In this document: one piece after another, positions 1 through 64,000 of the stretch | Layout of the letters: every line of letters begins with the position of its first letter | Numbering within the stretch: position 1 is the stretch's first letter | Origin: Parapedobacter lycopersici | GTDB lineage: Bacteria > Bacteroidota > Bacteroidia > Sphingobacteriales > Sphingobacteriaceae | DNA length: 64,000 nt | NCBI RefSeq assembly: GCF_024643285.1 | Contig: NZ_JAMSLW010000001.1 | Coordinates: forward strand, 434,001 to 498,000 | Direction: 5' to 3' | Notes under the pieces: model-generated | Seen by the model: only the letters and a program-made list of their open reading frames with translations | What the model was told of the DNA's origin: nothing | Database searches by the model: none | Translations under genes and position numbers: made by a program

Positions 1-2
1 AC

Positions 3-317
3 AAAACACCGATGCGCGGTGGACTGAAGTGGCTGGATGTACAGAGCCAGCGCCGGTATGGAAAAGTCTTTGCAGAATGCGCAGGGAAACAGCAGCTGGA
101 ACTGGTGGATGATATTGCCTATCCCGCCAAGGCTGCACCGGGAATGGAACAGGGGGTGGCATTCTTCGGCCTGATGCGCAACCTGACCGCGTCCGGGTTT
201 TTTACGAGCGAGATGGGTGTCAAGGACATCGGTTATGTCGGCAACCGCCCGGGTGTATGGGATGGCGTCCCAGAGGATTTACTGAAAGCGCATGGATTTG
301 CTGATGGCTGGGGATAG
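3..317 (+). CDS. Gluconate 2-dehydrogenase subunit 3 family protein, C-terminal part
   Basis: The gene runs off the left edge, and only its last 104 codons are visible. The tail resembles the gluconate 2-dehydrogenase subunit 3 family (Gluconate_2-dh3): an aromatic-rich segment GFFTSEMGVKDIGYVGN is followed by PGVWDGVPEDLL. Proteins of this family are small exported partners of GMC-type flavoprotein dehydrogenases, which oxidise sugars or sugar acids in the periplasm and pass electrons towards the respiratory chain. The N-terminal half, where a Tat-type signal would be expected, and any GMC partner gene lie outside the window. The gene converges on the MFS transporter, with 16 nt between the stop codons. 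The family call rests on motif resemblance and the substrate cannot be inferred. Confidence 0.72.
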   Translation, partial: KTPMRGGLKWLDVQSQRRYGKVFAECAGKQQLELVDDIAYPAKAAPGMEQGVAFFGLMRNLTASGFFTSEMGVKDIGYVGNRPGVWDGVPEDLLKAHGFADGWG

Positions 318-333
318 TTTCGGGAATAGGATT

Positions 334-1596
334 TTACTCCGTATGGCTTAACGGATCGGTTGCGGCCGGTTCACCGTGTGCCACTCTTTCCCTTGTCAAC
401 ACCTTCCGAACGATAACCAAGCCTCCGAGCATACATACAGCACCGATGAGGAAGTGGATACCGGGCAGATGAAATGGTGCCCTGTCTGTCGTGAAATACG
501 AAAATGTGCCATTCATAATGAGCGGTCCAATAATTGTTGTGAGGCTCATCAGGCTGGTCAGTGCCCCCTGTAATTCGCCCTGCTGATTTTTTACCACATG
601 CCCCGCAATGACAGATTGCAGCGAGGGGCCACAGATTCCACCAAGACAATAAGGTACCAAAAAGGCAAACATCATCCACCCCTCGGTAGCGAAAGCAAAG
701 AGCACGAGTCCCAAAGCATACAGCGAAAGTCCGAGATAGATGCTCTTCTCATTGCCGATTTTGGGTGTAATCACACGGGTGAGCACGCCCTGCACCAATC
801 CGGTCAGCACCCCTACTACTGTAAGCGAAATACCGATCATGCCCTCACTCCAGTCAAATTGGTATATAGTAAAAAAATTCCAACTACCCTGAACGGCCTG
901 TGCGCCCAAATAAATCAGAAAGAAACTCAGTGCCAGGCCTCCGATTTCGGAATGCCGGGTCAGAAAACGTAATGACCCCATGGGATTGGCGCGTTTCCAG
1001 TCGAAATCCCGTCGATTATCCTTGGAAAGCGACTCTGGCAGCATAAAATACCCGAATAAACAGTTAATCAGGCAAAGTGCAGCGGCGGCATAGAATGGCG
1101 CCCGAAGCCCCCAGGTTGCCAGCAATCCACCCAGCGCAGGCCCCAAAACAAAGCCCAGACCAAAGGCAGCACCAATCAATCCGAAATTTTTTGCCCGGGT
1201 GGTTTCATCAGTACTGATATCAGCGATGTAGGAAGAGGCCGTAGTAAAGCTGGCCCCTGTGATGCCGGCGATGATCCGACCTAGAAAGAGCCATCCGTAA
1301 GTAGGTGCCCATGCGAGTACCAGGTAATCGATCCCGAAGCCCAGTAATGAAAATAGCAGGATCGGCCGTCGGCCGAATTTGTCACTCAGGTTCCCGACAA
1401 CCGGTGAAAACAAAAACTGTGTAATAGCGAATACCGAGAGCAGGAAAGCACCATAGGTACTGGCGATATTAACCGGAATTCCCTTTAGTTCTGCGATCAG
1501 ATCCGCCATTACCGGAATGATCAGTCCCCATCCCATCACATCAATTAATAAAGTAATGAAGATAAAGCCTATGGCAGCTTGCTTGGAAGTACGCAT
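334..1596 (-). CDS. TCR/Tet-type MFS drug exporter
   Basis: A 420-residue, 12-helix major facilitator protein. It opens with [19 protein letters not shown] and carries the loop 2-3 motif [14 protein letters not shown], both typical of the TetA/Bcr-like proton-drug antiporter group (DHA1). Such proteins pump tetracyclines or other amphiphilic compounds out across the inner membrane; the substrate here is unknown. The frame stays open to 1641, but the upstream residues would add an atypical hydrophobic leader. The ATG at 1596 gives [11 protein letters not shown], which matches family starts. No TetR-type repressor is adjacent, so this looks like a chromosomal housekeeping exporter rather than a mobile tet gene. 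Confidence 0.85.
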
Positions 1597-1738
1597 GTGA
1601 TGCAGATAAAAAAACCAGGCAATAATAAGGATAATTTCCAATGTTTGATGCAGCCATCCATTTTCTCACGAAATGATCACTCCCCATTAATATAACACTG
1701 CAATCCCCGATGCTTTGTCTGGGCTCGCTATACCACGT

Positions 1739-1769
1739 TTTGGGGACCCCGTGTTTTTCAGTACCTTTA
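1739..1769 (+). promoter_or_regulatory. Bacteroidota-type promoter of the metal ATPase
   Basis: TTTG (1739-1742) is followed after 19 nt by TACCTTTA (1762-1769), one mismatch from the -7 consensus TAnnTTTG. Transcription would start near 1776, about 13 nt before the ATG at 1789. Inferred from pattern and spacing only. Confidence 0.45.
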
Positions 1770-1788
1770 ACCTGAATTTAAAAGACTT

Positions 1789-3819
1789 ATGGCACAATTG
1801 GATCCCAACCAGATACACATAGCGGAAAGCCACAGCTGCTGTTGTGCAACGGATGATCATCATACAGGAGATGGTACGGCCCAGCAGCCGGATAATCAAG
1901 GAGGCGGTCCATCTGCCGTTGGCGCTGGACAGTCGAAATTGCAGCTTTTTATGCCGGCAATTTTCAGTTTTGTACTGCTTATTGTCGGACTTGCGCTGGA
2001 TAATAACTGGTTAAGTAAACCTGCTTTTTTTTCGGGATGGGTACGGCTATTGTGGTATGTGATTGCCTACGCGCCGGTAGCACTTCCGGTTATACGTGAT
2101 ATGTTCCGGGCGATTTCAAAAAATGATTTTTTTTCCGAATTTACATTAATGACGATTGCGACGGTAGGCGCGTTTATTATTGGCGTGTACCCCGAGGGTG
2201 TTGCCGTGATGCTATTCTATACCGTGGGAGAGAATATCCAGTCATTAGCCGTTCGAAAAGCCAGGGGAAATATCCGCGCGTTGCTGGATCAGCGACCTGA
2301 TGAAGTAACCGTGATACAGGGGGAACACTCCCACACCATAAAGGCGCACGCTGCTGCTGTTGGGATGATTATACAGCTTAAACCCGGAGAGAAACTGGCA
2401 CTCGATGGTGAGTTGCTCTCCGATCGGGCGGCTTTTGATACCGCTGCGCTGACCGGGGAAAGCAAACCCGGCACGAAGACCCAGGGTGACACTGTTCTGG
2501 CTGGTATGGTCAACTTGAACCGTGTGGCGCGTGTGCGGGTAACTGCCGCGTATACCGACAGCAAGCTTAGCAGGATATTGACATTGGTTCAGCATGCCAC
2601 AGCACAAAAGGCGCCAACAGAACTGTTTATCCGAAAATTCGCCAGGTGGTATACCCCAGCAGTTGCCGGATTTGCGGTTTTGATTACTGCTGTTCCTTAT
2701 TTTTTTGTGGCCGACTATGTATTCAGCGAATGGCTGTATCGTGCACTGGTGTTCTTGGTCATCTCCTGCCCGTGTGCACTGGTCATTTCCATTCCGCTCG
2801 GATACTTCGGGGGCATCGGCGCCGCAAGCCGCCATGGGCTGTTAGTAAAAGGGAGTAATTTTCTGGATGCCCTGGCGCACGCCAGGCAGGTTGTAATGGA
2901 CAAAACAGGCACGCTGACCAAAGGTGTTTTTGAAGTCAAGGAAATGGTGATAGACAGCGAGTTCGATAAAACGGAGATCCTTAAGCTGGTCAATACCCTT
3001 GAACACCACAGCACGCATCCCGTGGCAACCGCCATCCAGCGTTATCTTGGCGATGTTGAACGCGTCTCCGGTCTGGAGAAAATCGAAGAAGAGGCGGGGA
3101 TGGGATTAATGGCAACGGTAGATGGCCAACAGCTTCTTGCCGGCAATTTCAGACTGCTTGATAAATACGGGATATCCTATCCCACGGCCGTGGCTGCAAT
3201 CAGTGACACCGTAATCGCCATAGCTTATGACGGTAAGTTAGTAGGATACTTCACTATTGCCGATGAAATCAAACCCGATGCGCAGGCTGCGGTACGTGAA
3301 CTGAAGACTATGGGAATTACCCCTACCCTTTTGAGTGGTGATAAATCAGCTGTGGTGCAGGACGTAGCCCGGAAACTGGGTATATCGAAGGCGTATGGTG
3401 ACCTGTTACCGGAAGATAAGGTAAACATGGTTAAGGCAATCCGTGACGCTGGTGATCGCGTGATTTTTGTAGGTGATGGACTCAATGATGCACCGGTACT
3501 GGCACTGAGCGATGTGGGTATCGCCATGGGCGGACTGGGAAGTGATGCAGCTATTGAAACTGCCGACATCGTAATTCAGGATGATGCACCCGGCAAAATC
3601 CCGATGGGCATCCGAATCGGAAAAGCTACCCGTCGGATCGTCTGGCAGAACATTACACTGGCTTTCTCGGTGAAAATTGCAGTACTGTTGCTCGGTGCCG
3701 GTGGCATGGCCTCGATGTGGGAGGCTGTATTTGCTGATGTAGGGGTTGCGTTACTGGCGATCCTGAATGCCATCCGGATCCAGCGCATGTCATTCGGCAC
3801 CTTGGATGAGAAAGAATAG
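1789..3819 (+). CDS. Zn/Cd/Pb-type heavy-metal P1B ATPase
   Basis: A 676-residue P-type ATPase expected to export Zn2+, Cd2+ or Pb2+ across the inner membrane using ATP. All core motifs are visible: TGES in the actuator domain (about residue 222), the transmembrane metal site CPC at 327-329, the phosphorylated Asp371 in DKTGT, HP in HSTHP, and the hinge GDGLNDAP from 562. The last helices hold a conserved Lys (FSVKIAV) and an Asp (FADVGVALL), which are the ZntA-type zinc signature. The usual N-terminal HMA domain is missing. A short Cys/His-rich stretch at residues 12-26 (HIAESHSCCCATDDHH) takes its place and may bind metal. The gene appears to be transcribed alone and ends at a strong bidirectional hairpin. 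Confidence 0.93.
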   Translation: MAQLDPNQIHIAESHSCCCATDDHHTGDGTAQQPDNQGGGPSAVGAGQSKLQLFMPAIFSFVLLIVGLALDNNWLSKPAFFSGWVRLLWYVIAYAPVALPVIRDMFRAISKNDFFSEFTLMTIATVGAFIIGVYPEGVAVMLFYTVGENIQSLAVRKARGNIRALLDQRPDEVTVIQGEHSHTIKAHAAAVGMIIQLKPGEKLALDGELLSDRAAFDTAALTGESKPGTKTQGDTVLAGMVNLNRVARVRVTAAYTDSKLSRILTLVQHATAQKAPTELFIRKFARWYTPAVAGFAVLITAVPYFFVADYVFSEWLYRALVFLVISCPCALVISIPLGYFGGIGAASRHGLLVKGSNFLDALAHARQVVMDKTGTLTKGVFEVKEMVIDSEFDKTEILKLVNTLEHHSTHPVATAIQRYLGDVERVSGLEKIEEEAGMGLMATVDGQQLLAGNFRLLDKYGISYPTAVAAISDTVIAIAYDGKLVGYFTIADEIKPDAQAAVRELKTMGITPTLLSGDKSAVVQDVARKLGISKAYGDLLPEDKVNMVKAIRDAGDRVIFVGDGLNDAPVLALSDVGIAMGGLGSDAAIETADIVIQDDAPGKIPMGIRIGKATRRIVWQNITLAFSVKIAVLLLGAGGMASMWEAVFADVGVALLAILNAIRIQRMSFGTLDEKE

Positions 3820-3860
3820 GGAACAGCACCCTACAAATGATAGTGGGCGGTATCAAATAA

Positions 3861-3893
3861 AAAAGTGTCTCTGTAATAAACAGAGACACTTTT
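3861..3893. terminator. Bidirectional terminator hairpin between ATPase and tRNA-Leu
   Basis: A perfect 13-bp inverted repeat, AAAAGTGTCTCTG (3861-3873) with its complement at 3881-3893, around a 7-nt loop. It sits between the stop of the metal ATPase (+) and the 3' end of the tRNA (-). A-rich and T-rich flanks on both sides suit termination in both directions. Confidence 0.85.
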
Positions 3894-3900
3894 CTGATGT

Positions 3901-3983
3901 GCCCGGAGAGAGACTCGAACTCTCAAGGGACTGCTCCCAACGGCTTCTGAGACCGCAACGTTTACCAATTTCGCCATCCGGGC
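3901..3983 (-). tRNA. tRNA-Leu (anticodon CAG)
   Basis: The reverse strand folds as a class II tRNA of 83 nt. The acceptor stem GCCCGGA pairs with TCCGGGC, the D-arm contains GCGAAATTGGTAAAC, the anticodon loop is CTCAGAA with CAG in the middle, a long variable arm follows, and the T-arm contains GTTCGAGTC. The long variable arm and CAG anticodon identify leucine. CCA is not encoded. The anticodon stem includes G-U wobble pairs. Confidence 0.93.
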
Positions 3984-3985
3984 GG

Positions 3986-4024
3986 GCATTCCCAAACCAT
4001 GTTTGATTTGGGAATGCAAATATA
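3986..4024 (-). promoter_or_regulatory. Likely tRNA-Leu promoter element overlapping an 11-bp inverted repeat
   Basis: On the minus strand TATATTTG (4024-4017) matches the -7 consensus TAnnTTTG and lies just upstream of the tRNA. A perfect 11-bp inverted repeat (3986-3996 with 4007-4017, 10-nt loop) fills the space between this element and the tRNA 5' end. The repeat has no T-run in the minus direction, so it is not a standard terminator for the upstream RND operon. Confidence 0.4.
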
Positions 4025-4073
4025 TACTATTAATGGAGAATTGAAATAGAAAATTTAAAAACTATTCAATTTA

Positions 4074-7000
4074 TTATTCCTCCTCGTCATCCGTATGTAG
4101 CATGTCCATGTGCTCCTCCGGTTTATATTTTGCCTGAAGTGCCGCAAGCTTCTTTTTGCCATAAGCCAGTTTAGTAATCAGTACAAATAATATAGGTACG
4201 ATAAAAATGGCAAAGAATGTGGCAATAAGCATCCCTCCGAACACCGTCCAGCCGATCGTCTGCCGTGAAATAGCCCCTGCTCCCGTTGAGTACATGAGCG
4301 GTACAATGCCGAGGATAAAGGCAAAAGAGGTCATAATGATTGGACGTAACCGTAATTTAACCGCCTCCAGCGTCGCCTTGAGCAATCCCATTCCGATATC
4401 CACACGTTCCTTTGCAAATTCCACAATCAGGATGGCGTTCTTAGCCGCAAGGCCGATAATGGCTACCAGGCCGATTTGTGCATAGATATTATTATCCAGG
4501 TGCGGAAGAAAAGTCAATGCCAAAATGGCTCCGAATATACCTAATGGAACCGATAATAAAATGGAGAATGGCACCGACCAGCTTTCATATAGCGCAGCAA
4601 GCAGCAGGAACACGAAGACAATACACAACGCAAATATCATAGTCGTCATGTTGCCGGCTTCTTTTTCCTGTAAACTTAATCCTGAGAACTCATAGGTAAA
4701 ACCGGCACCAAGTGTCTGCGCTGCTGTTTCTTCCAGTGCCCTTAGTGCATCGCCACTGCTGTAGCCCGGAGCGGCACTTCCATTGACATCAATAGCCCGG
4801 AAAATATTAAAGTGGTTAATGATGGACGGACTCTCTATGATTTCATAGGAAACAAGTGTACTGAGTGGTACGACGCCCCCCTGCTGATTTTTTACATATA
4901 ATTTACCAATATCAGCGATGTCCATACGAAAGGCTGTATCCGCCTGGGTTACTACCCGGAAGCTGCGCCCGTAGCGGGTGAAATCATTCACATAGCTACT
5001 GCCCATGAAAGCGGATATGGTACTGTAAACATTGGATACCGGCACACCCATCCGTTTTGCTTGCTCGCGGTCGACTTTTACCAGGTAATTGGGGGTGCGA
5101 GAATTAAATAGCGTATAAGCCAGTCCGATTTCAGGGCGCTGGTTGACAGCTGCAAGAAACTTACCGACAGTTGCTTCAAAATCCTTGATATCCCCGCTAC
5201 GCTGGTCAAGAATCTGCATGCTGAATCCGCCGCTCGTACCGAGACCCGGAATCGCAGGCGGCGATACAGGCAGTAGGGATGCCCGTTGGAACCCGTTATA
5301 TTTACCCTGTATACCGGCAATGATGTCAGGTGCAGAGCGATGACGCTGATCCCAGGGTTTGAGCTGGACAAAGAATGTACCCCCGTTGGGTTTGAAGGAA
5401 CGGTTTAACAGGTTGATTCCTGCAATACGCATGATGTTTTCAATTTCCGGATTGTCCTTGCGGAGGGAATCCGTCAGTTCATCGAGCAGGTTTGCTGTAC
5501 GTTCGGATGATGCACCTTCAGGCAAGGTAACCCCCATCATAAAGACGCCCCCATCTTCAGTTGGGATAAAGCCTGTGGGTTTGGACACAAAAAGGCCATA
5601 AGTACCCACATAAATACAGATGAGGAGTATAACAAACAATGGTGCCCGCTTAATGGATTTTCGGACGCCGTTGGAATACCGTTTGGTAACCCGCTCAAAC
5701 CAGTTGTTGAATTTGTAAAACAGCCGGTTTATACCGGTTGATTTTTCATTGAACTGCATGGGTTTAAGCAGTAAAGAACACAAAGCCGGTGTAAGACTGA
5801 GTGCAATGAATGCAGACAGCAATACCGAAACAGCAATGGTAATGGCGAATTGCTGATAAAGCTGCCCTACCATTCCGGGGATAAATCCGACAGGTACGAA
5901 CACAGCGGCCAATATAAGTGCGATGGCAATAACCGGTGCGGTAATCTCTTTCATAGCCCGGCGCGTAGCCTCGGGCGCCGATAGCTTGTCGTGGTCGATA
6001 TAATGTTGCACCGCCTCTACCACCACAATCGCATCATCCACGACAATCCCAATAGCCAGAACGAAAGCCAACATCGTCAGGTTATTGATGGAGAAACCAA
6101 AAAGGTTGAAGAAGATAAATGTGCCGATAATGGATACCGGTATGGCGAGCACGGGAATAAGCGTGGCACGCCAGCTTTGAAGAAAAATGAATACGACAAG
6201 GGTCACCAAAATCAGTGCTTCGATCAGTGTATGCAACACGTTCTCGATAGATGCCTCAATGACCGATACGGTCTCGTAGTTGACCACATAGTCCATATCC
6301 GTGGGGAAATTGGCTTTTAATTCTTCGAGCGCTGCATAGATTCCCTTGGCTGTTTCCACGGCATTGCCCCCGGGCATCTGATTGATCATCATACCCGATG
6401 AAATAAGCCCGTTTACCTTATTGGTAATGGAATAGGCAAATTCGCCCAATTCAACACGGGCCACATCTTTTAAATACACCAGTGAACCATCCGCATTGGT
6501 TTTCACAATGATCTGTTCAAACTGTTCTTCCTGGTTCAGGTCGCCGTCCAGGATCACCGGGTATTCGAATACCTGGGTGTTGAACTGTGGCCGGGCACCT
6601 ACACTACCCCCCGGGATCCGGATATTCTGTTCCTGTATTGCCGTGTTCACATCCGCCGGTGTGAGTCCGAGGTTTGAAAGCTTGGTCGCATCCAGCCACA
6701 CCCGCATACTGAACGGCTGGCCAAAGGCCATTACATCGCCCACACCGCTTACCCGCATCAATGCATCACGGACATAAAGGTTGGCGTAATTGGCCAGAAA
6801 CTTTTGGTCGCGTGTGCCATTTGGCGAGATGAGTGATACCAGCATCAATACGTCGGTGTTCGCTTTCCGTGTGGTTACCCCCAAACGGCGAACGGCTTCC
6901 GGCAATGCAGGCTCGGCGATGCCCACCCGGTTTTGTACGTCCAACGTGGCAATATCAATATCGGTACCTACGTCAAAAGTGACTGTGATGGATGCCCGCC

Positions 7001-7259
7001 CATCGGATGTACTGTTGGAGGTCATGTACGTCATGCCGGGCGTACCGTTGATCTGGCTTTCGATCAACGTGGTTACCGTTTGCTCGACGGTCTGCGCGTC
7101 GGCTCCGGTATATGTTGCCTGCACCGTTACCGTCGGAGGTGCAATATTCGGGTACTGGCTGATGGGTAGCGTAGTAATCGAAATTATCCCAATGATGGTG
7201 ATCAGAATGGAGATAACGATGGAGGTAACGGGTCTTCTTATGAATACTTCTGAAATCAT
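4074..7259 (-). CDS. RND efflux pump inner-membrane transporter (AcrB/HAE1 type)
   Basis: A 1061-residue resistance-nodulation-division pump protein, the proton-driven inner-membrane component of a tripartite envelope efflux system. The N-terminus ISEVFIRRPVTSIVISILI is the classic HAE1 start. The proton-relay Asp pair is present in transmembrane helix 4 (GIVVDDAIVVVEAVQHYI, near residue 405), and the family motif GLAAKNAILIVEFAKE is in the second half. Length is usual for AcrB homologues. It is the last gene of a tetR-tolC-adaptor-RND operon, 39 nt after the adaptor stop. Hydrophobic drugs, bile-like compounds or dyes are typical substrates, but specificity cannot be read from sequence. Confidence 0.95.
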   Translation of the reverse strand: MISEVFIRRPVTSIVISILITIIGIISITTLPISQYPNIAPPTVTVQATYTGADAQTVEQTVTTLIESQINGTPGMTYMTSNSTSDGRASITVTFDVGTDIDIATLDVQNRVGIAEPALPEAVRRLGVTTRKANTDVLMLVSLISPNGTRDQKFLANYANLYVRDALMRVSGVGDVMAFGQPFSMRVWLDATKLSNLGLTPADVNTAIQEQNIRIPGGSVGARPQFNTQVFEYPVILDGDLNQEEQFEQIIVKTNADGSLVYLKDVARVELGEFAYSITNKVNGLISSGMMINQMPGGNAVETAKGIYAALEELKANFPTDMDYVVNYETVSVIEASIENVLHTLIEALILVTLVVFIFLQSWRATLIPVLAIPVSIIGTFIFFNLFGFSINNLTMLAFVLAIGIVVDDAIVVVEAVQHYIDHDKLSAPEATRRAMKEITAPVIAIALILAAVFVPVGFIPGMVGQLYQQFAITIAVSVLLSAFIALSLTPALCSLLLKPMQFNEKSTGINRLFYKFNNWFERVTKRYSNGVRKSIKRAPLFVILLICIYVGTYGLFVSKPTGFIPTEDGGVFMMGVTLPEGASSERTANLLDELTDSLRKDNPEIENIMRIAGINLLNRSFKPNGGTFFVQLKPWDQRHRSAPDIIAGIQGKYNGFQRASLLPVSPPAIPGLGTSGGFSMQILDQRSGDIKDFEATVGKFLAAVNQRPEIGLAYTLFNSRTPNYLVKVDREQAKRMGVPVSNVYSTISAFMGSSYVNDFTRYGRSFRVVTQADTAFRMDIADIGKLYVKNQQGGVVPLSTLVSYEIIESPSIINHFNIFRAIDVNGSAAPGYSSGDALRALEETAAQTLGAGFTYEFSGLSLQEKEAGNMTTMIFALCIVFVFLLLAALYESWSVPFSILLSVPLGIFGAILALTFLPHLDNNIYAQIGLVAIIGLAAKNAILIVEFAKERVDIGMGLLKATLEAVKLRLRPIIMTSFAFILGIVPLMYSTGAGAISRQTIGWTVFGGMLIATFFAIFIVPILFVLITKLAYGKKKLAALQAKYKPEEHMDMLHTDDEEE

Positions 7260-7298
7260 GTGATGCTGTCCTAAATCCTTGATAGTCGTTATTCGGTC

Positions 7299-8420
7299 CT
7301 ATTTTGTATGTGAGGGCGCATTGGCCTCCACTTTTACACCCGGTCGCAGGTTGATGATGCCGTCGGTCACCACCGTTTCCCCTTTTACGAGTCCGTTGGT
7401 AATGACTACGCGGTCGGCTACCTTTAGCCCGAGACGCACTCCCCGCTGTTCGGCGGTGCTACTGTCGGTAAGTACGTACACCGATGTCTGTCCCAGCTGT
7501 TCGGTAACCGCACGGTACGGAATGACCAACTGCGGCTCTTCCGAAGTGGTTCGGATATTTACAGTGGTATTCATGCCGGGTAGCAGGATGTTATCAGCAT
7601 TGGAAAAACTTGCGCGTACTGTTATGGTACCCGTAGTGCGGTCGACCGCCCGGTCGATGGCACTTATGTGTCCTGGATGCGGAAAAGGCCGGCTGCCCGG
7701 TAGGCTGAGCATAATCATGGAATCACGTACCACCTCGTCAGCGCGGCGGAGCGCGTTGAAATATGCAACCTCACTTTCGCTTACCGGAAAATCAACGGCA
7801 ATCGGGTCGGTGGAAGAAATGGTGTTCAATAAGGTTGATCCGGCACTTACCAGCGCGCCGGTGCGTACTTGTGAAATCCCGATCGTGCCACCAAAAGGGG
7901 CCACGATTGTCGACCGGTTGAGATTGGTCTGTGCGGTAGTCAGCGCCGCGCGGGCAGCGGCCACCTGGGCCTCGGCGTTATTGAAGTCAGTTTCGGCGTA
8001 GTCCAATGTTTGCCGGGCAATGGCATCCTGTTCCGCCAGTTTACGATAACGTTCCACATCGCGTTTCACCCTCGAAAGATTGGCTTCCGCAATAGCGAGG
8101 CTCGACTTAGCCTGTTCCGTTTCAGCTGCGTAGCGGGTACGGTCTATTTCGTAAAGCTTTTGACCTTTGGATACCGAGGCCCCGTCGGCTACGAAGATTC
8201 CGGTAATGTATCCACTCACCTCGGCGCGGAGTTCCGTCTCATTCAGTGCTACCACATTGCCAGGGTAGGTTTTCATGCCGGTTACCAACTCCTCGCTAAC
8301 TACCGCTGTCGAAACAGGGATTGCTTGTGTCCCCCTAGCCTGCTGTTGTTGCTTGTTGCCACAAGCCAGAACAAGGCTTGAACCGATCATTAAGATTGCT
8401 GCGATTTTAGGATTATTCAT
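7299..8420 (-). CDS. RND efflux periplasmic adaptor lipoprotein (membrane fusion protein)
   Basis: The adaptor that links the RND pump to the TolC channel, about 373 residues. From the ATG at 8420 it begins with a lipoprotein signal whose lipobox is LVLAC (Cys20), so it should be anchored to the inner membrane. Next come a barrel-sandwich (lipoyl-like) half around VSGYITGIFVADGASVSKGQ, a coiled-coil hairpin (about residues 100-160), the second barrel-sandwich half (TIVAPFGGTIG), a beta-barrel, and a membrane-proximal domain. An in-frame ATG at 8456, 4 nt past the tolC stop, would add 12 residues before the signal and remains possible. Co-transcription with tolC and the RND gene is very likely. 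Confidence 0.92.
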   Translation of the reverse strand: MNNPKIAAILMIGSSLVLACGNKQQQQARGTQAIPVSTAVVSEELVTGMKTYPGNVVALNETELRAEVSGYITGIFVADGASVSKGQKLYEIDRTRYAAETEQAKSSLAIAEANLSRVKRDVERYRKLAEQDAIARQTLDYAETDFNNAEAQVAAARAALTTAQTNLNRSTIVAPFGGTIGISQVRTGALVSAGSTLLNTISSTDPIAVDFPVSESEVAYFNALRRADEVVRDSMIMLSLPGSRPFPHPGHISAIDRAVDRTTGTITVRASFSNADNILLPGMNTTVNIRTTSEEPQLVIPYRAVTEQLGQTSVYVLTDSSTAEQRGVRLGLKVADRVVITNGLVKGETVVTDGIINLRPGVKVEANAPSHTK

Positions 8421-8460
8421 CTTGTTTATAATATGCTGTGATTCTGCTTTTTTCATAGGG

Positions 8461-9792
8461 TTAGTTATTCGTATCAATGGTGCCAAGCGCCTGTTGTACA
8501 TCCAGTTTTCCAGATAATACCGCATACATGGCATTCAGGTAATTGATCTGTGAGGTACGGAGGTCCGTTTCGGCCGTCATGAGATCAAGATAAGTCTTGA
8601 TGCCTTCGTCATACTGTAGTTTGATGGTATTGTACACTTCCTCGGAAAGCTCCACATTGCGCTTCGCCGTGCGCCAGTCATTCAGATTCGCCTGGTAAGT
8701 TGCCATTGCCAATTCATACTGCGTATTGAGCTGATTCCGGAGATTGACGATATCCCAATCCAGTCGATCTTCCATTAAGCGGGATTTGCGGATTTCCTGA
8801 ATACGCTTGCCTCCCTGGAAAATCGGCAAATTGAGACTTAACCCGAGGACCGAACGGGGGAAACTCCGGCTAAACAGATCAGAGAACTGGTTGTCCCGGT
8901 AATCCCAGGCGTAGTTATAAAATGCAGACAACCTGGGAAGAAACGTCCATTTATTATATTGCGTATTTAGTTGCTGCAACTGCCGTTGAGTCTGAAGTTG
9001 CTGGTATTCCACACGCCGCTGATAATCCAGGGCCAGGGTAGTATCCAATAGCATTTCACTCTCCATAGAAGCATAATCAAAAGATAATGATAGGGATTGC
9101 TCAGGAGTCAAGCCGATCAACTCTTTCAAATAAGCATACTTATAACCCAGTAACTGGACAACCCGTTTTTGTTCAGCTAAGGTGTTACTGAGGGATATTT
9201 CGGCACGTTTATAATCCGTGCGGTCTACAATACCCGTTTCATAACGGGCTCTGGCATCGTTCAGCTGCTTCTGGATACGCTGGATGTTTTCCTGGACAAT
9301 CTGCAGCTGCTCTTCACTGGTGAGTATATCGTAATAGCCCTTGCTTACTTCTACGATGGTATTTATCTTGCTATCCTCCGTGTTGAGTGCGTTTTGCTGA
9401 CGGATATATTTTGCCGCTTTGGATGCCTGCAGCAGGCCGGGGTTTAACAATTGCTGGTCGGCCTGTAATACCAGCGCACCCACATTTTTTTGTCCCATAC
9501 TAATGACCTGATCACCGATCACCGCAGTAGGGATTTTAATATTCCGGTTATAAGAAGCATCGGCATTGATCTGGGGGAACCATCCGGATAATGCTGAAGC
9601 AATTTCACGCTCACCAATTTCTTCGTCTAACTCGGCTTGGTGTATCACCGCCCGGTTTTCAAGTGCAAAATCAATGAGATCCGGCAGGGTTGCCTTTTCG
9701 GGAAGCGACGTGCCATCCTGTGCATGTACGCTTACGGAAAAACAGCCTACAGCTGCCATTATGAGAAAGATAACCTGCTTGCTACTATTCAT
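8461..9792 (-). CDS. TolC-family outer-membrane channel
   Basis: A 443-residue outer-membrane efflux protein. A signal peptide ends near VSVHA-QDG (residue 24), then comes the duplicated outer-membrane-efflux-protein repeat with long amphipathic helices. TLPDLIDFALENRAVI opens the first repeat and the second repeat ends with LDLMTAETDLRTSQINYLNAMY. It would trimerise into the exit duct for the RND pump encoded downstream. It lies between tetR (35 nt upstream) and the adaptor (about 4-40 nt downstream, depending on start), all on one strand, so all four genes probably form one transcript. Confidence 0.93.
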   Translation of the reverse strand: MNSSKQVIFLIMAAVGCFSVSVHAQDGTSLPEKATLPDLIDFALENRAVIHQAELDEEIGEREIASALSGWFPQINADASYNRNIKIPTAVIGDQVISMGQKNVGALVLQADQQLLNPGLLQASKAAKYIRQQNALNTEDSKINTIVEVSKGYYDILTSEEQLQIVQENIQRIQKQLNDARARYETGIVDRTDYKRAEISLSNTLAEQKRVVQLLGYKYAYLKELIGLTPEQSLSLSFDYASMESEMLLDTTLALDYQRRVEYQQLQTQRQLQQLNTQYNKWTFLPRLSAFYNYAWDYRDNQFSDLFSRSFPRSVLGLSLNLPIFQGGKRIQEIRKSRLMEDRLDWDIVNLRNQLNTQYELAMATYQANLNDWRTAKRNVELSEEVYNTIKLQYDEGIKTYLDLMTAETDLRTSQINYLNAMYAVLSGKLDVQQALGTIDTNN

Positions 9793-9827
9793 GTTTTATT
9801 GATAGATATATACTTAAGTTAATTGTA

Positions 9828-10412
9828 CTAGTAAATTTTAATGCCGTCCCAGATAATCGCAACTGTCTTTTTCATGTCCTCTTCCTTGAAAGTAAAATGA
9901 CCGTTGATATGTTTTTTAGCCGTAGCGGCTACCGTACCCAGAAATACCGCACTGATAATATTGATATCCAATGACTTAATATGGCCTGAAGTTACGCCTT
10001 TAGATAAGAAGTTGGACACCTCGTCCTGAAAAAAAATGCGGTTCTCGCAAAAGACAGCCTTAACGTATGGCGAAGAAGAAAACTGTTCCATAAAGCTCAG
10101 CATCTCGGGGTGTCTGATATAGTACGTCACAAAGTTAATCCAAATGGAAACGAATCGCTCTGCATAGGGTAATGACAATTCTTCCGATTTAAAAATGGCT
10201 TGTGTGATCTGTGTTCTGCAATAACCGAAGAGCTCAATTATCAGTTCCTCCTTCGAAGTAAAATAATGATAAATGGTTCCCGTAGCTACTCCCGCTTCCT
10301 GCGCAATCTGGCTGATGGGAGTACCGTGGAAGCCATACTCCTTGATCAGCTGTAGCGTGCTCTCGAAAATGGCCGCTTTTTTCTCTGCTAATGAATTTAA
10401 TCGAACGTTCAT
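9828..10412 (-). CDS. TetR/AcrR-family repressor of the RND operon
   Basis: A 194-residue regulator with an N-terminal TetR helix-turn-helix: LQLIKEYGFHGTPISQIAQEAGVATGTIYHYFTSKEEL, with the usual YHYF recognition end. The C-terminal helical part is the ligand domain. It heads the tolC-adaptor-RND operon and, by analogy with other TetR-led efflux operons, should repress its own transcript until a pump substrate binds. The frame is open up to 10445, but MNVRLNSLAEKK from the ATG at 10412 is the natural start. A dyad (10402-10415) covers the start codon and could be the operator. Confidence 0.9.
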   Translation of the reverse strand: MNVRLNSLAEKKAAIFESTLQLIKEYGFHGTPISQIAQEAGVATGTIYHYFTSKEELIIELFGYCRTQITQAIFKSEELSLPYAERFVSIWINFVTYYIRHPEMLSFMEQFSSSPYVKAVFCENRIFFQDEVSNFLSKGVTSGHIKSLDINIISAVFLGTVAATAKKHINGHFTFKEEDMKKTVAIIWDGIKIY

Positions 10413-10427
10413 TCGGTCGCAAAGAAA
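10402..10427 (-). promoter_or_regulatory. Candidate tetR promoter and self-operator
   Basis: The dyad CGAACGTTCATTCG (10402-10415), with the perfect core GAACGTTC, overlaps the tetR start codon. It resembles operators bound by some TetR-family proteins. Just upstream on the minus strand, TTTCTTTG (10427-10420) is one mismatch from the -7 consensus, which would place the transcription start within a few nt of the ATG. No -33 element at the right spacing was found. Confidence 0.3.
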
Positions 10428-10474
10428 CAAAAAAACCAATGACATTTTTGGGATTTATAAGAAGATAACGAAAG

Positions 10475-10500
10475 TTTGACAAAAGTTATATGTACTTTTG
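10475..10500 (+). promoter_or_regulatory. Likely promoter of the DEAD-box helicase gene
   Basis: TACTTTTG (10493-10500) matches TAnnTTTG exactly. A TTTG lies at 10475-10478, but the 14-nt spacing is shorter than the usual 19-21. The -7 element overlaps the first in-frame ATG at 10490, which argues for a downstream translation start. Confidence 0.45.
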
Positions 10501-10531
10501 TACATTCATTAAACATCATAAATTCGATACG

Positions 10532-11755
10532 TTGACATTTAGCGATTTTAATTTTGACGCCAATCTTTTTGAGGGCCTCAATAGCATGGGCTTCAAAACA
10601 CCGACGCCGATACAAGCTGAAACCATTCCCATTATTAAAGACCGACACGATCTGATTGCCTGCGCACAGACAGGTACAGGTAAAACGGCTGCATACCTTT
10701 TACCGGTCATGGATGCCATTTGCCGGACACCAGACCGCCCGCCCATCAGCGCATTGATTTTAGCCCCTACACGCGAGCTTGCGATGCAGATAGACCAGCA
10801 GGTAGAAGGTCTTGCCTATTTCACCGGCATTACGTCCATAGCAATCTACGGTGGTGGCGATGGAATTGGCTATGAGCAGCAGCGCCGGGCACTCCGCGAT
10901 GGAGTGGATATTGTTATTGCTACTCCGGGACGGTTAATTGCCCACATGAGCTCGGGCACTGTCCGCCTGGGTGAAATCCAATTTCTGGTACTCGATGAGG
11001 CAGACCGTATGCTGGATATGGGGTTCAAAGACGATATTAACCGGATTGTACGTGAGGTAGCCACGGAACGGCAGACGCTGTTATTTTCTGCCACCATGCC
11101 TCCGAAAATCCGTTCGTTCGCGCGCGGGCTCCTTAAACATCCCCAACAGGTCAATATTGCGATATCGCAACCCGCGGAACGGATTTTACAACAGCAGTAC
11201 CGCGTGACGGATGAACAGAAAACGCCTTTATTGAAACAGATACTGCTGAGCGGTCAATATAAAAGCGTTATTGTATTTTCGTCGACCAAGGAAAAAGTGA
11301 AAGCACTGGGCCGTGAGCTTAAAAAACTGGAGCTGGCGGTGCAACCCTTCCACTCGGATCTGAGCCAGGAAGAGCGTGAAAAAATTCTGCTCCGCTTCAA
11401 AAACAAACAGCTGCCTATCTTAATCGGTACCGACGTGTTATCCCGGGGTATTGATGTGGATGGTATCGACCTGGTTGTGAATTATGATGTGCCACCCGAT
11501 CCGGAAGATTATATCCACCGGATAGGCCGGACCGCCCGTGCGGAACGAACGGGCACAGCTGTCACTTTTGTGAATCACCGTGATCTCCGCCGGTTTGCAG
11601 CTATTGAGAAATTAATGGAACGGAAAGTAGCTGAAACTCCGTTGCCGGAGGTAATTGGAAAATCGCCGGAATTGACCGCTGAGCAGCAAACGCCAAAAAA
11701 ACGAAATAAAAAACGCCGTTTCGGTCCACGGAAAAAACGCGAGGGGGCAGCGTAA
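10532..11755 (+). CDS. DEAD-box RNA helicase (RhlE-like)
   Basis: An ATP-dependent RNA helicase of about 407 residues. Motifs in order: Q-motif (GFKTPTPIQ), motif I AQTGTGKT at 45-52, Ia PTRELA, Ib TPGR, motif II DEAD at 155-158, motif III SAT at 186-188, motif V DVLSRGIDV, and motif VI HRIGRTAR. A Lys/Arg-rich tail (KKRNKKRRFG) probably binds RNA. Such enzymes remodel structured RNA in ribosome assembly or RNA decay. The TTG at 10532 is chosen because it gives the family-like start TFSDFNF and lies after the predicted transcription start; the ATG at 10490 overlaps the -7 element. The gene stands alone, divergent from the efflux operon. Confidence 0.93.
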   Translation: MTFSDFNFDANLFEGLNSMGFKTPTPIQAETIPIIKDRHDLIACAQTGTGKTAAYLLPVMDAICRTPDRPPISALILAPTRELAMQIDQQVEGLAYFTGITSIAIYGGGDGIGYEQQRRALRDGVDIVIATPGRLIAHMSSGTVRLGEIQFLVLDEADRMLDMGFKDDINRIVREVATERQTLLFSATMPPKIRSFARGLLKHPQQVNIAISQPAERILQQQYRVTDEQKTPLLKQILLSGQYKSVIVFSSTKEKVKALGRELKKLELAVQPFHSDLSQEEREKILLRFKNKQLPILIGTDVLSRGIDVDGIDLVVNYDVPPDPEDYIHRIGRTARAERTGTAVTFVNHRDLRRFAAIEKLMERKVAETPLPEVIGKSPELTAEQQTPKKRNKKRRFGPRKKREGAA

Positions 11756-11873
11756 TTAGCCTCCACAATGCGTCAGACAATCCGCTCTTTTGCAATGTAC
11801 AGCCACCGAACCTCCGGTATATGGCTTCGATTATTCCGAAACAAAAAGGAATATTTTCGTATTTATTATTTAG

Positions 11874-11905
11874 TTGGTAAATAACTAATTTCTGTATTAA
11901 TTTTG
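11874..11905 (+). promoter_or_regulatory. Promoter of the malate:quinone oxidoreductase gene
   Basis: TTGG (11874-11877), then 20 nt, then TAATTTTG (11898-11905), an exact TAnnTTTG match. The expected transcription start near 11912 excludes the in-frame ATG at 11903 and supports the ATG at 11924. Confidence 0.5.
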
Positions 11906-11923
11906 CCGCACTCAGAACAGCTA

Positions 11924-13456
11924 ATGACAAAAAAAAATAAGAATAAAAAAAATAATGTGAAGGAAGTCGATGTCGTGCTTATCGGGGCTGGCATCATGAG
12001 TGCCACACTGGGCACATTAATTAATGAACTTCACCCCAGCGCCAGTATTGAAATTTTTGAACGGCTAGACGAAGTAGCAGCTGAAAGTTCAGATGCCTGG
12101 AATAATGCTGGAACAGGACATTCCGCGCTATGCGAACTGAATTATACGCCGCAGCGGCCCGATGGCACGATCGATATCAATAAAGCCATCAAGATTGCCG
12201 AGGCATTTGAGGTGTCCAAGGAATTCTGGTCGTATCTGGTTGCTCAACGCTTAATCGACAGTCCCGATCGTTTCATTCGTAGCATTCCACACATGAGTTT
12301 TGTATTCGGTCGGGAAAACGTGGATTTTTTGCGCAAACGGCACGAAACCATGAGCAAGCACCATCTTTTCCACGGGATGGAGTATACGGAAGACCATGAG
12401 TTGCTCAGGCAATGGATTCCCCTGATTATGGAGGGTAGAGATTCGGAGGAAAAACTGGCCGCTACCAAAATTGATATTGGCACCGACGTGGATTTTGGTG
12501 AGTTAACCCGGGCACTATTCTTTCACCTGGTACAGAAAAAAGGAATCAAGCTCCGTTTGGCAAATGAAGTGCGCGACATCGAGCGGGCAAATGACGGTCG
12601 GTGGGATATCACGGTAAAGAACCTTACTACCGACAAAAAAAGGAAATTCCGCGCAAAATTTGTCTTCATTGGAGCCGGTGGAGGCTCACTCCTGCTGCTG
12701 GAAAAATCGGAAATTCCCGAAGCAAAAGGGTTCGGAGGTTTTCCCGTAAGCGGTCAGTGGTTACGCTGTACCAATCCGGATGTTATTGCAGCACATCATG
12801 CGAAGGTCTATGGTAAGGCTGCAGTAGGCTCCCCTCCTATGTCAGTTCCACACCTGGATACGCGTGTGATCGATGGAAAGACAGCCTTGCTGTTTGGACC
12901 ATATGCTGGTTTTTCAACAAAATTCCTTAAAAACGGTTCCTGGCTCGATCTGGCGTCATCCATTAAATTGGGCAATATCCGGCCAATGCTTGCAGCAGGT
13001 ATGGACAACCTCCCACTTACCAAATATTTGATCGACCAGGTACGGCAAAGCCCGGAAGACCGGCTAAACGCATTACGTGCTTATGTTCCCACGGCGAAAA
13101 AGGAAGATTGGGAACTGGAAATCGCAGGCCAACGGGTACAGGTAATCAAAAAAGATGAAAAACATGGCGGCGTACTGGAATTCGGTACAGAAGTAGTGAG
13201 CAGCGCCGACGGCTCTATTGCTGCCCTACTGGGCGCATCGCCTGGCGCATCAACCTCCGTATCGATTATGATCGAGTTGCTGGCGCGGTGTTTCCCCGAA
13301 CGGGCAAAGACGGCCCAATACCTTGATAAGCTGCATGAGATGATCCCGTCTTATGGGCTTTCCATCGCCGCAGATGAACGGCTTTGCAAAGAAACACGGG
13401 CGCGATCGGCCGCTATTCTGCAACTGGACAGAACCGGAGAAATGGTCTGGCCATAA
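11924..13456 (+). CDS. mqo: Malate:quinone oxidoreductase
   Basis: A membrane-associated FAD enzyme of about 510 residues that oxidises malate to oxaloacetate and reduces quinone in the TCA cycle and respiratory chain. After a Lys/Asn-rich start, VDVVLIGAGIMSATLG (GAGIMS at 21-26) forms the FAD-binding fold typical of Mqo. Further family landmarks are SSDAWNNAGTGHSALCELNYTP and GASPGASTSVSIM near the C-terminus. Length matches bacterial Mqo (about 490-550). The ATG at 11924 is preferred over 11903 because the predicted promoter covers the upstream one. The gene is monocistronic and ends at a hairpin terminator. The membrane quinone route fits the nearby sucAB genes as part of the same cycle. 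Confidence 0.95.
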   Translation: MTKKNKNKKNNVKEVDVVLIGAGIMSATLGTLINELHPSASIEIFERLDEVAAESSDAWNNAGTGHSALCELNYTPQRPDGTIDINKAIKIAEAFEVSKEFWSYLVAQRLIDSPDRFIRSIPHMSFVFGRENVDFLRKRHETMSKHHLFHGMEYTEDHELLRQWIPLIMEGRDSEEKLAATKIDIGTDVDFGELTRALFFHLVQKKGIKLRLANEVRDIERANDGRWDITVKNLTTDKKRKFRAKFVFIGAGGGSLLLLEKSEIPEAKGFGGFPVSGQWLRCTNPDVIAAHHAKVYGKAAVGSPPMSVPHLDTRVIDGKTALLFGPYAGFSTKFLKNGSWLDLASSIKLGNIRPMLAAGMDNLPLTKYLIDQVRQSPEDRLNALRAYVPTAKKEDWELEIAGQRVQVIKKDEKHGGVLEFGTEVVSSADGSIAALLGASPGASTSVSIMIELLARCFPERAKTAQYLDKLHEMIPSYGLSIAADERLCKETRARSAAILQLDRTGEMVWP

Positions 13457-13477
13457 CCAGAAACAACAAGCATATTG

Positions 13478-13508
13478 AAAAGCCGTGCCGATACCGTACG
13501 GCTTTTTT
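13478..13508 (+). terminator. Rho-independent terminator after mqo
   Basis: A 9-bp stem, AAAAGCCGT (13478-13486) with ACGGCTTTT (13498-13506), followed by a T-run. It lies 21 nt after the mqo stop. Confidence 0.85.
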
Positions 13509-13536
13509 GTTTTGCGGAAATTAACCTGTATATTCG
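13506..13536 (+). promoter_or_regulatory. Probable promoter of the TPP-riboswitch transcript
   Basis: TTTG (13506-13509), then 19 nt, then TATATTCG (13529-13536), one mismatch from TAnnTTTG. The predicted start near 13543 coincides with the first bases of the riboswitch. It overlaps the T-run of the mqo terminator. Confidence 0.45.
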
Positions 13537-13542
13537 CAGCAC

Positions 13543-13652
13543 TTATGGGGTGCTTCATAGCAAGCTGAGATTATACCCAATGGAAAGCAGGTATCGTTCC
13601 CAATACACTGCTACCCATACACCTGATCCGGATAATGCCGGCGTAGGGATTT
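13543..13652 (+). promoter_or_regulatory. TPP riboswitch (THI element)
   Basis: The two conserved blocks of the thiamine pyrophosphate aptamer are plain: GGGGTGC (13547-13553) with CTGAGA (13565-13570) and ATACCC, then ACCTGATCCGGATAATGCCG (13621-13640) ending GCGTAGGGA (13641-13649). Between them an extended P3 stem is visible (GCAG...CTGC). The outer P1 stem looks weak by eye. There is no terminator between the aptamer and the pnuT start 65 nt downstream, only a small hairpin (13680-13695) without a T-run, so control is probably at translation. TPP binding should lower expression of the transporter and of the coupled downstream gene. Confidence 0.93.
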
Positions 13653-13716
13653 ATATTTGCCGCTTCGTTCTGAATGTGAATACTTCCATAAGTATGTAAT
13701 GGCTGCATAACATACC

Positions 13717-14349
13717 ATGATGAAATTAAACGAATGGATTCACCAGTTAGGTACCGAATTAACGGCTACCCCATTGTTGCATTGGATTGGGGTAGGCTGT
13801 GGAATTGTCCAGGTACTGCTGGCTAAGGCGAACAACATTTTACTATATCCTTTTGGCATCGCCAGCATATTGATCACAGTATATGTACTGTACGATGCCG
13901 GACTTTATGCTGAATTGCTTTTGAACATGTATTACCTGGTCATGAGTATTTATGGCTGGCTGTACTGGATCAAGCGGCGCGGCGAAGAACCCGTACCGGC
14001 AACTTATTCAAGCAGGAAGGAATGGCTGATTACCTTATTGATCACGGGACTGGGTTTCCCTGCATTGTACTACGCCCTTGCGTATTTTACCGACTCAACC
14101 GTCCCTGTATGGGATGCTTGGGTAAGTGCAACGGCTTGGGCAGGAATGTGGCTGCTTGCCAAGCGCAAAATTGAGAACTGGATATTGCTGAATATCAGCA
14201 ATGCATTTGCCATTCCGTTGCTGGCCTACAAAGGGCTCCACCTTTTTGCACTGCTCACGCTCTTTTTATTCATTGTAGCGATATTCGGTTATTTTGAATG
14301 GCGTCGGATTATCGGTACGCGGACCAAAACACTAAAAGATTCCATTTGA
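13717..14349 (+). CDS. pnuT: PnuC-family transporter, probable thiamine transporter PnuT
   Basis: A 210-residue integral membrane protein with about seven helices of the PnuC (SWEET-like) vitamin uptake family. Visible landmarks are LLAKANNILLYPFGIASILI, NMYYLVMSIYGWLYW, and the closing VWDAWVSATAWAGMWLLAKRKIENWILLNI. PnuC members import unphosphorylated vitamins by facilitated diffusion; PnuT members take thiamine. The TPP riboswitch directly upstream makes thiamine the best-supported substrate here, rather than nicotinamide riboside. The start is ATG 13717 (a second ATG follows at once). The stop overlaps the next start codon by one base (TGATG), so the two genes are translationally coupled. 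Confidence 0.88.
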   Translation: MMKLNEWIHQLGTELTATPLLHWIGVGCGIVQVLLAKANNILLYPFGIASILITVYVLYDAGLYAELLLNMYYLVMSIYGWLYWIKRRGEEPVPATYSSRKEWLITLLITGLGFPALYYALAYFTDSTVPVWDAWVSATAWAGMWLLAKRKIENWILLNISNAFAIPLLAYKGLHLFALLTLFLFIVAIFGYFEWRRIIGTRTKTLKDSI

Positions 14350-15437
14350 TGAACACAGCACATCCTAATTTGTCATTTATGCCCACCGAATCGGTTATAA
14401 AAACCCTACGTGGTTACACTGCCCACGCAGAAAAAGACGGCCAGCTTACGGCGGACCAACTGGATATCATCTATGAAAACAGGTGGTTTAAATTATTTGT
14501 CCCCCGCGAATTTGACGGTTTGGACCTGGGCGTACCTGAAGGAGTCCGGCTCGAAGAGGAATTGGCATACATCGACGGTAGTCTGGGCTGGACAGTCACA
14601 CTCTGTGCCGGAGCTAATCTCTTTTCGGGTTATATTGATCCTATTCTCGCACGCGAAGTTTTTACAGACCCACAGGTGTGCTTGGGTGGTAGCGGCCGAC
14701 CTTCGGGTACCGCAACAGTAAAAGACGGAGGCTACGAAGTGAATGGCATGTGGCGTTACGCGACAGGGGCGCCGCATAACACACAGTTTACAGCTAATTG
14801 CATTATTGAGCAAGATGGCGAGCCGGTGCTTGACAGCGAAGGCAACCCATTGATAAAATCATTCTTTTTTGACCAAAAAGATGTTCGCATCGTGTCCGAC
14901 TGGAATACTTTTGGACTGAAAGCCACCGCCAGCCATTCATTCGAGGTAAAGAATGTTTGGGTAGACCAGCGGCACTCTTTCTTGATTTTACCCGAACACG
15001 CTCGTCAGGACAGCCCAATTTACCGGTATCCGTTTATCCCATTTGCACAAACAACATTAGCCGTGAATACATTGGGGATGGCCAGGCACTTCATAGCGTG
15101 TTGTGAGGACTTTGCGATGAGATACAATCAGATTGGAAAAACAAACAAAATGCTGGAAGGATTGCTTCAACAGGGTGTTGAACGGGTTACAACAGCAAAG
15201 CATTCTTTCTATGAGGTATTAGATTCCTCCTGGGAGGTGTTTCTGCAGAATGGTCAGCTTACGGAAATCATGCTGCAGCGTATTGCGGAAACAAGCCGTG
15301 CATTAGTCAGTGTTTCTCAGGACGCCGTGGTTTCATTATACCCCCACTGTGGCATTATCGCCGCGGACGAATCGTCGGCTATTAACCGAATATGGCGGGA
15401 TATCTTCACGGCGAGCCAGCATAGTCTATTGCGGTGA
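14349..15437 (+). CDS. Acyl-CoA dehydrogenase-fold flavoprotein coupled to pnuT
   Basis: A 362-residue protein of the acyl-CoA dehydrogenase superfamily. It has the helical N-terminal domain (LTADQLDIIYENRWFKLFVPREFDGLDLG), the middle beta domain (GGYEVNGMWRYATGAPHNTQFTA), and a helical C-terminal domain. The WRYATGA segment and overall shape recall the flavin-dependent monooxygenase branch (HpaB/DszC-like) more than true acyl-CoA dehydrogenases. The catalytic Glu of fatty-acid enzymes could not be placed. Its ATG overlaps the pnuT stop, so it belongs to the TPP-regulated transcript. A role in processing thiamine or a thiamine-related compound is an inference from context; the biochemical reaction is unknown. 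It converges on the methyltransferase gene with 5 nt between stops. Confidence 0.75.
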   Translation: MNTAHPNLSFMPTESVIKTLRGYTAHAEKDGQLTADQLDIIYENRWFKLFVPREFDGLDLGVPEGVRLEEELAYIDGSLGWTVTLCAGANLFSGYIDPILAREVFTDPQVCLGGSGRPSGTATVKDGGYEVNGMWRYATGAPHNTQFTANCIIEQDGEPVLDSEGNPLIKSFFFDQKDVRIVSDWNTFGLKATASHSFEVKNVWVDQRHSFLILPEHARQDSPIYRYPFIPFAQTTLAVNTLGMARHFIACCEDFAMRYNQIGKTNKMLEGLLQQGVERVTTAKHSFYEVLDSSWEVFLQNGQLTEIMLQRIAETSRALVSVSQDAVVSLYPHCGIIAADESSAINRIWRDIFTASQHSLLR

Positions 15438-15442
15438 TACGG

Positions 15443-16618
15443 CTAAGGCTTAATCAACCGGGCAATGAACAAGGTGTCTGCTTGCTGGTGATAGCCGGTC
15501 AATAGCGTCTGTTCTTCCAGTTTAAGTCCGAATTCTTCCATTAAGTGAGTTACGTTCTGTTCGTTTTCCGCAGCAAACACGGAACAGGTAATGTAAATGA
15601 GCGGCTTGCCATGCTTAAGATAAGGTATGGCGTTTCCGGTAATTTGGCGTTGTAATGCCGCGAATGTATCGATACGGGCTTTGTCGAAAAACGAAATCAT
15701 TTCAGGCGTACGTGCCCATGTTCCAGACCCGCTACAGGGCACATCCAGTATAACTCCATCGAACTGGCTGTCTCCAAGTACCTTATGGGTATCCTGAGTC
15801 AGATCAACGATTTTCTTTCGGTAAGGTGAATGTATGCCCGCAGTATCGAAGCGTTCGTCCAGGTTACGTAGAATACTGCCCCGCACGTCGGAAACCAACA
15901 GCTCGACTCCAGGAGTAGTATCCATGAGCAGAAGAGACTTCCCTCCTGCCCCTGCGCAGGCATCCCACCAGCGCTCTCCGGAGGCTGCTCGGAAATACCG
16001 GCCAGTCCGCTGTGATGAGAAATCCTGTACCTCATACTTTCCGGCAATGCCAGGTACACGATCCAGTGCCGAACCATTGGGTAAAGCCAGGATATGCTCA
16101 TCGATAACATTATACATCATACCGGCGCGGTTCAATGCCGTCAATACATCCGGTGCGTACGGGGCACGCAGACGGATAAACAGATCAGGCTGGGTAAATA
16201 GGCTATCAATAAATGCTTCCTGATCAATATCCGCAGACAGCCGGGGAGTAAAGGGAAATACATCTACCTGCTGAAACGCTGTATGCGTTTCTAAAAAAAG
16301 CCTTTTCTGGGGCAACGTTGCGTTAAGATAGGGTATCCAGTCCGGCTTCAGCAGTTCGATAACTGCACTTTCATGGCTGCAGAGCAATTCAGCTATGGCA
16401 AGTCGTTCAATTGACGATAGACTACGCGCTGCGTGGCCAATCCGGAAATAATGATACATGAGGCGGGTAGCCATCCGCCGGTCGGCAGATCCCATCTGCT
16501 TATTTCGCTTGTAATAGGCAGTTAAGAAACGGGCTAACGGCTCCGTGCCGCTATATTCCTGTAATAGGCGTTCAAATGTCCGGAGGTGTTGTGATAGCCT
16601 TTTTTCGGATAACATCAC
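15443..16618 (-). CDS. RsmB/NOP-family RNA m5C methyltransferase
   Basis: A 391-residue SAM-dependent RNA cytosine-5 methyltransferase, probably acting on 16S rRNA. The N-terminal helical part is NusB-like but short. The catalytic domain has SAM motif I DACAGAGG (219-226), motif IV with PCSGSG (Pro294-Cys295), and motif VI YITCS (Thr344-Cys345), which together supply the two cysteines used in m5C catalysis. It is shorter than E. coli RsmB (about 430), so the exact target is uncertain. It is the last gene of the alsT-like/guaA/lipoprotein operon, 11 nt after the lipoprotein stop. Confidence 0.9.
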   Translation of the reverse strand: MMLSEKRLSQHLRTFERLLQEYSGTEPLARFLTAYYKRNKQMGSADRRMATRLMYHYFRIGHAARSLSSIERLAIAELLCSHESAVIELLKPDWIPYLNATLPQKRLFLETHTAFQQVDVFPFTPRLSADIDQEAFIDSLFTQPDLFIRLRAPYAPDVLTALNRAGMMYNVIDEHILALPNGSALDRVPGIAGKYEVQDFSSQRTGRYFRAASGERWWDACAGAGGKSLLLMDTTPGVELLVSDVRGSILRNLDERFDTAGIHSPYRKKIVDLTQDTHKVLGDSQFDGVILDVPCSGSGTWARTPEMISFFDKARIDTFAALQRQITGNAIPYLKHGKPLIYITCSVFAAENEQNVTHLMEEFGLKLEEQTLLTGYHQQADTLFIARLIKP

Positions 16619-16629
16619 TTCTGAGGCTA

Positions 16630-17895
16630 TTAATTAACGGGACGAAAATCGCCATCACGGAACTGCAATATCCAGATGTGGTGATTTACATAGCCCCAGG
16701 CCGGGTTGTATTTAAATGTAAAGGTATTATGTAGTCCGTTATATGTTTCATCTTGTATATGAGACTTATATTCAGCTCCGTACTTAGCCAGCAAGCTTCC
16801 GAAATAATAAGCGGCATCGTACCCCTTGTAGGCAAATTCCGTGGGTGTGATACCGAATTCGGAACGATAGCGTGAATCGAATTCCTGGGTACGTTTGTCG
16901 CCTTTATTCACATAAAACGATGACGTTACACTGGCGCGGAATCCAGCAAGACCATCAATTTCGTCGAAATCGAGTTTGGTCCAGTTGGGATGACCGAACA
17001 AGCGGATATCATACGAAAGCTCATCACGCAACGTCCGCAGATTGGCCAGGATGGGTGAAATCAGGTATTTGTTGGTTGTGCCCATCACCAATAGATTTTT
17101 CCCTGACAGGTGTATGCTGCTTTCCAGACTGGCCTGGTCATTCACATTTGCGATGTCGATACGGCTATTGAGTTGCCGGACCCGGGCTTTCAGCGGATCC
17201 AGAAACTGGCGGCTTGCTGCATCTTCTGTTTGATAAAATAACACCACATCGCCAGTTTGATATTCGTTTACAATATGTGTAGCCAGCGCCTCTACGTGCG
17301 CCATAAGGGGGGCAGTAAGTGTCACCAGGTTAGGCAAGTCAAATTCCGAAGGCATACTGGCTGCTAATGGCGAAATCTGCAATACACTACTGTCGAGTGA
17401 TGCGTTATAGCCAAATACCTGAATTTCTTTAGGATAAACCGGTCCAACTACCAACGTAGCCTGCTGTACCTGATCCGTTTTCGCAATCCGGGCATTTTCT
17501 GCGACATCATCCCGCGTGTCCAGCACATCCACTTTAAAATTAACTCCCTGTGCCGACAAAGCGTCGAGCCCCAGCTTGAACCCCTGGTAAAAATCCAGGG
17601 CCAGTGCTGATCTGCGAATATCAACAGTGCTGGGCGCATGCTGATTTGCTTTGTCCAGCTGAAAAGGCAGTAAGAGTGCAATTTGATTAGCGTCTATTTC
17701 AGCGGTTTCCTTTATGGCATCTTTTTCGCGTTCCTCCGCTGTGGTTGTTTCGCGTTTTGGTTCAGTTTGACTTCCCGCAGGGCGAAGCACCCGGATTCGG
17801 GGTGTACAGCCAACAGCCAGCAGCAGCAAGATGACGATAAGAAAGCTACTCCCATTCAATGGTAGCCGGTGGTTTCGAACTGATATCATAGACAA
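16630..17895 (-). CDS. Periplasmic-binding-fold (type 1) lipoprotein
   Basis: An exported lipoprotein of up to 421 residues. The hydrophobic stretch [14 protein letters not shown] puts the lipid-modified cysteine at residue 30. A charged linker follows, then a type 1 periplasmic-binding (LIVBP / Peripla_BP_6-like) fold: [40 protein letters not shown], and [16 protein letters not shown]. Such proteins are usually labelled amino-acid ABC substrate-binding proteins, but no permease or ATPase genes are near; an LpoA-like envelope role is another option. The ATG at 17895 (or 17889) lies inside guaA, giving a 44-50 nt overlap. A TTG at 17859 would leave the signal without positive charge, so the overlapping start is preferred. 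Confidence 0.75.
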
Positions 17896-19399
17896 CCCTA
17901 TTTATCCCTTTTACGTGATTAATGATTTCGTTGGATATTTTCGCTAATAACGCATAAGGCAGGTGAACCCAGTCTGCTGTCATTCCGTCCAGTGATCCTA
18001 CGGCACGCAGGGCTACTACATGCTCATAGGTTCGCTCATCACCCATTACACCAACCGACTGCACGGGAAGGAAAATCGTCCCGGCCTGCCACACTTGATC
18101 ATACCAACCTGATTCGCGCAGGTTACGGATATAAATCTCATCAGCCTCCTGCAAAATCCGTACCTTTTCTGCTGTAATCTCTCCCAGAATCCGGATAGCC
18201 AGGCCCGGCCCGGGAAAAGGATGCCTGCCAAGAATATTCGGTGCAATGCCGAGTGATTTTCCAACGCGGCGTACTTCATCTTTAAAAAGTGTATTCAACG
18301 GCTCCACCACTTTCAGTTTCATGAAGTCCGGGAGCCCTCCCACGTTGTGGTGTGATTTGATCGTTGCCGAAGGGCCCTTTACCGATATAGACTCGATAAC
18401 ATCGGGGTAAATGGTACCCTGTCCGAGCCACTTTACTTCAATACCCTGCGGGAGTTCCGCCTGGATGGCTTGTGCTGCTGCATCAAATTCATCTATGAAG
18501 GCAGCACCGATAATCTTTCGCTTCCGTTCAGGTTCGCTGGCACCTGCCAGTTTTTCGTAAAACCGGTCCTTGGCATTTACGCCTTTGATATTAAGCCCCA
18601 TATGCTGGTAGGATTCCAGCACTTGTTCATACTCGTCTTTCCGTAATAATCCATGGTCCACAAAAACGCAATGCAGGTTTTTGCCGATTGCCTGATGAAG
18701 CAGTACTGCAGCAACGGTAGAATCGACCCCCCCTGATAATGCCATAATTACATGGTCATTACCTAGTTTTTCCTTCAGCGATGACACAGTTGTTTCCACA
18801 AATGCATCAGCTGTCCAGTCCGGTGTACAGCCACAGATATCGATGACAAAATTTTTCAGCAACGTGGTACCATCCGTACTATGGGTAACTTCCGGGTGAA
18901 ACTGAATCCCATATGTACGGGTACCCTTAACGTGGTAAGCTGCTACTCGAACCTTATTTGTGCTTGCGATGATTTCAAAATGATCTGGAATCACCGATAT
19001 TGTATCACCATGGGACATCCATACCTGGGAATCCACCGGAATATCCGTTAATAAGGGGTGGGTATGATCTACATGCTGCAGATGTGCTCGGCCATACTCA
19101 CGTATCGTGGAGGCCACTACATTTCCTCCTGAATGCTGCGCCATATACTGTGCTCCATAACAGACACCCAAAACGGGAAACTGATTCTGTAACGTGCGGA
19201 AATCGATCTGCGGTGCATCTTCCTGACGTACCGAGTACGGACTTCCTGAGAGAATAATCCCCCGTACTTCTTCCGTATTCCACTCGGGTAGGTGGTTATA
19301 CGGATGGATTTCACAATATACATTCAACTCCCTTACCCGTCTAGCGATCAGCTGGGTATACTGGGAGCCGAAATCAATGATAATGATTTTTTCTGGCAT
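17846..19399 (-). CDS. guaA: GMP synthase (glutamine-hydrolysing)
   Basis: A 517-residue enzyme that converts XMP to GMP using ATP and glutamine, the last step of guanine nucleotide synthesis. The N-terminal class I glutamine amidotransferase has Cys80 in GVCYGAQ and His168/Glu170 in FHPEVTHS. The ATP-pyrophosphatase domain carries the PP-loop SGGVDS at 222-227. The C-terminal dimerisation domain ends in the family tail PPATIEWE. Length and domain order match bacterial GuaA. It lies 29 nt downstream of the symporter gene and overlaps the following lipoprotein start. Confidence 0.97.
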
Positions 19400-19428
19400 G
19401 GGCCAAAGGTACGTATTAGGCGGGAAAT

Positions 19429-20868
19429 TTATGGCGCCTGTCTTTCTTTATTTTCCTTCCAATGGTTGGCATTTTTGATATTGTCCGCAACAAAAACGGG
19501 GTCCTTACCCTGCTTTTTCTGTTCGTGATAATCCTTAAGTATACGCAACGCCGGTTTGCGGAGCAGTAGGATCGCAATGAGATTGAGCCAGGCCATTAAG
19601 CCCACGCCGATGTCACCTAAAGTCCAGGCAGTCTCTGCGGTTTTTACACAACCGTAATAGGTAGCACCAAGGATCAACACCCGAAGCACCCAAACAGCCC
19701 ATTTATGACGCCCCTGCCTGTCAAGGTAGCTTAGGTTGGTCTCCGCCATGTAGTAATATGCCATGATTGTGGTAAAGACAAAAAAGAACAACGCAAGCGC
19801 GACAAATCCAGCACCAAGTGCGGGAAAATGGTGCGCAACCGCCAGTTGTGTATATTCAGCTCCTATCCCGGCTCCGGGTATGTTTTCAACCAGATAGCCC
19901 CCTGACGGGTTTTGGACATTGTACTTACCGGTAAAGAGAATCATAAAGGCCGTGGCAGTGCAAACGAAAAGTGTATCTACATACACCGAAAATGCCTGTA
20001 CCAGCCCTTGCTTGGCGGGATGGGTTACCTCAGCCGCAGCCGCTGCATGGGGCGCGGTGCCCTGGCCCGCCTCATTGGAATAAATGCCGCGTTTTACACC
20101 CCATGAAACAGCCATTCCCATAATCCCACCAAAGGCAGGTTCCAGATCAAAGGCCGATCGGAAAATCAGTCCGATAACAGCGGGTATCTGCGTAAAGTTA
20201 AAGGCGATAATTACAAGCGCCATTAGAATATACCCCCCTGCCATAAATGGAACTACAATTTCGGCAACCTTACCGATGCGCTTTACCCCGCCGACAATGA
20301 TCAGTCCGAGCAGCACTACAAGTGCCAAGCCGGTATATGACACGGGGATATTAAACGCATTATGGACACCAAGCGCAATACTGTTACTCTGTACACCGGG
20401 CAAAAAAATAGCTGTACTCAATATTGTTGCAAATGCAAATAGCACAGCATACCATCGCATGCCCAGCCCCTTTTCGATATAAAACGCCGGACCGCCACGA
20501 TACTGGCCATCTTTTACTTCTTTGTAAAGCTGGCCTAAGGCGGCCTCAACATAGGCGGATGCAGCACCGAGGAATGCAATGAGCCACATCCAAAATACAG
20601 CGCCCGGTCCGCCGAAAGCGATGGCGGTGGCAACACCGGCGATATTTCCAGTGCCAATGCGGCCGGAAAGCGCCATCGCAAAGGCCTGAAAGGAGGAAAC
20701 TCCTTTCGCCGATGCGCCCCCTCCGAATAATAATCTGACCATGTCTTTCAGGTATCTCACCTGTAAAAATCGGGTAGCGACGGAAAAATAAATCCCCACA
20801 CCTAGGCATAATGCTACAAGGGCATCGCTCCAGACTACGTTGTAAATTGTTTTGATTACTTCATCCAT
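19429..20868 (-). CDS. Sodium:alanine (amino acid carrier) symporter, AGCS family
   Basis: A 479-residue inner-membrane protein of the alanine or glycine:cation symporter family. Visible landmarks are the N-terminal [21 protein letters not shown], the motif [28 protein letters not shown] that lines the substrate and Na+ site, and [23 protein letters not shown]. These match AlsT/DagA-type carriers that import alanine or glycine with sodium. It is the first gene of the four-gene minus-strand run with guaA, the lipoprotein gene and the methyltransferase. A functional link to guaA is not obvious and the shared transcript may only be positional. Confidence 0.92.
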
Positions 20869-20910
20869 AGGTTGGTTATTGGTTAGTATGCTTGACTAGT
20901 GTTAAAATAA

Positions 20911-20950
20911 AAAACCCGCCGATACCTTAGCCGGGGTATGGCGGGCTATA
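20911..20950 (-). terminator. Rho-independent terminator after fbaA
   Basis: On the minus strand a long GC-rich stem (CCCGCCATACC with GGTATCGGCGGG, one bulge) is followed by TTTTTTATTTT. It lies about 20 nt after the aldolase stop and separates it from the symporter gene. Confidence 0.9.
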
Positions 20951-20967
20951 ATACGAGGAGTACTCAA

Positions 20968-22047
20968 CTACAGTTTATTGTTGACGTTTACCGCATTCAG
21001 TTCTTCAAATGCCTGTGTGAGTCGTTTTACAAAATTTTCTTCCCCCTTACGTAACCAGACACGTGGATCGTAATATTTTTTATTCGGCGAATCGGGGCCA
21101 TCGGGATTTCCGATCTGGCTTTGCAGGTAGCCTTCGTTTTTCTGGTAATAGTTCCGCACACCATCCCAGAAGGCCCACTGCATATCGGTATCGATATTCA
21201 TTTTAATTGCACCATAGGAAATGGCTTCCTCGATCTCGGCAGGTGACGAACCTGACCCGCCATGAAACACGAAGTTAATCGGCTTTTCGGCTTTCAATCC
21301 GTATTTCTCGCGGACATATTGCTGGGAGTTATGCAGAATGATCGGCTGCAATTTTACATTTCCTGGTTTGTAAACGCCATGGACATTACCAAAAGCAGCC
21401 GCTATTGTAAACTTATCGCTTACCTGACTGAGTGCTTCGTAAGCATAAGCTACCTCTTCTGGCTGGGTATAGAGCCGGGCGCTGTCTACGTCAGTATTAT
21501 CCACGCCGTCTTCTTCCCCCCCAGTAACACCCAGTTCAATTTCGATGGTCATACCAAGCGGTTTCATCCGCTCCAGGTATTGCTGGGATATAGCTATATT
21601 TTCCTCGATAGGTTCCTCGGAGAGGTCGAGCATATGTGATGAAAACAAGGGTTTTCTATGTTGTGCAAAAAAACGCTCACCATGTTCCAGCAATCCATCA
21701 ACCCACGGCAGCAACTTTTTTGCCGCATGATCGGTGTGCAGGATCACCGCTACACCATAATGTTCAGCAAGGAGATGTACGTGCTGCGCGGCGGAAACAC
21801 CACCAAGGACACAGGCTTGCAACTGGTCATTGTTCATGGATTTTCCTGCATAGAACTGTGCACCTCCATTCGAGAGCTGAATCATCACGGGTGAATTGAC
21901 TGCCTTGGCAGTTTCCATAACGGCATTGATGGAATCGGTGCCGATAACATTGACCGCTGGCAAAGCAAAACGATGGGTTTTGGCTGCTTCAAATAATTCC
22001 TGAACAGCATCGCCGGTGACTACCCCTTTAAAATTTTTCAAACTCAT
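20968..22047 (-). CDS. fbaA: Class II fructose-bisphosphate aldolase
   Basis: A 359-residue zinc-dependent aldolase that interconverts fructose 1,6-bisphosphate with dihydroxyacetone phosphate and glyceraldehyde 3-phosphate. The motif HTDHA at 104-108 gives the catalytic Asp106 and a zinc His107. A glutamate-rich loop (IEIELGVTGGEEDGVDN), NVHG (second zinc His), FHGGSGS and MNIDTDMQWAFWDG complete the class IIA signature. Length matches E. coli FbaA. The gene is transcribed alone, with its own terminator. A -7 element (22071-22078) and an inverted repeat (22051-22070) lie directly upstream and may control it. Confidence 0.96.
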   Translation of the reverse strand: MSLKNFKGVVTGDAVQELFEAAKTHRFALPAVNVIGTDSINAVMETAKAVNSPVMIQLSNGGAQFYAGKSMNNDQLQACVLGGVSAAQHVHLLAEHYGVAVILHTDHAAKKLLPWVDGLLEHGERFFAQHRKPLFSSHMLDLSEEPIEENIAISQQYLERMKPLGMTIEIELGVTGGEEDGVDNTDVDSARLYTQPEEVAYAYEALSQVSDKFTIAAAFGNVHGVYKPGNVKLQPIILHNSQQYVREKYGLKAEKPINFVFHGGSGSSPAEIEEAISYGAIKMNIDTDMQWAFWDGVRNYYQKNEGYLQSQIGNPDGPDSPNKKYYDPRVWLRKGEENFVKRLTQAFEELNAVNVNNKL

Positions 22048-22050
22048 AAT

Positions 22051-22078
22051 ACGCTATCTTGGTATAGCGTCAAAATTA
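22051..22078 (-). promoter_or_regulatory. fbaA -7 element followed by operator-like inverted repeat
   Basis: On the minus strand TAATTTTG (22078-22071) is an exact TAnnTTTG match. It abuts the inverted repeat ACGCTAT-N6-ATAGCGT (22070-22051), which ends 3 nt before the ATG. The repeat covers the expected transcription start, a usual place for a repressor site. No regulator is identified. Confidence 0.4.
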
Positions 22079-22131
22079 GTATTATTTTTCAAATCCGCCA
22101 ATCCGGTCCGGTGAATTAAATGCATGAAAAA

Positions 22132-22156
22132 GCCCGGTCGTTAAATAAGACCGGGC
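22132..22156 (-). terminator. Rho-independent terminator after the TonB receptor
   Basis: An 8-bp GC-rich stem GCCCGGTC/GACCGGGC (22132-22139 and 22149-22156). Read on the minus strand it is followed by TTTTT. It lies about 70 nt past the receptor stop. Confidence 0.8.
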
Positions 22157-22226
22157 AATTCCATGTGTGTGTTATCGGCAAAGCATACCAACGCCTAACA
22201 TGGCGGGACGCTAAACCGTATACACA

Positions 22227-24326
22227 TTAGTATGCGATTGACACCCCACCATAGAAATTACGTCCGGCAGCGGTATTGAAAAACCGTCCGCCAAACGCGT
22301 TGATATCATTACCCAGGCTATAACGCTGATTGAGTAAATTATCGGCACCGACAAAAAACTGCAGATTGAGACGGTTACCCATGGGTTTCGTCCAGCTCAC
22401 TTTAGCCTGTAACAGATGATAAGCATCGGCAAAAAAACTGTTCGCATCGTCCAGCGGAATAGCCGATGTATAGTTGTGCATGACATATGCACGTAGATCA
22501 AATGGAAATAAAAACAGCACGTTACTTACTACCGACTCTGCCGGCACACCGGTTAATTTATTGCCACTGAAGTCATTGTCGGCCACTTGGTAATCACCAA
22601 ATCGGAAGTGACTTAATGTAAGATTGGTTCCTATCTGCAGACCACGTAACCAGCTGGACTGACGTGGCTCAACTGCCCATACCGATACCGACAGTTCAGT
22701 ACCCAATTGCTTCACTCCTCCGGCATTACTGAAAAATTCCGCTCCGCCCTCATCAAGCTGACGGATAATTGCGTCTTCCATACGGTAATAGAATACCGAA
22801 CCGTCAAGGAACACGCGTCTGTTACGGTTCTGCCACCGGAACCCGGTTTCATAATTCCAGCCTGTCTCGGCTTCCAGTGCCGTGTTTACCACTTGATCCG
22901 AAGAGCGTACTTCTGCTGTGGTTGGTGGCGAATACCCGCGGGAAACAGACGCTCTCCAGGCAAATTGAGGTGTAATCAGGTAGGACAAGGCAGCTCTTGG
23001 CATCCATTCGGCATCAAAATTCCGATCGGTATAATTCGGATCCCCTCCCCCTGGAAAAATAGCGCGGAAGGCATAACGGTAATAATTCAGACTCAATGAG
23101 GTCTCCAATGACAGCTTGTCATATAAATCTGCGCTAAACCGGGCAAAATAAAAATGCTGAGCATTTTTCAGTGCATCTGCAGCCTGCTCATCACCCCGTT
23201 CCCCACCGTTGTTGTCGTAATTGTAGATATCGGCCCGTCCGCGCTGCCACTCTACTCCAGCATTGGCGCGCCAGGTAAATACACCGGATTTTCCATCAGC
23301 ATAATCCAGGTAAGTCCGGAAACCAAAGTTATATTCGTCTCGAACTTCGTAATTAGTAATAAAAGGGTTGCTGAAATCGGTGCGCAATCCAAATACACTG
23401 GCTACATGACGGAGTTTGGGAGTCAGCTGTGCATTGTGTACAAGTCCGCCAATTAATGTCTTATTGATAATGCCTGCTTGTTGTTCGAGGGCACCTGGAT
23501 TAGGCCCGCCAGGCGGGCGGGCCAAACGGGGGTCCTCCTGAAACTGTGCCAGGTTTAATCCGCCTGGGGTACGGTACTGCAAGTCCGAATACAGGGCTAA
23601 CAAACGGAGTTCATTGCCCGGGCGGTATTTCCATCGCTGAACAGTCTGAAAAGAGGCTCTTTTCATCGCGGAGTTCTGACGATAACCATCCGAGCGCTGG
23701 TATGCCTGATTGAAACTGAACTGGTACTTCGATGATGGCTGCATATCTGCATTCAGTTGCTGATGGAACAATCCGTAAGAACCGCCATTGACACGCAGCG
23801 ATGCCTCGTTGCTCTGCTCGGTCATTCCGTCAGGGCGAATCAATACTACACCTCCCGAGTTTGCGCCGAACAAGCTGCCATCTGGACCTTTTAATATTTC
23901 GATCTTATCCATGCTGCCTACATCCAGCAGATTGAGATAGGTATTTCCCCCTGCGTCCGTTAGGGGAATCTCATCCAGGTAGACCTTTACATTGCGCACG
24001 CCAAAAGGTGACCGAAGTAAACTTCCGCGGATTGATAACCGATAGCTACCAGGGGAACGTTCTTCCATGCGCACGCCCGGTACCGTGTTTAGAGCCGGAA
24101 TAAGTGTGACACCACTTTGGTTTTCCAGCGTGCTGTTTGCTACAACTCCGGCAGATGTCGTAAGACGTAGTAACGGTTGCTCCACGAAATAAGCCTTAAC
24201 CATTACTTCATTAAGCAGTGTGGTGTCCTGTTCCTGCGAAAAAGCGGGAACGGCCAGTAGGCCTCCCATAAAAAATAATAATGCCCCGGCCGGACCGGCG
24301 ACAGAAAATCGGTTTACGATAGACAT
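22227..24326 (-). CDS. TonB-dependent outer-membrane receptor
   Basis: A 699-residue outer-membrane transporter. A signal peptide ends near AFSQ (about residue 30). The plug domain has the features LNTVPGVRMEERSPGSYRLSIRGSLLRSPFGVRNVKVYLDEIPLTDAGG and IEILKGPDGSLFGANSGG, and a 22-strand barrel follows, ending GGVSIAY. There is no N-terminal signalling domain and no carboxypeptidase-like domain, so it is not a SusC protein. The SPFGVRNVKVYLD pattern recalls iron-citrate or siderophore receptors, but substrate is unproven. No sigma/anti-sigma pair or ABC importer lies nearby. Thiamine receptors also belong to this superfamily, and I saw no riboswitch upstream of this gene. Confidence 0.88.
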   Translation of the reverse strand: MSIVNRFSVAGPAGALLFFMGGLLAVPAFSQEQDTTLLNEVMVKAYFVEQPLLRLTTSAGVVANSTLENQSGVTLIPALNTVPGVRMEERSPGSYRLSIRGSLLRSPFGVRNVKVYLDEIPLTDAGGNTYLNLLDVGSMDKIEILKGPDGSLFGANSGGVVLIRPDGMTEQSNEASLRVNGGSYGLFHQQLNADMQPSSKYQFSFNQAYQRSDGYRQNSAMKRASFQTVQRWKYRPGNELRLLALYSDLQYRTPGGLNLAQFQEDPRLARPPGGPNPGALEQQAGIINKTLIGGLVHNAQLTPKLRHVASVFGLRTDFSNPFITNYEVRDEYNFGFRTYLDYADGKSGVFTWRANAGVEWQRGRADIYNYDNNGGERGDEQAADALKNAQHFYFARFSADLYDKLSLETSLSLNYYRYAFRAIFPGGGDPNYTDRNFDAEWMPRAALSYLITPQFAWRASVSRGYSPPTTAEVRSSDQVVNTALEAETGWNYETGFRWQNRNRRVFLDGSVFYYRMEDAIIRQLDEGGAEFFSNAGGVKQLGTELSVSVWAVEPRQSSWLRGLQIGTNLTLSHFRFGDYQVADNDFSGNKLTGVPAESVVSNVLFLFPFDLRAYVMHNYTSAIPLDDANSFFADAYHLLQAKVSWTKPMGNRLNLQFFVGADNLLNQRYSLGNDINAFGGRFFNTAAGRNFYGGVSIAY

Positions 24327-24518
24327 AAATATTGATTGGATTGCGGCAGTGACAACTGAAATTCGACTGATGTCATTCCATTAATAAATGATATAGTAAT
24401 CTTATTGTTTAAATGTGCAATAATACACAACTGTATCCATTAATCAGAATTTGTAACGAAAATTAAACTATTCATCCGGAATGCGGTCTAATTGGCAGAT
24501 TTATTAAAGAATTGAGTC

Positions 24519-25160
24519 ATGAAAATCAACTATTCAATACTGCTCGCGTTTTGTATAATCAACTTCATGGCGACCGCCCAGGATAGCATTCGTCATATTT
24601 CAAAACTGGAAATCGGCAAGAAGAAAAAGGAGGTTTTTTCCGGAAGGGACTCTACAATAACCCTCCATATTGACACCCTGATCATGCATGACCGTGCACA
24701 GCTTGTGTTCCTCGGAAAAAAACAGGTTACATTGACGGCTGATCACGTTGTAATGGATAAGCGTGCTTACATTTTTGGAACCGACGGTAAAAACAACGGA
24801 ACGGATTTCGAGATCGATATGCGCTTTAGTGAATTAGGCGCACTCTATGTGCTTGCAGGTGGACAGGACGCTGCAAACAACGGGTCGCGCACCTATCCCA
24901 ACGGGGATGGTGGGACGGTGAATATGACTTATCGCAAAACGGGTATCATGCCCCAGACCGAAGATCGGAAGGCGCCGCATTACCTACGGATTGATACCCG
25001 GGCAGGCGGATATCGCGGAACCCCTCAAAATGAACTGCGTAACATTTACGGTCTGATTAACAGTGGTCCGGCAGGACGTCCATTGGGTCGCTTGTCACAA
25101 GGAACGGTGTACTCCGGTTCAGCCGGCACTGATGGCAAAAGTCACATAACCGCCAAGTAA
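24519..25160 (+). CDS. Secreted protein of unknown function
   Basis: A 213-residue protein with a clear Sec signal peptide (SILLAFCIINFMATAQ, cleavage near residue 21). The mature part begins with a basic patch (LEIGKKKKEVF) and then alternates short beta-strand-like segments (STITLHIDTLIMHDRAQLVFLG, VTLTADHVVMDKRAYIFG), suggesting a beta-helix or beta-sandwich. Its last third is rich in Gly, Asn and Ser. I do not recognise the family. It is alone on its strand: divergent from the TonB receptor (192 nt apart) and convergent with the TIGR01777 gene (17 nt between stops). Codon use looks like its neighbours, so recent transfer is not suggested. Confidence 0.6.
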   Translation: MKINYSILLAFCIINFMATAQDSIRHISKLEIGKKKKEVFSGRDSTITLHIDTLIMHDRAQLVFLGKKQVTLTADHVVMDKRAYIFGTDGKNNGTDFEIDMRFSELGALYVLAGGQDAANNGSRTYPNGDGGTVNMTYRKTGIMPQTEDRKAPHYLRIDTRAGGYRGTPQNELRNIYGLINSGPAGRPLGRLSQGTVYSGSAGTDGKSHITAK

Positions 25161-25177
25161 TCCAAAATAACACCCTC

Positions 25178-26086
25178 TTAAAGCGAGGCGATAGCTTGGT
25201 TAATCTCCGGATAGGTAAAGCGGAAACCAGTATTCTGTATTTTATCGGCCGATACACGGGTGCTGCTCAGCAATAATTCGCTCATTTGTCCCAAGACAGC
25301 TTTCAGTATAAACGTGGGGATACGGGGCAACCATATACGTTTATCAAGATGGTTTCCGATGGCATGCAAGAGCGTCGTCAGTTGAATCTGCTGGGGAGCT
25401 ACCATATTGTAGACGCCATGTATGCCGTTGTGTTCCATTGCAAATAAATATAAGGCAACAGCATCGTCTATGTGAACCCACGGCATCCATTGCCTGCCTG
25501 TACCCGGTACGGCACCCAAACCTGTTTTTATAAACTTTACAAGTTTGGGGTACATGCCGCCAGCCGTTGCAAGTACTGCGCCGCTTCGGAGCGAGACTGT
25601 GCGTAATCCCAATCTTCTGCCTTCGGCTACCGCCTGTTCCCAAGCCAGGCAAAGCCGCCCAAGGAAATCATTGGCGGGCAACTTATCTTCCGTCATCAAT
25701 TCATCGCCCCGATGGCTATAATATCCGGTGGCAGCGGCTGACACTACGGTATTGACAGTATGCTCCCGATTCTCAAGCAACCGGTAAAGTAATCCGATGG
25801 ATTGGACATGGCTATCGTAAATTGCTTGTTTCCGGTGTTTACTCCACGGCTGGGCACCAATGTTTTCACCGGCAAGGTGGATAATTGCCTGCACTCCGCT
25901 TAAACAACGTTCATCAACCTGTCCACTGTCAGTATCCCATTGAAAAAAACGGACAGCCGACGAGCGATGTTGCTGTTCACCCCTGCTCAGCCCATGAACG
26001 GTATAACCCCGGTTGATCAGCGCATCAATCAATGCGGTACCGATCAGCCCGGTGGCCCCGGTTACTAGCACGCTTTTTCGTATCAT
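25178..26086 (-). CDS. TIGR01777-family SDR protein (YfcH-like)
   Basis: A 302-residue extended short-chain dehydrogenase-like protein. VLVTGATGLIGTALIDALINRGYTVHGLSR is an intact NAD(P)-binding Rossmann start. The segments IIHLAGENIGAQPWSKHRKQAIYDSHVQS, LRSGAVLATAGG and QWMPWVHIDDAVALYLFAMEH are characteristic of TIGR01777/YfcH. The C-terminal DUF1731-like part (LLSSTRVSADKIQNTGFRFTYP) is present. Function of the family is not established. Its ATG shares one base with the stop of the upstream SDR gene (TAATG arrangement), so the two are co-translated, divergent from the cryptochrome gene. Confidence 0.9.
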   Translation of the reverse strand: MIRKSVLVTGATGLIGTALIDALINRGYTVHGLSRGEQQHRSSAVRFFQWDTDSGQVDERCLSGVQAIIHLAGENIGAQPWSKHRKQAIYDSHVQSIGLLYRLLENREHTVNTVVSAAATGYYSHRGDELMTEDKLPANDFLGRLCLAWEQAVAEGRRLGLRTVSLRSGAVLATAGGMYPKLVKFIKTGLGAVPGTGRQWMPWVHIDDAVALYLFAMEHNGIHGVYNMVAPQQIQLTTLLHAIGNHLDKRIWLPRIPTFILKAVLGQMSELLLSSTRVSADKIQNTGFRFTYPEINQAIASL

Positions 26087-26979
26087 CAGCTCTTATTTGG
26101 TCCGATTTCAACCAATCCAAGGGCCACTGGGATGGCCTCACGGAAAGGCGTTAACTTCAGTGGGTATAATTCCCGAAGTCCGTTTTTTTTGCAAATCAGA
26201 TTCCGACGTACATTCAGGTTAAGTGCAGCTGATATATCCTGTTCAAACCGATATACATACCTTGTCATTACATTTGATACTAATGTGCCCAGTGCAGGTA
26301 GGGTCATCACTTTTCTGCGCAGTTTCAATACATCCAGGTAATGTTCAAAGATTTCTTTATAGGTCATGACCTCAGGTCCCCCGATATCATAGGTCTCTCC
26401 ATATGTCCTCGGGTCTAGCAGCATATAATTGAAATAGGTACAAATATCAGCCAGGTATACGGGCTGGCAACGGCTTTTTGCAAATTCCCGTGACACCAAA
26501 ACCAGCCGCTGCATTGACATTTTTGCCAGAATGGTCATCAGTACTGACCCTTTGCCAATAATATTACTTGCACGCACGATAGTATAATTCAACCCTGTCT
26601 CGCGGATATAGGAGTTGATTTTGTCGACATTTCCATCTACCAATTTGGTCACATAAATCAAATGCTGACAGGCCGTTCGTTTCAAGGTATCAATGTATTT
26701 TTGCAGGGCCAGTAATTCCATCTCAATCCGCATATCCAGTGCATTGACCGGCGTTTGATTAAAGTAAAATGCAACTGCGGTGTCCGCGTCAATGCCAGCT
26801 AAATTCTCTCCCCGGAATAAATCGCCTTCCATCATATTGACACGGTGTTTTTCGGAAATATGCTCACGGAACAGTTTGCGATTGCGTATCAGGCAAGTGA
26901 CTTCGTAATCCGCTTCGGCGAGGCATGCGGCAACTTTCCTGGCTAAATAATTATTGAGACCTGTAATGAGAACTTTCAT
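26086..26979 (-). CDS. Atypical NAD(P)-binding SDR-like protein
   Basis: A 297-residue protein with the outline of an atypical SDR/NmrA-type Rossmann protein: an opening beta strand and glycine turn, YTIVRASNIIGKGS, QPVYLADICTYF, YDIGGPEVMTYKEIFEHYLDVL. These match NAD(P)H-binding proteins of the complex I NDUFA9-like group. The nucleotide motif is degenerate: TGLNNYLA stands where TGxxGxxG is expected, and no YxxxK catalytic pair is visible. Cofactor binding or catalysis may therefore be lost or altered. It is the first gene of a two-gene unit with the TIGR01777 gene and is divergent from the cryptochrome, 268 nt away. Confidence 0.75.
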   Translation of the reverse strand: MKVLITGLNNYLARKVAACLAEADYEVTCLIRNRKLFREHISEKHRVNMMEGDLFRGENLAGIDADTAVAFYFNQTPVNALDMRIEMELLALQKYIDTLKRTACQHLIYVTKLVDGNVDKINSYIRETGLNYTIVRASNIIGKGSVLMTILAKMSMQRLVLVSREFAKSRCQPVYLADICTYFNYMLLDPRTYGETYDIGGPEVMTYKEIFEHYLDVLKLRRKVMTLPALGTLVSNVMTRYVYRFEQDISAALNLNVRRNLICKKNGLRELYPLKLTPFREAIPVALGLVEIGPNKS

Positions 26980-27027
26980 ATACGTTACAATTGGGTGGCT
27001 CTTAGTGCAACTATCGGCCCGGTATCA

Positions 27028-27106
27028 TTAGTACAAACGAAAATAAAATATGTTTCTACCAAATGTATTTTTGGCAAAAGTAGGATTTCCGGGTCGTTTG
27101 TACAAC
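27028..27106. repeat. Inverted GTACAAACG repeats in the SDR/cryptochrome intergenic region
   Basis: GTACAAACG (27031-27039) and its exact reverse complement CGTTTGTAC (27095-27103) face each other across 55 nt. The second copy includes the full palindrome TTGTACAA (27098-27105). Both lie between the divergent SDR and cryptochrome genes and look like paired operator half-sites or two copies of one site. Confidence 0.45.
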
Positions 27107-27211
27107 CTGGGGGTGGCAATTGGGCCAGTAACACCGGATGACCGTTTGTGATTTAATTGTAAATAATTTGTGTTTCGACACCTAAAAAGGCAGTTTCAAA
27201 ACAATAACTCC

Positions 27212-27219
27212 TATATTTG
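27212..27219 (+). promoter_or_regulatory. Cryptochrome gene -7 element
   Basis: TATATTTG matches TAnnTTTG exactly and lies 28 nt before the ATG. No good TTTG at -33 is visible at the usual spacing, which would fit a promoter that depends on an activator or an alternative sigma factor. Confidence 0.4.
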
Positions 27220-27247
27220 TCAAATTTAATCCATTATTACTTCAGGC

Positions 27248-28501
27248 ATGGATAAGAGGACAATCCTGGTTTGGTTCAGAAACGATTTGCGTATCCACGA
27301 TAACGAGATATTGCTGCGTGCTATTGAACGCGGCCAGCAAATTGTTCCGGTTTACTGCTTTGATCCAAGGCATTTCGAGCTGACGGAGTACGGGACCCGG
27401 AAGATGGGTGTCCTGCGGGCAGCCTTTCTGCGGGAGAATGTACTGGCATTGCAGGGTGCGCTCCGCAATCTAGGAGGTGATTTAATTTCCGTTGTCGGTT
27501 ATCCTGAAGAAATGCTGCCCCATATTGCGGAGGAATACCAGGTGGATGAGGTATACCATCACCGGGAAGTTGCATTTGAAGAAACTCAGGTCTCTGCATT
27601 GGTGGAAGCTGCACTATGGAAGAAAACACAGATCAACCTGCGTCATTTTATTGGCCACACTTTATATCATAAAGAAGACCTTCCTTTTCCCATCCGGGAT
27701 ATACCCAATGCATTTTCCCTGTTCAAGAAAAAAACGGAACGTGAAAGTACAATCCGGCCGCAGCTGGGCCTTCCGGAGCGGGTATCTACTCCTGAAAATA
27801 TGGAGACGAGCGATGTACCATCACTGCAGCAGCTTGGATTTAGTCCCGGCGAAATCAGACAGGCGTCAAACCTGGCGCTTACAGGTGGCGAGCAGGAAGC
27901 GCTGGACCGGATGGACAGTTTCCTGAATGGTTACACTCCGCAGGCAACGGACTCCGGCCTGTCACCTTATATTGCCATTGGCGCGCTGTCTCCCAATACC
28001 CTGTATCATGCAGTGAAAGACAGCAGGTATATCGGAACGGACAAAAAGTACCTGGAACAGTTTATCCTGAAACTGCTCTGGCGTGATTATTTTCGCTTCA
28101 TGTTTAAAAAACATGGCAACCGTTTTTTCCAAACCGGCGGCATAACAGGCCTCGCACCGGAAACCGCAGGACAAGAAGAAATCCTGAATTTTGATAAATG
28201 GAAAGCAGGAAACACAGGTCAACCCGTTATCGACCGGGGCATCCGGCAATTGAATGAAACCGGGCATATCCCCCATCAGATGAGGGTGCTGCTGGCCACG
28301 TACCTCATTCACGAACTTGGTGTCAGCTGGCTAAAAGGTGCTGCTTGGTTTGAAGAAAAATTAATTGATTACAACCCCGCTAATAATTATGGAAACTGGG
28401 CGCACCTTGCCGGTGTTGGTAGCAGTGTAAAAGATAACAAACGTATTGATCTCGATAAATTGATCACCCAGCTGTCGCCCGCTGAAACATTGGCGATATA
28501 A
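27248..28501 (+). CDS. DASH-type cryptochrome/photolyase
   Basis: A 417-residue flavoprotein of the photolyase/cryptochrome family. The N-terminal domain starts ILVWFRNDLRIHDNEIL, with FDPRHFELTEYGTRKMGVLRAAFLRENVLALQ typical of CRY-DASH. The FAD domain contains LLWRDYFRFMFKKHGNRFF and the C-terminal YNPANNYGNWAHLAGVGSSVKDN, where DASH proteins read YNYGNWxxxAGVG. These proteins repair cyclobutane pyrimidine dimers, mainly in single-stranded DNA, using blue light. The protein is slightly shorter than most DASH members because the tail after VGSSVKDN is brief. It sits divergent from two SDR-like genes, across a region with paired repeats. Confidence 0.92.
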   Translation: MDKRTILVWFRNDLRIHDNEILLRAIERGQQIVPVYCFDPRHFELTEYGTRKMGVLRAAFLRENVLALQGALRNLGGDLISVVGYPEEMLPHIAEEYQVDEVYHHREVAFEETQVSALVEAALWKKTQINLRHFIGHTLYHKEDLPFPIRDIPNAFSLFKKKTERESTIRPQLGLPERVSTPENMETSDVPSLQQLGFSPGEIRQASNLALTGGEQEALDRMDSFLNGYTPQATDSGLSPYIAIGALSPNTLYHAVKDSRYIGTDKKYLEQFILKLLWRDYFRFMFKKHGNRFFQTGGITGLAPETAGQEEILNFDKWKAGNTGQPVIDRGIRQLNETGHIPHQMRVLLATYLIHELGVSWLKGAAWFEEKLIDYNPANNYGNWAHLAGVGSSVKDNKRIDLDKLITQLSPAETLAI

Positions 28502-28606
28502 TCCACGAACCAGTCTACCCCTCTCAAGTACACAAAAAAACCATTATGACTGAAATTTGGCCATAAAATTGTAAGATATTACTTTAGGAAACCATATAAT
28601 AATTCA

Positions 28607-28614
28607 TAACTTTG
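28607..28614 (+). promoter_or_regulatory. sucA -7 element
   Basis: TAACTTTG, an exact TAnnTTTG match, 25 nt before the sucA ATG. A weak TTTA about 21 nt upstream could be the -33 element. Confidence 0.4.
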
Positions 28615-28639
28615 ACGCATTCATTGTATAAACAAATAA

Positions 28640-31438
28640 ATGGACAAACTTTCTTATCTAAGTAACGCAGATTCGGCCTATATAGATTCGCTTTATGAAG
28701 CATACAAAGCGGATCCCGACTCGATTGATTTTGGTTGGAAGAAATTTTTTGAAGGGTTTGATTTCGGCCAAAATGGAACGGCTGGCGATACTGCCGTGGC
28801 TACTCCCGATCATGTACTCAAGGAAATCAATGTACTGAACATGATTAATGGTTACCGCGACCGCGGTCACCTGTTCACAGAGACCAATCCGGTTCGTCAA
28901 CGCCGGAAATATTATCCGGGAAAAGAACTGGAAACATTCGGTTTATCGGAAGCCGATATGGACACGGTTTTCAATGCCGGTGTCGAGGTGGGATTAGGTC
29001 CTGCCAAACTGCGGGACATCCGCCAGCTCATTGAAGACACCTATTGCCGATCCATTGGTGCGGAGTTTAAATACATCCGTCACCCGGACAAACTGAAGTG
29101 GCTTCAGGAGCGTATGGAAAGCGAGCGCAATACGCCTAACTTCCCAATAGAAAAGAAGAAGCGGATTTTGCAGAAACTCAACGAGGCCGTCGTATTTGAA
29201 AGCTTCCTGGGCACGAAATTTCTAGGACAAAAGCGTTTCTCGCTGGAAGGGGCGGAAAGTTTGATTCCGGCACTGGATTCCGTGATTGAAAAGGGGGCGG
29301 AAATTGGTATCCAGGAATTTGTGCTCGGCATGGCACACCGGGGCCGACTCAATGTGCTGACCAATATTCTCGGAAAATCATATGAGAGCGTTTTTTCTGA
29401 ATTTGAAGGAAAGACCTATGTAGAAGATGCTGAGCAGGATTTTGGAGGCGACGTAAAGTACCACTTGGGATACTCTACAGACATCACTACGGAGAATGGT
29501 TCGAACGTGCACCTTAGCCTGGTACCCAACCCCTCCCATCTGGAAACGGTAGATCCGGTAGTGGAGGGTATTGTACGGTCTAAAATTGACATGAAATATG
29601 AGGGCGATGTTACCAAGATAGCTCCAATCCTCATTCACGGGGACGCTGCCGTCGCTGGTCAGGGTATTGTGTACGAAGTCATCCAGATGTCGAAGTTGGA
29701 AGGTTTCCGGACCGGAGGTACGATTCATATCATCGTAAACAACCAGGTTGGATTTACTACCAATTTTATGGATGCACGGTCATCCACTTATTGCACCGAT
29801 ATTGCTAAAGTAACGCTTTCTCCCGTGTTCCACGTCAATGGGGACGATGTGGAAGCATTGATATATGCCATCAACCTGGCTGTGGAATACCGGCAAAAAT
29901 ACCACACCGACGTATTCATCGACCTACTTTGCTACCGCAGGTATGGTCATAATGAGGCGGATGAACCCAAATTTACCCAGCCGCTGCTCTATAAAGCGAT
30001 TGAGAAACACCCGAATCCACGGGAAATCTATAACAACAAATTAATGGAACAGGGCAGTGTGGACGCTAACCTGGCCAAAGAAATGGAAAAAGATTTCCGC
30101 AAAAAATTGCAGGAACGACTGGATGAATCCAAGGAAGAAGAAAACCTGACGCAGGATAATCCGATGTATTCGGGCGCCTGGAAGGGACTTCGCAAAGCGA
30201 AATACGAAGACATCTTTGTGCCGGTTAAAACAGGCGTAGCAGAAAAGACATTTTTATCGCTTGCCCGGGAGATCAGCACACTGCCCAGCGAAAAGAAATT
30301 CTTCAGAAAGATTTCCAGGCTATTTGAGGAACGCCTTAAAATGGTAGAATCCAAAAAGTTTGACTGGGCTATGGGCGAATTAATGGCTTATGCGACCTTA
30401 TTAAATGAGGACCTGCGGGTGCGGGTGAGCGGACAGGACGTGGAGCGCGGAACCTTCTCGCACCGTCATGCCGTATTAACCCTGGAAGACTCAGGTGAAG
30501 AATACATCCCATTGCAACGGATAGCCGGAGGCGAGCGATTCAATATTTATAATTCACACTTATCGGAATATGGAGTGCTTGGATTTGAATATGGTTATGC
30601 TTTGGCTAATCCGCAATCGTTGACGATATGGGAAGCACAGTTCGGCGACTTTTATAACGGCGCTCAAATTATTGTAGACCAGTATATCTCCAGTGCGGAG
30701 ACTAAATGGCGCCGGTCCAACGCCCTGGTTATGTTACTCCCACATGGCCTTGAAGGTCAGGGACCTGAACACTCTTCGGCACGGATCGAACGTTTTCTGG
30801 AGCTTTGCGCTGAAAATAACATGCAGATCGTAAACTGTACGACACCTGCTAACTTTTTCCATGTATTGCGCCGGCAGTTGAAGCGTGACTACCGCAAGCC
30901 CTTGGTTGTATTCACTCCCAAAAGTCTATTGCGTCATCCCAAAGTAGTCAGTGATATTACTGAATTCACAACAAAAACCCAATTCCAGGAGGTAATCGAC
31001 GATAGCTACGTAAAATCGGCGGATGTACGGCGTGTATTGTTCTGTTCCGGCAAAATATACTATGACCTGCTGGAAAAACAACAGGCAGATGAACGTAAGG
31101 ACGTGGCCGTGGTACGGGTAGAACAGCTCTACCCCACCCCAATGGACAAGCTCCGGTCGATACGCAATAAATACAAAAATGCAACGGAATTCCTCTGGGT
31201 ACAGGAAGAGCCGGAAAACATGGGTGCCTGGCCCTATATCTGCCGGAAATTCCGGAATCGGAACATTAACCTTGATGTCGTGTCGCGTAAAGAAAGCAGC
31301 AGTACAGCAACCGGCTATGCTAAACAGCATATTTCACAGCAACTCGCTGTTGTAAGCCGCGCGTTTGAAACAAAAGCCGGTACCGAGGTAAAGGAAAATG
31401 TTAAAGCCAATGTAAAGGAAGCGGCAAAAGTAGATTAA
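28640..31438 (+). CDS. sucA: 2-oxoglutarate dehydrogenase E1 component
   Basis: A 932-residue thiamine-pyrophosphate enzyme that decarboxylates 2-oxoglutarate in the TCA cycle. The N-terminal E2-binding tail (YLSNADSAYIDSLYEAYKADPDSIDFGWKKFFEGF) is typical. Next are GMAHRGRLNVLTNILGK, the TPP-binding region HGDAAVAGQGIVYE with VNNQVGFTT, and the C-terminal half with LLPHGLEGQGPEHSSARIERFL. Length matches bacterial OdhA/SucA. It is followed after 30 nt by sucB, so the two form an operon; the E3 subunit is elsewhere. The C-terminus has an extra Lys/Glu/Val tail (KENVKANVKEAAK) of unknown role. Its TPP cofactor depends on thiamine supply such as the pnuT system in this window. Confidence 0.97.
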   Translation: MDKLSYLSNADSAYIDSLYEAYKADPDSIDFGWKKFFEGFDFGQNGTAGDTAVATPDHVLKEINVLNMINGYRDRGHLFTETNPVRQRRKYYPGKELETFGLSEADMDTVFNAGVEVGLGPAKLRDIRQLIEDTYCRSIGAEFKYIRHPDKLKWLQERMESERNTPNFPIEKKKRILQKLNEAVVFESFLGTKFLGQKRFSLEGAESLIPALDSVIEKGAEIGIQEFVLGMAHRGRLNVLTNILGKSYESVFSEFEGKTYVEDAEQDFGGDVKYHLGYSTDITTENGSNVHLSLVPNPSHLETVDPVVEGIVRSKIDMKYEGDVTKIAPILIHGDAAVAGQGIVYEVIQMSKLEGFRTGGTIHIIVNNQVGFTTNFMDARSSTYCTDIAKVTLSPVFHVNGDDVEALIYAINLAVEYRQKYHTDVFIDLLCYRRYGHNEADEPKFTQPLLYKAIEKHPNPREIYNNKLMEQGSVDANLAKEMEKDFRKKLQERLDESKEEENLTQDNPMYSGAWKGLRKAKYEDIFVPVKTGVAEKTFLSLAREISTLPSEKKFFRKISRLFEERLKMVESKKFDWAMGELMAYATLLNEDLRVRVSGQDVERGTFSHRHAVLTLEDSGEEYIPLQRIAGGERFNIYNSHLSEYGVLGFEYGYALANPQSLTIWEAQFGDFYNGAQIIVDQYISSAETKWRRSNALVMLLPHGLEGQGPEHSSARIERFLELCAENNMQIVNCTTPANFFHVLRRQLKRDYRKPLVVFTPKSLLRHPKVVSDITEFTTKTQFQEVIDDSYVKSADVRRVLFCSGKIYYDLLEKQQADERKDVAVVRVEQLYPTPMDKLRSIRNKYKNATEFLWVQEEPENMGAWPYICRKFRNRNINLDVVSRKESSSTATGYAKQHISQQLAVVSRAFETKAGTEVKENVKANVKEAAKVD

Positions 31439-31468
31439 TGCTAACTCGACTAATCAGTATTTAAATAT

Positions 31469-32719
31469 ATGAGCGTAGAAATAAAAGTACCCACGGTAGG
31501 CGAATCCATTACAGAAGTCACCCTTTCGCAATGGCTGAAACAGGATGGTGATTACGTGGAAATGGATGAAAATATCGCCGAACTCGAATCGGATAAAGCA
31601 ACTTTTGAATTACCCGCCGAAAGAGCAGGTATTCTCCGTATTGTCGCACAGGAAGGTGATACACTTGAAATCGGAGCACTTGTTGCCCGGATTGAAGAAG
31701 GCGGAGCCCCTGCCGCTGACAAAACGGACAGTGATGGCGCAACGGCTAAAACGGAAAGCAAACAGGAAACTGCACCGCAACCGGCAAGTCAGCCTGCAGC
31801 ACAAGCTCCGGTAGCAGCAAATTATGCCACTGGTACCGCTTCTCCCGCGGCAGCCAAGATCTTACGTGAAAAAGGGATAGAAGCAGACGCACTTGCAGGT
31901 ACAGGAAAAGACGGCCGAGTTACGAAAGCAGACGCGGAAAAAGCATCGGCTGGCGCTCCGAAAGCGCAAGAGTCTGGCAAATCGGCTGTTACGGAGGCAC
32001 CGAAACCGGTGACCGGCGCCCGCAACGAACGCCGCGAGAAACTTTCCGCTTTGCGAAAGACCATTGCAAAACGATTGGTTTCTGTTAAAAATGAGACGGC
32101 CATGCTGACCACATTTAATGAGGTTAACATGCAGCCGATCATGGACCTGCGTGCCAAATACAAAGATGCATTCAAGGAAAAGTACGGCGTAGGTCTTGGT
32201 TTTATGTCTTTTTTCACCAAAGCAGTATGTACAGCACTCAAGGAATGGCCTGCTGTGAACGCACGGATTGAGGAAACCGAAATCGTGTACCACGATTTTG
32301 CGGACATTTCGATTGCGGTATCTGCACCCAAGGGACTGGTCGTGCCGGTTATCCGCAATGCCGAATCCTTATCGCTTTATGAAATTGAAAAAGAAGTAAT
32401 TAACCTGGCAACCAAAGCGCGGGATAACAAATTAACCATTGACGAGATGACCGGCGGCACCTTTACTATTACCAATGGCGGCGTTTTTGGATCCATGATG
32501 TCCACCCCGATTATCAATGCACCACAGTCCGCCATATTGGGTATGCACAATATTATTCAGCGGCCAGTGGCTGAAAATGGTCAGGTTGTTATCAGGCCAA
32601 TGATGTACGTTGCCCTTTCCTACGATCATCGCATCATCGACGGCAGGGAATCGGTCAGCTTCCTGGTACGTGTAAAGCAACTGTTGGAAGATCCAGCAAG
32701 GTTGCTGCTGGAAGTATAA
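31469..32719 (+). CDS. sucB: Dihydrolipoyllysine succinyltransferase (E2)
   Basis: A 416-residue core protein of the 2-oxoglutarate dehydrogenase complex that moves the succinyl group to CoA. One N-terminal lipoyl domain carries the modified Lys43 in [10 protein letters not shown]. An Ala/Pro/Gln-rich hinge follows. The E3-binding domain has [32 protein letters not shown] (about residues 122-155). The catalytic acyltransferase domain ends with [13 protein letters not shown], which contains the active-site His and Asp. Domain order and size are normal. A perfect hairpin terminator lies 28 nt downstream. Confidence 0.97.
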
Positions 32720-32747
32720 ACCAGAACATAAGTATGCCAAAGCGTCC

Positions 32748-32790
32748 AATTGCTATGCCGGTTTTCTGATAATTGGCATAGCAATTTATT
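32748..32790 (+). terminator. Rho-independent terminator after sucB
   Basis: A perfect 12-bp stem (32748-32759 with 32775-32786) around a 15-nt loop, followed by TATTTATT. It separates sucAB from gtrA-like. Confidence 0.8.
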
Positions 32791-32818
32791 TATCGCGCTA
32801 TATCATCCACGATACACT

Positions 32819-33214
32819 ATGGAGTTAAGCAGTGATTTGATCAATAAGTTCCTCAAATTTGGTCTTGTGGGCTTATCGGGTGTGGTAGTGGATTTCGGGG
32901 TAACATGGGGATGCAAAGAAAAGCTACACCTGCACAAGTACGTGGCCAACTCACTTGGGTTCATGGTTGCCACGGTTAGCAACTACCTTCTAAATAAATT
33001 CTGGACATTTCATGCCGTCGGGCGGGACGCCATGTTTATTGAGTTTTCAAAATTCTTCGGCATTGCATTGGTGGGGTTGTTGATCAATAACCTCATCCTT
33101 TATGTGGTTCACGAAAAACTGGGATTAAATTTTTACCTTGCCAAGGTATTCGCAATCGGCATGGTTGCGATATGGAATTTTATGGGCAACTATATATATA
33201 CCTTTTCCAGCTAA
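32819..33214 (+). CDS. GtrA-family membrane protein
   Basis: A 131-residue protein with four transmembrane helices of the GtrA family (FLKFGLVGLSGVVVDFGVTW, then SLGFMVATVSNYLLNKFWTF, and the closing VAIWNFMGNYIYTF). GtrA proteins are thought to help move polyprenyl-linked sugars across the inner membrane for glycan modification. The frame is open from 32750, but the ATG at 32819 gives the family-like start and avoids translating the terminator hairpin. The next gene, a GT39 glycosyltransferase, starts 9 nt later, so the two probably act together. Confidence 0.9.
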   Translation: MELSSDLINKFLKFGLVGLSGVVVDFGVTWGCKEKLHLHKYVANSLGFMVATVSNYLLNKFWTFHAVGRDAMFIEFSKFFGIALVGLLINNLILYVVHEKLGLNFYLAKVFAIGMVAIWNFMGNYIYTFSS

Positions 33215-33223
33215 CCAACTACC

Positions 33224-34930
33224 ATGTCGTCGTTAACAAAGAATAATTACCTGATCTTTTATTTCCTGTTGATCTGGATGGGCGCCAACCTATTCCAGGC
33301 CGCATTTATGGAATTGCATGTTGACGAAACGTATTACTGGGTATACAGTCAGTTTCTGGATTGGGGCTACTACGATCATCCGCCGATGGTAGCTCTTTTT
33401 ATGAAGGCCGGAGATACTATTTTTCATTCGGCACTGATGGTAAGGCTCCTCAGTGTGTTGACAAACGTTGCTGCAATCGCCATCCTATGGCAATTGGTCA
33501 AGTCCTATGTACAGGATGCCAGCCTGTTTGTCATTTTGTATAGCAGTATGCTTATCCTTCATGTGTATAGTTTTATTACCACACCGGATACGCCGCTCTT
33601 TTTCTTCACAATCGTTTATTTTTATCTCCTCAAAAGGTATATCAAAACAGACAGGCTAACTAATGCGCTGTTGTTGGCGGTAGTGATCGCCGGCATGCTT
33701 TATAGTAAATACCATGCTGTATTGGTGTTGCTGTTTACTATTGTTGCCGATTTAAAACTACTGAAACGTCCCTCGTTTTGGCTTATCGTCGCGATTTCAG
33801 GCGTACTGTTCGTACCACATATCCTATGGCAAATTAACCACGACCTCCCCTCCGTGCAGTACCATTTGTTTGAACGCAGTGCCCGGGCTTACCGATTTTC
33901 ATTCACAACTGACTTTATATTGAGTCAATTGCTGATTGTCGGCCCTTTTGCCGCGTTGGCATTATATTATTATGTATTCAGGCAACGGGCGACAGATATT
34001 TTCCTCCGTATCATGAAATTCAATTGTTATGGATTTCTGCTCTTTTTCCTGATCAGTACATTCAAGGGTCGTGTTGAAGCCCACTGGACTTTGCTGGCGT
34101 TTGTTCCGTTCTTTATCCTCGCTTACATCCATCTCGGCCGCATGGAACACATTCCCCGTTGGGTGATGCGTTTGCTCTATGCCAATATCGCACTCATCAT
34201 TGTAATCCGGATTGTCCTGATATTCCCCATTCCCGCACTTACAAAGATCCGGGGACTCCAGCAATTCTGGGGAAAAAACGATATGGCTAAGCGCATCCAC
34301 GCAAAGGCCGGAGAAAATTATGTGATTATGGACAATGGATTTCAGGACATCTCCAATTATAATTTCGTAAACAACACCACTAAAGGATTTTCCTATAACA
34401 CCCGAAACTACCGGAAAACACAATATGATTTTTGGCCTATTGAAGATAGTTTACGGAATCATAAAGCATATTATGCCACATTCAGAAGCCACGGAACACC
34501 ATTGCAGGACACTATTCAGACAATAAAGGGCCCTTTGTACGGCCGATTCCTGGATGCGGTCAGGACATATCAGAAAGTCAACATTAAAGTAGAAGGACTT
34601 CGTAAAGAGGCTGAAGCCGGATCAAAGCAGTACGTGACACTGACGATAAACAATCCGTATCAGGATACCATCTCTTTTTCCAACGCCGACGAACAGTGGC
34701 CGGTATTCCTGGAATATGGCTATACCCAGCCTGTTTTCCAAGAAGAAAATTTTGTGGAAATGCACGGCGACTACCGCAATATCATTATCCCCCCGGGAGA
34801 AACAGCTACATTTCCTGCAAAGATCAACATGCCACCATCACCAGGAAAATACATGCTACTGTTTTCCATCCGGACCGACCCTTTTACCGGTGCGCGTAAT
34901 AGTGACAAATTTCCAATTCGAGTAAATTAA
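33224..34930 (+). CDS. Glycosyltransferase family 39 / ArnT-like membrane protein
   Basis: A 568-residue integral membrane glycosyltransferase with about 11-12 helices and a soluble C-terminal part. The catalytic Asp34-Glu35 sit in the first periplasmic loop (LHVDETYYWVYS), followed by DWGYYDHPPMVALF, the hallmark of the PMT/ArnT (GT39/GT83) group that uses polyprenyl-phosphate sugars. The final 130 residues form a beta-rich periplasmic domain (VNIKVEGLRKEAEAGSKQYVTL ... PPGETATFPAKINMP). With the upstream GtrA gene it looks like a two-step route that flips and then transfers a sugar onto a lipid or surface protein. The acceptor is unknown. Confidence 0.88.
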   Translation: MSSLTKNNYLIFYFLLIWMGANLFQAAFMELHVDETYYWVYSQFLDWGYYDHPPMVALFMKAGDTIFHSALMVRLLSVLTNVAAIAILWQLVKSYVQDASLFVILYSSMLILHVYSFITTPDTPLFFFTIVYFYLLKRYIKTDRLTNALLLAVVIAGMLYSKYHAVLVLLFTIVADLKLLKRPSFWLIVAISGVLFVPHILWQINHDLPSVQYHLFERSARAYRFSFTTDFILSQLLIVGPFAALALYYYVFRQRATDIFLRIMKFNCYGFLLFFLISTFKGRVEAHWTLLAFVPFFILAYIHLGRMEHIPRWVMRLLYANIALIIVIRIVLIFPIPALTKIRGLQQFWGKNDMAKRIHAKAGENYVIMDNGFQDISNYNFVNNTTKGFSYNTRNYRKTQYDFWPIEDSLRNHKAYYATFRSHGTPLQDTIQTIKGPLYGRFLDAVRTYQKVNIKVEGLRKEAEAGSKQYVTLTINNPYQDTISFSNADEQWPVFLEYGYTQPVFQEENFVEMHGDYRNIIIPPGETATFPAKINMPPSPGKYMLLFSIRTDPFTGARNSDKFPIRVN

Positions 34931-34940
34931 ACGGTTAGCC

Positions 34941-35933
34941 ATGCGACGATATTCGCTTATTGTGTTGTTTATAGTATTATGCATGACCACCCATGCACAA
35001 CAGTTTGAATGGAATGTCAATTTCCATGGTTTCGCCGATAACAGAGAATACGCTAAGTCCGGCCGTTACCCACAAACCATATTCGGAGCACGGATCGCAC
35101 CTGAAATCGGTATCGCTGTAGACAGTATACATCGCCTTCGGGCCGGAATAAACTACCTTCATGAATTCGGGTCCAGCCCCTCCGGTAAGGTCAATCCTAC
35201 CCTATATTATAATTACCAGCAACGCGGCTTTAATTTTTACATTGGAATGTTTCCCCGTTATGGACTATTGAGTGACTATCCCAGAGCCATACTCAACGAT
35301 ACGCTGCTATATTATCGTCCTAATGTGGAAGGCATGCTCTTACGGTACGAAAACGCTACATTCTTTCAACAAATCTGGATCGACTGGACAAGCCGCCAAA
35401 CGGATATGGACCGGGAACAGTTTATGGTGGGACTATCCGGTAAAGTTTCGGCCAACCTGTTGTATTTTTCGCACCATGCCATGCTCTGGCACAATGCGGG
35501 CCCGATGATTAAGATTCCCAACGATCAGGTGCGCGACAACGGCGCTGCGATGGTAAGGGTTGGCCTCGATTTATCTAAACGTACTTTTCTGGATTCACTG
35601 GATATCCATGTCGGCGGTGTGGTGGGGTACGATCGACTTAGGGGTATTTACGAATGGCGTACCGCGGCGGGATTTATCACCGGATTACACGCTGCATATC
35701 GCAATTTCTTCCTCGAAAACACATTCTTTACCGGCGAACCGCTTGATGTTCCTTATGGTGACCAATTTTACACAGCCCGTAGGTATGACCGGCTTGAAAT
35801 CGGGTGGACACCAATACGCTATAAAGGCCTGGAAGGGAAATTTATTGCCAGTTTCCACTTTACGCCCGGGGCAGTAGACAACCAGCAGCAGTTTTTACTT
35901 CGTTATCATATTGGCGGAAGCTATCCGAAATAG
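34941..35933 (+). CDS. Secreted protein, probable outer-membrane beta-barrel
   Basis: A 330-residue protein with a signal peptide (LIVLFIVLCMTTHAQ, cut near residue 20). The mature part consists of alternating aromatic strands (FEWNVNFHGFADN, NPTLYYNYQQRGFNFYIGMFP, HVGGVVGYDR, FFLENTFFTGEPLD) and ends FLLRYHIGGSYPK, which suits a small outer-membrane barrel of about 14 strands. I do not recognise a named family. It starts 10 nt after the GT39 gene, so it is probably the third gene of the gtrA-GT39 transcript and may be linked to surface glycan modification. It converges on the DeoR-type regulator with 5 nt between the stops. Confidence 0.7.
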   Translation: MRRYSLIVLFIVLCMTTHAQQFEWNVNFHGFADNREYAKSGRYPQTIFGARIAPEIGIAVDSIHRLRAGINYLHEFGSSPSGKVNPTLYYNYQQRGFNFYIGMFPRYGLLSDYPRAILNDTLLYYRPNVEGMLLRYENATFFQQIWIDWTSRQTDMDREQFMVGLSGKVSANLLYFSHHAMLWHNAGPMIKIPNDQVRDNGAAMVRVGLDLSKRTFLDSLDIHVGGVVGYDRLRGIYEWRTAAGFITGLHAAYRNFFLENTFFTGEPLDVPYGDQFYTARRYDRLEIGWTPIRYKGLEGKFIASFHFTPGAVDNQQQFLLRYHIGGSYPK

Positions 35934-35938
35934 ACGCC

Positions 35939-36703
35939 TTACTGCACTATGGTTACCTTTACTCCTGCCCTTTCCAATTCCTTTACGGTATGAGGGGATA
36001 TACCTTTATCGGTAATAATCCGGTCTATTTCCTCAATCCCGCAAATGCGCCCAAAACCCCGTTTTCCAAATTTAGTAGAATCAGCCAGTACGATCACTTT
36101 TTGTGATACTTCCATCATTTTTCTATTTAGGTGCGCCTCCTGGGCATTGGTCGTTGTCAATCCAAAATCCAGGTCGATTCCATCGACCCCGAGAAATAGC
36201 TTACTGCAAAAAAAATCGGCGAGAATTCGTTCAGCATACATACCGGCAACGGATGTTGAGCTTTTACGCAGGATGCCACCCAACTGCAGAATTTCTACAT
36301 GGGGATGTTTGACCAATTGAACGGCGACATTCAATGCGGACGTAACAACGGTAAGATTCAGGCTTGGTTGAATTTCTTTGGCCATGGCCTGCACTGTTGT
36401 GCCCGATGCGATAATTACCGAATCATTATCGATAATCAGGGAAGCCGCTTCCCGGGCGATGGCCAGTTTCTCTTCCGTCTGAATTTTCTCTTTCTCAAAT
36501 ACGGTCCGGTCGGTTGTATATGGATTCACCTGGGTAGCACCGCCGTGTGTCCGGAAAAGTAATTGCCGATCCTCCAGCAATTTCAGGTCTTTGCGGATGG
36601 TTACAGACGATACGTCCAGTTGTTTGCATAACTCCAGCACATTAACGACGCCCTTTTGCTGTAACTGACGCATGATATACTGGTGCCGTTCTATGTTATT
36701 CAT
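35939..36703 (-). CDS. DeoR/GlpR-family transcriptional regulator of glp genes
   Basis: A 254-residue DeoR-type regulator. The N-terminal winged helix (IMRQLQQKGVVNVLELCKQLDVSSVTIRKDLKLLE) is followed by the usual FRTHGGA segment. The C-terminal sugar-phosphate sensor domain (DeoRC) has SGTTVQAMA and LGVDGIDLDFGLTTTNAQEAHLNRKMM and ADSTKFGKRGF. It is divergent from glpD-glpK-glpF, so it most likely acts as a GlpR, releasing DNA when glycerol 3-phosphate or a related phosphate binds. The ATG at 36703 is preferred; in-frame sequence runs to 36730. Repeats in the intergenic region are candidate operators. Confidence 0.9.
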   Translation of the reverse strand: MNNIERHQYIMRQLQQKGVVNVLELCKQLDVSSVTIRKDLKLLEDRQLLFRTHGGATQVNPYTTDRTVFEKEKIQTEEKLAIAREAASLIIDNDSVIIASGTTVQAMAKEIQPSLNLTVVTSALNVAVQLVKHPHVEILQLGGILRKSSTSVAGMYAERILADFFCSKLFLGVDGIDLDFGLTTTNAQEAHLNRKMMEVSQKVIVLADSTKFGKRGFGRICGIEEIDRIITDKGISPHTVKELERAGVKVTIVQ

Positions 36704-36768
36704 AACAGATCGGTAATGGATGTGGACCAAAATACAGCTTTTATCGATAAAATTAAAATGTTATATTA

Positions 36769-36829
36769 TTTCAATTATTTTCGTTTTATAATTTTATATT
36801 TCATTTTGTTATTTATCTAATTTCAATTA
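36769..36829. repeat. Direct repeats at the glpD promoter (candidate GlpR operators)
   Basis: TTTCAATTA occurs at 36769-36777 and 36821-36829, with further identity on both sides (ATTTCAATTA-Y-TTT). The copies are 52 bp apart, about five helical turns. The second copy overlaps the -7 element. A related TTTCATTTTG lies between them (36800-36808). The region is strongly AT-rich. Confidence 0.45.
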
Positions 36830-36835
36830 CTTTTG
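36805..36835 (+). promoter_or_regulatory. glpD promoter
   Basis: TTTG (36805-36808), exactly 19 nt, then TACTTTTG (36828-36835). Both elements match the Bacteroidota consensus. The predicted start near 36842 leaves a leader of about 55 nt before the glpD ATG. Confidence 0.6.
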
Positions 36836-36896
36836 AAAAAATCAATATTTAATTTCACATTATTACCATTTTGCCTGCAGGAATCGCATTGATTAA

Positions 36897-38498
36897 ATGG
36901 AAAAACCACTATTAGATCGAAATATGACACTCCGGCAGGTTGCCGGAACGCCACAATGGGACCTGGCAGTCATCGGAGGCGGAGCTACGGGATTGGGTAT
37001 TGCGGTAGACGCCGCTTCCCGGGGATATCGGACCGTTTTACTGGAACAATATGATTTTGCCAAAGGGACGTCTAGCAGGAGCACCAAGCTGGTACACGGT
37101 GGTGTGCGTTACCTTGCCATGGGAGATATCCGTTTAGTATACGATGCATTGCACGAACGTGGTATCCTATTCCGTAATGCGCCGCATCTCGCGCATGCGC
37201 AGTCTTTTATTATTCCCTGTTATTCTTTTTTCAGTAAATGTAAGTACCTGATCGGGTTAAAAATATATGATTGGCTTGCCGGTAAATACCGTATTGGAAA
37301 GTCCAGCGCACTTTCCCGGGAGGAAACGCTGCGTAATTTACCGGGCGTGAAGTCTGCGCAGCTACAGGGTGGCGTACGGTATTTTGACGGCCAATTCGAC
37401 GACGCACGGATGGCCGTTAACCTGGCGCAGACCGCAGCAGTCCATGGTGCCGCGGTACTTAATTACTGCCAGGTTACTGAATTAAGCAAGGACGAAGCCG
37501 GAAAGGTAACTGGACTGACGTTTGTCGACCGTGAAACGGAAACGGCATATCCGATCACCGCAAAGGCTGTTATTAATGCAACCGGGGTTTTCGTGGATGA
37601 TATTTTGACTATGGACACCCCTAACCATAAAGTGATGGTCAGGCCAAGTCAGGGTACCCACGTTGTGGTAGATCGGACTTTTCTCGGTGAACATGATGCG
37701 TTAATGATCCCCAAAACCAGCGATGGAAGGGTATTATTCGGTGTTCCCTGGCACAATTACCTATTGCTGGGCACCACGGACACCCCCATTAAAGACACCC
37801 ATATTGAACCGGTTCCGCTGGATGATGAGATTGCGTTTATTCTGAAAACAGCCGCCGATTACCTGAGCCCTGCACCGCGCAAATCGGATATCCGTAGCAT
37901 GTTTGCCGGATTGCGCCCACTTGCGGCTCCTGATGACGGCGAAGAGGCAACCAAGGAGATTTCACGTGACCATAAGCTTATCGTGAATCCGTCGGGTCTC
38001 ATTACAATTACTGGAGGTAAATGGACGACATACCGAAAAATGGCAGAGGAGACCATTGACAGGGCCATCGAAACCGGCGCACTTGAAAACCGGACATGCC
38101 TGACCAAGACCCTGAAAATTCAGGGGCATTGTACCAAACAACAGGAAGGACACTGGGCGAGCTATGGAAGTGATGCCGACCATGTGCGTGCACTTACGAT
38201 AAGCCAGCCAGCCCTCGCGGAGCGGCTGCACCCCGACTTCGATCATATCGGGGCGGAGGTGGTTTGGGCGGTAGTAAATGAAATGGCCCGGACGCTCGAA
38301 GATGTACTCGCCAGGCGTCTACGGATATTGTTTCTGGATGCCACCAAATCCATGGAGATGGCCCCCAAAGTGGTGGCATTGATGGCGCAGCAATTGAATA
38401 AAAGCCGCGAATGGGAAAATGAGCAGCTCCGGGCCTACCGGCTGGTCGCGCAGCAGTATCTACCCGAAGGACACTTAGACACACCAATTAATCAGTAA
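36897..38498 (+). CDS. glpD: FAD-dependent glycerol-3-phosphate dehydrogenase
   Basis: A 533-residue membrane-associated flavoenzyme that oxidises glycerol 3-phosphate to dihydroxyacetone phosphate and reduces quinone. The FAD-binding segment has GGGATG at 27-32, followed by [27 protein letters not shown], the GlpD hallmark. Later come [18 protein letters not shown] and the C-terminal GlpD helical domain. It is the first gene of glpD-glpK-glpF, 13 nt ahead of glpK. Its product enters glycolysis through the aldolase / triose phosphate step. Confidence 0.95.
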
Positions 38499-38511
38499 AA
38501 CGAATCCTGCG

Positions 38512-40002
38512 ATGACAAATCAATACCTTTTAGCATTAGATCAGGGAACTACCAGCTCCCGTGCCATTATCTTCAATCCGGAAGGCCAGATGGTAGCCGT
38601 CGCTCAAAAAGAATTCAAGCAGCATTACCCGCAGTCCGGCTGGGTAGAGCATGACGCACAGGAAATTTGGTCAAGCCAACTGTCCGTGGCAACGGAAGCG
38701 ATAGCCAAGGCCGGACTAAAAGCCGCTGCGATAGCGACAATCGGCATTACCAACCAGCGCGAAACAACCGTGGTATGGGATAGAAAGACCGGCCATCCGG
38801 TTTACCCGGCCATTGTTTGGCAGGACAGGCGTACCGCTGAATACTGCGATGAACTGCGGGATAAGGGATATGGCGACCTCATCCGGAAAAAGACAGGCTT
38901 GATTATCGACGCCTATTTTTCTGCGAGTAAGATCAATTGGATTCTCCGCCATGTTCCCGGCGCACGCAAAAAGGCCGAGAATGGTGAGCTCGCTTTTGGT
39001 ACCATCGATTCCTGGCTGGTGTGGAACCTTACCGGAGGCAGAGAACACGTGACTGACGTAACCAATGCATCGCGCACCATGCTATATAACATCAATACGC
39101 TGCGCTGGGATGATGAGTTGCTGGAGCTGATGGATATCCCCCGGACAATGCTCCCCGAAGTTAAAAGTTCATCTGAAATAGTCGGTGAAACCGCTGCCAA
39201 TATCCTGGCAGCAAAAATACCGATTGCCGGCATTGCCGGCGATCAGCATGCCGCACTCTTTGGGCAGCTATGCACGCGGCCCGGCATGGTTAAAAACACT
39301 TACGGTACGGGCTGTTTCATGTTGATGCATATCGGTGACAAACCCGTATTATCCAAAAACAACCTGGTAACAACCATCGCATGGCAAATTGGCGATGTGG
39401 TAAATTACGCGTTTGAAGGGAGTGTCTTCATCGGTGGGGCCATTGTTCAATGGCTCCGCGACGGGCTGGGCATTATACGTTCATCGGATGAGGTTGAAGC
39501 GCTCGCTGCCCGGGTCCCGGACACCGCCGGTGTATTCCTCGTCCCTGCCTTTTCGGGCTTGGGAGCGCCTCATTGGGATCCTTATGCGAGGGGTACGCTG
39601 GTCGGACTTACACGCGGTAGCAACGCATCGCATATTGCACGCGCAGCATTGGAGAGTATTGCTTTTCAAACAGTCGATATTCTCCGGGCAATGGAGGCCG
39701 ATGCTGCCACAACCATCCGGGAATTGCGGGTAGATGGCGGCGCGACAGTAAATAACCTGCTGCTTCAATTCCAGGCGGATATCCTGGGAGCCCGTGTAGT
39801 CAGGCCGGAAATTACAGAAACGACCGCACTTGGCGCCGCCTATCTTGCCGGATTAGCAGTAGGGATCTGGAAAAATATAGATGCGATCCAGAACCAATGG
39901 CAAATAAACCGCGCATTTGAGCCAAATCCACAATATGATGCGGATGGCTCAATTCGTCGCTGGCGGCACGCGGTGGAAACCACTAAAAGCTACAAGCCCT
40001 AA
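38512..40002 (+). CDS. glpK: Glycerol kinase
   Basis: A 496-residue FGGY-family kinase that phosphorylates glycerol to glycerol 3-phosphate with [19 protein letters not shown] forms the phosphate 1 loop (Asp10). [30 protein letters not shown] holds substrate residues, [15 protein letters not shown] contains the catalytic Asp, and the sequence [13 protein letters not shown] is a GlpK signature. Length is normal. It supplies substrate for glpD and traps glycerol that enters through glpF. Confidence 0.97.
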
Positions 40003-40077
40003 AAACGCCGGGCAATAAGCGTCAGGTGGCTGGCCCTTGGGCTAAGATGACCACGTAACCAATTAAAACTAACTAAT

Positions 40078-40815
40078 ATGACACCTTTTATTGCAGAAAT
40101 GCTGGGTACCGGCTTTCTTATTCTATTGGGTGGAGGGGTGGTGGCTAATGTCGTTCTCAATGGCACTAAAGGTCACAATAGCGGCTGGATGGTAATTACG
40201 ACTGCCTGGGCACTTGGTGTTTTCACAGGTGTCATTATTGCCGGTCCCTACAGCGGTGCACACCTGAATCCAGCCGTTACATTAGCCATGTGGATCGCTG
40301 GAAATGTAGCCACTGAAGCAGTGCCATCTTACATTGCCGGGCAATTTACTGGAGCCATGGCCGGTGCATTTGTTGTCTGGCTGGTTTATCAGGATCACTT
40401 CAGACTTACGGAGGATGCCGGAACCAAACAAGCCGTATTCTGTACGGCCCCCGCTGTCCGCAACCTACCGGTAAACCTGATCAGTGAGATAGTAGGCACA
40501 TTTGTATTGCTGTTTGCCGTCTTTTACTTTACCGATGCTACGCTGGATGACGGCGACACCGTACCTATTGGCCTGGGGTCGCTTGGTGCTATACCTGTCG
40601 CATTTATCGTATGGGTCATCGGTCTCTCATTAGGTGGTACAACCGGATACGCCATTAATCCGGCCCGGGACCTTGGGCCACGTATCGTACATGCCTTATT
40701 GCCGATAAAAAACAAAGCAGGTTTCGACTTAAAGTATGCATGGGTACCAGTAATTGGTCCGCTGATCGGTGCTGCACTCGCTGCTTTTCTATTCCACTGG
40801 ATCAGCTCCGTATAA
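40078..40815 (+). CDS. glpF: Glycerol facilitator (aquaglyceroporin)
   Basis: A 245-residue MIP-family channel for passive glycerol entry across the inner membrane. Two NPA half-helices are present: AHLNPAVTLAMW and YAINPARDLGPR. The Asp after the second NPAR is the mark of glycerol facilitators rather than water-only aquaporins. Six membrane helices are visible. It starts 75 nt after glpK on the same strand, in the order glpD-glpK-glpF. Confidence 0.95.
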   Translation: MTPFIAEMLGTGFLILLGGGVVANVVLNGTKGHNSGWMVITTAWALGVFTGVIIAGPYSGAHLNPAVTLAMWIAGNVATEAVPSYIAGQFTGAMAGAFVVWLVYQDHFRLTEDAGTKQAVFCTAPAVRNLPVNLISEIVGTFVLLFAVFYFTDATLDDGDTVPIGLGSLGAIPVAFIVWVIGLSLGGTTGYAINPARDLGPRIVHALLPIKNKAGFDLKYAWVPVIGPLIGAALAAFLFHWISSV

Positions 40816-40917
40816 CGGAAAGCTAGTTTATTTACCCTATTGTAATGCGGGGTTAATAATTAGTAAATATAGGAATTAGATACTTGCAACCAATTAAAGC
40901 AATAAACCTCGAATGAA

Positions 40918-43900
40918 ATGAAAAATCGACATGATTTTCCGCACGGCGCTTATCCGTGTGTTTCCGGCAAGGAAAAATCCACGCTTAGTACGGGCGTGTA
41001 TCCCTTACGAAACGCCTGGATAGTGGTGTCTTTATTTTGCCTCGTTATGCTGTCGAGCCAGCAAGCCCAGGCGTTAACCCGGACTGCCGGGGCAGCGGCC
41101 TATCAGGAACAGGTAACCCTGGAGGGCATTGTACAGAACGAAACCGACGGTGAGCCGCTCAGTGGTGTCACGGTCATCGTCAACGGGCAAGCCATTACCA
41201 CCACGGATGACAGTGGCAGGTTCCACGTAACGGTAACAAAAGGTACCGATCTGACTTTTGCCTTGATAGGCCGGGTATCGCGACACGTTACGGCGGACAA
41301 TTCACAAAATAACCTAGTGATCTCCCTAGCCGAATCCTCCACGGAAATTGACGAAGTGGTGGTTACCGCCCTGGGGATCGAACGGGAGGCGAAAGGATTG
41401 GGTTATGGTGTGAGTACAGTAAAAGGAGAAGCGATCACCAAGGCGATGCCGAACACCTGGACCGATGCATTAAAAGGTAAGGTAGCCGGCCTTAACCTGA
41501 CACAGACAGGATCAGGCCCGATAAACTCCACACGGATAAACCTCCGTGGCGACCGTTCACTTGACCCCAACCGGAATGAGGCACTCATTGTCATTGACGG
41601 CATCCCGATGATTAACGGCAGGGTGAGCTCAGGCGTTGACCAGGCATATGGAGCCGGATCAAGTGGCGTAGATAAAGATATTCCGATTGATTTCGGCAAC
41701 GGCCTGTCTGACATTAATCCCGACGACATCGAATCGGTAACCGTGCTGAAAGGCGCTGCAGCTACCGCGTTATACGGAAGCCGCGCAGGGAATGGCGCAC
41801 TGATCATCACGACTAAGAAAGGACAAAGCCGCGACGGGATCGGGATATCCATCAATTCCAATACCAGTATAAATGATGTGTTGCGCTGGCCCGAATACCA
41901 ATACGAATACGGTCAGGGTAACAATAACCGGAATGCCGATGGGGAATTGTATTACTCCTATCAATTGTCGGAAGACGGACCAAATACCGGATCGACGTCC
42001 AGTGCCTTCGGCCCGAAATTTGACGGACAGCGGTACTTCCAGTATGATCCTTCGATCGAGGGGCAGTCGACCGAGCGATTACCGTGGGTGCCATATAAAG
42101 ATAACATCAAAGGTTTCTGGCGGACCGGTTTTACCACTACAAATAACCTGGCGCTTGACGGTGCTACCGACCGCTTCTCAGCGCGTGCATCCTTCACACA
42201 TACCAAGAATGAATGGATTATGCCCAACACCGGCTTTGAGCGCTTCGTAGGCACACTCAATGCCGGAGCACAGCTGTCGGAGAAACTGACCATAAACGCC
42301 AAGATGGGATTCACCAATAAAACCAGTGATAACCTGCCGGGCACGGGCTACAATAACCAGTCGATCGCTTATTTCATGATTTTCCAAAATCCAAACATCG
42401 ACCTGGCCGTGTACGAACCCCGTTGGAAACAGGGGCAGGATCAGATCAGCCAGATCCATCCGTTCAGCTCTTACATTGAAAATCCCTTTGTCATCGCTCA
42501 CGAAATGACAAACAGCCTAAAAAACATCAATATTGATGGAAACCTGCAAGCAGTCTACGCGTTTAACGACCGGTTTAATTTAATGGTGCGTTCCGGGCTA
42601 AACCTGCGCCAGGATCAGCGTGAACAACGGCGCCCGTGGGATACCGCCAATTTCCCACAGGGTTACTACAAACAGCAGGATGTATTTTTTTATGAATCGA
42701 ATACGGATGCATTACTGACTTATAGTGACAAACTGAGCCAGACCGTGGCCATGACGGCGTCAGTGGGTGGCAACCTCATGCACGGACAGAGCAAGGAAAA
42801 CAACGCCATGGCACGGGGACTGATGCTTCCCGGGATTTACAAGCTATCCAATGCGCTGGAACAGGGCGTGGTGGACAACACCATTGCTGAACGGCGTACA
42901 CACAGCCTTTATGGGTTGGTCAATTTTTCGTGGAAAGAACTGATATTTCTTGATGTTACAGGCCGGAACGACTGGTCCTCTACCCTGCCTGACCAAAACC
43001 GGTCCTATTTTTATCCATCGGTGAGCACCAGTTATATTCTATCTGATATATTCAGATTACCCACAGCCATCTCTTTTGCCAAAGCCCGGCTTTCCTGGGC
43101 GCAGGTGGGCACCGACACAGACCCTTACCGGATTGCCAAGTATTACAACCAATCCGATTTCCCGGGTTCGGCAAACGCGCCCTCGGTATTACATAATGCA
43201 AACTTAAAGCCCGAAATCTCCACGTCGTGGGAAGGCGGGATCAACTTCTCCCTTTTCCGGAACCGCATAACCGGCGATGTAAATCTATATCATAACAATA
43301 CGGTCAACCAGGTGTTGAGCGTGCCACTTGACATCACTACCGGCTACAGTAGCGCATTTATCAACGCCGGTACCATTCGTAACCGTGGTATTGAGGTGAT
43401 GTTAAGCGGAAGCCCGGTATCCAATCAGAATTTCACTTGGACATCAACCATTACCTGGGCAAAAAATGAAAACAAAATCCTGGAACTCAGTGACGAAATC
43501 GATGCTGACCAGCAGATCATCGCAACCAGCGGCACCGCATCCATCATTGCCACAGAGGGTGGTACAACGGGTGATATCTGGGGGTACGGGCTGGTCCGGA
43601 ACGAGCAAGGCCAGGTCGTCTTCGACGCAGAAACTGGTCTGGCCCTCCGGCCCGCGGATATTACCAAAATCGGCAATGCCTATCCTTTATGGCGTGGCGG
43701 CTTCCTGAACGAATTCAGCTATAAGAACTGGCGGTTCAGTTTGCTTTTTGATGGACAGTATGGTGGTATGATTTATTCGCAGACACATCATAAAATGACA
43801 GAGCAGGGTAAATTGAAGCATACACTGCTCGGGCGGGAGGAAGGTCTGGTCGTTGGGGATGGTGTTGTATTAAATGACGACGGATCCTATTCACCCAACA

Positions 43901-44220
43901 CCACGCCGGTGGCAATCAACACCTGGTACGGTGATTTTTACCGTCGGGCCAACATTGAAACTAACAGTTTTGACGCCTCTTATATCAAACTCCGTGAAGC
44001 GCGTATTGAATTCAATCTGCCGCAGACCTGGACCGCAAAGCTCAAACTGTCAGGTGCCAGTATCGCCCTGTACGGCCGGGATCTCCTGCTGATTTCGAAC
44101 TTCCCGATATTTGATCCGGAAACCGCATCGCTCAACGGGGCAACCGTAGTGCCGGGTGTCGAAATGGGCCAGTTGCCCACACCACGCACCTGGGGCGCAA
44201 ATTTAAGCTTGAAGTTTTAA
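40918..44220 (+). CDS. SusC/RagA-family TonB-linked outer-membrane protein
   Basis: A SusC-type receptor of 1100 residues that works with the SusD lipoprotein encoded next to import a large or complex nutrient. A carboxypeptidase-like regulatory domain (VTLEGIVQNETDGEPLSGVTVIVNGQ, about 65-140) is followed by EVVVTALGIER, the SusC TonB-box region, the plug (ALKGKVAGLNLTQTGSGPINSTRINLRG, IESVTVLKGAAATALYGSRAGNGALIITTKKG), and a large barrel. From the ATG at 40918 the signal peptide has an unusually long charged lead of about 33 residues. A GTG at 40996 would give a normal one. It lies 102 nt downstream of glpF without a clear promoter. A link to glycerol compounds is only positional. Confidence 0.93.
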   Translation: MKNRHDFPHGAYPCVSGKEKSTLSTGVYPLRNAWIVVSLFCLVMLSSQQAQALTRTAGAAAYQEQVTLEGIVQNETDGEPLSGVTVIVNGQAITTTDDSGRFHVTVTKGTDLTFALIGRVSRHVTADNSQNNLVISLAESSTEIDEVVVTALGIEREAKGLGYGVSTVKGEAITKAMPNTWTDALKGKVAGLNLTQTGSGPINSTRINLRGDRSLDPNRNEALIVIDGIPMINGRVSSGVDQAYGAGSSGVDKDIPIDFGNGLSDINPDDIESVTVLKGAAATALYGSRAGNGALIITTKKGQSRDGIGISINSNTSINDVLRWPEYQYEYGQGNNNRNADGELYYSYQLSEDGPNTGSTSSAFGPKFDGQRYFQYDPSIEGQSTERLPWVPYKDNIKGFWRTGFTTTNNLALDGATDRFSARASFTHTKNEWIMPNTGFERFVGTLNAGAQLSEKLTINAKMGFTNKTSDNLPGTGYNNQSIAYFMIFQNPNIDLAVYEPRWKQGQDQISQIHPFSSYIENPFVIAHEMTNSLKNINIDGNLQAVYAFNDRFNLMVRSGLNLRQDQREQRRPWDTANFPQGYYKQQDVFFYESNTDALLTYSDKLSQTVAMTASVGGNLMHGQSKENNAMARGLMLPGIYKLSNALEQGVVDNTIAERRTHSLYGLVNFSWKELIFLDVTGRNDWSSTLPDQNRSYFYPSVSTSYILSDIFRLPTAISFAKARLSWAQVGTDTDPYRIAKYYNQSDFPGSANAPSVLHNANLKPEISTSWEGGINFSLFRNRITGDVNLYHNNTVNQVLSVPLDITTGYSSAFINAGTIRNRGIEVMLSGSPVSNQNFTWTSTITWAKNENKILELSDEIDADQQIIATSGTASIIATEGGTTGDIWGYGLVRNEQGQVVFDAETGLALRPADITKIGNAYPLWRGGFLNEFSYKNWRFSLLFDGQYGGMIYSQTHHKMTEQGKLKHTLLGREEGLVVGDGVVLNDDGSYSPNTTPVAINTWYGDFYRRANIETNSFDASYIKLREARIEFNLPQTWTAKLKLSGASIALYGRDLLLISNFPIFDPETASLNGATVVPGVEMGQLPTPRTWGANLSLKF

Positions 44221-44284
44221 ACAAACCGGGTGTCATGAACTCCTTTATGCGATTGTACACTTACACCCTCAATTCATCATTCTA

Positions 44285-45745
44285 ATGAAAAAGATAGCAG
44301 CAGTAATATTGGCAAGCACCATCGGCGCGATGAGCTTTTCTTCGTGTACGAAAAATTTTACTGATTTAAATATAGATCCTAACCGGATAGACCGGGTAAC
44401 ACCCGGCAGCTTGGTAACTCCTACCATTTATGGTATGAGCACCTACTTTACCGAACGCAGTCGCGACTTTACCTGGCAGATCATGCAGGTTGGCCTTCCC
44501 AACCCCAGTCCTGCCAATGGCATACATCGCTATGAACTGAATGAAAATGCAGGTAACGGTACTTGGAATACCTGTTATCAGTGGATGCGTAACCTTCGCG
44601 AAATGCGGGAATCTGCCGAATTCTACGATCAGCCGGTATACCGGGCCGTTGCCGCCACTTTACAGGCCTATATTGTGGGCATCCTGACGGATAGTTTTGG
44701 CGACGTTCCTTTTTCAGAAGCACTCATGGCCGAAGAGGGAATTTCCCAGCCGCGGTTTGATACCCAGGAGGAAATTTACAACAAACTGATTTCCGATCTG
44801 GAGGAAGCGAATACGATTTATGCCGCTGAAGGGGAAATGGCCGGAAACGACGTCTTATACGGCAACAATAAGGAAAGCTGGCGGCGGTTTAACAATTCCC
44901 TGCTGATGCGACTCACCCTTAGACTCTCCAAGCGAGCCGAATTCAACAGTTACGATAAGTTGCAGGCGATAATTAATGATCCTGAACAATATCCGGTATT
45001 CCGCAATAATGACGAGGCGGCACTTTTAACGGTAACCGGACTCCCACCATACGATTATGCCTGGGGAAGAAGGCAGGATTACGTCAATTTCCAGGCGATG
45101 GGCCAGTTCTTTGTCGATATGCTTAATGAACTGGAAGATCCGCGGCGAGGCCTCTTTATGACCCAGGCTTCGCGACTGGTGGACGGTGCTATCCAACCCA
45201 TTGGCTATAAAGGTATCCCCAGCGCCCACTCCGGAGATGAGTCCCAATTTGATTTTTCACCAAGTACGCCAAATGGCGACCTGATGGTGTACACGGCATT
45301 AGGCACGGAAATTATTGAGGTAATCATGGGCTATGCCGAGGTCGAATTCATCAAGGCTGAAGTAGCACTTCATTTCGGCGATATGGAAACCGCGGAAGAA
45401 GCATATGAAGCTGCAGTTACCGCCGGAATCACTCAATGGAAAAACAGTGAAATGCCAGTCGGATATTTTGAAAATGAACAGGCTGCGTTTAACGGTACGA
45501 TGGAGCAGCTGATGAATCAAAAGTATCTCGCATTATTTTTCAATGACTACCAGCAGTGGTTTGAATACCGGCGTACCGGCTACCCCGTACTTCCGACAAC
45601 AGCATACATGCTGCACGATGGGGTAATGCCTACCCGGTTTATGTATCACAATAATGTAAGACGGTTCAATCCCCAAAATTACCAGGAAGCGGCAGACCGT
45701 ATCGGCGGAGATGATGTTATGACCAAGGTGTGGTGGGAAAAATAG
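44285..45745 (+). CDS. SusD/RagB-family surface lipoprotein (SusD-like 2 type)
   Basis: A 486-residue outer-membrane lipoprotein. The signal ends in the lipobox SFSSC (Cys21), followed by TKNFTDLNIDPNRID, which is typical of SusD-like type 2 proteins. Mature features are FTWQIMQVG, TLQAYIVGILTDSFGDVPFSEAL, WRRFNNSLLMRLTLRLSKRA (TPR region), and the C-terminal FNDYQQWFEYRRTGYPVLP. It caps the SusC barrel and binds substrate outside the cell. It is 64 nt after the SusC gene. No hydrolase or peptidase is linked, so the substrate is unknown. Confidence 0.93.
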   Translation: MKKIAAVILASTIGAMSFSSCTKNFTDLNIDPNRIDRVTPGSLVTPTIYGMSTYFTERSRDFTWQIMQVGLPNPSPANGIHRYELNENAGNGTWNTCYQWMRNLREMRESAEFYDQPVYRAVAATLQAYIVGILTDSFGDVPFSEALMAEEGISQPRFDTQEEIYNKLISDLEEANTIYAAEGEMAGNDVLYGNNKESWRRFNNSLLMRLTLRLSKRAEFNSYDKLQAIINDPEQYPVFRNNDEAALLTVTGLPPYDYAWGRRQDYVNFQAMGQFFVDMLNELEDPRRGLFMTQASRLVDGAIQPIGYKGIPSAHSGDESQFDFSPSTPNGDLMVYTALGTEIIEVIMGYAEVEFIKAEVALHFGDMETAEEAYEAAVTAGITQWKNSEMPVGYFENEQAAFNGTMEQLMNQKYLALFFNDYQQWFEYRRTGYPVLPTTAYMLHDGVMPTRFMYHNNVRRFNPQNYQEAADRIGGDDVMTKVWWEK

Positions 45746-45777
45746 GTCAACTGTATAACTGTAATGAAGAAGTTTCC

Positions 45778-46734
45778 TCAGGGCATCAACTGCAATGGCC
45801 TGACGGGAATGACACCTGAAAAATGGGCGGCCAATGGCTGCCCATCACCGTGAATGGTCCAGATCTCCCTTGGCTTCATTATAGCAATATAAGCCAGGAT
45901 ATCCTGCCAATCCACATGGTCTGAAATATACAATTCCAGGTGGTTGTGCTGCTGGAGCCGCTTCCATCCCGAAGCAAATACCCGCAGCACGTTGGTAGCC
46001 CTGAAATAGCTATTGAAGGTGAAAGGCGGCACTATATAGATTTTATTGGCAGGCAGCACCTTCATCTCTTTACGGTTATAAGGTTCGTAGCGGCCTATCC
46101 CAATGCCGAAAGACTCATATATCCGGTGAAAAGGTAAAATGCTGTGATGAATAAGTATCCGCCGGTCCGGACAGTACTGATCAATCAGGCTGGTAAGCCG
46201 CTGTGCCTTGCCCAATGCATAAGCGCCCAGCAGCAGGTTAGCCGATGTTCCAGCCAGCTTGGCAATTTCCGAAACCGGATCGGGATGAATAATCTCCGGA
46301 TTGGCAAAAGTGCTTTCGGTAATCAGTACATCAGCAGCAATGGTTTCCAGCGGCTCACATGTATGATCAGGCTGCACTTTGTAATCGCCCGTATACACAT
46401 ACCGTACCCCACGGTATTCCATCACAATCTGTGCTGATCCGAGCATGTGTCCTGCAGGTATAAAATAAAGCTTCACTTCCTGCAGGCTAAATAACTGATG
46501 ATAAGGTTGGTCAAAAAAACTTTGCAGCGGTTGCTGGCGATAACGGTGCTGCATGAATACAGTCGTCGGCGGCGTGCAGAAAATCCGCCGGTGCCCCGGC
46601 GTGGCATGGTCAGCATGTGCATGGGATATCAGGGCATTATCCACAGGCAGCAGCGGATCGATAAAGAAATCGCCATACCGACAGTAGTACCCTTCAGGCC
46701 GCTGAACCAGAAAATCCGCCAGAACATCCGCCAT
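45778..46734 (-). CDS. MBL-fold exonuclease-like protein (ligase-associated type)
   Basis: A 318-residue metallo-beta-lactamase-fold protein related to CPSF/Artemis-type nucleases. The metal motif HAHADH is at 38-43, followed by a second His in PAGHMLGSAQI, an Asp in YTGDYKVQ, ITESTFANPEI, and a C-terminal domain ending with a His after EIWTIHGDGQ. These traits match the DNA exonuclease usually encoded beside an ATP-dependent DNA ligase and an Lhr-type helicase. Neither partner is in this window. Its ATG overlaps the coaE stop by one base, so it is the last gene of a long minus-strand run. Confidence 0.82.
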   Translation of the reverse strand: MADVLADFLVQRPEGYYCRYGDFFIDPLLPVDNALISHAHADHATPGHRRIFCTPPTTVFMQHRYRQQPLQSFFDQPYHQLFSLQEVKLYFIPAGHMLGSAQIVMEYRGVRYVYTGDYKVQPDHTCEPLETIAADVLITESTFANPEIIHPDPVSEIAKLAGTSANLLLGAYALGKAQRLTSLIDQYCPDRRILIHHSILPFHRIYESFGIGIGRYEPYNRKEMKVLPANKIYIVPPFTFNSYFRATNVLRVFASGWKRLQQHNHLELYISDHVDWQDILAYIAIMKPREIWTIHGDGQPLAAHFSGVIPVRPLQLMP

Positions 46735-47321
46735 TATCGTAACTGAAGAAAAAAATCGTGTAACTTTCGCACCTGCGGAATAAGTGCTTGAATACCGTCG
46801 TTTGTAATTATAAAATCAGCGAATGCCGCTTTTTTCTCTTCCGGCCACTGGCTGGCCATGCGAGCCCTCACCTGGCGCTCCGTCGTTCCGTCACGCTCCA
46901 TCACCCGCTGTATGCGCAGGTCCTCGGGGGCTGTCACCAGTATATTATAATTGTTTTTTTTATATGAACCGCTTTCAAACAGCAGGGCAGCCTCTTTGAT
47001 GGTATAAGGGGCATGCTGTGCAGCTGCCCACTCCTCTCCTGCCCGGATAACCACGGGATGCACCAATTCATTCAGTCTTTTCCGTGCAGCTTCATTATTA
47101 AAAACCGTTTCGGCCAGGTATGCCCGGTTAAGTGAGCCATTTGCAGAATAAGCTTCGTCGCCAAATGCATCGGTTATGGCAGCTACAAGCCCGAGGTCCC
47201 CGGTCATCAGTCGCTTTGCCTCCCTGTCCGCGTCAAAAACTGGGATTCCCAAAACGCCGAAGATACGGCAAATCAATGTTTTGCCGCTGCCAATTCCACC
47301 TGTTACGCCTACCTTTTGCAT
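46734..47321 (-). CDS. coaE: Dephospho-CoA kinase
   Basis: An enzyme of about 195 residues that phosphorylates dephospho-CoA in the last step of coenzyme A synthesis. The P-loop GVTGGIGSGKT is at the N-terminus, followed by VFDADREAKRLM and the C-terminal APEDLRIQRVMERDGTTERQVRARMASQ lid region typical of CoaE. The ATG at 47321 gives the family-like start. A GTG at 47330, overlapping the ybbR stop (TAGTG), would add three residues. The gene sits between ybbR and the exonuclease in one operon. Confidence 0.95.
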   Translation of the reverse strand: MQKVGVTGGIGSGKTLICRIFGVLGIPVFDADREAKRLMTGDLGLVAAITDAFGDEAYSANGSLNRAYLAETVFNNEAARKRLNELVHPVVIRAGEEWAAAQHAPYTIKEAALLFESGSYKKNNYNILVTAPEDLRIQRVMERDGTTERQVRARMASQWPEEKKAAFADFIITNDGIQALIPQVRKLHDFFLQLR

Positions 47322-47329
47322 ACTCTGCA

Positions 47330-48268
47330 CTATTTCCTGACGAAGAATTCAACGTTTTGGGGTTCCACTTTAACAAGCGTGCAGAATTCCGGGATCTGGG
47401 TAATGATCACCGGCAAGCTGCTGATCTGGTCATCAACCCAATGTTCCATGTTCACAACCGCTTCGAATGAATTGCCGGTTATCTTCGCATAATCACGCAG
47501 TGACACCATAACAGTAAGTTTCACCTTGCCTGGCAGCAGTTTTACTGAGCTGAACTGCCTGCCATTTTCCACTTTCAGCGGCACTTCAAGAATTTTTTCG
47601 GTTACCTCGCCAACAGGAATATTTACTTCAACTGTTGTCGGATAGATGTTAATATTAGCGCGCTGGTTTTTCTGTAACGGTACATTCATGCGGACAGCAG
47701 ATTGCACCTGGGTGCCGCGTATCGTATCCGTTTCCCAGGATTCAATTTCCACCACATCTTCAAGCGGACCGGTAATTGTCACGTATTCCGGTGATACTGT
47801 TAGCTGGTCAATGATATTATACTGTTTTGCAAATTGGATGTGATATACCGGCTTAACGGGGATCTTCCGTTCGGTTTGTTTGGAGAAGTCAAAATACAGC
47901 GTATCGGGTGAAACGGACACCACCTGCTGGTTAGCCGCAAACTGCCGGTTTACAAACCCAAGCTGGTTGGTAAAGACAATCCAGTTTCTGTTCTGAAGCC
48001 CACTGAGATCCACCTGAATGGTATGTGCAGTGGAACGCAGGGTTGAGAATAACAATTGCCAGCCTGTCGTTTCCAGTCGTACATTCACTGTGTCCGATTG
48101 CAGCGGGTGGAACGCCTTATTTGCCGGCGCGTTAACATATTCCACGCCGGCTTTAACGGTATAAACGTAATTGTTGGAAACCGCAAAGATAGTCCATGCC
48201 AGGAATGAAAAAAAAATGCATTTCGCAAAAATGCTAAGCTTGCGTCGTTGCGTTTTGTTTAATTTCAT
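47330..48268 (-). CDS. YbbR-domain (CdaR-like) membrane-anchored protein
   Basis: A 312-residue protein with one N-terminal transmembrane helix (FAKCIFFSFLAWTIFAVS) and a periplasmic part made of YbbR repeats: VNVRLETTGWQLLF, KIPVKPVYHIQFAKQYNIIDQLTVSPEYVTITGPLEDV, TEKILEVPLKVEN. In Firmicutes YbbR proteins (CdaR) control a diadenylate cyclase; no such gene is visible here. The start is the ATG at 48268 (MKLNKTQRRKL), preferred over 48286. It belongs to the block nusB-DUF1573-yajC-ybbR-coaE, which is common in Bacteroidota. Confidence 0.88.
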   Translation of the reverse strand: MKLNKTQRRKLSIFAKCIFFSFLAWTIFAVSNNYVYTVKAGVEYVNAPANKAFHPLQSDTVNVRLETTGWQLLFSTLRSTAHTIQVDLSGLQNRNWIVFTNQLGFVNRQFAANQQVVSVSPDTLYFDFSKQTERKIPVKPVYHIQFAKQYNIIDQLTVSPEYVTITGPLEDVVEIESWETDTIRGTQVQSAVRMNVPLQKNQRANINIYPTTVEVNIPVGEVTEKILEVPLKVENGRQFSSVKLLPGKVKLTVMVSLRDYAKITGNSFEAVVNMEHWVDDQISSLPVIITQIPEFCTLVKVEPQNVEFFVRK

Positions 48269-48354
48269 TCCCGGCATCACGAACAAACTTAGCGAAAGTT
48301 GAGCGGATATGCAATTGGGACACGGTCACTGAAATGACCTGTCCCGCACGGCTG

Positions 48355-48681
48355 TTATGCCTTAGGCGCCGCAGCAGCATTCTGTGCCTTGGAAGCATCC
48401 AGGGCAATAGCAGATTTATCGAAACGGATCTTGATTCCTGATCCAACATCTACCAGAAACGTGGTTTCGGAAATTTCCACAATGCGGCCATGTATGCCAG
48501 CAGTGGTCACCACTTTATCGTTTACCTTAAGTTCCTCGATATATTTTTTATGGTCTTTCGCCTTTTTCATTTGTGGCCTGATCATGAAGAAATAAAATAC
48601 TACGATGATCAAAACCATGGGTAAAAAACCCATAATGCCTGCCGATCCTCCTGCCTGTAATAAAATTGTCGCTGTTGTCAT
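48355..48681 (-). CDS. yajC: Preprotein translocase subunit YajC
   Basis: A 108-residue protein with one membrane helix (FLPMVLIIVVFYFFMIRP) and the family motif RPQMKKAKDHKKYIEELKVNDKVVTTAGIHGRIVEI. YajC associates with SecDF near the Sec translocon. The C-terminus has a short Ala-rich tail. It is 32 nt after the DUF1573 gene on the same strand. Confidence 0.95.
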   Translation of the reverse strand: MTTATILLQAGGSAGIMGFLPMVLIIVVFYFFMIRPQMKKAKDHKKYIEELKVNDKVVTTAGIHGRIVEISETTFLVDVGSGIKIRFDKSAIALDASKAQNAAAAPKA

Positions 48682-48713
48682 TGTTTAAAAATTATTGTGT
48701 TTATGCTGTCTGG

Positions 48714-49187
48714 TTATTTTGACACCTCTCCACGGAGGTGAAGTAATGTGTTTGTACTCAATGCATTGGAAGTTACCGTAACGATCTTATGCTGCTTCCC
48801 CAACTGTCCTGCACTGTTGAACACCACTTTAACAAGTCCCTCTTCGCCTGGAGCAATCGGATTTTTTGAATATTCGGGTGTGGTACAGCCACAGGATGCC
48901 TGTACATTCGAGATAATCAATGGTGACCCGCCTGTATTCTTGAAAAGAAACTCATGTTCAACCCGCGTTCCTTCATCCACCTTTCCAAAATCATAGGTAT
49001 CGGAAACCAGTTCCAATACAGGTGCCTCGGCATTATCCCCTGGGATTACGTGCTGGGTAACAGGCTGTTCGCCAGCATGCTCCGATGGAACTTCTGCTGC
49101 TTGCTGCTGACTATTTCCGGAATTACACGATAGGGTAAGCGCCAGACCGGCACAGAACAATGGGATTATTTTCATGGTATTCATCAT
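48714..49187 (-). CDS. DUF1573 domain lipoprotein
   Basis: A 157-residue lipoprotein. The signal ends in a lipobox before Cys21 (ALTLSC), followed by a Gln/Asn/Ser-rich linker. The DUF1573 immunoglobulin-like domain has YDFGKVDEGTRVEHEFLFKNTGGSPLIISNVQASCGCTTPEYSKNPIAPGEEG, where the Cys-Gly-Cys-Thr motif is diagnostic. Function is unknown. It sits between nusB and yajC as in many Bacteroidota. ATGs at 49187 and 49175 are both possible starts. Confidence 0.9.
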   Translation of the reverse strand: MMNTMKIIPLFCAGLALTLSCNSGNSQQQAAEVPSEHAGEQPVTQHVIPGDNAEAPVLELVSDTYDFGKVDEGTRVEHEFLFKNTGGSPLIISNVQASCGCTTPEYSKNPIAPGEEGLVKVVFNSAGQLGKQHKIVTVTSNALSTNTLLHLRGEVSK

Positions 49188-49243
49188 CCTTGGTATTAAG
49201 TTTAATTTTTCTTGCGGGTTAATTGTTTGGTAAATGTGCCTGT

Positions 49244-50191
49244 TTATTGTATCAATCCACGGCCATGTTTCCGTATCCGGCCCGACGTCTGCAATTCGCC
49301 GAGTATTTTATCCAATACACCATTGATAAATGTATTGCTTTTCGCCGTACTGTATACCTTCGAAAGTTCGATATATTCATTGATCGTAACTTTCACCGGA
49401 ATCGTTGGGAAATTAAGCAATTCACAGATGGCCATGCGCATAAGCAACGTATCAAGCAGTGCTATACGGTCGGCTTCCCAATTTTTGGTCTTCGCGCCGA
49501 TCAGCTGCTGGTATTCATCAGCATAGCGAATGGTCTGCGTGAACAGTTCCGTGATAAACGGCCGGTCTTCATCCCAGTTTGGCGTCAATTCCGCCAGCTT
49601 ATTCTGCGTCGGGTTTTCACTCGCGAAATTCTTGAATGTTTTGGCTATCATGGCCTGCAGCACCTCTTTATCCACCGGCCAGTTGATAAACCGTTCTTCA
49701 AAAACCTGCTCAATGGCAGGGGACGTTAAAATAATCTTCTTGAAGATAAACTTGATAATGTCCTTTTCGGCTGCGATAGAGCGATCCTCCTGGTTCAAAT
49801 AGGTTTCATAGGCCTCTGAACCCTTCAGCTGTTGGAAAACCTTGCGGACAATTTCCGGATCAAAGCTCCAGGAAACCTTGTACCGCTTCACATCGGCCCG
49901 ATATTTCTCGTTATTCCGAAGCGATACGATAAACGTATTATCGTGTAGGCGCGTATCCAGCGAAAGGTCCTTTTCCGTCGGCAGAAACTTGTTCGCGCGT
50001 TCCTCCGCATCAACCAGGACATAATCGGCCACTTCATCCATTAAATTCAGCGCCCAGATATACATTTCGTATACCTGATCAACACTTTGCAGCAGTGCCT
50101 TTTCAAATTTGGTGACCTGTTTATCTTCCGATAACTGGTACGCGTAAAGCGTTTGTAGTACTTTGACCCGGAGGTGCCTTCTGTTTAGCAT
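49244..50191 (-). CDS. nusB: Transcription antitermination factor NusB (long Bacteroidota form)
   Basis: A 315-residue NusB. The canonical NusB domain is in the last 120 residues: WEADRIALLDTLLMRMAICELLNFPTIPVKVTINEYIELSKVYSTAKSNTFINGVLDKIL. The first 180 residues begin with a NusB-like MLNRRHLRVKVLQTLYAYQLSED but then extend into a long helical region, about twice the size of E. coli NusB (139). This form is usual in the phylum. NusB with NusE supports rRNA transcription antitermination. It leads the block containing yajC and coaE and lies 42 nt after the amino-acid dehydrogenase. Confidence 0.93.
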   Translation of the reverse strand: MLNRRHLRVKVLQTLYAYQLSEDKQVTKFEKALLQSVDQVYEMYIWALNLMDEVADYVLVDAEERANKFLPTEKDLSLDTRLHDNTFIVSLRNNEKYRADVKRYKVSWSFDPEIVRKVFQQLKGSEAYETYLNQEDRSIAAEKDIIKFIFKKIILTSPAIEQVFEERFINWPVDKEVLQAMIAKTFKNFASENPTQNKLAELTPNWDEDRPFITELFTQTIRYADEYQQLIGAKTKNWEADRIALLDTLLMRMAICELLNFPTIPVKVTINEYIELSKVYSTAKSNTFINGVLDKILGELQTSGRIRKHGRGLIQ

Positions 50192-50233
50192 GTTACAAAG
50201 AACGAAATGGCGTTACCGCCTATACTTATTTGA

Positions 50234-51313
50234 TTACTTCTTAATTTTACCCATGGCCGCTATCCGTGATTCGGCAATGCGGTTAGCTGCCTGGTACGGA
50301 GCAATACGCTCATCAATTGCCTTGCGTAATACCGACCGGGTGACGTCGTAAATATTCTCCGTCAGTTCCGCGGTACGGGATATGCCATACCCTGCAATTT
50401 CAGAGTAACAGCTGATTAATCCGCCGGCATTGATCAAATAATCGGGCGCATACAGAATCCCCTTTTCCATCAGCATATGGCCGTCTTCTTCCTCATTACG
50501 CAGTTGGTTATTCGCCGATCCCGCGATAATCCGGCAGCGCATTTTTGAAATGGTGTCCTTATTTACAGTACCTCCCAAAGCACATGGCGCATATACATCT
50601 ACATCAAGTGTATACATGTCGTTGTTTGATACGGCAACCGCCTTATATTTATTGGCCACTTCGATCATCCGGTCTTCCACAATATCGCTCACATATACTT
50701 TCGCATTTTCCTCCCGGAGCATCGCAATTAAATGTTCACCAACATTTCCAGCTCCCTGTACCGAAATAGTCCGCCCGGCGAGGCTGTCATTACCGTACAG
50801 TTCCTTCAATGCGGCCTTAATGCCATAATATACGCCTTTTGCTGTAAATGGAGAGGAATCACCGCTGCCGCCAAGGGATTTGGGCAACCCTGCCACATGA
50901 CTGGTTTCCATGTGGATATACTCCATATCGCGGGGTGAGGTTCCAATGTCCAGCGAGGCAATGAAAGTGCCGTTCAGCCGATCTACAAACTGCCCGAACC
51001 GCCGCAGTAATACTTCGCTTTTCTGTGTACGGTGATCGCCGATGATGGCTGCATTACCGCCACCCAGGTTGATTCCGGTTACAGCGGTTTTGTATGTCAT
51101 GCCCCTCGATAAGCGAAGCACATCATCAATAGCTTCATCCACATTCGTATATGGAAGCATCCGTACACCGCCAATGGCAGGTCCCAAGGTCGTGTCGTGT
51201 ACGGCAATTATAGCCTGTAACCCCGTCGCGCTGTCGTTGCAGAAAACAAGTTGCTGATGCCCGAATTGCCCCATCAACTTAAACGACGAATGATCATTAG
51301 CGGAAACTGCCAT
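50234..51313 (-). CDS. Leucine/Glu/Phe/Val dehydrogenase-family protein, catalytic Lys replaced
   Basis: A 359-residue protein of the Glu/Leu/Phe/Val dehydrogenase family, close to leucine dehydrogenase, which reversibly deaminates branched amino acids with NAD+. The substrate Lys75 is present in GMTYKTA, the Asp in SLDIGTSPRD is present, and the Rossmann GAGNVGEHLI is intact. However, the active-site loop reads INLGGGNAAIIGD, so the lysine normally found in GGGK (residue 87) is Asn; the codon is AAT on the minus strand at 51055-51053. The ATG at 51313 is chosen because a -7 element (51348-51355) makes 51334 nearly leaderless. It heads the nusB block. Confidence 0.85.
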   Translation of the reverse strand: MAVSANDHSSFKLMGQFGHQQLVFCNDSATGLQAIIAVHDTTLGPAIGGVRMLPYTNVDEAIDDVLRLSRGMTYKTAVTGINLGGGNAAIIGDHRTQKSEVLLRRFGQFVDRLNGTFIASLDIGTSPRDMEYIHMETSHVAGLPKSLGGSGDSSPFTAKGVYYGIKAALKELYGNDSLAGRTISVQGAGNVGEHLIAMLREENAKVYVSDIVEDRMIEVANKYKAVAVSNNDMYTLDVDVYAPCALGGTVNKDTISKMRCRIIAGSANNQLRNEEEDGHMLMEKGILYAPDYLINAGGLISCYSEIAGYGISRTAELTENIYDVTRSVLRKAIDERIAPYQAANRIAESRIAAMGKIKK

Positions 51314-51347
51314 ACATGCTATCGGTTTGTGCATTGAAAATGTTGCG

Positions 51348-51355
51348 CAAAACTA
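51348..51355 (-). promoter_or_regulatory. -7 element of the amino-acid dehydrogenase transcript
   Basis: On the minus strand TAGTTTTG (51355-51348) matches TAnnTTTG, with an ATTG about 20 nt upstream. The predicted start near 51341 lies just before the first in-frame ATG at 51334. Confidence 0.4.
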
Positions 51356-51493
51356 CTCAAATTACAATGATAATACAATTTTATCATCGCATTTTTCGAT
51401 TCCGCCATTACCCGGAAAACACGTGTATTGCTAATATTAAGTAAATTTACAGCCGTTGTTGGCGGCACCCTGCTATTTTGAATAAAACATGTG

Positions 51494-51501
51494 TATTTTT
51501 G
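51494..51501 (+). promoter_or_regulatory. -7 element of the ABC exporter gene
   Basis: TATTTTTG matches TAnnTTTG exactly. It lies 9 nt before the ATG at 51511, so the mRNA may have almost no 5' leader. Confidence 0.4.
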
Positions 51502-51510
51502 CCTACCAAG

Positions 51511-53301
51511 ATGAAACATCTCGCACACCTTAATAAATATTTCTACAAGTATCGCTGGCGCATGATTCCCGGCGTCCTTTTCGTCATTGCCTCCAATTAT
51601 TTCGGCGTGTTGCCGGCCCAGGTAATCCGAATTGCGTTCGACCTGGTAAAAGAAAATATCAGCATGTACCGGCTTTTTGACGGCTTTGAACGGCAGCAAC
51701 TGATTTACCAAGTGTTCGGCTCCAGTTTACTCCTGTTTGGTGCTTTGGTACTGATACTTTCACTCATACGTGGTATTTTCCTTTTCCTGATGCGTCAGAC
51801 AATTATCCTAACGTCAAGGCATATCGAGTACGACCTGAAGAACGAAATCTATGGGCATTACCAGCAGCTGGACATGGCGTTTTTCAGACGCAACAATACG
51901 GGTGACCTGATGAATCGCGTAACGGAAGACGTAAACCATGTACGCTCTTACCTTGGGCCGGCCATCATGTATTCGATTAACACCATTGTACTGTCCATCA
52001 TGGTGATCGCAGCTATGATCCAGGTGAATGCCACGCTGGCCTTCTATGCATTGCTTCCCATCCCGATCCTCTGTATCATCCTGCTGTATGTAAACAAAAT
52101 TATCAACCGACGCAGCGAAGCGATCCAGCGACAATTGTCCTCCCTGTCGTCGTTTGTACAGGAAACGTTTTCCGGAATCCGCGTGGTTAAGGCGTATAAT
52201 CGCGAGGCGGATAAAATGGGCGTGTTTTCGAATGAAAGCGATCATTATCGGGATGCCTCGTTGGCACTCGTTAAAACGCAGGCGATTTTCTTTCCGTTAA
52301 TTTTACTCTTGATCGGACTAAGCACCATTATTACAGTTTATGTAGGTGGACTGGAAGTAGCGAAAGGTACCATCACTTCGGGAAATATTGCCGAATTTAT
52401 CGTGTATGTCAACCAGCTCACATTTCCGGCAATGGCCCTGGCCTGGGTGACCTCACTCATTCAACGGGCTGCCGCGTCACAGAAGCGCATCAATGAGTTC
52501 CTGCAGACCGAACCCTCCATCCGGCCAAGGGCCGGGCATGTGGCTGCCGATTTAGCTGTTCAGGGCCACATCCAGGTCAGCAATGTCAGCTTTACCTATC
52601 CCGAAACAGGTATCCGGGCCCTCCGCCAGGTATCTTTTGAGGTACGGCCTGGACAGGTACTGGCCATTGTAGGTAAGACGGGCTCGGGCAAATCCACCCT
52701 GGCCAACCTGCTGATGCGGATGTATGATGTGCAGGCCGGTGATATCCGCGTAGACGGCACAGACATCAGGAAGCTTCCGCTTCAGGCCTATCGCCAGCAG
52801 ATCGGCTTCGTTCCACAGAACGTGTTTCTTTTTTCCGATACCATTGCCAACAACATTGCGTTCGGCCTCGATAGCACCTATCCAGACCAAGTTGAGGAAG
52901 CAGCACGGAATGCGGCCGTTTATGAAAATATCATGGCGTTTGAAGAAGGATTCGAAACATCCATCGGCGAACGGGGTATTACCCTGTCGGGCGGACAGAA
53001 ACAGCGGGTGTCTATTGCGCGCGCGCTGATCAAGAACCCGCAGATTCTCATTTTTGACGATTGCCTGTCGGCAGTGGATACCCGGACTGAAGAAGAGATC
53101 CTCCGTAACCTGAGCCGGGAAATGCAGGATAAGACCACGATTTTCATTGCACACCGCATATCAACCATTAAAAATGCCGACCACATTATTGTACTTGATG
53201 AAGGAACGGTCATTGAACAGGGCACACATGAACAATTGCTTGCGCTCCGGGGAAGTTATTTCGAGCTGCACGAAAAGCAACTGCTCGAAGAGGTGGTCTA
53301 A
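51511..53301 (+). CDS. ABC exporter half-transporter with degenerate catalytic site
   Basis: A 596-residue type IV ABC exporter: six membrane helices fused to one ATPase domain. Walker A is VGKTGSGKST, the signature motif LSGGQKQR, and the H-loop FIAHRIST. Walker B reads ILIFDDCLSAVD, so Asp517 stands where the catalytic Glu normally follows. That substitution marks the degenerate half of heterodimeric exporters such as TM287/288 and BmrCD (YheI side). No partner gene is next to it. The ATG at 51511 (MKHLAHLNKYF) fits family starts; a frame upstream to 51478 is covered by the predicted promoter. It converges on rpmA, with a shared hairpin between them. Confidence 0.88.
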   Translation: MKHLAHLNKYFYKYRWRMIPGVLFVIASNYFGVLPAQVIRIAFDLVKENISMYRLFDGFERQQLIYQVFGSSLLLFGALVLILSLIRGIFLFLMRQTIILTSRHIEYDLKNEIYGHYQQLDMAFFRRNNTGDLMNRVTEDVNHVRSYLGPAIMYSINTIVLSIMVIAAMIQVNATLAFYALLPIPILCIILLYVNKIINRRSEAIQRQLSSLSSFVQETFSGIRVVKAYNREADKMGVFSNESDHYRDASLALVKTQAIFFPLILLLIGLSTIITVYVGGLEVAKGTITSGNIAEFIVYVNQLTFPAMALAWVTSLIQRAAASQKRINEFLQTEPSIRPRAGHVAADLAVQGHIQVSNVSFTYPETGIRALRQVSFEVRPGQVLAIVGKTGSGKSTLANLLMRMYDVQAGDIRVDGTDIRKLPLQAYRQQIGFVPQNVFLFSDTIANNIAFGLDSTYPDQVEEAARNAAVYENIMAFEEGFETSIGERGITLSGGQKQRVSIARALIKNPQILIFDDCLSAVDTRTEEEILRNLSREMQDKTTIFIAHRISTIKNADHIIVLDEGTVIEQGTHEQLLALRGSYFELHEKQLLEEVV

Positions 53302-53330
53302 GCAGCAATAAAAACATACAGACCTATAGG

Positions 53331-53366
53331 CACAAAAAAACCACTCAGCTGAAAAGTGAGTGGTTT
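53331..53366 (-). terminator. Terminator after rpmA (shared with the ABC gene)
   Basis: A 10-bp stem AAACCACTCA/TGAGTGGTTT (53338-53347 and 53357-53366). On the minus strand it is followed by TTTTT after AAACC..GGTTT, which suits the rplU-rpmA operon. In the plus direction the T-tract is shorter. Confidence 0.8.
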
Positions 53367-53393
53367 CTCGTTTATGGTTAACGGCTTGCGCGA

Positions 53394-54023
53394 TTAATCT
53401 TCTTTACCGCCATCAAGCGCTTCCTGCCATTTCTTAAGCTCGTCGAATTTACCTTCCGCAGCGAGTTTAGCCTGTTCAGGCCAGGTATCCGTTACCGCAG
53501 TATTAAACTGGTCACCCGCTTCGGTTAACAGTGCTTTCAATTCTACAGCAGACTTAGCAGCCACTGCTGCATAATCAGAAATACCGGCATTTACGAATAC
53601 TTCTGCGATTTTCGGGCCGATACCCTCAATAATCGTCAGGTCATCGCCTTTAGCTTTTTTTGCTTTCGGGGCAGCTTTTGTCTTTTTTTCAGCTGCAGGA
53701 GCTTCTTCTGCAGCTGCTTTCGGAGCAGCCTTGGCTTTTGCTTTGGGCTGTTCGGCTACCGCTGTTTCTGCTACGGGGATAACCGATACAAAAGACTTAT
53801 TATTTGCTTTCTTGCGGAATACAACCTTGCCATCAATCAGTGCAAACAGCGTATGGTCTTTACCGATACCCACGTTCACATCCGGATGATGCTTGGTTCC
53901 ACGCTGCCGTACAATCACATTACCGGCAACGGCAAGCTGACCACCAAATATCTTTACTCCCAAGCGTTTACTGTGTGACTCACGGCCGTTCTTTGAACTA
54001 CCCGCACCTTTTTTATGCGCCAT
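53394..54023 (-). CDS. rpmA: Ribosomal protein L27 fused to a helix-hairpin-helix domain
   Basis: A 209-residue protein, more than twice the usual L27 length of about 85. Residues 1-83 are a normal L27 ([49 protein letters not shown]). Residues 84-127 are an Ala/Lys/Pro/Glu linker. Residues 128-209 form a helix-hairpin-helix type domain: [20 protein letters not shown], then [22 protein letters not shown]. From memory, this domain is known at the C-terminus of ribosomal protein L21 in some Bacteroidota and in other proteins; here L21 is short and L27 carries it. The open frame is continuous, so fusion is not due to a missed stop. rplU lies 52 nt upstream. Confidence 0.93.
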
Positions 54024-54075
54024 GTTTTACTTTATCTTATGATGGGCACGAAGCCCGATTAACAATCAGTTCGTA

Positions 54076-54387
54076 TTATAATGTGATTCCGGTGATTTCA
54101 ATTTTGGTAAATTGCTGGCGATGGCCATTCTTTTTCCGGTAGCCTTTACGGCGTTTTTTCTTGAAAACGATCACCTTGTCCCCTTTTAAATGTGACAAGA
54201 TCTTAGCTGAAACCTTGGCGCCTTCCAGGATAGGTGCACCTACCGTGAATTTACCACCGTCTTCCGCTAACAATACGTTGTCAAATTCAATACTAGCGCC
54301 TTCATCTCCCTGTAAACGGTGTACAAAGAGCTGCTGGTCTTTTGCAACCTTAAATTGCTGTCCGGCTATATTTACTATTGCGTACAT
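54076..54387 (-). CDS. rplU: Ribosomal protein L21
   Basis: A 103-residue large-subunit protein of normal length: [45 protein letters not shown], with the C-terminal basic motif [30 protein letters not shown]. It carries no C-terminal extension, unlike some Bacteroidota L21 proteins. It is the first gene of rplU-rpmA. Confidence 0.97.
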
Positions 54388-54429
54388 TGTTAATGAATTA
54401 ATAATTACTATTTTTTATAAATCGAAGCG

Positions 54430-54460
54430 CAAAGGTAAGGCTTTATTTTAATAATACAAA
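54430..54460 (-). promoter_or_regulatory. rplU-rpmA promoter
   Basis: On the minus strand TTTG (54460-54457), exactly 19 nt, then TACCTTTG (54437-54430). Both match the consensus. The predicted start near 54423 gives a leader of about 36 nt. Confidence 0.65.
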
Positions 54461-54491
54461 CCAAGCACTGCAAAAATTAGTAAGATACCCT

Positions 54492-54522
54492 TTTGATATC
54501 AAAAACTTTATGCATAAATTTG
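54492..54522 (+). promoter_or_regulatory. rpsF-rpsR-rplI promoter
   Basis: TTTG (54492-54495), exactly 19 nt, then TAAATTTG (54515-54522). It stands back to back with the rplU promoter. The predicted start near 54529 leaves a leader of about 45 nt. Confidence 0.65.
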
Positions 54523-54574
54523 CAGCCCGTTTTAACATATAAAACGCGATTAAATTAATTTATTTACAAAAAGT

Positions 54575-54946
54575 ATGCAACAGTACGAAACCGTTATCAT
54601 TCTTACCCCGTTGCTTTCTGAGGAGATTTCGAAAGAGGTGATTGCCAAATTCAAAAACATCCTGACCGAAGGCGGAGCCGAAATTATCCACGAGGATAAT
54701 TGGGGTTTGAAAAAATTAGCGTATCCGATTGAGAAGAAAACAACCGGATTCTATCACCTAACAGAATTCAAGGCTCCAGGTGAATTAATCAGTAAACTGG
54801 AAGTCGAATACAAGCGTGATGAGCGGGTAATGCGTTTCCTCACAATCCGATTAGACAAACATGCCATTGCCTACAACGAGAAAAAGCGCAGTGGAGCGTT
54901 CAACAAAAAGGCCGAAGCGCCTAAAGCAGAGGAGGTAGCAGAATAA
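54575..54946 (+). CDS. rpsF: Ribosomal protein S6
   Basis: A 123-residue small-subunit protein: MQQYETVIILTPLLSEEISKEVIAKFKNIL, WGLKKLAYPIEKKTTGFYHL, and YKRDERVMRFLTIRLDKHA are characteristic. The C-terminal tail is charged. It is the first gene of rpsF-rpsR-rplI, and its TAA overlaps the rpsR ATG by one base, which suits the S6-S18 dimer formed on the 30S subunit. Confidence 0.97.
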   Translation: MQQYETVIILTPLLSEEISKEVIAKFKNILTEGGAEIIHEDNWGLKKLAYPIEKKTTGFYHLTEFKAPGELISKLEVEYKRDERVMRFLTIRLDKHAIAYNEKKRSGAFNKKAEAPKAEEVAE

Positions 54947-55209
54947 TGGCAAACGAACAAATCCAGTACGTAACCGCTCCCAAGGTGGAGGACAACCGTA
55001 AAAAATACTGCCGCTTCAAGAAAAATGGCATCCGGTACATCGATTATAAAGACGCTAACTTCCTGTTGAAGTTCGTCAACGACCAAGGCAAGGTATTACC
55101 TCGCCGGCTGACTGGCACTTCCCTGAAATTCCAGCGGAAAGTGGCTCAGGCGGTGAAACGTGCCCGCCATATCGGTTTATTGCCTTATGTTACGGATTCA
55201 TTAAAATAA
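54946..55209 (+). CDS. rpsR: Ribosomal protein S18
   Basis: An 87-residue small-subunit protein with CRFKKNGIRYIDYKDANFLLKFVNDQGKVLPRRLTGTSLKFQRKVAQAVKRARHIGLLPYV, the S18 core. It starts inside the rpsF stop and is followed by rplI after 13 nt with a strong ribosome-binding site. Confidence 0.97.
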   Translation: MANEQIQYVTAPKVEDNRKKYCRFKKNGIRYIDYKDANFLLKFVNDQGKVLPRRLTGTSLKFQRKVAQAVKRARHIGLLPYVTDSLK

Positions 55210-55215
55210 GGAGGG
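55209..55215 (+). promoter_or_regulatory. Strong Shine-Dalgarno before rplI
   Basis: AGGAGGG, 7 nt before the rplI ATG. Strong Shine-Dalgarno sites are uncommon in this phylum, and nearly all other starts in this window lack one. The site also fixes the rplI start at 55223. Confidence 0.6.
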
Positions 55216-55222
55216 AAACGAC

Positions 55223-55666
55223 ATGGAAGTAATTTTAAAACAGGACATCAAAAAACTGGGCGAAAAAGACGACATCGTATCGGTAAAACCCGGTTACGGC
55301 CGCAATTACCTGATCCCTCAGGGATTTGCCATACTGGCAACAGAATCGTCCAAAAAGGTGCTGGCTGAAAACATCCGTCAGGCGCAGTTCAAACAAGATA
55401 AGATTAAGAAGGACGCTACGGAGCTGGCTGCCAAACTGGAAAGCGTAAAGCTGACCATCGGTGCAAAGGCCGGTGAGACCGGAAAGATCTTCGGTTCTGT
55501 GAATAGCATTCAGGTGGCAGAAGCGTTAAAGCAGCAAGGCTTTGATGTAGATCGCCGTCGCATCACGTTTGAAGAAGACCCCAAGGTATTAGGTGAATAC
55601 GTAGCTAACCTCAACCTGCATAAAGAAGTAAAAGTGCAGGTACCTTTCGAGGTGGTTGCGGAGTAA
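55223..55666 (+). CDS. rplI: Ribosomal protein L9
   Basis: A 147-residue large-subunit protein. The N-terminal domain is MEVILKQDIKKLGEKDDIVSVKPGYGRNYLIPQGFAILAT, joined by the long central helix to the C-terminal domain (GKIFGSVNSIQVAEALKQQGFDVDRRRI). Normal length. It is the last gene of the operon and ends at a perfect hairpin terminator. Confidence 0.97.
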   Translation: MEVILKQDIKKLGEKDDIVSVKPGYGRNYLIPQGFAILATESSKKVLAENIRQAQFKQDKIKKDATELAAKLESVKLTIGAKAGETGKIFGSVNSIQVAEALKQQGFDVDRRRITFEEDPKVLGEYVANLNLHKEVKVQVPFEVVAE

Positions 55667-55683
55667 TCCAGATTCCACAGACA

Positions 55684-55929
55684 TTAACTAAGGGGATACC
55701 GAATCGGTATCCCCTTTTTTGTATCTATAATCTTATAAATAAGATTCACCGCGTAATTAAATAAATCAGCATAGTCATTTTTCAAATGAGGAGCTAAATA
55801 ATTAACTAAAAGAGGTGTTAACCACATTCCTGCGTATGCGTAAGTTTTGATATCAATTGTATCTTTTTCAGTTAAAATTGTAGGATTATAAGCCCCAGTC
55901 AGCAATAATGATAATAATAGTATATTCAA
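55684..55929 (-). pseudogene. AT-rich open frame, possible gene remnant
   Basis: An open frame of about 80 codons that begins only with TTG; the first ATG is at codon 35. It encodes a hydrophobic start (ILLLSLLLTGAYNPT) and a helix-rich end (NYAVNLIYKIIDTKKG), and its last codons are the rplI terminator. It is clearly more AT-rich than its neighbours and lies between two terminators with no visible promoter. It may be the tail of a decayed membrane protein, or a chance frame. The rest of the 55667-55990 gap holds only the two hairpins. Confidence 0.2.
55691..55720 (+). terminator. Rho-independent terminator after rplI
   Basis: AGGGGATACCGA and its complement (55691-55702, 55704-55715), followed by a T-run to 55720. 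It lies about 25 nt after the rplI stop. Confidence 0.9.
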
Positions 55930-55930
55930 A

Positions 55931-55973
55931 ACACAAGGGGCGATCTCAACCGAATTGAGATCGCCCCTTGTGT
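55931..55973 (-). terminator. Terminator after the susC-susD-DUF1735 operon
   Basis: A perfect 19-bp stem (55931-55949 with 55955-55973) and a 5-nt loop. On the minus strand it is followed by TTTTG. It is 18 nt past the DUF1735 gene stop. Confidence 0.85.
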
Positions 55974-55990
55974 TTAATATACTGAATTAA

Positions 55991-56863
55991 TTAATTTCTG
56001 ACGGCCGTCTCATCAAACGTATAGCCACCGCCAAGAATGGTAAACTTCACGTGGAAGCCGTTGTCATCGTAGCTGCTTTCTACAACCGTCGCACCATATG
56101 AGGAACCTTTGGTTGCATCCGCGTATGCTCCAACAGTTATGGTACCATCTTCGTTGAAGGTATATTCGGTATAACCCGAAAAATAACCACCGATGCCATC
56201 TTTGCTCACCGTTGTCGCGTCAATCGTTGGCATATAAACATCTTCAGTAGTTGTTGTATTTGCTCCGCCGGTAATCACAGAAGTAAAGGAGTAATCAGCC
56301 TCAAATGCACTTTGTGCAACAAACTGGATTAACATATCTTTAAAATTACCACTGATCAAATACCCAGTCTGATCTACGCTGGCGATCTGAAACCCAAGTG
56401 CATATTGAGCTTCCAGTAACGCACTTGGGTTAAAAGCAATTTTAACCGGTGTAGTCACCGAACGGCTACCCCTCGGAATGGTAACGGATAAGCCTCCTTC
56501 AATTGAAAATTGATCCGAAGGAAAGCCAACAAGCTCACCGCCATTGGCTTCATTCCAGTTATCGATGATCGCTGCACTGTTATCCAAGGTAAGGTTTACG
56601 GTGATGTCTTCACTTGCAGGTTCCTTCGAAGCCAAACCTACCGTCAGGGTACTAAAAACGGTATCCTTATCTTCCGGAACAAACGAAGCAGCAATGACAT
56701 GTGTACCGCTTGCGGACGGAAGCTCGATAATTCGGTTACTTTCAATGGCATCTTCATTAATACCATACTCGAGGTTCTCGATATTCTCATCTTTCAAACA
56801 CGATGAGAGACCCAAGGCCATGATAGCCATAGGGAGTATTTTATATCCTATTTTCATATTCAT
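55991..56863 (-). CDS. DUF1735-type surface lipoprotein
   Basis: A 290-residue lipoprotein: the signal ends in the lipobox GLSSC (Cys22). The mature N-terminal domain (SNRIIELPSASGTHVIAASFVPEDKDTVFSTLTVGLASKEPASEDITVNLTLD) is a DUF1735/BT_3987-N-like immunoglobulin-type fold, with YALGFQIASVD as its end. The C-terminal part (YSGYTEYTFNEDGTITVGAYADATKG-like) is a second beta domain. Such proteins sit in Sus-like loci and probably bind or present glycan. It is 18 nt downstream of the susD gene and is the last gene of the operon. Confidence 0.85.
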   Translation of the reverse strand: MNMKIGYKILPMAIMALGLSSCLKDENIENLEYGINEDAIESNRIIELPSASGTHVIAASFVPEDKDTVFSTLTVGLASKEPASEDITVNLTLDNSAAIIDNWNEANGGELVGFPSDQFSIEGGLSVTIPRGSRSVTTPVKIAFNPSALLEAQYALGFQIASVDQTGYLISGNFKDMLIQFVAQSAFEADYSFTSVITGGANTTTTEDVYMPTIDATTVSKDGIGGYFSGYTEYTFNEDGTITVGAYADATKGSSYGATVVESSYDDNGFHVKFTILGGGYTFDETAVRN

Positions 56864-56881
56864 AATTTTAATGGGTTGTCA

Positions 56882-58417
56882 CTATTTGTCCCAGAAAACA
56901 GCGGATGTCTGCGCATCAATGGTTCCCTGAGCCGCTACATTTTCCGCGTTATAACTATACTCATTCTGAGGATAGAGCAACCGCAATGGAATATGCCGCC
57001 CGTTCCGGCTCGGTGAAAGTGACAATGGTACGTTAGGAATGCCTAACCGCCGATAGTCAACCCAGGCCTCAAAATTATTAATACCGGGTAACGCCAGGTA
57101 TTTCTGGGTGATGATGAGGTTGATCTTATCACCCGCATTATCCCAGCTTACAATGTTATCTGATTGTGCGAGGTAACCGGCAGCTTCGTCTTCCGCATTT
57201 TCTACGCCCAGCCAAATGAAGGATTCGGTCACCGCATCATTATAAGCCTGGTGCGCATCACCACTGATCCACCCGCGTTGAGTAGCTTCGGCCTGGAGAA
57301 AGAGACTTTCAACAGAAGTAAACAGCCATTGGGGTTGTGTAGGACTTTTAGCCAGTCCGGGACCAGCCACCTCGGATGAGTTAACGCCCTTAGGGTTATC
57401 CGGATTGGGGTCAACAAAACCAAAGTCATAACCAAAATAATCGTTACCATCCAGGGGTTCGCGGGCTGCATTGAATACATACTGATACCGGATATCGTCG
57501 TTATCCATATACAGATCAAGCAGGTAATTGTTAGCCCGGTTAAAGTTATCGATAAGTGTTCCGGTATGATCCCGCAGATAGGTATTATAAAATGGATTTT
57601 GCTTGTATTCGTCTTCAGCATAACCCGGGTTTACTTCGGCGGTCTCGCCACTCATCAGGAAACCGCTTCCATCGGCCTGAATGGCATTTAGTTGGTCGGC
57701 GGGCGGCGTAGTTCCAAATACCTCAGACTGGCGGATCAACAATTTTAAGCGTTGGGTGTTCACCAATTTGCGCCACATCTGTGCGTCACCATGAAACATA
57801 ATATCAGCCGTTTCAATACCCGGATTGGCCAAAGGATCCATAGACGCAAACAGGGAAGCCGCCTCGTCAAGCTGAAGGAGCAGGTCATTATAAATATCCT
57901 GCCCGCTATCGTATGCCGGCGAGATATATTCTTCCATGTTAAGGGCCTGTGTATAGGGCACATTATTGTACTGGTCAACTAAATACATAAAACCGATCGA
58001 GCGGATAACTTTCGCGACGGCTACGTAAAAAGTCTGCCCCTCTTCAGTAGCCTTCCGTTCCATGACCTTCGCATCCATCAGGATGTCATACCAGGAAACT
58101 GTAGGATAGGTGACCGTGGTATTGCCATTTACCCATTCGTCCTGCTCGTACGTAGTCGTAAGATCATAATTCTCCAAGGGATTGCTCGGTCCATAGGACC
58201 CGGATCTTGCCCAATAACCCATCCAATGTGCGGCATAATCATATGACGTTGCCATTTTGGAAGCCGTTGCGTTCAACACCGATGGTAACAACAGATTAGG
58301 CTGCATCGACTCATCCGTAGGGTTGTTCGGGTTATCGTTAATATCAAAGAAGCTATCCTTACATCCTGCCGCTAGAAAAACCAGCAGAATCAAAAAGCTA
58401 TATTTTAAATTTTTCAT
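56882..58417 (-). CDS. SusD/RagB-family surface lipoprotein
   Basis: A 511-residue surface lipoprotein; the lipobox AAGC ends the signal (Cys19), followed by KDSFFDINDNPNNPTDESMQPNLLLPSVLNA, typical of SusD-like proteins. TPR-type helices follow (VAKVIRSIGFMYLVDQYNNVPYTQALNM, WRKLVNTQRLKLLIRQSEVFG), and the C-terminus ends with ALPGINNFEAWVDYRRLGIPNVP. It pairs with the SusC gene 18 nt upstream. No glycoside hydrolase or peptidase is linked, so the substrate is unknown. Confidence 0.94.
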   Translation of the reverse strand: MKNLKYSFLILLVFLAAGCKDSFFDINDNPNNPTDESMQPNLLLPSVLNATASKMATSYDYAAHWMGYWARSGSYGPSNPLENYDLTTTYEQDEWVNGNTTVTYPTVSWYDILMDAKVMERKATEEGQTFYVAVAKVIRSIGFMYLVDQYNNVPYTQALNMEEYISPAYDSGQDIYNDLLLQLDEAASLFASMDPLANPGIETADIMFHGDAQMWRKLVNTQRLKLLIRQSEVFGTTPPADQLNAIQADGSGFLMSGETAEVNPGYAEDEYKQNPFYNTYLRDHTGTLIDNFNRANNYLLDLYMDNDDIRYQYVFNAAREPLDGNDYFGYDFGFVDPNPDNPKGVNSSEVAGPGLAKSPTQPQWLFTSVESLFLQAEATQRGWISGDAHQAYNDAVTESFIWLGVENAEDEAAGYLAQSDNIVSWDNAGDKINLIITQKYLALPGINNFEAWVDYRRLGIPNVPLSLSPSRNGRHIPLRLLYPQNEYSYNAENVAAQGTIDAQTSAVFWDK

Positions 58418-58435
58418 CGTTTTATTTTTAAAGTC

Positions 58436-61400
58436 TTAGAATCTAACGTTTACATTAAACCCAAAGTTCCTGACCGGCGGATTAGACCGTGAATCGACAA
58501 TACCAAAGATATTATCGTAATCTGCATCCACGCTATTGAAGTCAGGATCGTTGAACTTGTTTTCTTTGGGCACCCATATAAACAGGTTCCTGCCCGTTAC
58601 AGCAACAGACAAGCCCTTTACGACGCCAAGTTTAGCAAGAATATGCTCTGGGAAGCTATAAGATAACGACAATTCCCGCATACGCCAAGCCGCTGCACTT
58701 ACAATAAAGTTAGATGCCGCATCACGGTATACACCAGTGAAGAAGTCGTTTACGTTTGCTACGGTAATATCCGTGTTTGGCAGGTAAGTGCCGGGATTTG
58801 CCGGATCCTCATACGAAGAATTCGGAAGCACGAAACGCTCCCTGTTGTTTACGGCCGTTGCCTCGCCTACACCAGTCCATGCCATGTCAGTGCCCTGACC
58901 AAAAAAGGATGCGTTATGGCCGCCCTTGTATTCAAGCAGCGCGGATAAACTGAAGCCTTTCCAATTGACGGAAGGATTTAAGCCGATAATCCACAGGGGC
59001 ATGGTGCGGCCAAATATTTTATTATTCGGGTCCACAGAGGGATAACCGGAAATGCGATCAACAATGATACGTCCCTGATCATCTCTCAAATAATCCGTCG
59101 CTTTGTGAACGAAAGCGGGAAGGCCCACAATTGCAGAGTTTCCGGATGCAATGTACCCGCCGATATTCACTTCGCCTCCCAACGCAGGGTGAACACTGGT
59201 CACCTTGCTATCATTGTACAACGCGTTGGCCCGGAAATTGACGCTACCGTCCGTAAATTTAACCAGCGGTGTAAAACCAAGGTCCAACTCTATACCTTTA
59301 TTGACAAACGAGGCCGCATTCAAATTGGCAAAGTTATAACCGGTGGCATCCGATGTCCTAACACTAATAATCTGATCCGTGTTCTTCTGATAAAAATAGG
59401 TTGCCTCCAATGTAATCCGGCCATTCAGGAATGCGGATTCAATACCGGCTTCTGTGCTATTAATAAACTCCGGATTGAGGTTCGCATCATATGTCGTATT
59501 TCCGGCTGAAAATCCAGGCAGTGATCCGAAGGGGAATCCCGTATAAGGGGGCTGCCTATAAATAGCTGCCAATGAATACGGGGCAATATCGGCATTACCC
59601 GTTTTGTTCCACGCACCTCTCAGCTTTAAATAAGTCAACCCATTACCCTTCAGTGCGGGAACCGCATCTGTCAGGAGGATGGATCCACTGACACCTGGGT
59701 AAAAATAAGAGTTATTCGCTAATGAGAGTAGTGAGGTTTGGTCATTCCGTCCGGTGACCTCAATGTTCGCCCAGCCTCTAAAACTTAATCCTGCGCTACC
59801 GTAAACGGAAAATAATCTGGACCGACTAAAGGTTGACTGTCCTGAAAGGCTTCCGGTACGGTTACCGATATTATACAGTTCGGGGACAACCAAGTTACCT
59901 GCACCTACCTCGGTATCGCGGTATTCCGTCTGCCGCAGGTAGGTTCCTAAAATAGCCGTAATTCTAAAATCATCATTCAGCTCTTTGTCAAGGGAACCGA
60001 ACAGTTCTGACGACAGCCGCGTATAAGAATACGGCTGTTCCTCTACCGTGCCGGGGATTAACGTAAAGGACCTGCTAAGGCCATATTCATTAGGTACTTC
60101 CCCTTTAGAGTAGTTTCTGTCGATCCTGGTTTGGCTGGTTATACCGGCACGGTAGGTAAAATTAAGCCATTCCGTTGCCTGGAATCCAAGTTTCAGGTTG
60201 GCCAACACATCCTGCCGTTTCCCCTCACGCCGCCAGTTATCAATTGCAAAGTATGGATTTAATCCATAGTCATTAAAATAGCCATTATAATCGGAAAATG
60301 GGTCTGTATCAAAATTCTTATACCTGGACAACGGAATATGGGCCGGCGTATTAAATATCTGCGCCATCAGACCATCATTACCGCCAACATTCTGTGCCGT
60401 AAAATAATCACCCATACCTTCGTCATGGAACAGCTTATAGTTCATCTGGCTATAGTTGATATTCAGTCCGGCATCAAATTTTCCGTACTCACGGCTTGCA
60501 TTCAGGCGAACGCTTGTCCGGCGATTTTTATCACCCGGAACGATACCCTTTACGTTGGCATCCTGCAGGGATAAGAAAAAGTCGCTTGTAGACAACGAAA
60601 CACCATTTTGTATCGTAACGCCGGTATCGAAGAAATCCTGTCGCTCATCAGTTGCACTGTAGGGTACCGTTTGCACGCTTCCGTCAGGCAATGTATGTCC
60701 GATTTCTTTGGTGGAACCGTCATAAGCAGGTCCCCACGACCAGTTTTCATACGGGATGTAGGATCCATATCCACCTGAACCAAATTTTTTCTGGAGTTTA
60801 GGAAAAAAGGAAATCTGTTGGAACTGGGTTGCGTGGCTGACGTTGATTACCGGTGCGTCTGATCCATGCTTTGTGGTCACCACAATCACCCCGTTACGGG
60901 CATCCGGGCCATAGATGGCTGCTGAAGAGGAACCTTTAAGCACCGAGATATTCTCGATATCATTCGGATTAATCGAAGCAAAGTAACTGATCGGGGTCGG
61001 AACACCGTCCAATACCAATAACGGATCGTTATTCCCCGTCAGTGAGCGGATCCCGCGCAGGTTGATGTTCACATCCTCAAACACGCCACTGCTGATGGTC
61101 GTCACGTTTAATCCGGATACTTTACCCTGCAATCCATTGACGGCATTGACGGCATTGACCTGGGTCAGTTCTTCGTTGCCTACGGACGTAGCGGCATAGC
61201 TCAATTCATTCTTGGGCCGAGCAATACCGAGTGCAGTAATCACCACTTCGGATAACTCCGCTGATTCCAGCGCTAAGCCCACGTCAATGGAGTTGGCCGA
61301 ACCCACGGATATGGTTTGCGATGCGTATCCCAGGATACTGAATGTCAAGGATTGGCTTCCAGAAGGAACCACAATGGAATAAACACCACTGCCGTCTGTT

Positions 61401-61561
61401 GCTGTACCGGAAGTAGTCCCTGTGACAACAACAGACACACCTGATAGGGGTTCACCATCTACTTCGGCCGTCACCCTACCACTGATCCTTCTGTCTTGGG
61501 CATATGCCGAACCAATCAGCAATACACCCAACATTAGGAAACATAGTAATTTTTGTTTCAT
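58436..61561 (-). CDS. SusC/RagA-family TonB-linked outer-membrane protein
   Basis: A 1041-residue SusC transporter. The signal peptide is LCFLMLGVLLIGSAYA-QDRR, followed by the carboxypeptidase-like regulatory domain (ISGRVTAEVDGEPLSGVSVVVTGT), the TonB-box region EVVITALGIARPKNEL, and the plug (VNGLQGKVSGLNVTTI, IENISVLKGSSSAAIYGPDARNGVIVVTTKHG), then the barrel ending FGFNVNVRF. The ATG at 61561 (MKQKLLCF) is preferred; the upstream 21 residues from 61624 would disrupt the signal. Three 9-nt repeats (61136-61160) encode VNAVNAVNG at the plug start. It leads a SusC-SusD-DUF1735 operon behind a long leader. Confidence 0.94.
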   Translation of the reverse strand: MKQKLLCFLMLGVLLIGSAYAQDRRISGRVTAEVDGEPLSGVSVVVTGTTSGTATDGSGVYSIVVPSGSQSLTFSILGYASQTISVGSANSIDVGLALESAELSEVVITALGIARPKNELSYAATSVGNEELTQVNAVNAVNGLQGKVSGLNVTTISSGVFEDVNINLRGIRSLTGNNDPLLVLDGVPTPISYFASINPNDIENISVLKGSSSAAIYGPDARNGVIVVTTKHGSDAPVINVSHATQFQQISFFPKLQKKFGSGGYGSYIPYENWSWGPAYDGSTKEIGHTLPDGSVQTVPYSATDERQDFFDTGVTIQNGVSLSTSDFFLSLQDANVKGIVPGDKNRRTSVRLNASREYGKFDAGLNINYSQMNYKLFHDEGMGDYFTAQNVGGNDGLMAQIFNTPAHIPLSRYKNFDTDPFSDYNGYFNDYGLNPYFAIDNWRREGKRQDVLANLKLGFQATEWLNFTYRAGITSQTRIDRNYSKGEVPNEYGLSRSFTLIPGTVEEQPYSYTRLSSELFGSLDKELNDDFRITAILGTYLRQTEYRDTEVGAGNLVVPELYNIGNRTGSLSGQSTFSRSRLFSVYGSAGLSFRGWANIEVTGRNDQTSLLSLANNSYFYPGVSGSILLTDAVPALKGNGLTYLKLRGAWNKTGNADIAPYSLAAIYRQPPYTGFPFGSLPGFSAGNTTYDANLNPEFINSTEAGIESAFLNGRITLEATYFYQKNTDQIISVRTSDATGYNFANLNAASFVNKGIELDLGFTPLVKFTDGSVNFRANALYNDSKVTSVHPALGGEVNIGGYIASGNSAIVGLPAFVHKATDYLRDDQGRIIVDRISGYPSVDPNNKIFGRTMPLWIIGLNPSVNWKGFSLSALLEYKGGHNASFFGQGTDMAWTGVGEATAVNNRERFVLPNSSYEDPANPGTYLPNTDITVANVNDFFTGVYRDAASNFIVSAAAWRMRELSLSYSFPEHILAKLGVVKGLSVAVTGRNLFIWVPKENKFNDPDFNSVDADYDNIFGIVDSRSNPPVRNFGFNVNVRF

Positions 61562-61955
61562 GCGTTTGTGAATTTGGTTAAAAATATAGTTGAATAATAA
61601 AGCGTTGATGTTGTATTTGGACAATCCCTTACGGGATCAGGTAGCTTGCTATCCCTGGTATTGGTTAAACATAGCAAAACGTATCCACGACCGGATACTA
61701 TTCGCCTGGTTTAATGACAAGGCAATACGTTCCAAGTTGGAAAAACGGCGCCATGGCCGCTTTCATGAATTTGCTTTCTGATGTGGTCAACTGGGACATT
61801 GCCTTTCTTCAAATTGCAATGCAACTGTTTAGCTCTTGGATGCTATTATAGGCACAATATCGATTTAGCATGACCTCATACCAACGATTTGAGTACAATA
61901 CCCCTTCCGTGTGCGTAAACTGTGCTTGGTTTTTTGTGTGTTCTTATTTGTTCGC
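61562..61955 (-). other. Long untranslated leader of the susC operon
   Basis: About 390 nt separate the predicted transcription start (near 61949) from the susC ATG. No credible minus-strand gene is present. A plus-strand frame of 63 codons (61590-61781) has no family resemblance or promoter. Several short inverted pieces are visible, but I did not recognise a known riboswitch. The remaining 62000-62119 bases are AT-rich and precede the LapA-like gene. Confidence 0.45.
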
Positions 61956-61986
61956 CAAAAATACGACATGGCGCCGTATAAGCAAA
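61956..61986 (-). promoter_or_regulatory. Promoter of the susC-susD-DUF1735 operon
   Basis: On the minus strand TTTG (61986-61983), exactly 19 nt, then TATTTTTG (61963-61956). Both elements match the consensus. No other candidate this good lies between here and the susC start, which implies the long leader. Confidence 0.55.
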
Positions 61987-62119
61987 ATTTTATGAAAAAA
62001 AAGTTAAAAATAGTTAAAATTTAATGCAAGCCCCCCCTACATATTGACTATAAGCGGTTTAAAGTCACATTTGCATGCTGCGGAATTTTAACCTAATTTT
62101 AGTCCCAAATCATAACGTT

Positions 62120-62392
62120 ATGCGTGCAAAGACCCTTTTTGTGATCATTGTAACTGTTTTGGTGACGATTATCCTCATGAAAAACATGGATGAGGTCAAT
62201 TTTTGGATATTTGGCGTGCGGACGGTCCCGAAGCTGGCTGTATTAGGCACCATGTTTTTTATCGGAGCCGTTGTAGGCTTTCTGATCGGGCGACCAAAAA
62301 GACGCCCACCCCTACCGGAACGCCTGGAGGATCCGGTTACCGGTGGATCACCCCAACCATTGGATGATCCCGACCGCGACTACATCAGTTAA
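62120..62392 (+). CDS. LapA-like small membrane protein (DUF1049 type)
   Basis: A 90-residue protein with two membrane helices, LFVIIVTVLVTIILM and LAVLGTMFFIGAVVGFLIG, separated by a short loop containing VNFWIFGVRTVP, in the pattern of LapA/DUF1049 proteins. The cytoplasmic tail is Pro/Asp-rich. The ATG at 62120 is preferred over 62075, which would add a stretch lacking family features. Its 3' end overlaps the convergent histidine kinase gene by 8 nt. In E. coli LapA helps lipopolysaccharide assembly control; a similar role here is only suggested. Confidence 0.7.
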   Translation: MRAKTLFVIIVTVLVTIILMKNMDEVNFWIFGVRTVPKLAVLGTMFFIGAVVGFLIGRPKRRPPLPERLEDPVTGGSPQPLDDPDRDYIS

Positions 62393-63677
62393 CGGCAGCG
62401 GGCCGGGGCTCCCGATGAAACGTAAAACCATGCAACCCGTTTTCGTAATGGTACGTTACCTGAATATGATAGAACTGAACAATGGACCGTACAATGGCTA
62501 AACCAAGGCCAGTGGATGCCGGATTATCCGGTGTACGGTGAAAACGCATGAAAATCTCGGTGGTTTCCAACGACTTTGCTTGTCCGGTATTCGTAATGCT
62601 GAATCCGTTTTCTTCTATACGGATCTGAATATGACCGCCGGGATGGTTATGTATGATGGCATTTTTCACCACGTTTGTAATTAAAATATCAGCCAGGTCT
62701 GCATTGAAAGACCACACCAGAGAAGCCTGCTCCGTAATGTCCACCCGGATATCTTTGTACTCCAGAAGCTCTCCGAAATCATCGGTCTGCTGGCGCAGCA
62801 ACGCATTGAAATCGATAGCCTCTTCACGGGCAAATTGCCTGTTTTCTATTTTGGAAAGCAACAGCAATGCCTTATTCAGCCGGGTAAGCCGCTCGAGGTA
62901 CTGGATGGCATTTGCCAGCAGCTGAGTCTGTTCTTCGGTGCCGTAATGCTGCTCCAGCAATAATTCCAGTTTATTCATTGCAATGGCCAGGGGCGTCTGC
63001 AATTCATGTGACGCGTTTTCAATAAACTGTTTCTGTTGCTGAAATGCGGCAATATTGGCTTTAAGTAATTCGGCGACGGTTTCATTCATGTCCCTGAATT
63101 CGGATACCCGCGTTTGCGGTGGATTGAATGACTTGTCCTCGCCCAGCTTAAAATGGCGGAGTTCGTCCTGTAATTCGTAAAAAGGACGCCAGATTTTACG
63201 CAGCACCCAGTTATTGATGATGAACGCACTGGCAATCACGGCCACATAGAGCCACAGCAGCGCATGCATCAAATCGGCAACGAGGTCATCCTCCTCTACC
63301 ATGGAAGCAATGATTTTCAGCTGGTAGTACCGGTCATCCGGTGTCGAAAAATAGGTGGTCAGCATACGGACGGTTTCCAGGCTTTCCTCATACTCCATAT
63401 ACATGGCTGTATCCTTGAATGCTTCCGTGGCCATTATGGCCTTTTCCTTTGCAATCGGCCGGATGGCGTAGTTACTCTCTCCAAAATAATTTTTCCCGAG
63501 CAATGTCGTGTCCGTGCCTGCCTTCTGGATGATCAGGATCTTGTAGTTTTCCAATCCGTCCTCAATGCTGTCATACACTTCGTCCATCATGCCGATATAA
63601 AAGACAACCGCCCAGATGCTGAGAATAAAAATCAGGGAAGCGGATAAATACAGCAATGTATGATTGAGCAGTTTCAT
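62385..63677 (-). CDS. Two-component sensor histidine kinase
   Basis: A 430-residue membrane sensor kinase. Two membrane helices (LLYLSASLIFILSIWAVVFYIG near the start and LLWLYVAVIASAFIINNWVL near residue 150) enclose a periplasmic sensor region of about 110 residues. The phospho-acceptor His lies in ENASHELQTPLAIAMNKLE (near residue 225). The ATPase domain has the N-box VVKNAIIHNH, the G1 motif ITNTG and the G2 motif STGLGLAIVRS. It is encoded 9 nt after a response regulator, so they form a pair. The signal sensed is unknown. Confidence 0.94.
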   Translation of the reverse strand: MKLLNHTLLYLSASLIFILSIWAVVFYIGMMDEVYDSIEDGLENYKILIIQKAGTDTTLLGKNYFGESNYAIRPIAKEKAIMATEAFKDTAMYMEYEESLETVRMLTTYFSTPDDRYYQLKIIASMVEEDDLVADLMHALLWLYVAVIASAFIINNWVLRKIWRPFYELQDELRHFKLGEDKSFNPPQTRVSEFRDMNETVAELLKANIAAFQQQKQFIENASHELQTPLAIAMNKLELLLEQHYGTEEQTQLLANAIQYLERLTRLNKALLLLSKIENRQFAREEAIDFNALLRQQTDDFGELLEYKDIRVDITEQASLVWSFNADLADILITNVVKNAIIHNHPGGHIQIRIEENGFSITNTGQAKSLETTEIFMRFHRTPDNPASTGLGLAIVRSIVQFYHIQVTYHYENGLHGFTFHREPRPAAVN

Positions 63678-63686
63678 CCAGCGGGA

Positions 63687-64000
63687 TTATACGGTCAGCT
63701 TATATCCTACGCCATATATGGCCTGTATCTCCAGGTCGGCGCCGCAGTCTTTCAGCTTCTTGCGAAGGTTTTTAATCTGGGAGTAAATAAAATCAAAGTT
63801 ATCGGCATTATCAATATGGTCGCCCCACACATGTTCGGCTAACGCCGACTTATGGATCAGGCGGTTTTTATTAACCACAAAAAAAGCCATGATATCAAAT
63901 TCCTTTCGGTTGAGCCGGATGTCGTTGCCATTAATCTGCAGCGTGCGGTCATCGAAATTAAGCTCCATGTTGTTTATCCGCACCATATTGCGGCCATCCA
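63687..64000 (-). CDS. OmpR-family response regulator, C-terminal part
   Basis: The gene runs off the right edge; only the DNA-binding half is present (about 104 codons). The winged-helix effector domain is clear: INNMELNFDDRTLQINGNDIRLNRKEFDIMAFFVVNKNRLIHKSALAEHVWGD, then VYSQ-like recognition segment FIYSQIKNLRKKLKDCG and the wing IQAIYGVGYKL. This matches OmpR/PhoB-type regulators. The receiver domain with the phospho-acceptor Asp lies beyond the window. The frame stays open across the last bases, so there is no start codon here. It is upstream of its cognate kinase on the same strand. Confidence 0.93.
   Translation of the reverse strand, partial: DGRNMVRINNMELNFDDRTLQINGNDIRLNRKEFDIMAFFVVNKNRLIHKSALAEHVWGDHIDNADNFDFIYSQIKNLRKKLKDCGADLEIQAIYGVGYKLTV

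Follow-up and report, generated by a model that had tools for sequence, protein, structure and literature searches.

What is a flavin-dependent enzyme doing directly behind a vitamin transporter, in an operon headed by a TPP riboswitch? The question arises from a 64,000-nucleotide stretch of the genome of Parapedobacter lycopersici (Sphingobacteriaceae; contig NZ_JAMSLW010000001.1, positions 434,001 to 498,000), referred to here as the window, where an initial annotation had placed a TPP aptamer, a PnuC-family gene and a gene of the acyl-CoA dehydrogenase (ACAD) fold in succession and had suggested thiamine, or a derivative of it, taken up by the transporter as a possible substrate of the enzyme. 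Such a role is a reasonable conjecture. Our analysis establishes the riboswitch, the operon, the co-inheritance of the enzyme with PnuT, its fold and part of its flavin site; that the enzyme is an oxygenase which modifies, for salvage, a thiamine compound brought in by PnuT has in our judgement close to an even chance of being correct.

The aptamer lies at positions 13536 to 13666 of the window on the plus strand, 5' of the PnuC-family gene as initially read, and matches Rfam family RF00059 at 51.7 bits with an E-value of 1.6e-9 (cmscan), which is 2.6 bits below the Rfam gathering score of 54.3. A targeted scan recovered it across model positions 1-105, with the CUGAGA and ACCUGAU...AGGGA cores conserved, and it was assigned to the family at full length; a fast scan of the whole window had missed it. 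Its variable stretch runs to 35 nt against 7 in the model, and Rfam scores are depressed by such long inserts. A TPP search of the organism's own genome (3,619,545 bases in 22 contigs) also found it, among four matches of which two others exceeded the cut-off. In the minimum-free-energy fold of the leader, the 5' arm of P1, ACTTATGG (13541 to 13548, plus strand), forms a candidate switching helix, for which CCATAAGT (13686 to 13693, same strand), close 5' of the pnuT ATG, would be the alternative partner; pairing between the two is a possible translational switch. The fold z-score of the leader is only -1.35, so that its folding is not unusually good, and no T-run terminator was recognised by eye between the aptamer and the pnuT ATG.

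The transporter gene that follows (13717 to 14349, plus strand) encodes 210 residues and belongs to the PnuC family, matching PF04973 at 168.4 bits against a cut-off of 27.3, and the PnuC structure 4qtn at an E-value of 5.4e-7. Its assignment to the thiamine branch draws on genetic linkage, namely the TPP aptamer found at 61 of 74 related loci and the TonB receptor, ThiE and TPK-fold genes that accompany it in the larger operons described below, and it is best regarded as a putative thiamine transporter, PnuT, with thiamine transport itself predicted. Its stop codon overlaps the start of the flavoprotein gene as TGATG (14347 to 14351), as had been noted from the sequence; the flavoprotein reading frame could open from 14298, and the coupled ATG at 14349 was chosen, giving a protein of 362 residues (14349 to 15437, plus strand). 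The window operon comprises the riboswitch, pnuT and the oxygenase only. Upstream on the same strand lies mqo, encoding malate:quinone oxidoreductase (11921 to 13456; PF06039 at 804 bits for 11921 to 13453), and the gene downstream of the flavoprotein is on the opposite strand, with a match to an RNA methyltransferase family.

The sequence of the flavoprotein, its AlphaFold model and several conserved flavin-site residues together point to a two-component (group D) flavin monooxygenase. By sequence, its closest solved relatives are Rv3094c (E 1.1e-30), HsaA, XiaF and HPAH C2, and structural alignment of the model (AF2; pLDDT 96.0, 52 rows) places HsaA, Rv3094c, XiaF, HPAH C2 and 2or0 at Z 40-44, with all other rows at 35.3 or less; Foldseek ranks the same families first. 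Next below come the cysteine dehydrogenase ColB1 (Z 35.3) and then, at Z 33-35, acyl-CoA dehydrogenases mixed with other oxygenases. Since the scores of the oxygenases DszC, TdsC and KijD3, which share the fold, do not exceed those of acyl-CoA dehydrogenases, and ColB1 reaches 35.3, the call of group D rests on an ACAD-like fold nearest to known oxygenase components, and specifically on nearness to the HsaA/HPAH branch. The resemblance to HsaA, XiaF and HPAH C2 lies in the fold, at 17-22% identity, and the protein falls far under the NCBIfam cut-offs for HsaA (87 of 450) and HPAH (49.5 of 650). No reductase gene was recognised by eye beside it.

Two other assignments were set aside. The first guess, an acyl-CoA dehydrogenase, was judged by its lower structural similarity: the model lies roughly 6 to 10 Z units nearer to the HsaA, Rv3094c and HPAH oxygenases, with which it also shares a C-terminal histidine. 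For the HpaB/4-hydroxyphenylacetate 3-hydroxylase family there was no Pfam match up to E 0.1, the only models listed being PF08028 (38.7 bits) and, below its cut-off, PF02771; the earlier description of the protein as of HpaB type was inexact in this respect.

Comparison with Rv3094c (7f70, 7f72, 7f74), which superposes as 7f72 at Z 43.8 with an rmsd of 2.0 across 343 residues and has 24% sequence identity, shows how much of the flavin site is retained. Residues were mapped through the alignment of the two sequences, and invariance was counted in 47 pnuT-linked rows. The FMN contacts of Rv3094c include W80, G113, W174, T347 and H351 (PMC9904262), which correspond to W81, G114, W185, T354 and H358, each invariant in 47/47; H351 has been proposed to donate the proton to the hydroperoxyflavin (PMC9904262). 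Five of the 12 contact positions are identical and invariant in this way, H358 among them, and the other seven are changed or variable: W115, which bonds FMN in Rv3094c, is Gly, V114 is Ser, F352 is mostly Ser or Ala, L179 is Leu or Met, S138 is Thr or Ser, F136 is Tyr in 46/47 and S184 remains Ser in 41/47. Towards the substrate, invariant Gly116 and Ala233 take the places of W115 and the gate residue F221, and C86, C111, N240 and Q357 are invariant in the flavoprotein rows and absent from Rv3094c. Shared FMN contacts combined with substrate-side residues of its own suggest that the core of an oxygenase site has been kept around a distinctive pocket. The two proteins differ in setting too: the flavoprotein belongs to a thiamine operon with no reductase recognised next door, whereas the Rv3094c locus has been studied for drug oxidation.

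How firmly is this enzyme bound to the transporter? In an even draw of 201 genomes from the host's family, the flavoprotein occurs in 122, with one match each, and transporters of the PnuT type in 117, the type being defined as the 117 rows with E-values up to 4.1e-57 and at least 51% identity (the next row stands at 1.5e-34 and 35%); the weaker PnuC-type proteins are, among the rows listed, at most 37% identical to the PnuT of the window. All 117 PnuT-type genomes carry the flavoprotein, and in 116 of them it lies directly downstream on the same strand, at a median of 62 bases between matched segments, the exception (G037) having its flavoprotein apart. The dependence runs one way, five of the 122 flavoprotein genomes having no PnuT-type transporter and none of the 117 lacking the flavoprotein. 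Fisher's test gives p 1.7e-50 for the co-occurrence in the 201 genomes, a figure uncorrected for relatedness which overstates independence because the genomes are related.

Beyond the family, the flavoprotein model finds 22 matches in a draw of 296 genomes from the phylum, nine of them (the window included) with pnuT within 1.5 kb upstream and 13 with none there. The nine strongest PnuT matches in that draw (at least 260 bits, the next being 211) are these same nine loci with an adjoining flavoprotein. Among 80 named loci, the best of 384 relatives found by two short peptide patterns, pnuT lies just upstream of the flavoprotein in 74, and six have no neighbouring pnuT (L077, L081, L118, L124, L132 and L137). 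Sphingobacteriaceae, Chitinophagaceae, Cyclobacteriaceae and a fourth family all contain the pair. A tree of 69 rows gathers all 50 pnuT-linked proteins into a single group of 60 with support 98/97; the other 10 rows of the group are unlinked and scattered through it, three of them, for example, next to a linked protein from Algoriphagus. A linkage that arose once and was broken several times afterwards is compatible with this tree, which has several long branches, is rooted only at its midpoint and omits one poorly aligned row of 70 (L169); it does not establish a single origin.

The riboswitch follows the pair less strictly. Aptamers were sought with a pattern consisting of the 3' core with at most six substitutions and CTGAG within 150 bases 5' of it, a pattern with which a single stray site turned up when both strands of 982,163 bases were searched. 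Of the 74 pnuT-flavoprotein loci among the best 80 of 384 relatives, the operon is headed by an aptamer in 61, is truncated by a contig end in two and has no aptamer in 11. On this recurrence, the near absence of stray sites and the E-value of 1.6e-9, the idea of a chance aptamer in the window was rejected. Seven of the 11 aptamer-less loci belong to Parapedobacter, the window's own genus, and four to others; indeed, the pattern search found no aptamer at pnuT in any of the seven other Parapedobacter of the named set, where mqo abuts or overlaps pnuT and none was found between them. An Rfam scan of the window locus, eight genus-mates (L006 to L013) and four further loci likewise returned the aptamer only at the window, and a looser pattern gave no match at four aptamer-less loci and three of the Parapedobacter. 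An Rfam scan of the first 30 relatives recovered aptamers in four (the window's own locus, L005, with L019, L025 and L029), fewer than the pattern found when applied to the longer versions of the 80 named loci; the loci scanned extend no further than 1.5 kb upstream of the matched flavoprotein and stop short of the heads of TonB-led operons, and long inserts also depress Rfam scores.

The functional tie between the flavoprotein and the riboswitch-pnuT unit, as first proposed, is supported by conservation, with 116 of 117 pairs adjacent and an aptamer at 61 of 74 loci. The initial annotation had also named what would speak against it, a flavoprotein without pnuT or without the riboswitch, and this pattern does occur: pnuT is missing next door in 6/80 named loci (the best 80 of 384) and within 1.5 kb in 13/22 phylum matches, the PnuT type in 5/122 family genomes, and the aptamer at 11/74 loci. 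We count the Parapedobacter pairs without a riboswitch, and the flavoproteins that lie away from pnuT in some relatives, against any simple account.

The company kept by the pair is informative about its purpose (neighbouring genes were named by eye except where a family search is cited). In architecture A, found in Mucilaginibacter and others, a TPP aptamer is followed by a TonB receptor, pnuT, the flavoprotein, a PafA alkaline phosphatase, ThiE and a TPK-fold protein; the complete gene set is not present in every such locus. PnuT had been expected in the company of a TonB receptor and a thiamine pyrophosphokinase, and in these operons that grouping is indeed found, with the flavoprotein in between. 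Architecture B, found in Niabella, Olivibacter, Pedobacter, Sphingobacterium, Parapedobacter and others, consists of the aptamer where present, pnuT and the flavoprotein; mqo is the upstream neighbour in Parapedobacter and at both Sphingobacterium loci. At one architecture A locus (L072), family searches confirmed TonB domains, ThiE (PF02581, 135 bits) and PafA (NF042991, 782 bits, above its cut-off). No Pfam or NCBIfam family matched the last protein of that locus at values up to 0.01, PF04263 of the canonical TPK included, and the model of this protein (pLDDT 90) has 25 PDB matches at E-values up to 0.001, of which 21 chains are named thiamine pyrophosphokinase, the Bacteroides thetaiotaomicron enzyme first, and the remaining four, chains of 3cq9, are not so named.

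Taken with the flavin site, this setting suggests a mechanism. At low TPP the riboswitch would open, and PnuT and the oxygenase would be made together by coupled translation. PnuT would admit a compound of the thiamine family, a reductase encoded elsewhere would supply reduced FMN or FAD, and the oxygenase would form a C4a-hydroperoxyflavin, with His358 as proton donor, and oxygenate the imported compound. The compound is most likely to be damaged or modified thiamine, or a pyrimidine or thiazole piece, which would be restored for use by ThiE or the TPK-fold protein. PnuT is a facilitator, according to the title of Jaehme et al. 2018 (cited in PMC7749635), so its cargo should be trapped by something, and the chemical change may also hold the compound inside the cell. 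In its specific form, our proposal is of a new enzyme activity in thiamine metabolism, a vitamin B1 salvage step that depends on oxygen, in which a flavin monooxygenase obligately paired with PnuT in aerobic Bacteroidota would make a thiamine derivative from the environment usable, and PnuT would carry oxidisable thiamine relatives and not thiamine alone; we advance this tentatively, as a possibility rated short of even.

It is worth noting that the pair does not look like a mere substitute for lost synthesis. ThiC was not found in the genome of the window (rated 99% complete), and pyrimidine salvage is therefore probably needed in this organism. Across the family, ThiC is somewhat commoner in genomes that carry the flavoprotein (58/122) than in those that do not (22/79; Fisher p 0.008, uncorrected for relatedness), which does not fit the idea that the pair simply replaces lost pyrimidine synthesis, and we rejected that idea.

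The same retention alongside ThiC in 58 of the 122 carriers would be explained by detoxification, in which PnuT also admits thiamine antagonists or oxidised thiamine, compounds that do most harm at low TPP, and the oxygenase acts on these and not on the vitamin itself, destroying them. Detoxification would explain, too, why PnuT is never found without the enzyme (0/117) and why the enzyme persists without PnuT (5/122), and Rv3094c, the closest solved relative, oxidises a sulfur-bearing drug (PMC9904262). We nevertheless hold it unlikely: the genes that accompany the pair in architecture A (those for ThiE, the TPK-fold protein and the PafA phosphatase) resemble genes of salvage and not of defence.

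The fate of imported thiamine bears on a further alternative, in which the cargo of PnuT in this lineage is an oxidisable precursor instead of thiamine, from which the flavoprotein makes a building block for ThiE. The standard domain TPK_catalytic was found in none of 176 family genomes, so that imported thiamine would need another kinase, and ThiE-like proteins are present in all nine genomes of the genus, headed by a TPP aptamer in the window's own genome. Against this, the TPK-fold protein, present in 178 of the 201 family genomes with one match each, may do the work of the kinase (a profile built from it recovered no TPK by sequence), and the pair is kept in genomes with ThiC as well; we regard a precursor cargo as quite unlikely. 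That the flavoprotein is an unrelated passenger, serving general oxidation and inherited with pnuT through operon linkage only, could account for its relatives in other contexts (6/80 named loci, the best 80 of 384, and 13/22 phylum matches) and for the riboswitch-less pairs of Parapedobacter, but is improbable given the one-way rule across 201 genomes, by which the PnuT type never occurs without it, the spread of the pair over four families, with Sphingobacteriaceae, Chitinophagaceae and Cyclobacteriaceae among them, and the single supported group of 60 tree rows that holds all 50 linked proteins with the 10 unlinked ones scattered within.

If, as we prefer, the enzyme acts on imported thiamine compounds, the operon would add an extra step to vitamin B1 salvage, and the meaning of a PnuT gene would change in predictions of auxotrophy and vitamin exchange. 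Oxygenation would be linked with the transporter in 116 of the family's 117 PnuT-type genomes and in relatives outside the family. With transporter, enzyme and regulator all in hand, the system is directly testable. The operon logic (TPP switch, TonB receptor, PnuT and TPK) and the class of enzyme are already known, and the new element is the pair, of which no description was found in the open-licence literature searched.

The lineage that carries the pair is one of aerobes, and differs in lifestyle from the gut Bacteroidetes; an oxygen-using enzyme restricted to aerobes would be expected to be missing from accounts of the B. thetaiotaomicron operon. In gut Bacteroidetes the thiamine uptake operon OMthi-pnuT-tnr3 encodes receptor, transporter and kinase under a TPP switch, with the kinase tnr3 as the gene next to pnuT in B. 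thetaiotaomicron, and no word beginning 'flavo' occurs in the main text of that account (PMC5613172). The main text of PMC3766115 similarly lacks 'acyl-CoA', 'COG1960' and 'flavoprotein', and Bacteroidaceae are the only Bacteroidetes group in the available portion of its Table 2. The larger operons of the present lineage share with OMthi-pnuT-tnr3 a TPP riboswitch, a TonB-dependent receptor, a PnuT facilitator and a TPK-type protein, united in one operon. The differences are that a flavin monooxygenase directly follows pnuT, in the place of the kinase gene, that PafA and ThiE may come after it, that the window has the riboswitch, pnuT and oxygenase only, and that the TPK-fold protein of the lineage has no Pfam match.

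A further parallel lies in the uptake of nicotinamide riboside by PnuC and NadR, which uses the same transporter family and likewise sets a transporter beside a modifying enzyme, the partner there being a kinase and here an oxygenase. Of seven weaker PnuC-type loci read outside the family (L184 to L187 and L191 to L193), six have a NadR-like kinase nearby, as judged by eye. In another family (f23), a protein that we take to be a standard TPK from its GDxDSF motif adjoins the PnuT-like gene at two of three loci (L189 and L190, not L188).

A candidate for the thiamine pyrophosphokinase of the host family is offered by the TPK-fold protein with the N-terminus MSSHHI, encoded in an operon that also carries a TonB receptor, pnuT, the flavoprotein, PafA and ThiE (L072:9495-10058) and, in the genome from which the window derives, at C18:336727-337296. 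It has a match in 178 of the 201 family genomes and none in Pfam or NCBIfam, and the TPK_catalytic domain was found in 0 of the 176 family genomes searched for it; this protein may supply that activity in the family.

Two genomes without a match to it, G003 and G068, are genus-mates in which ThiC was likewise not found, and which share by eye (loci L166 and L165, respectively) the gene order of a module on contig C20 of the source genome (L035:4523-7080). There, a TPP aptamer is followed by genes for a SAM methyltransferase, an AIRS-family protein that is HypE/ThiL-like, scoring below both cut-offs, and a divergent ThiE-like protein, possibly constituting an alternative thiamine module.

The second-best TPP match in the source genome (C18:7938-8034, equivalent to L036:4939-5035 on the minus strand of that locus; 55.8 bits) lies between a TMEM220 gene and the 3′ end of a plus-strand ORF, gcvP-like by eye, towards which the aptamer reads. 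A hairpin with a T-run then follows, after which no downstream gene is visible at this locus, and the aptamer can be read as an orphan switch or as the scar of a lost gene.

In the seven named Parapedobacter loci (L058-L064), pnuT lies near or overlaps mqo, the malate:quinone oxidoreductase gene, and none has a TPP aptamer: thiamine control has apparently been lost there, and pnuT is perhaps co-transcribed from mqo. Among the family genomes that have both, G037 is the only one in which PnuT and the flavoprotein are encoded apart, with a 338-aa hydrophobic protein next after pnuT (L167:4176-5863). At locus L154, with genes named by eye, a distant flavoprotein relative is preceded by an ABC permease-like gene and overlaps an amidohydrolase-like gene, in what looks like another transporter-linked context. 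Within the window itself, the only Rfam match above gathering score was a tRNA at 3900-3983 on the minus strand.
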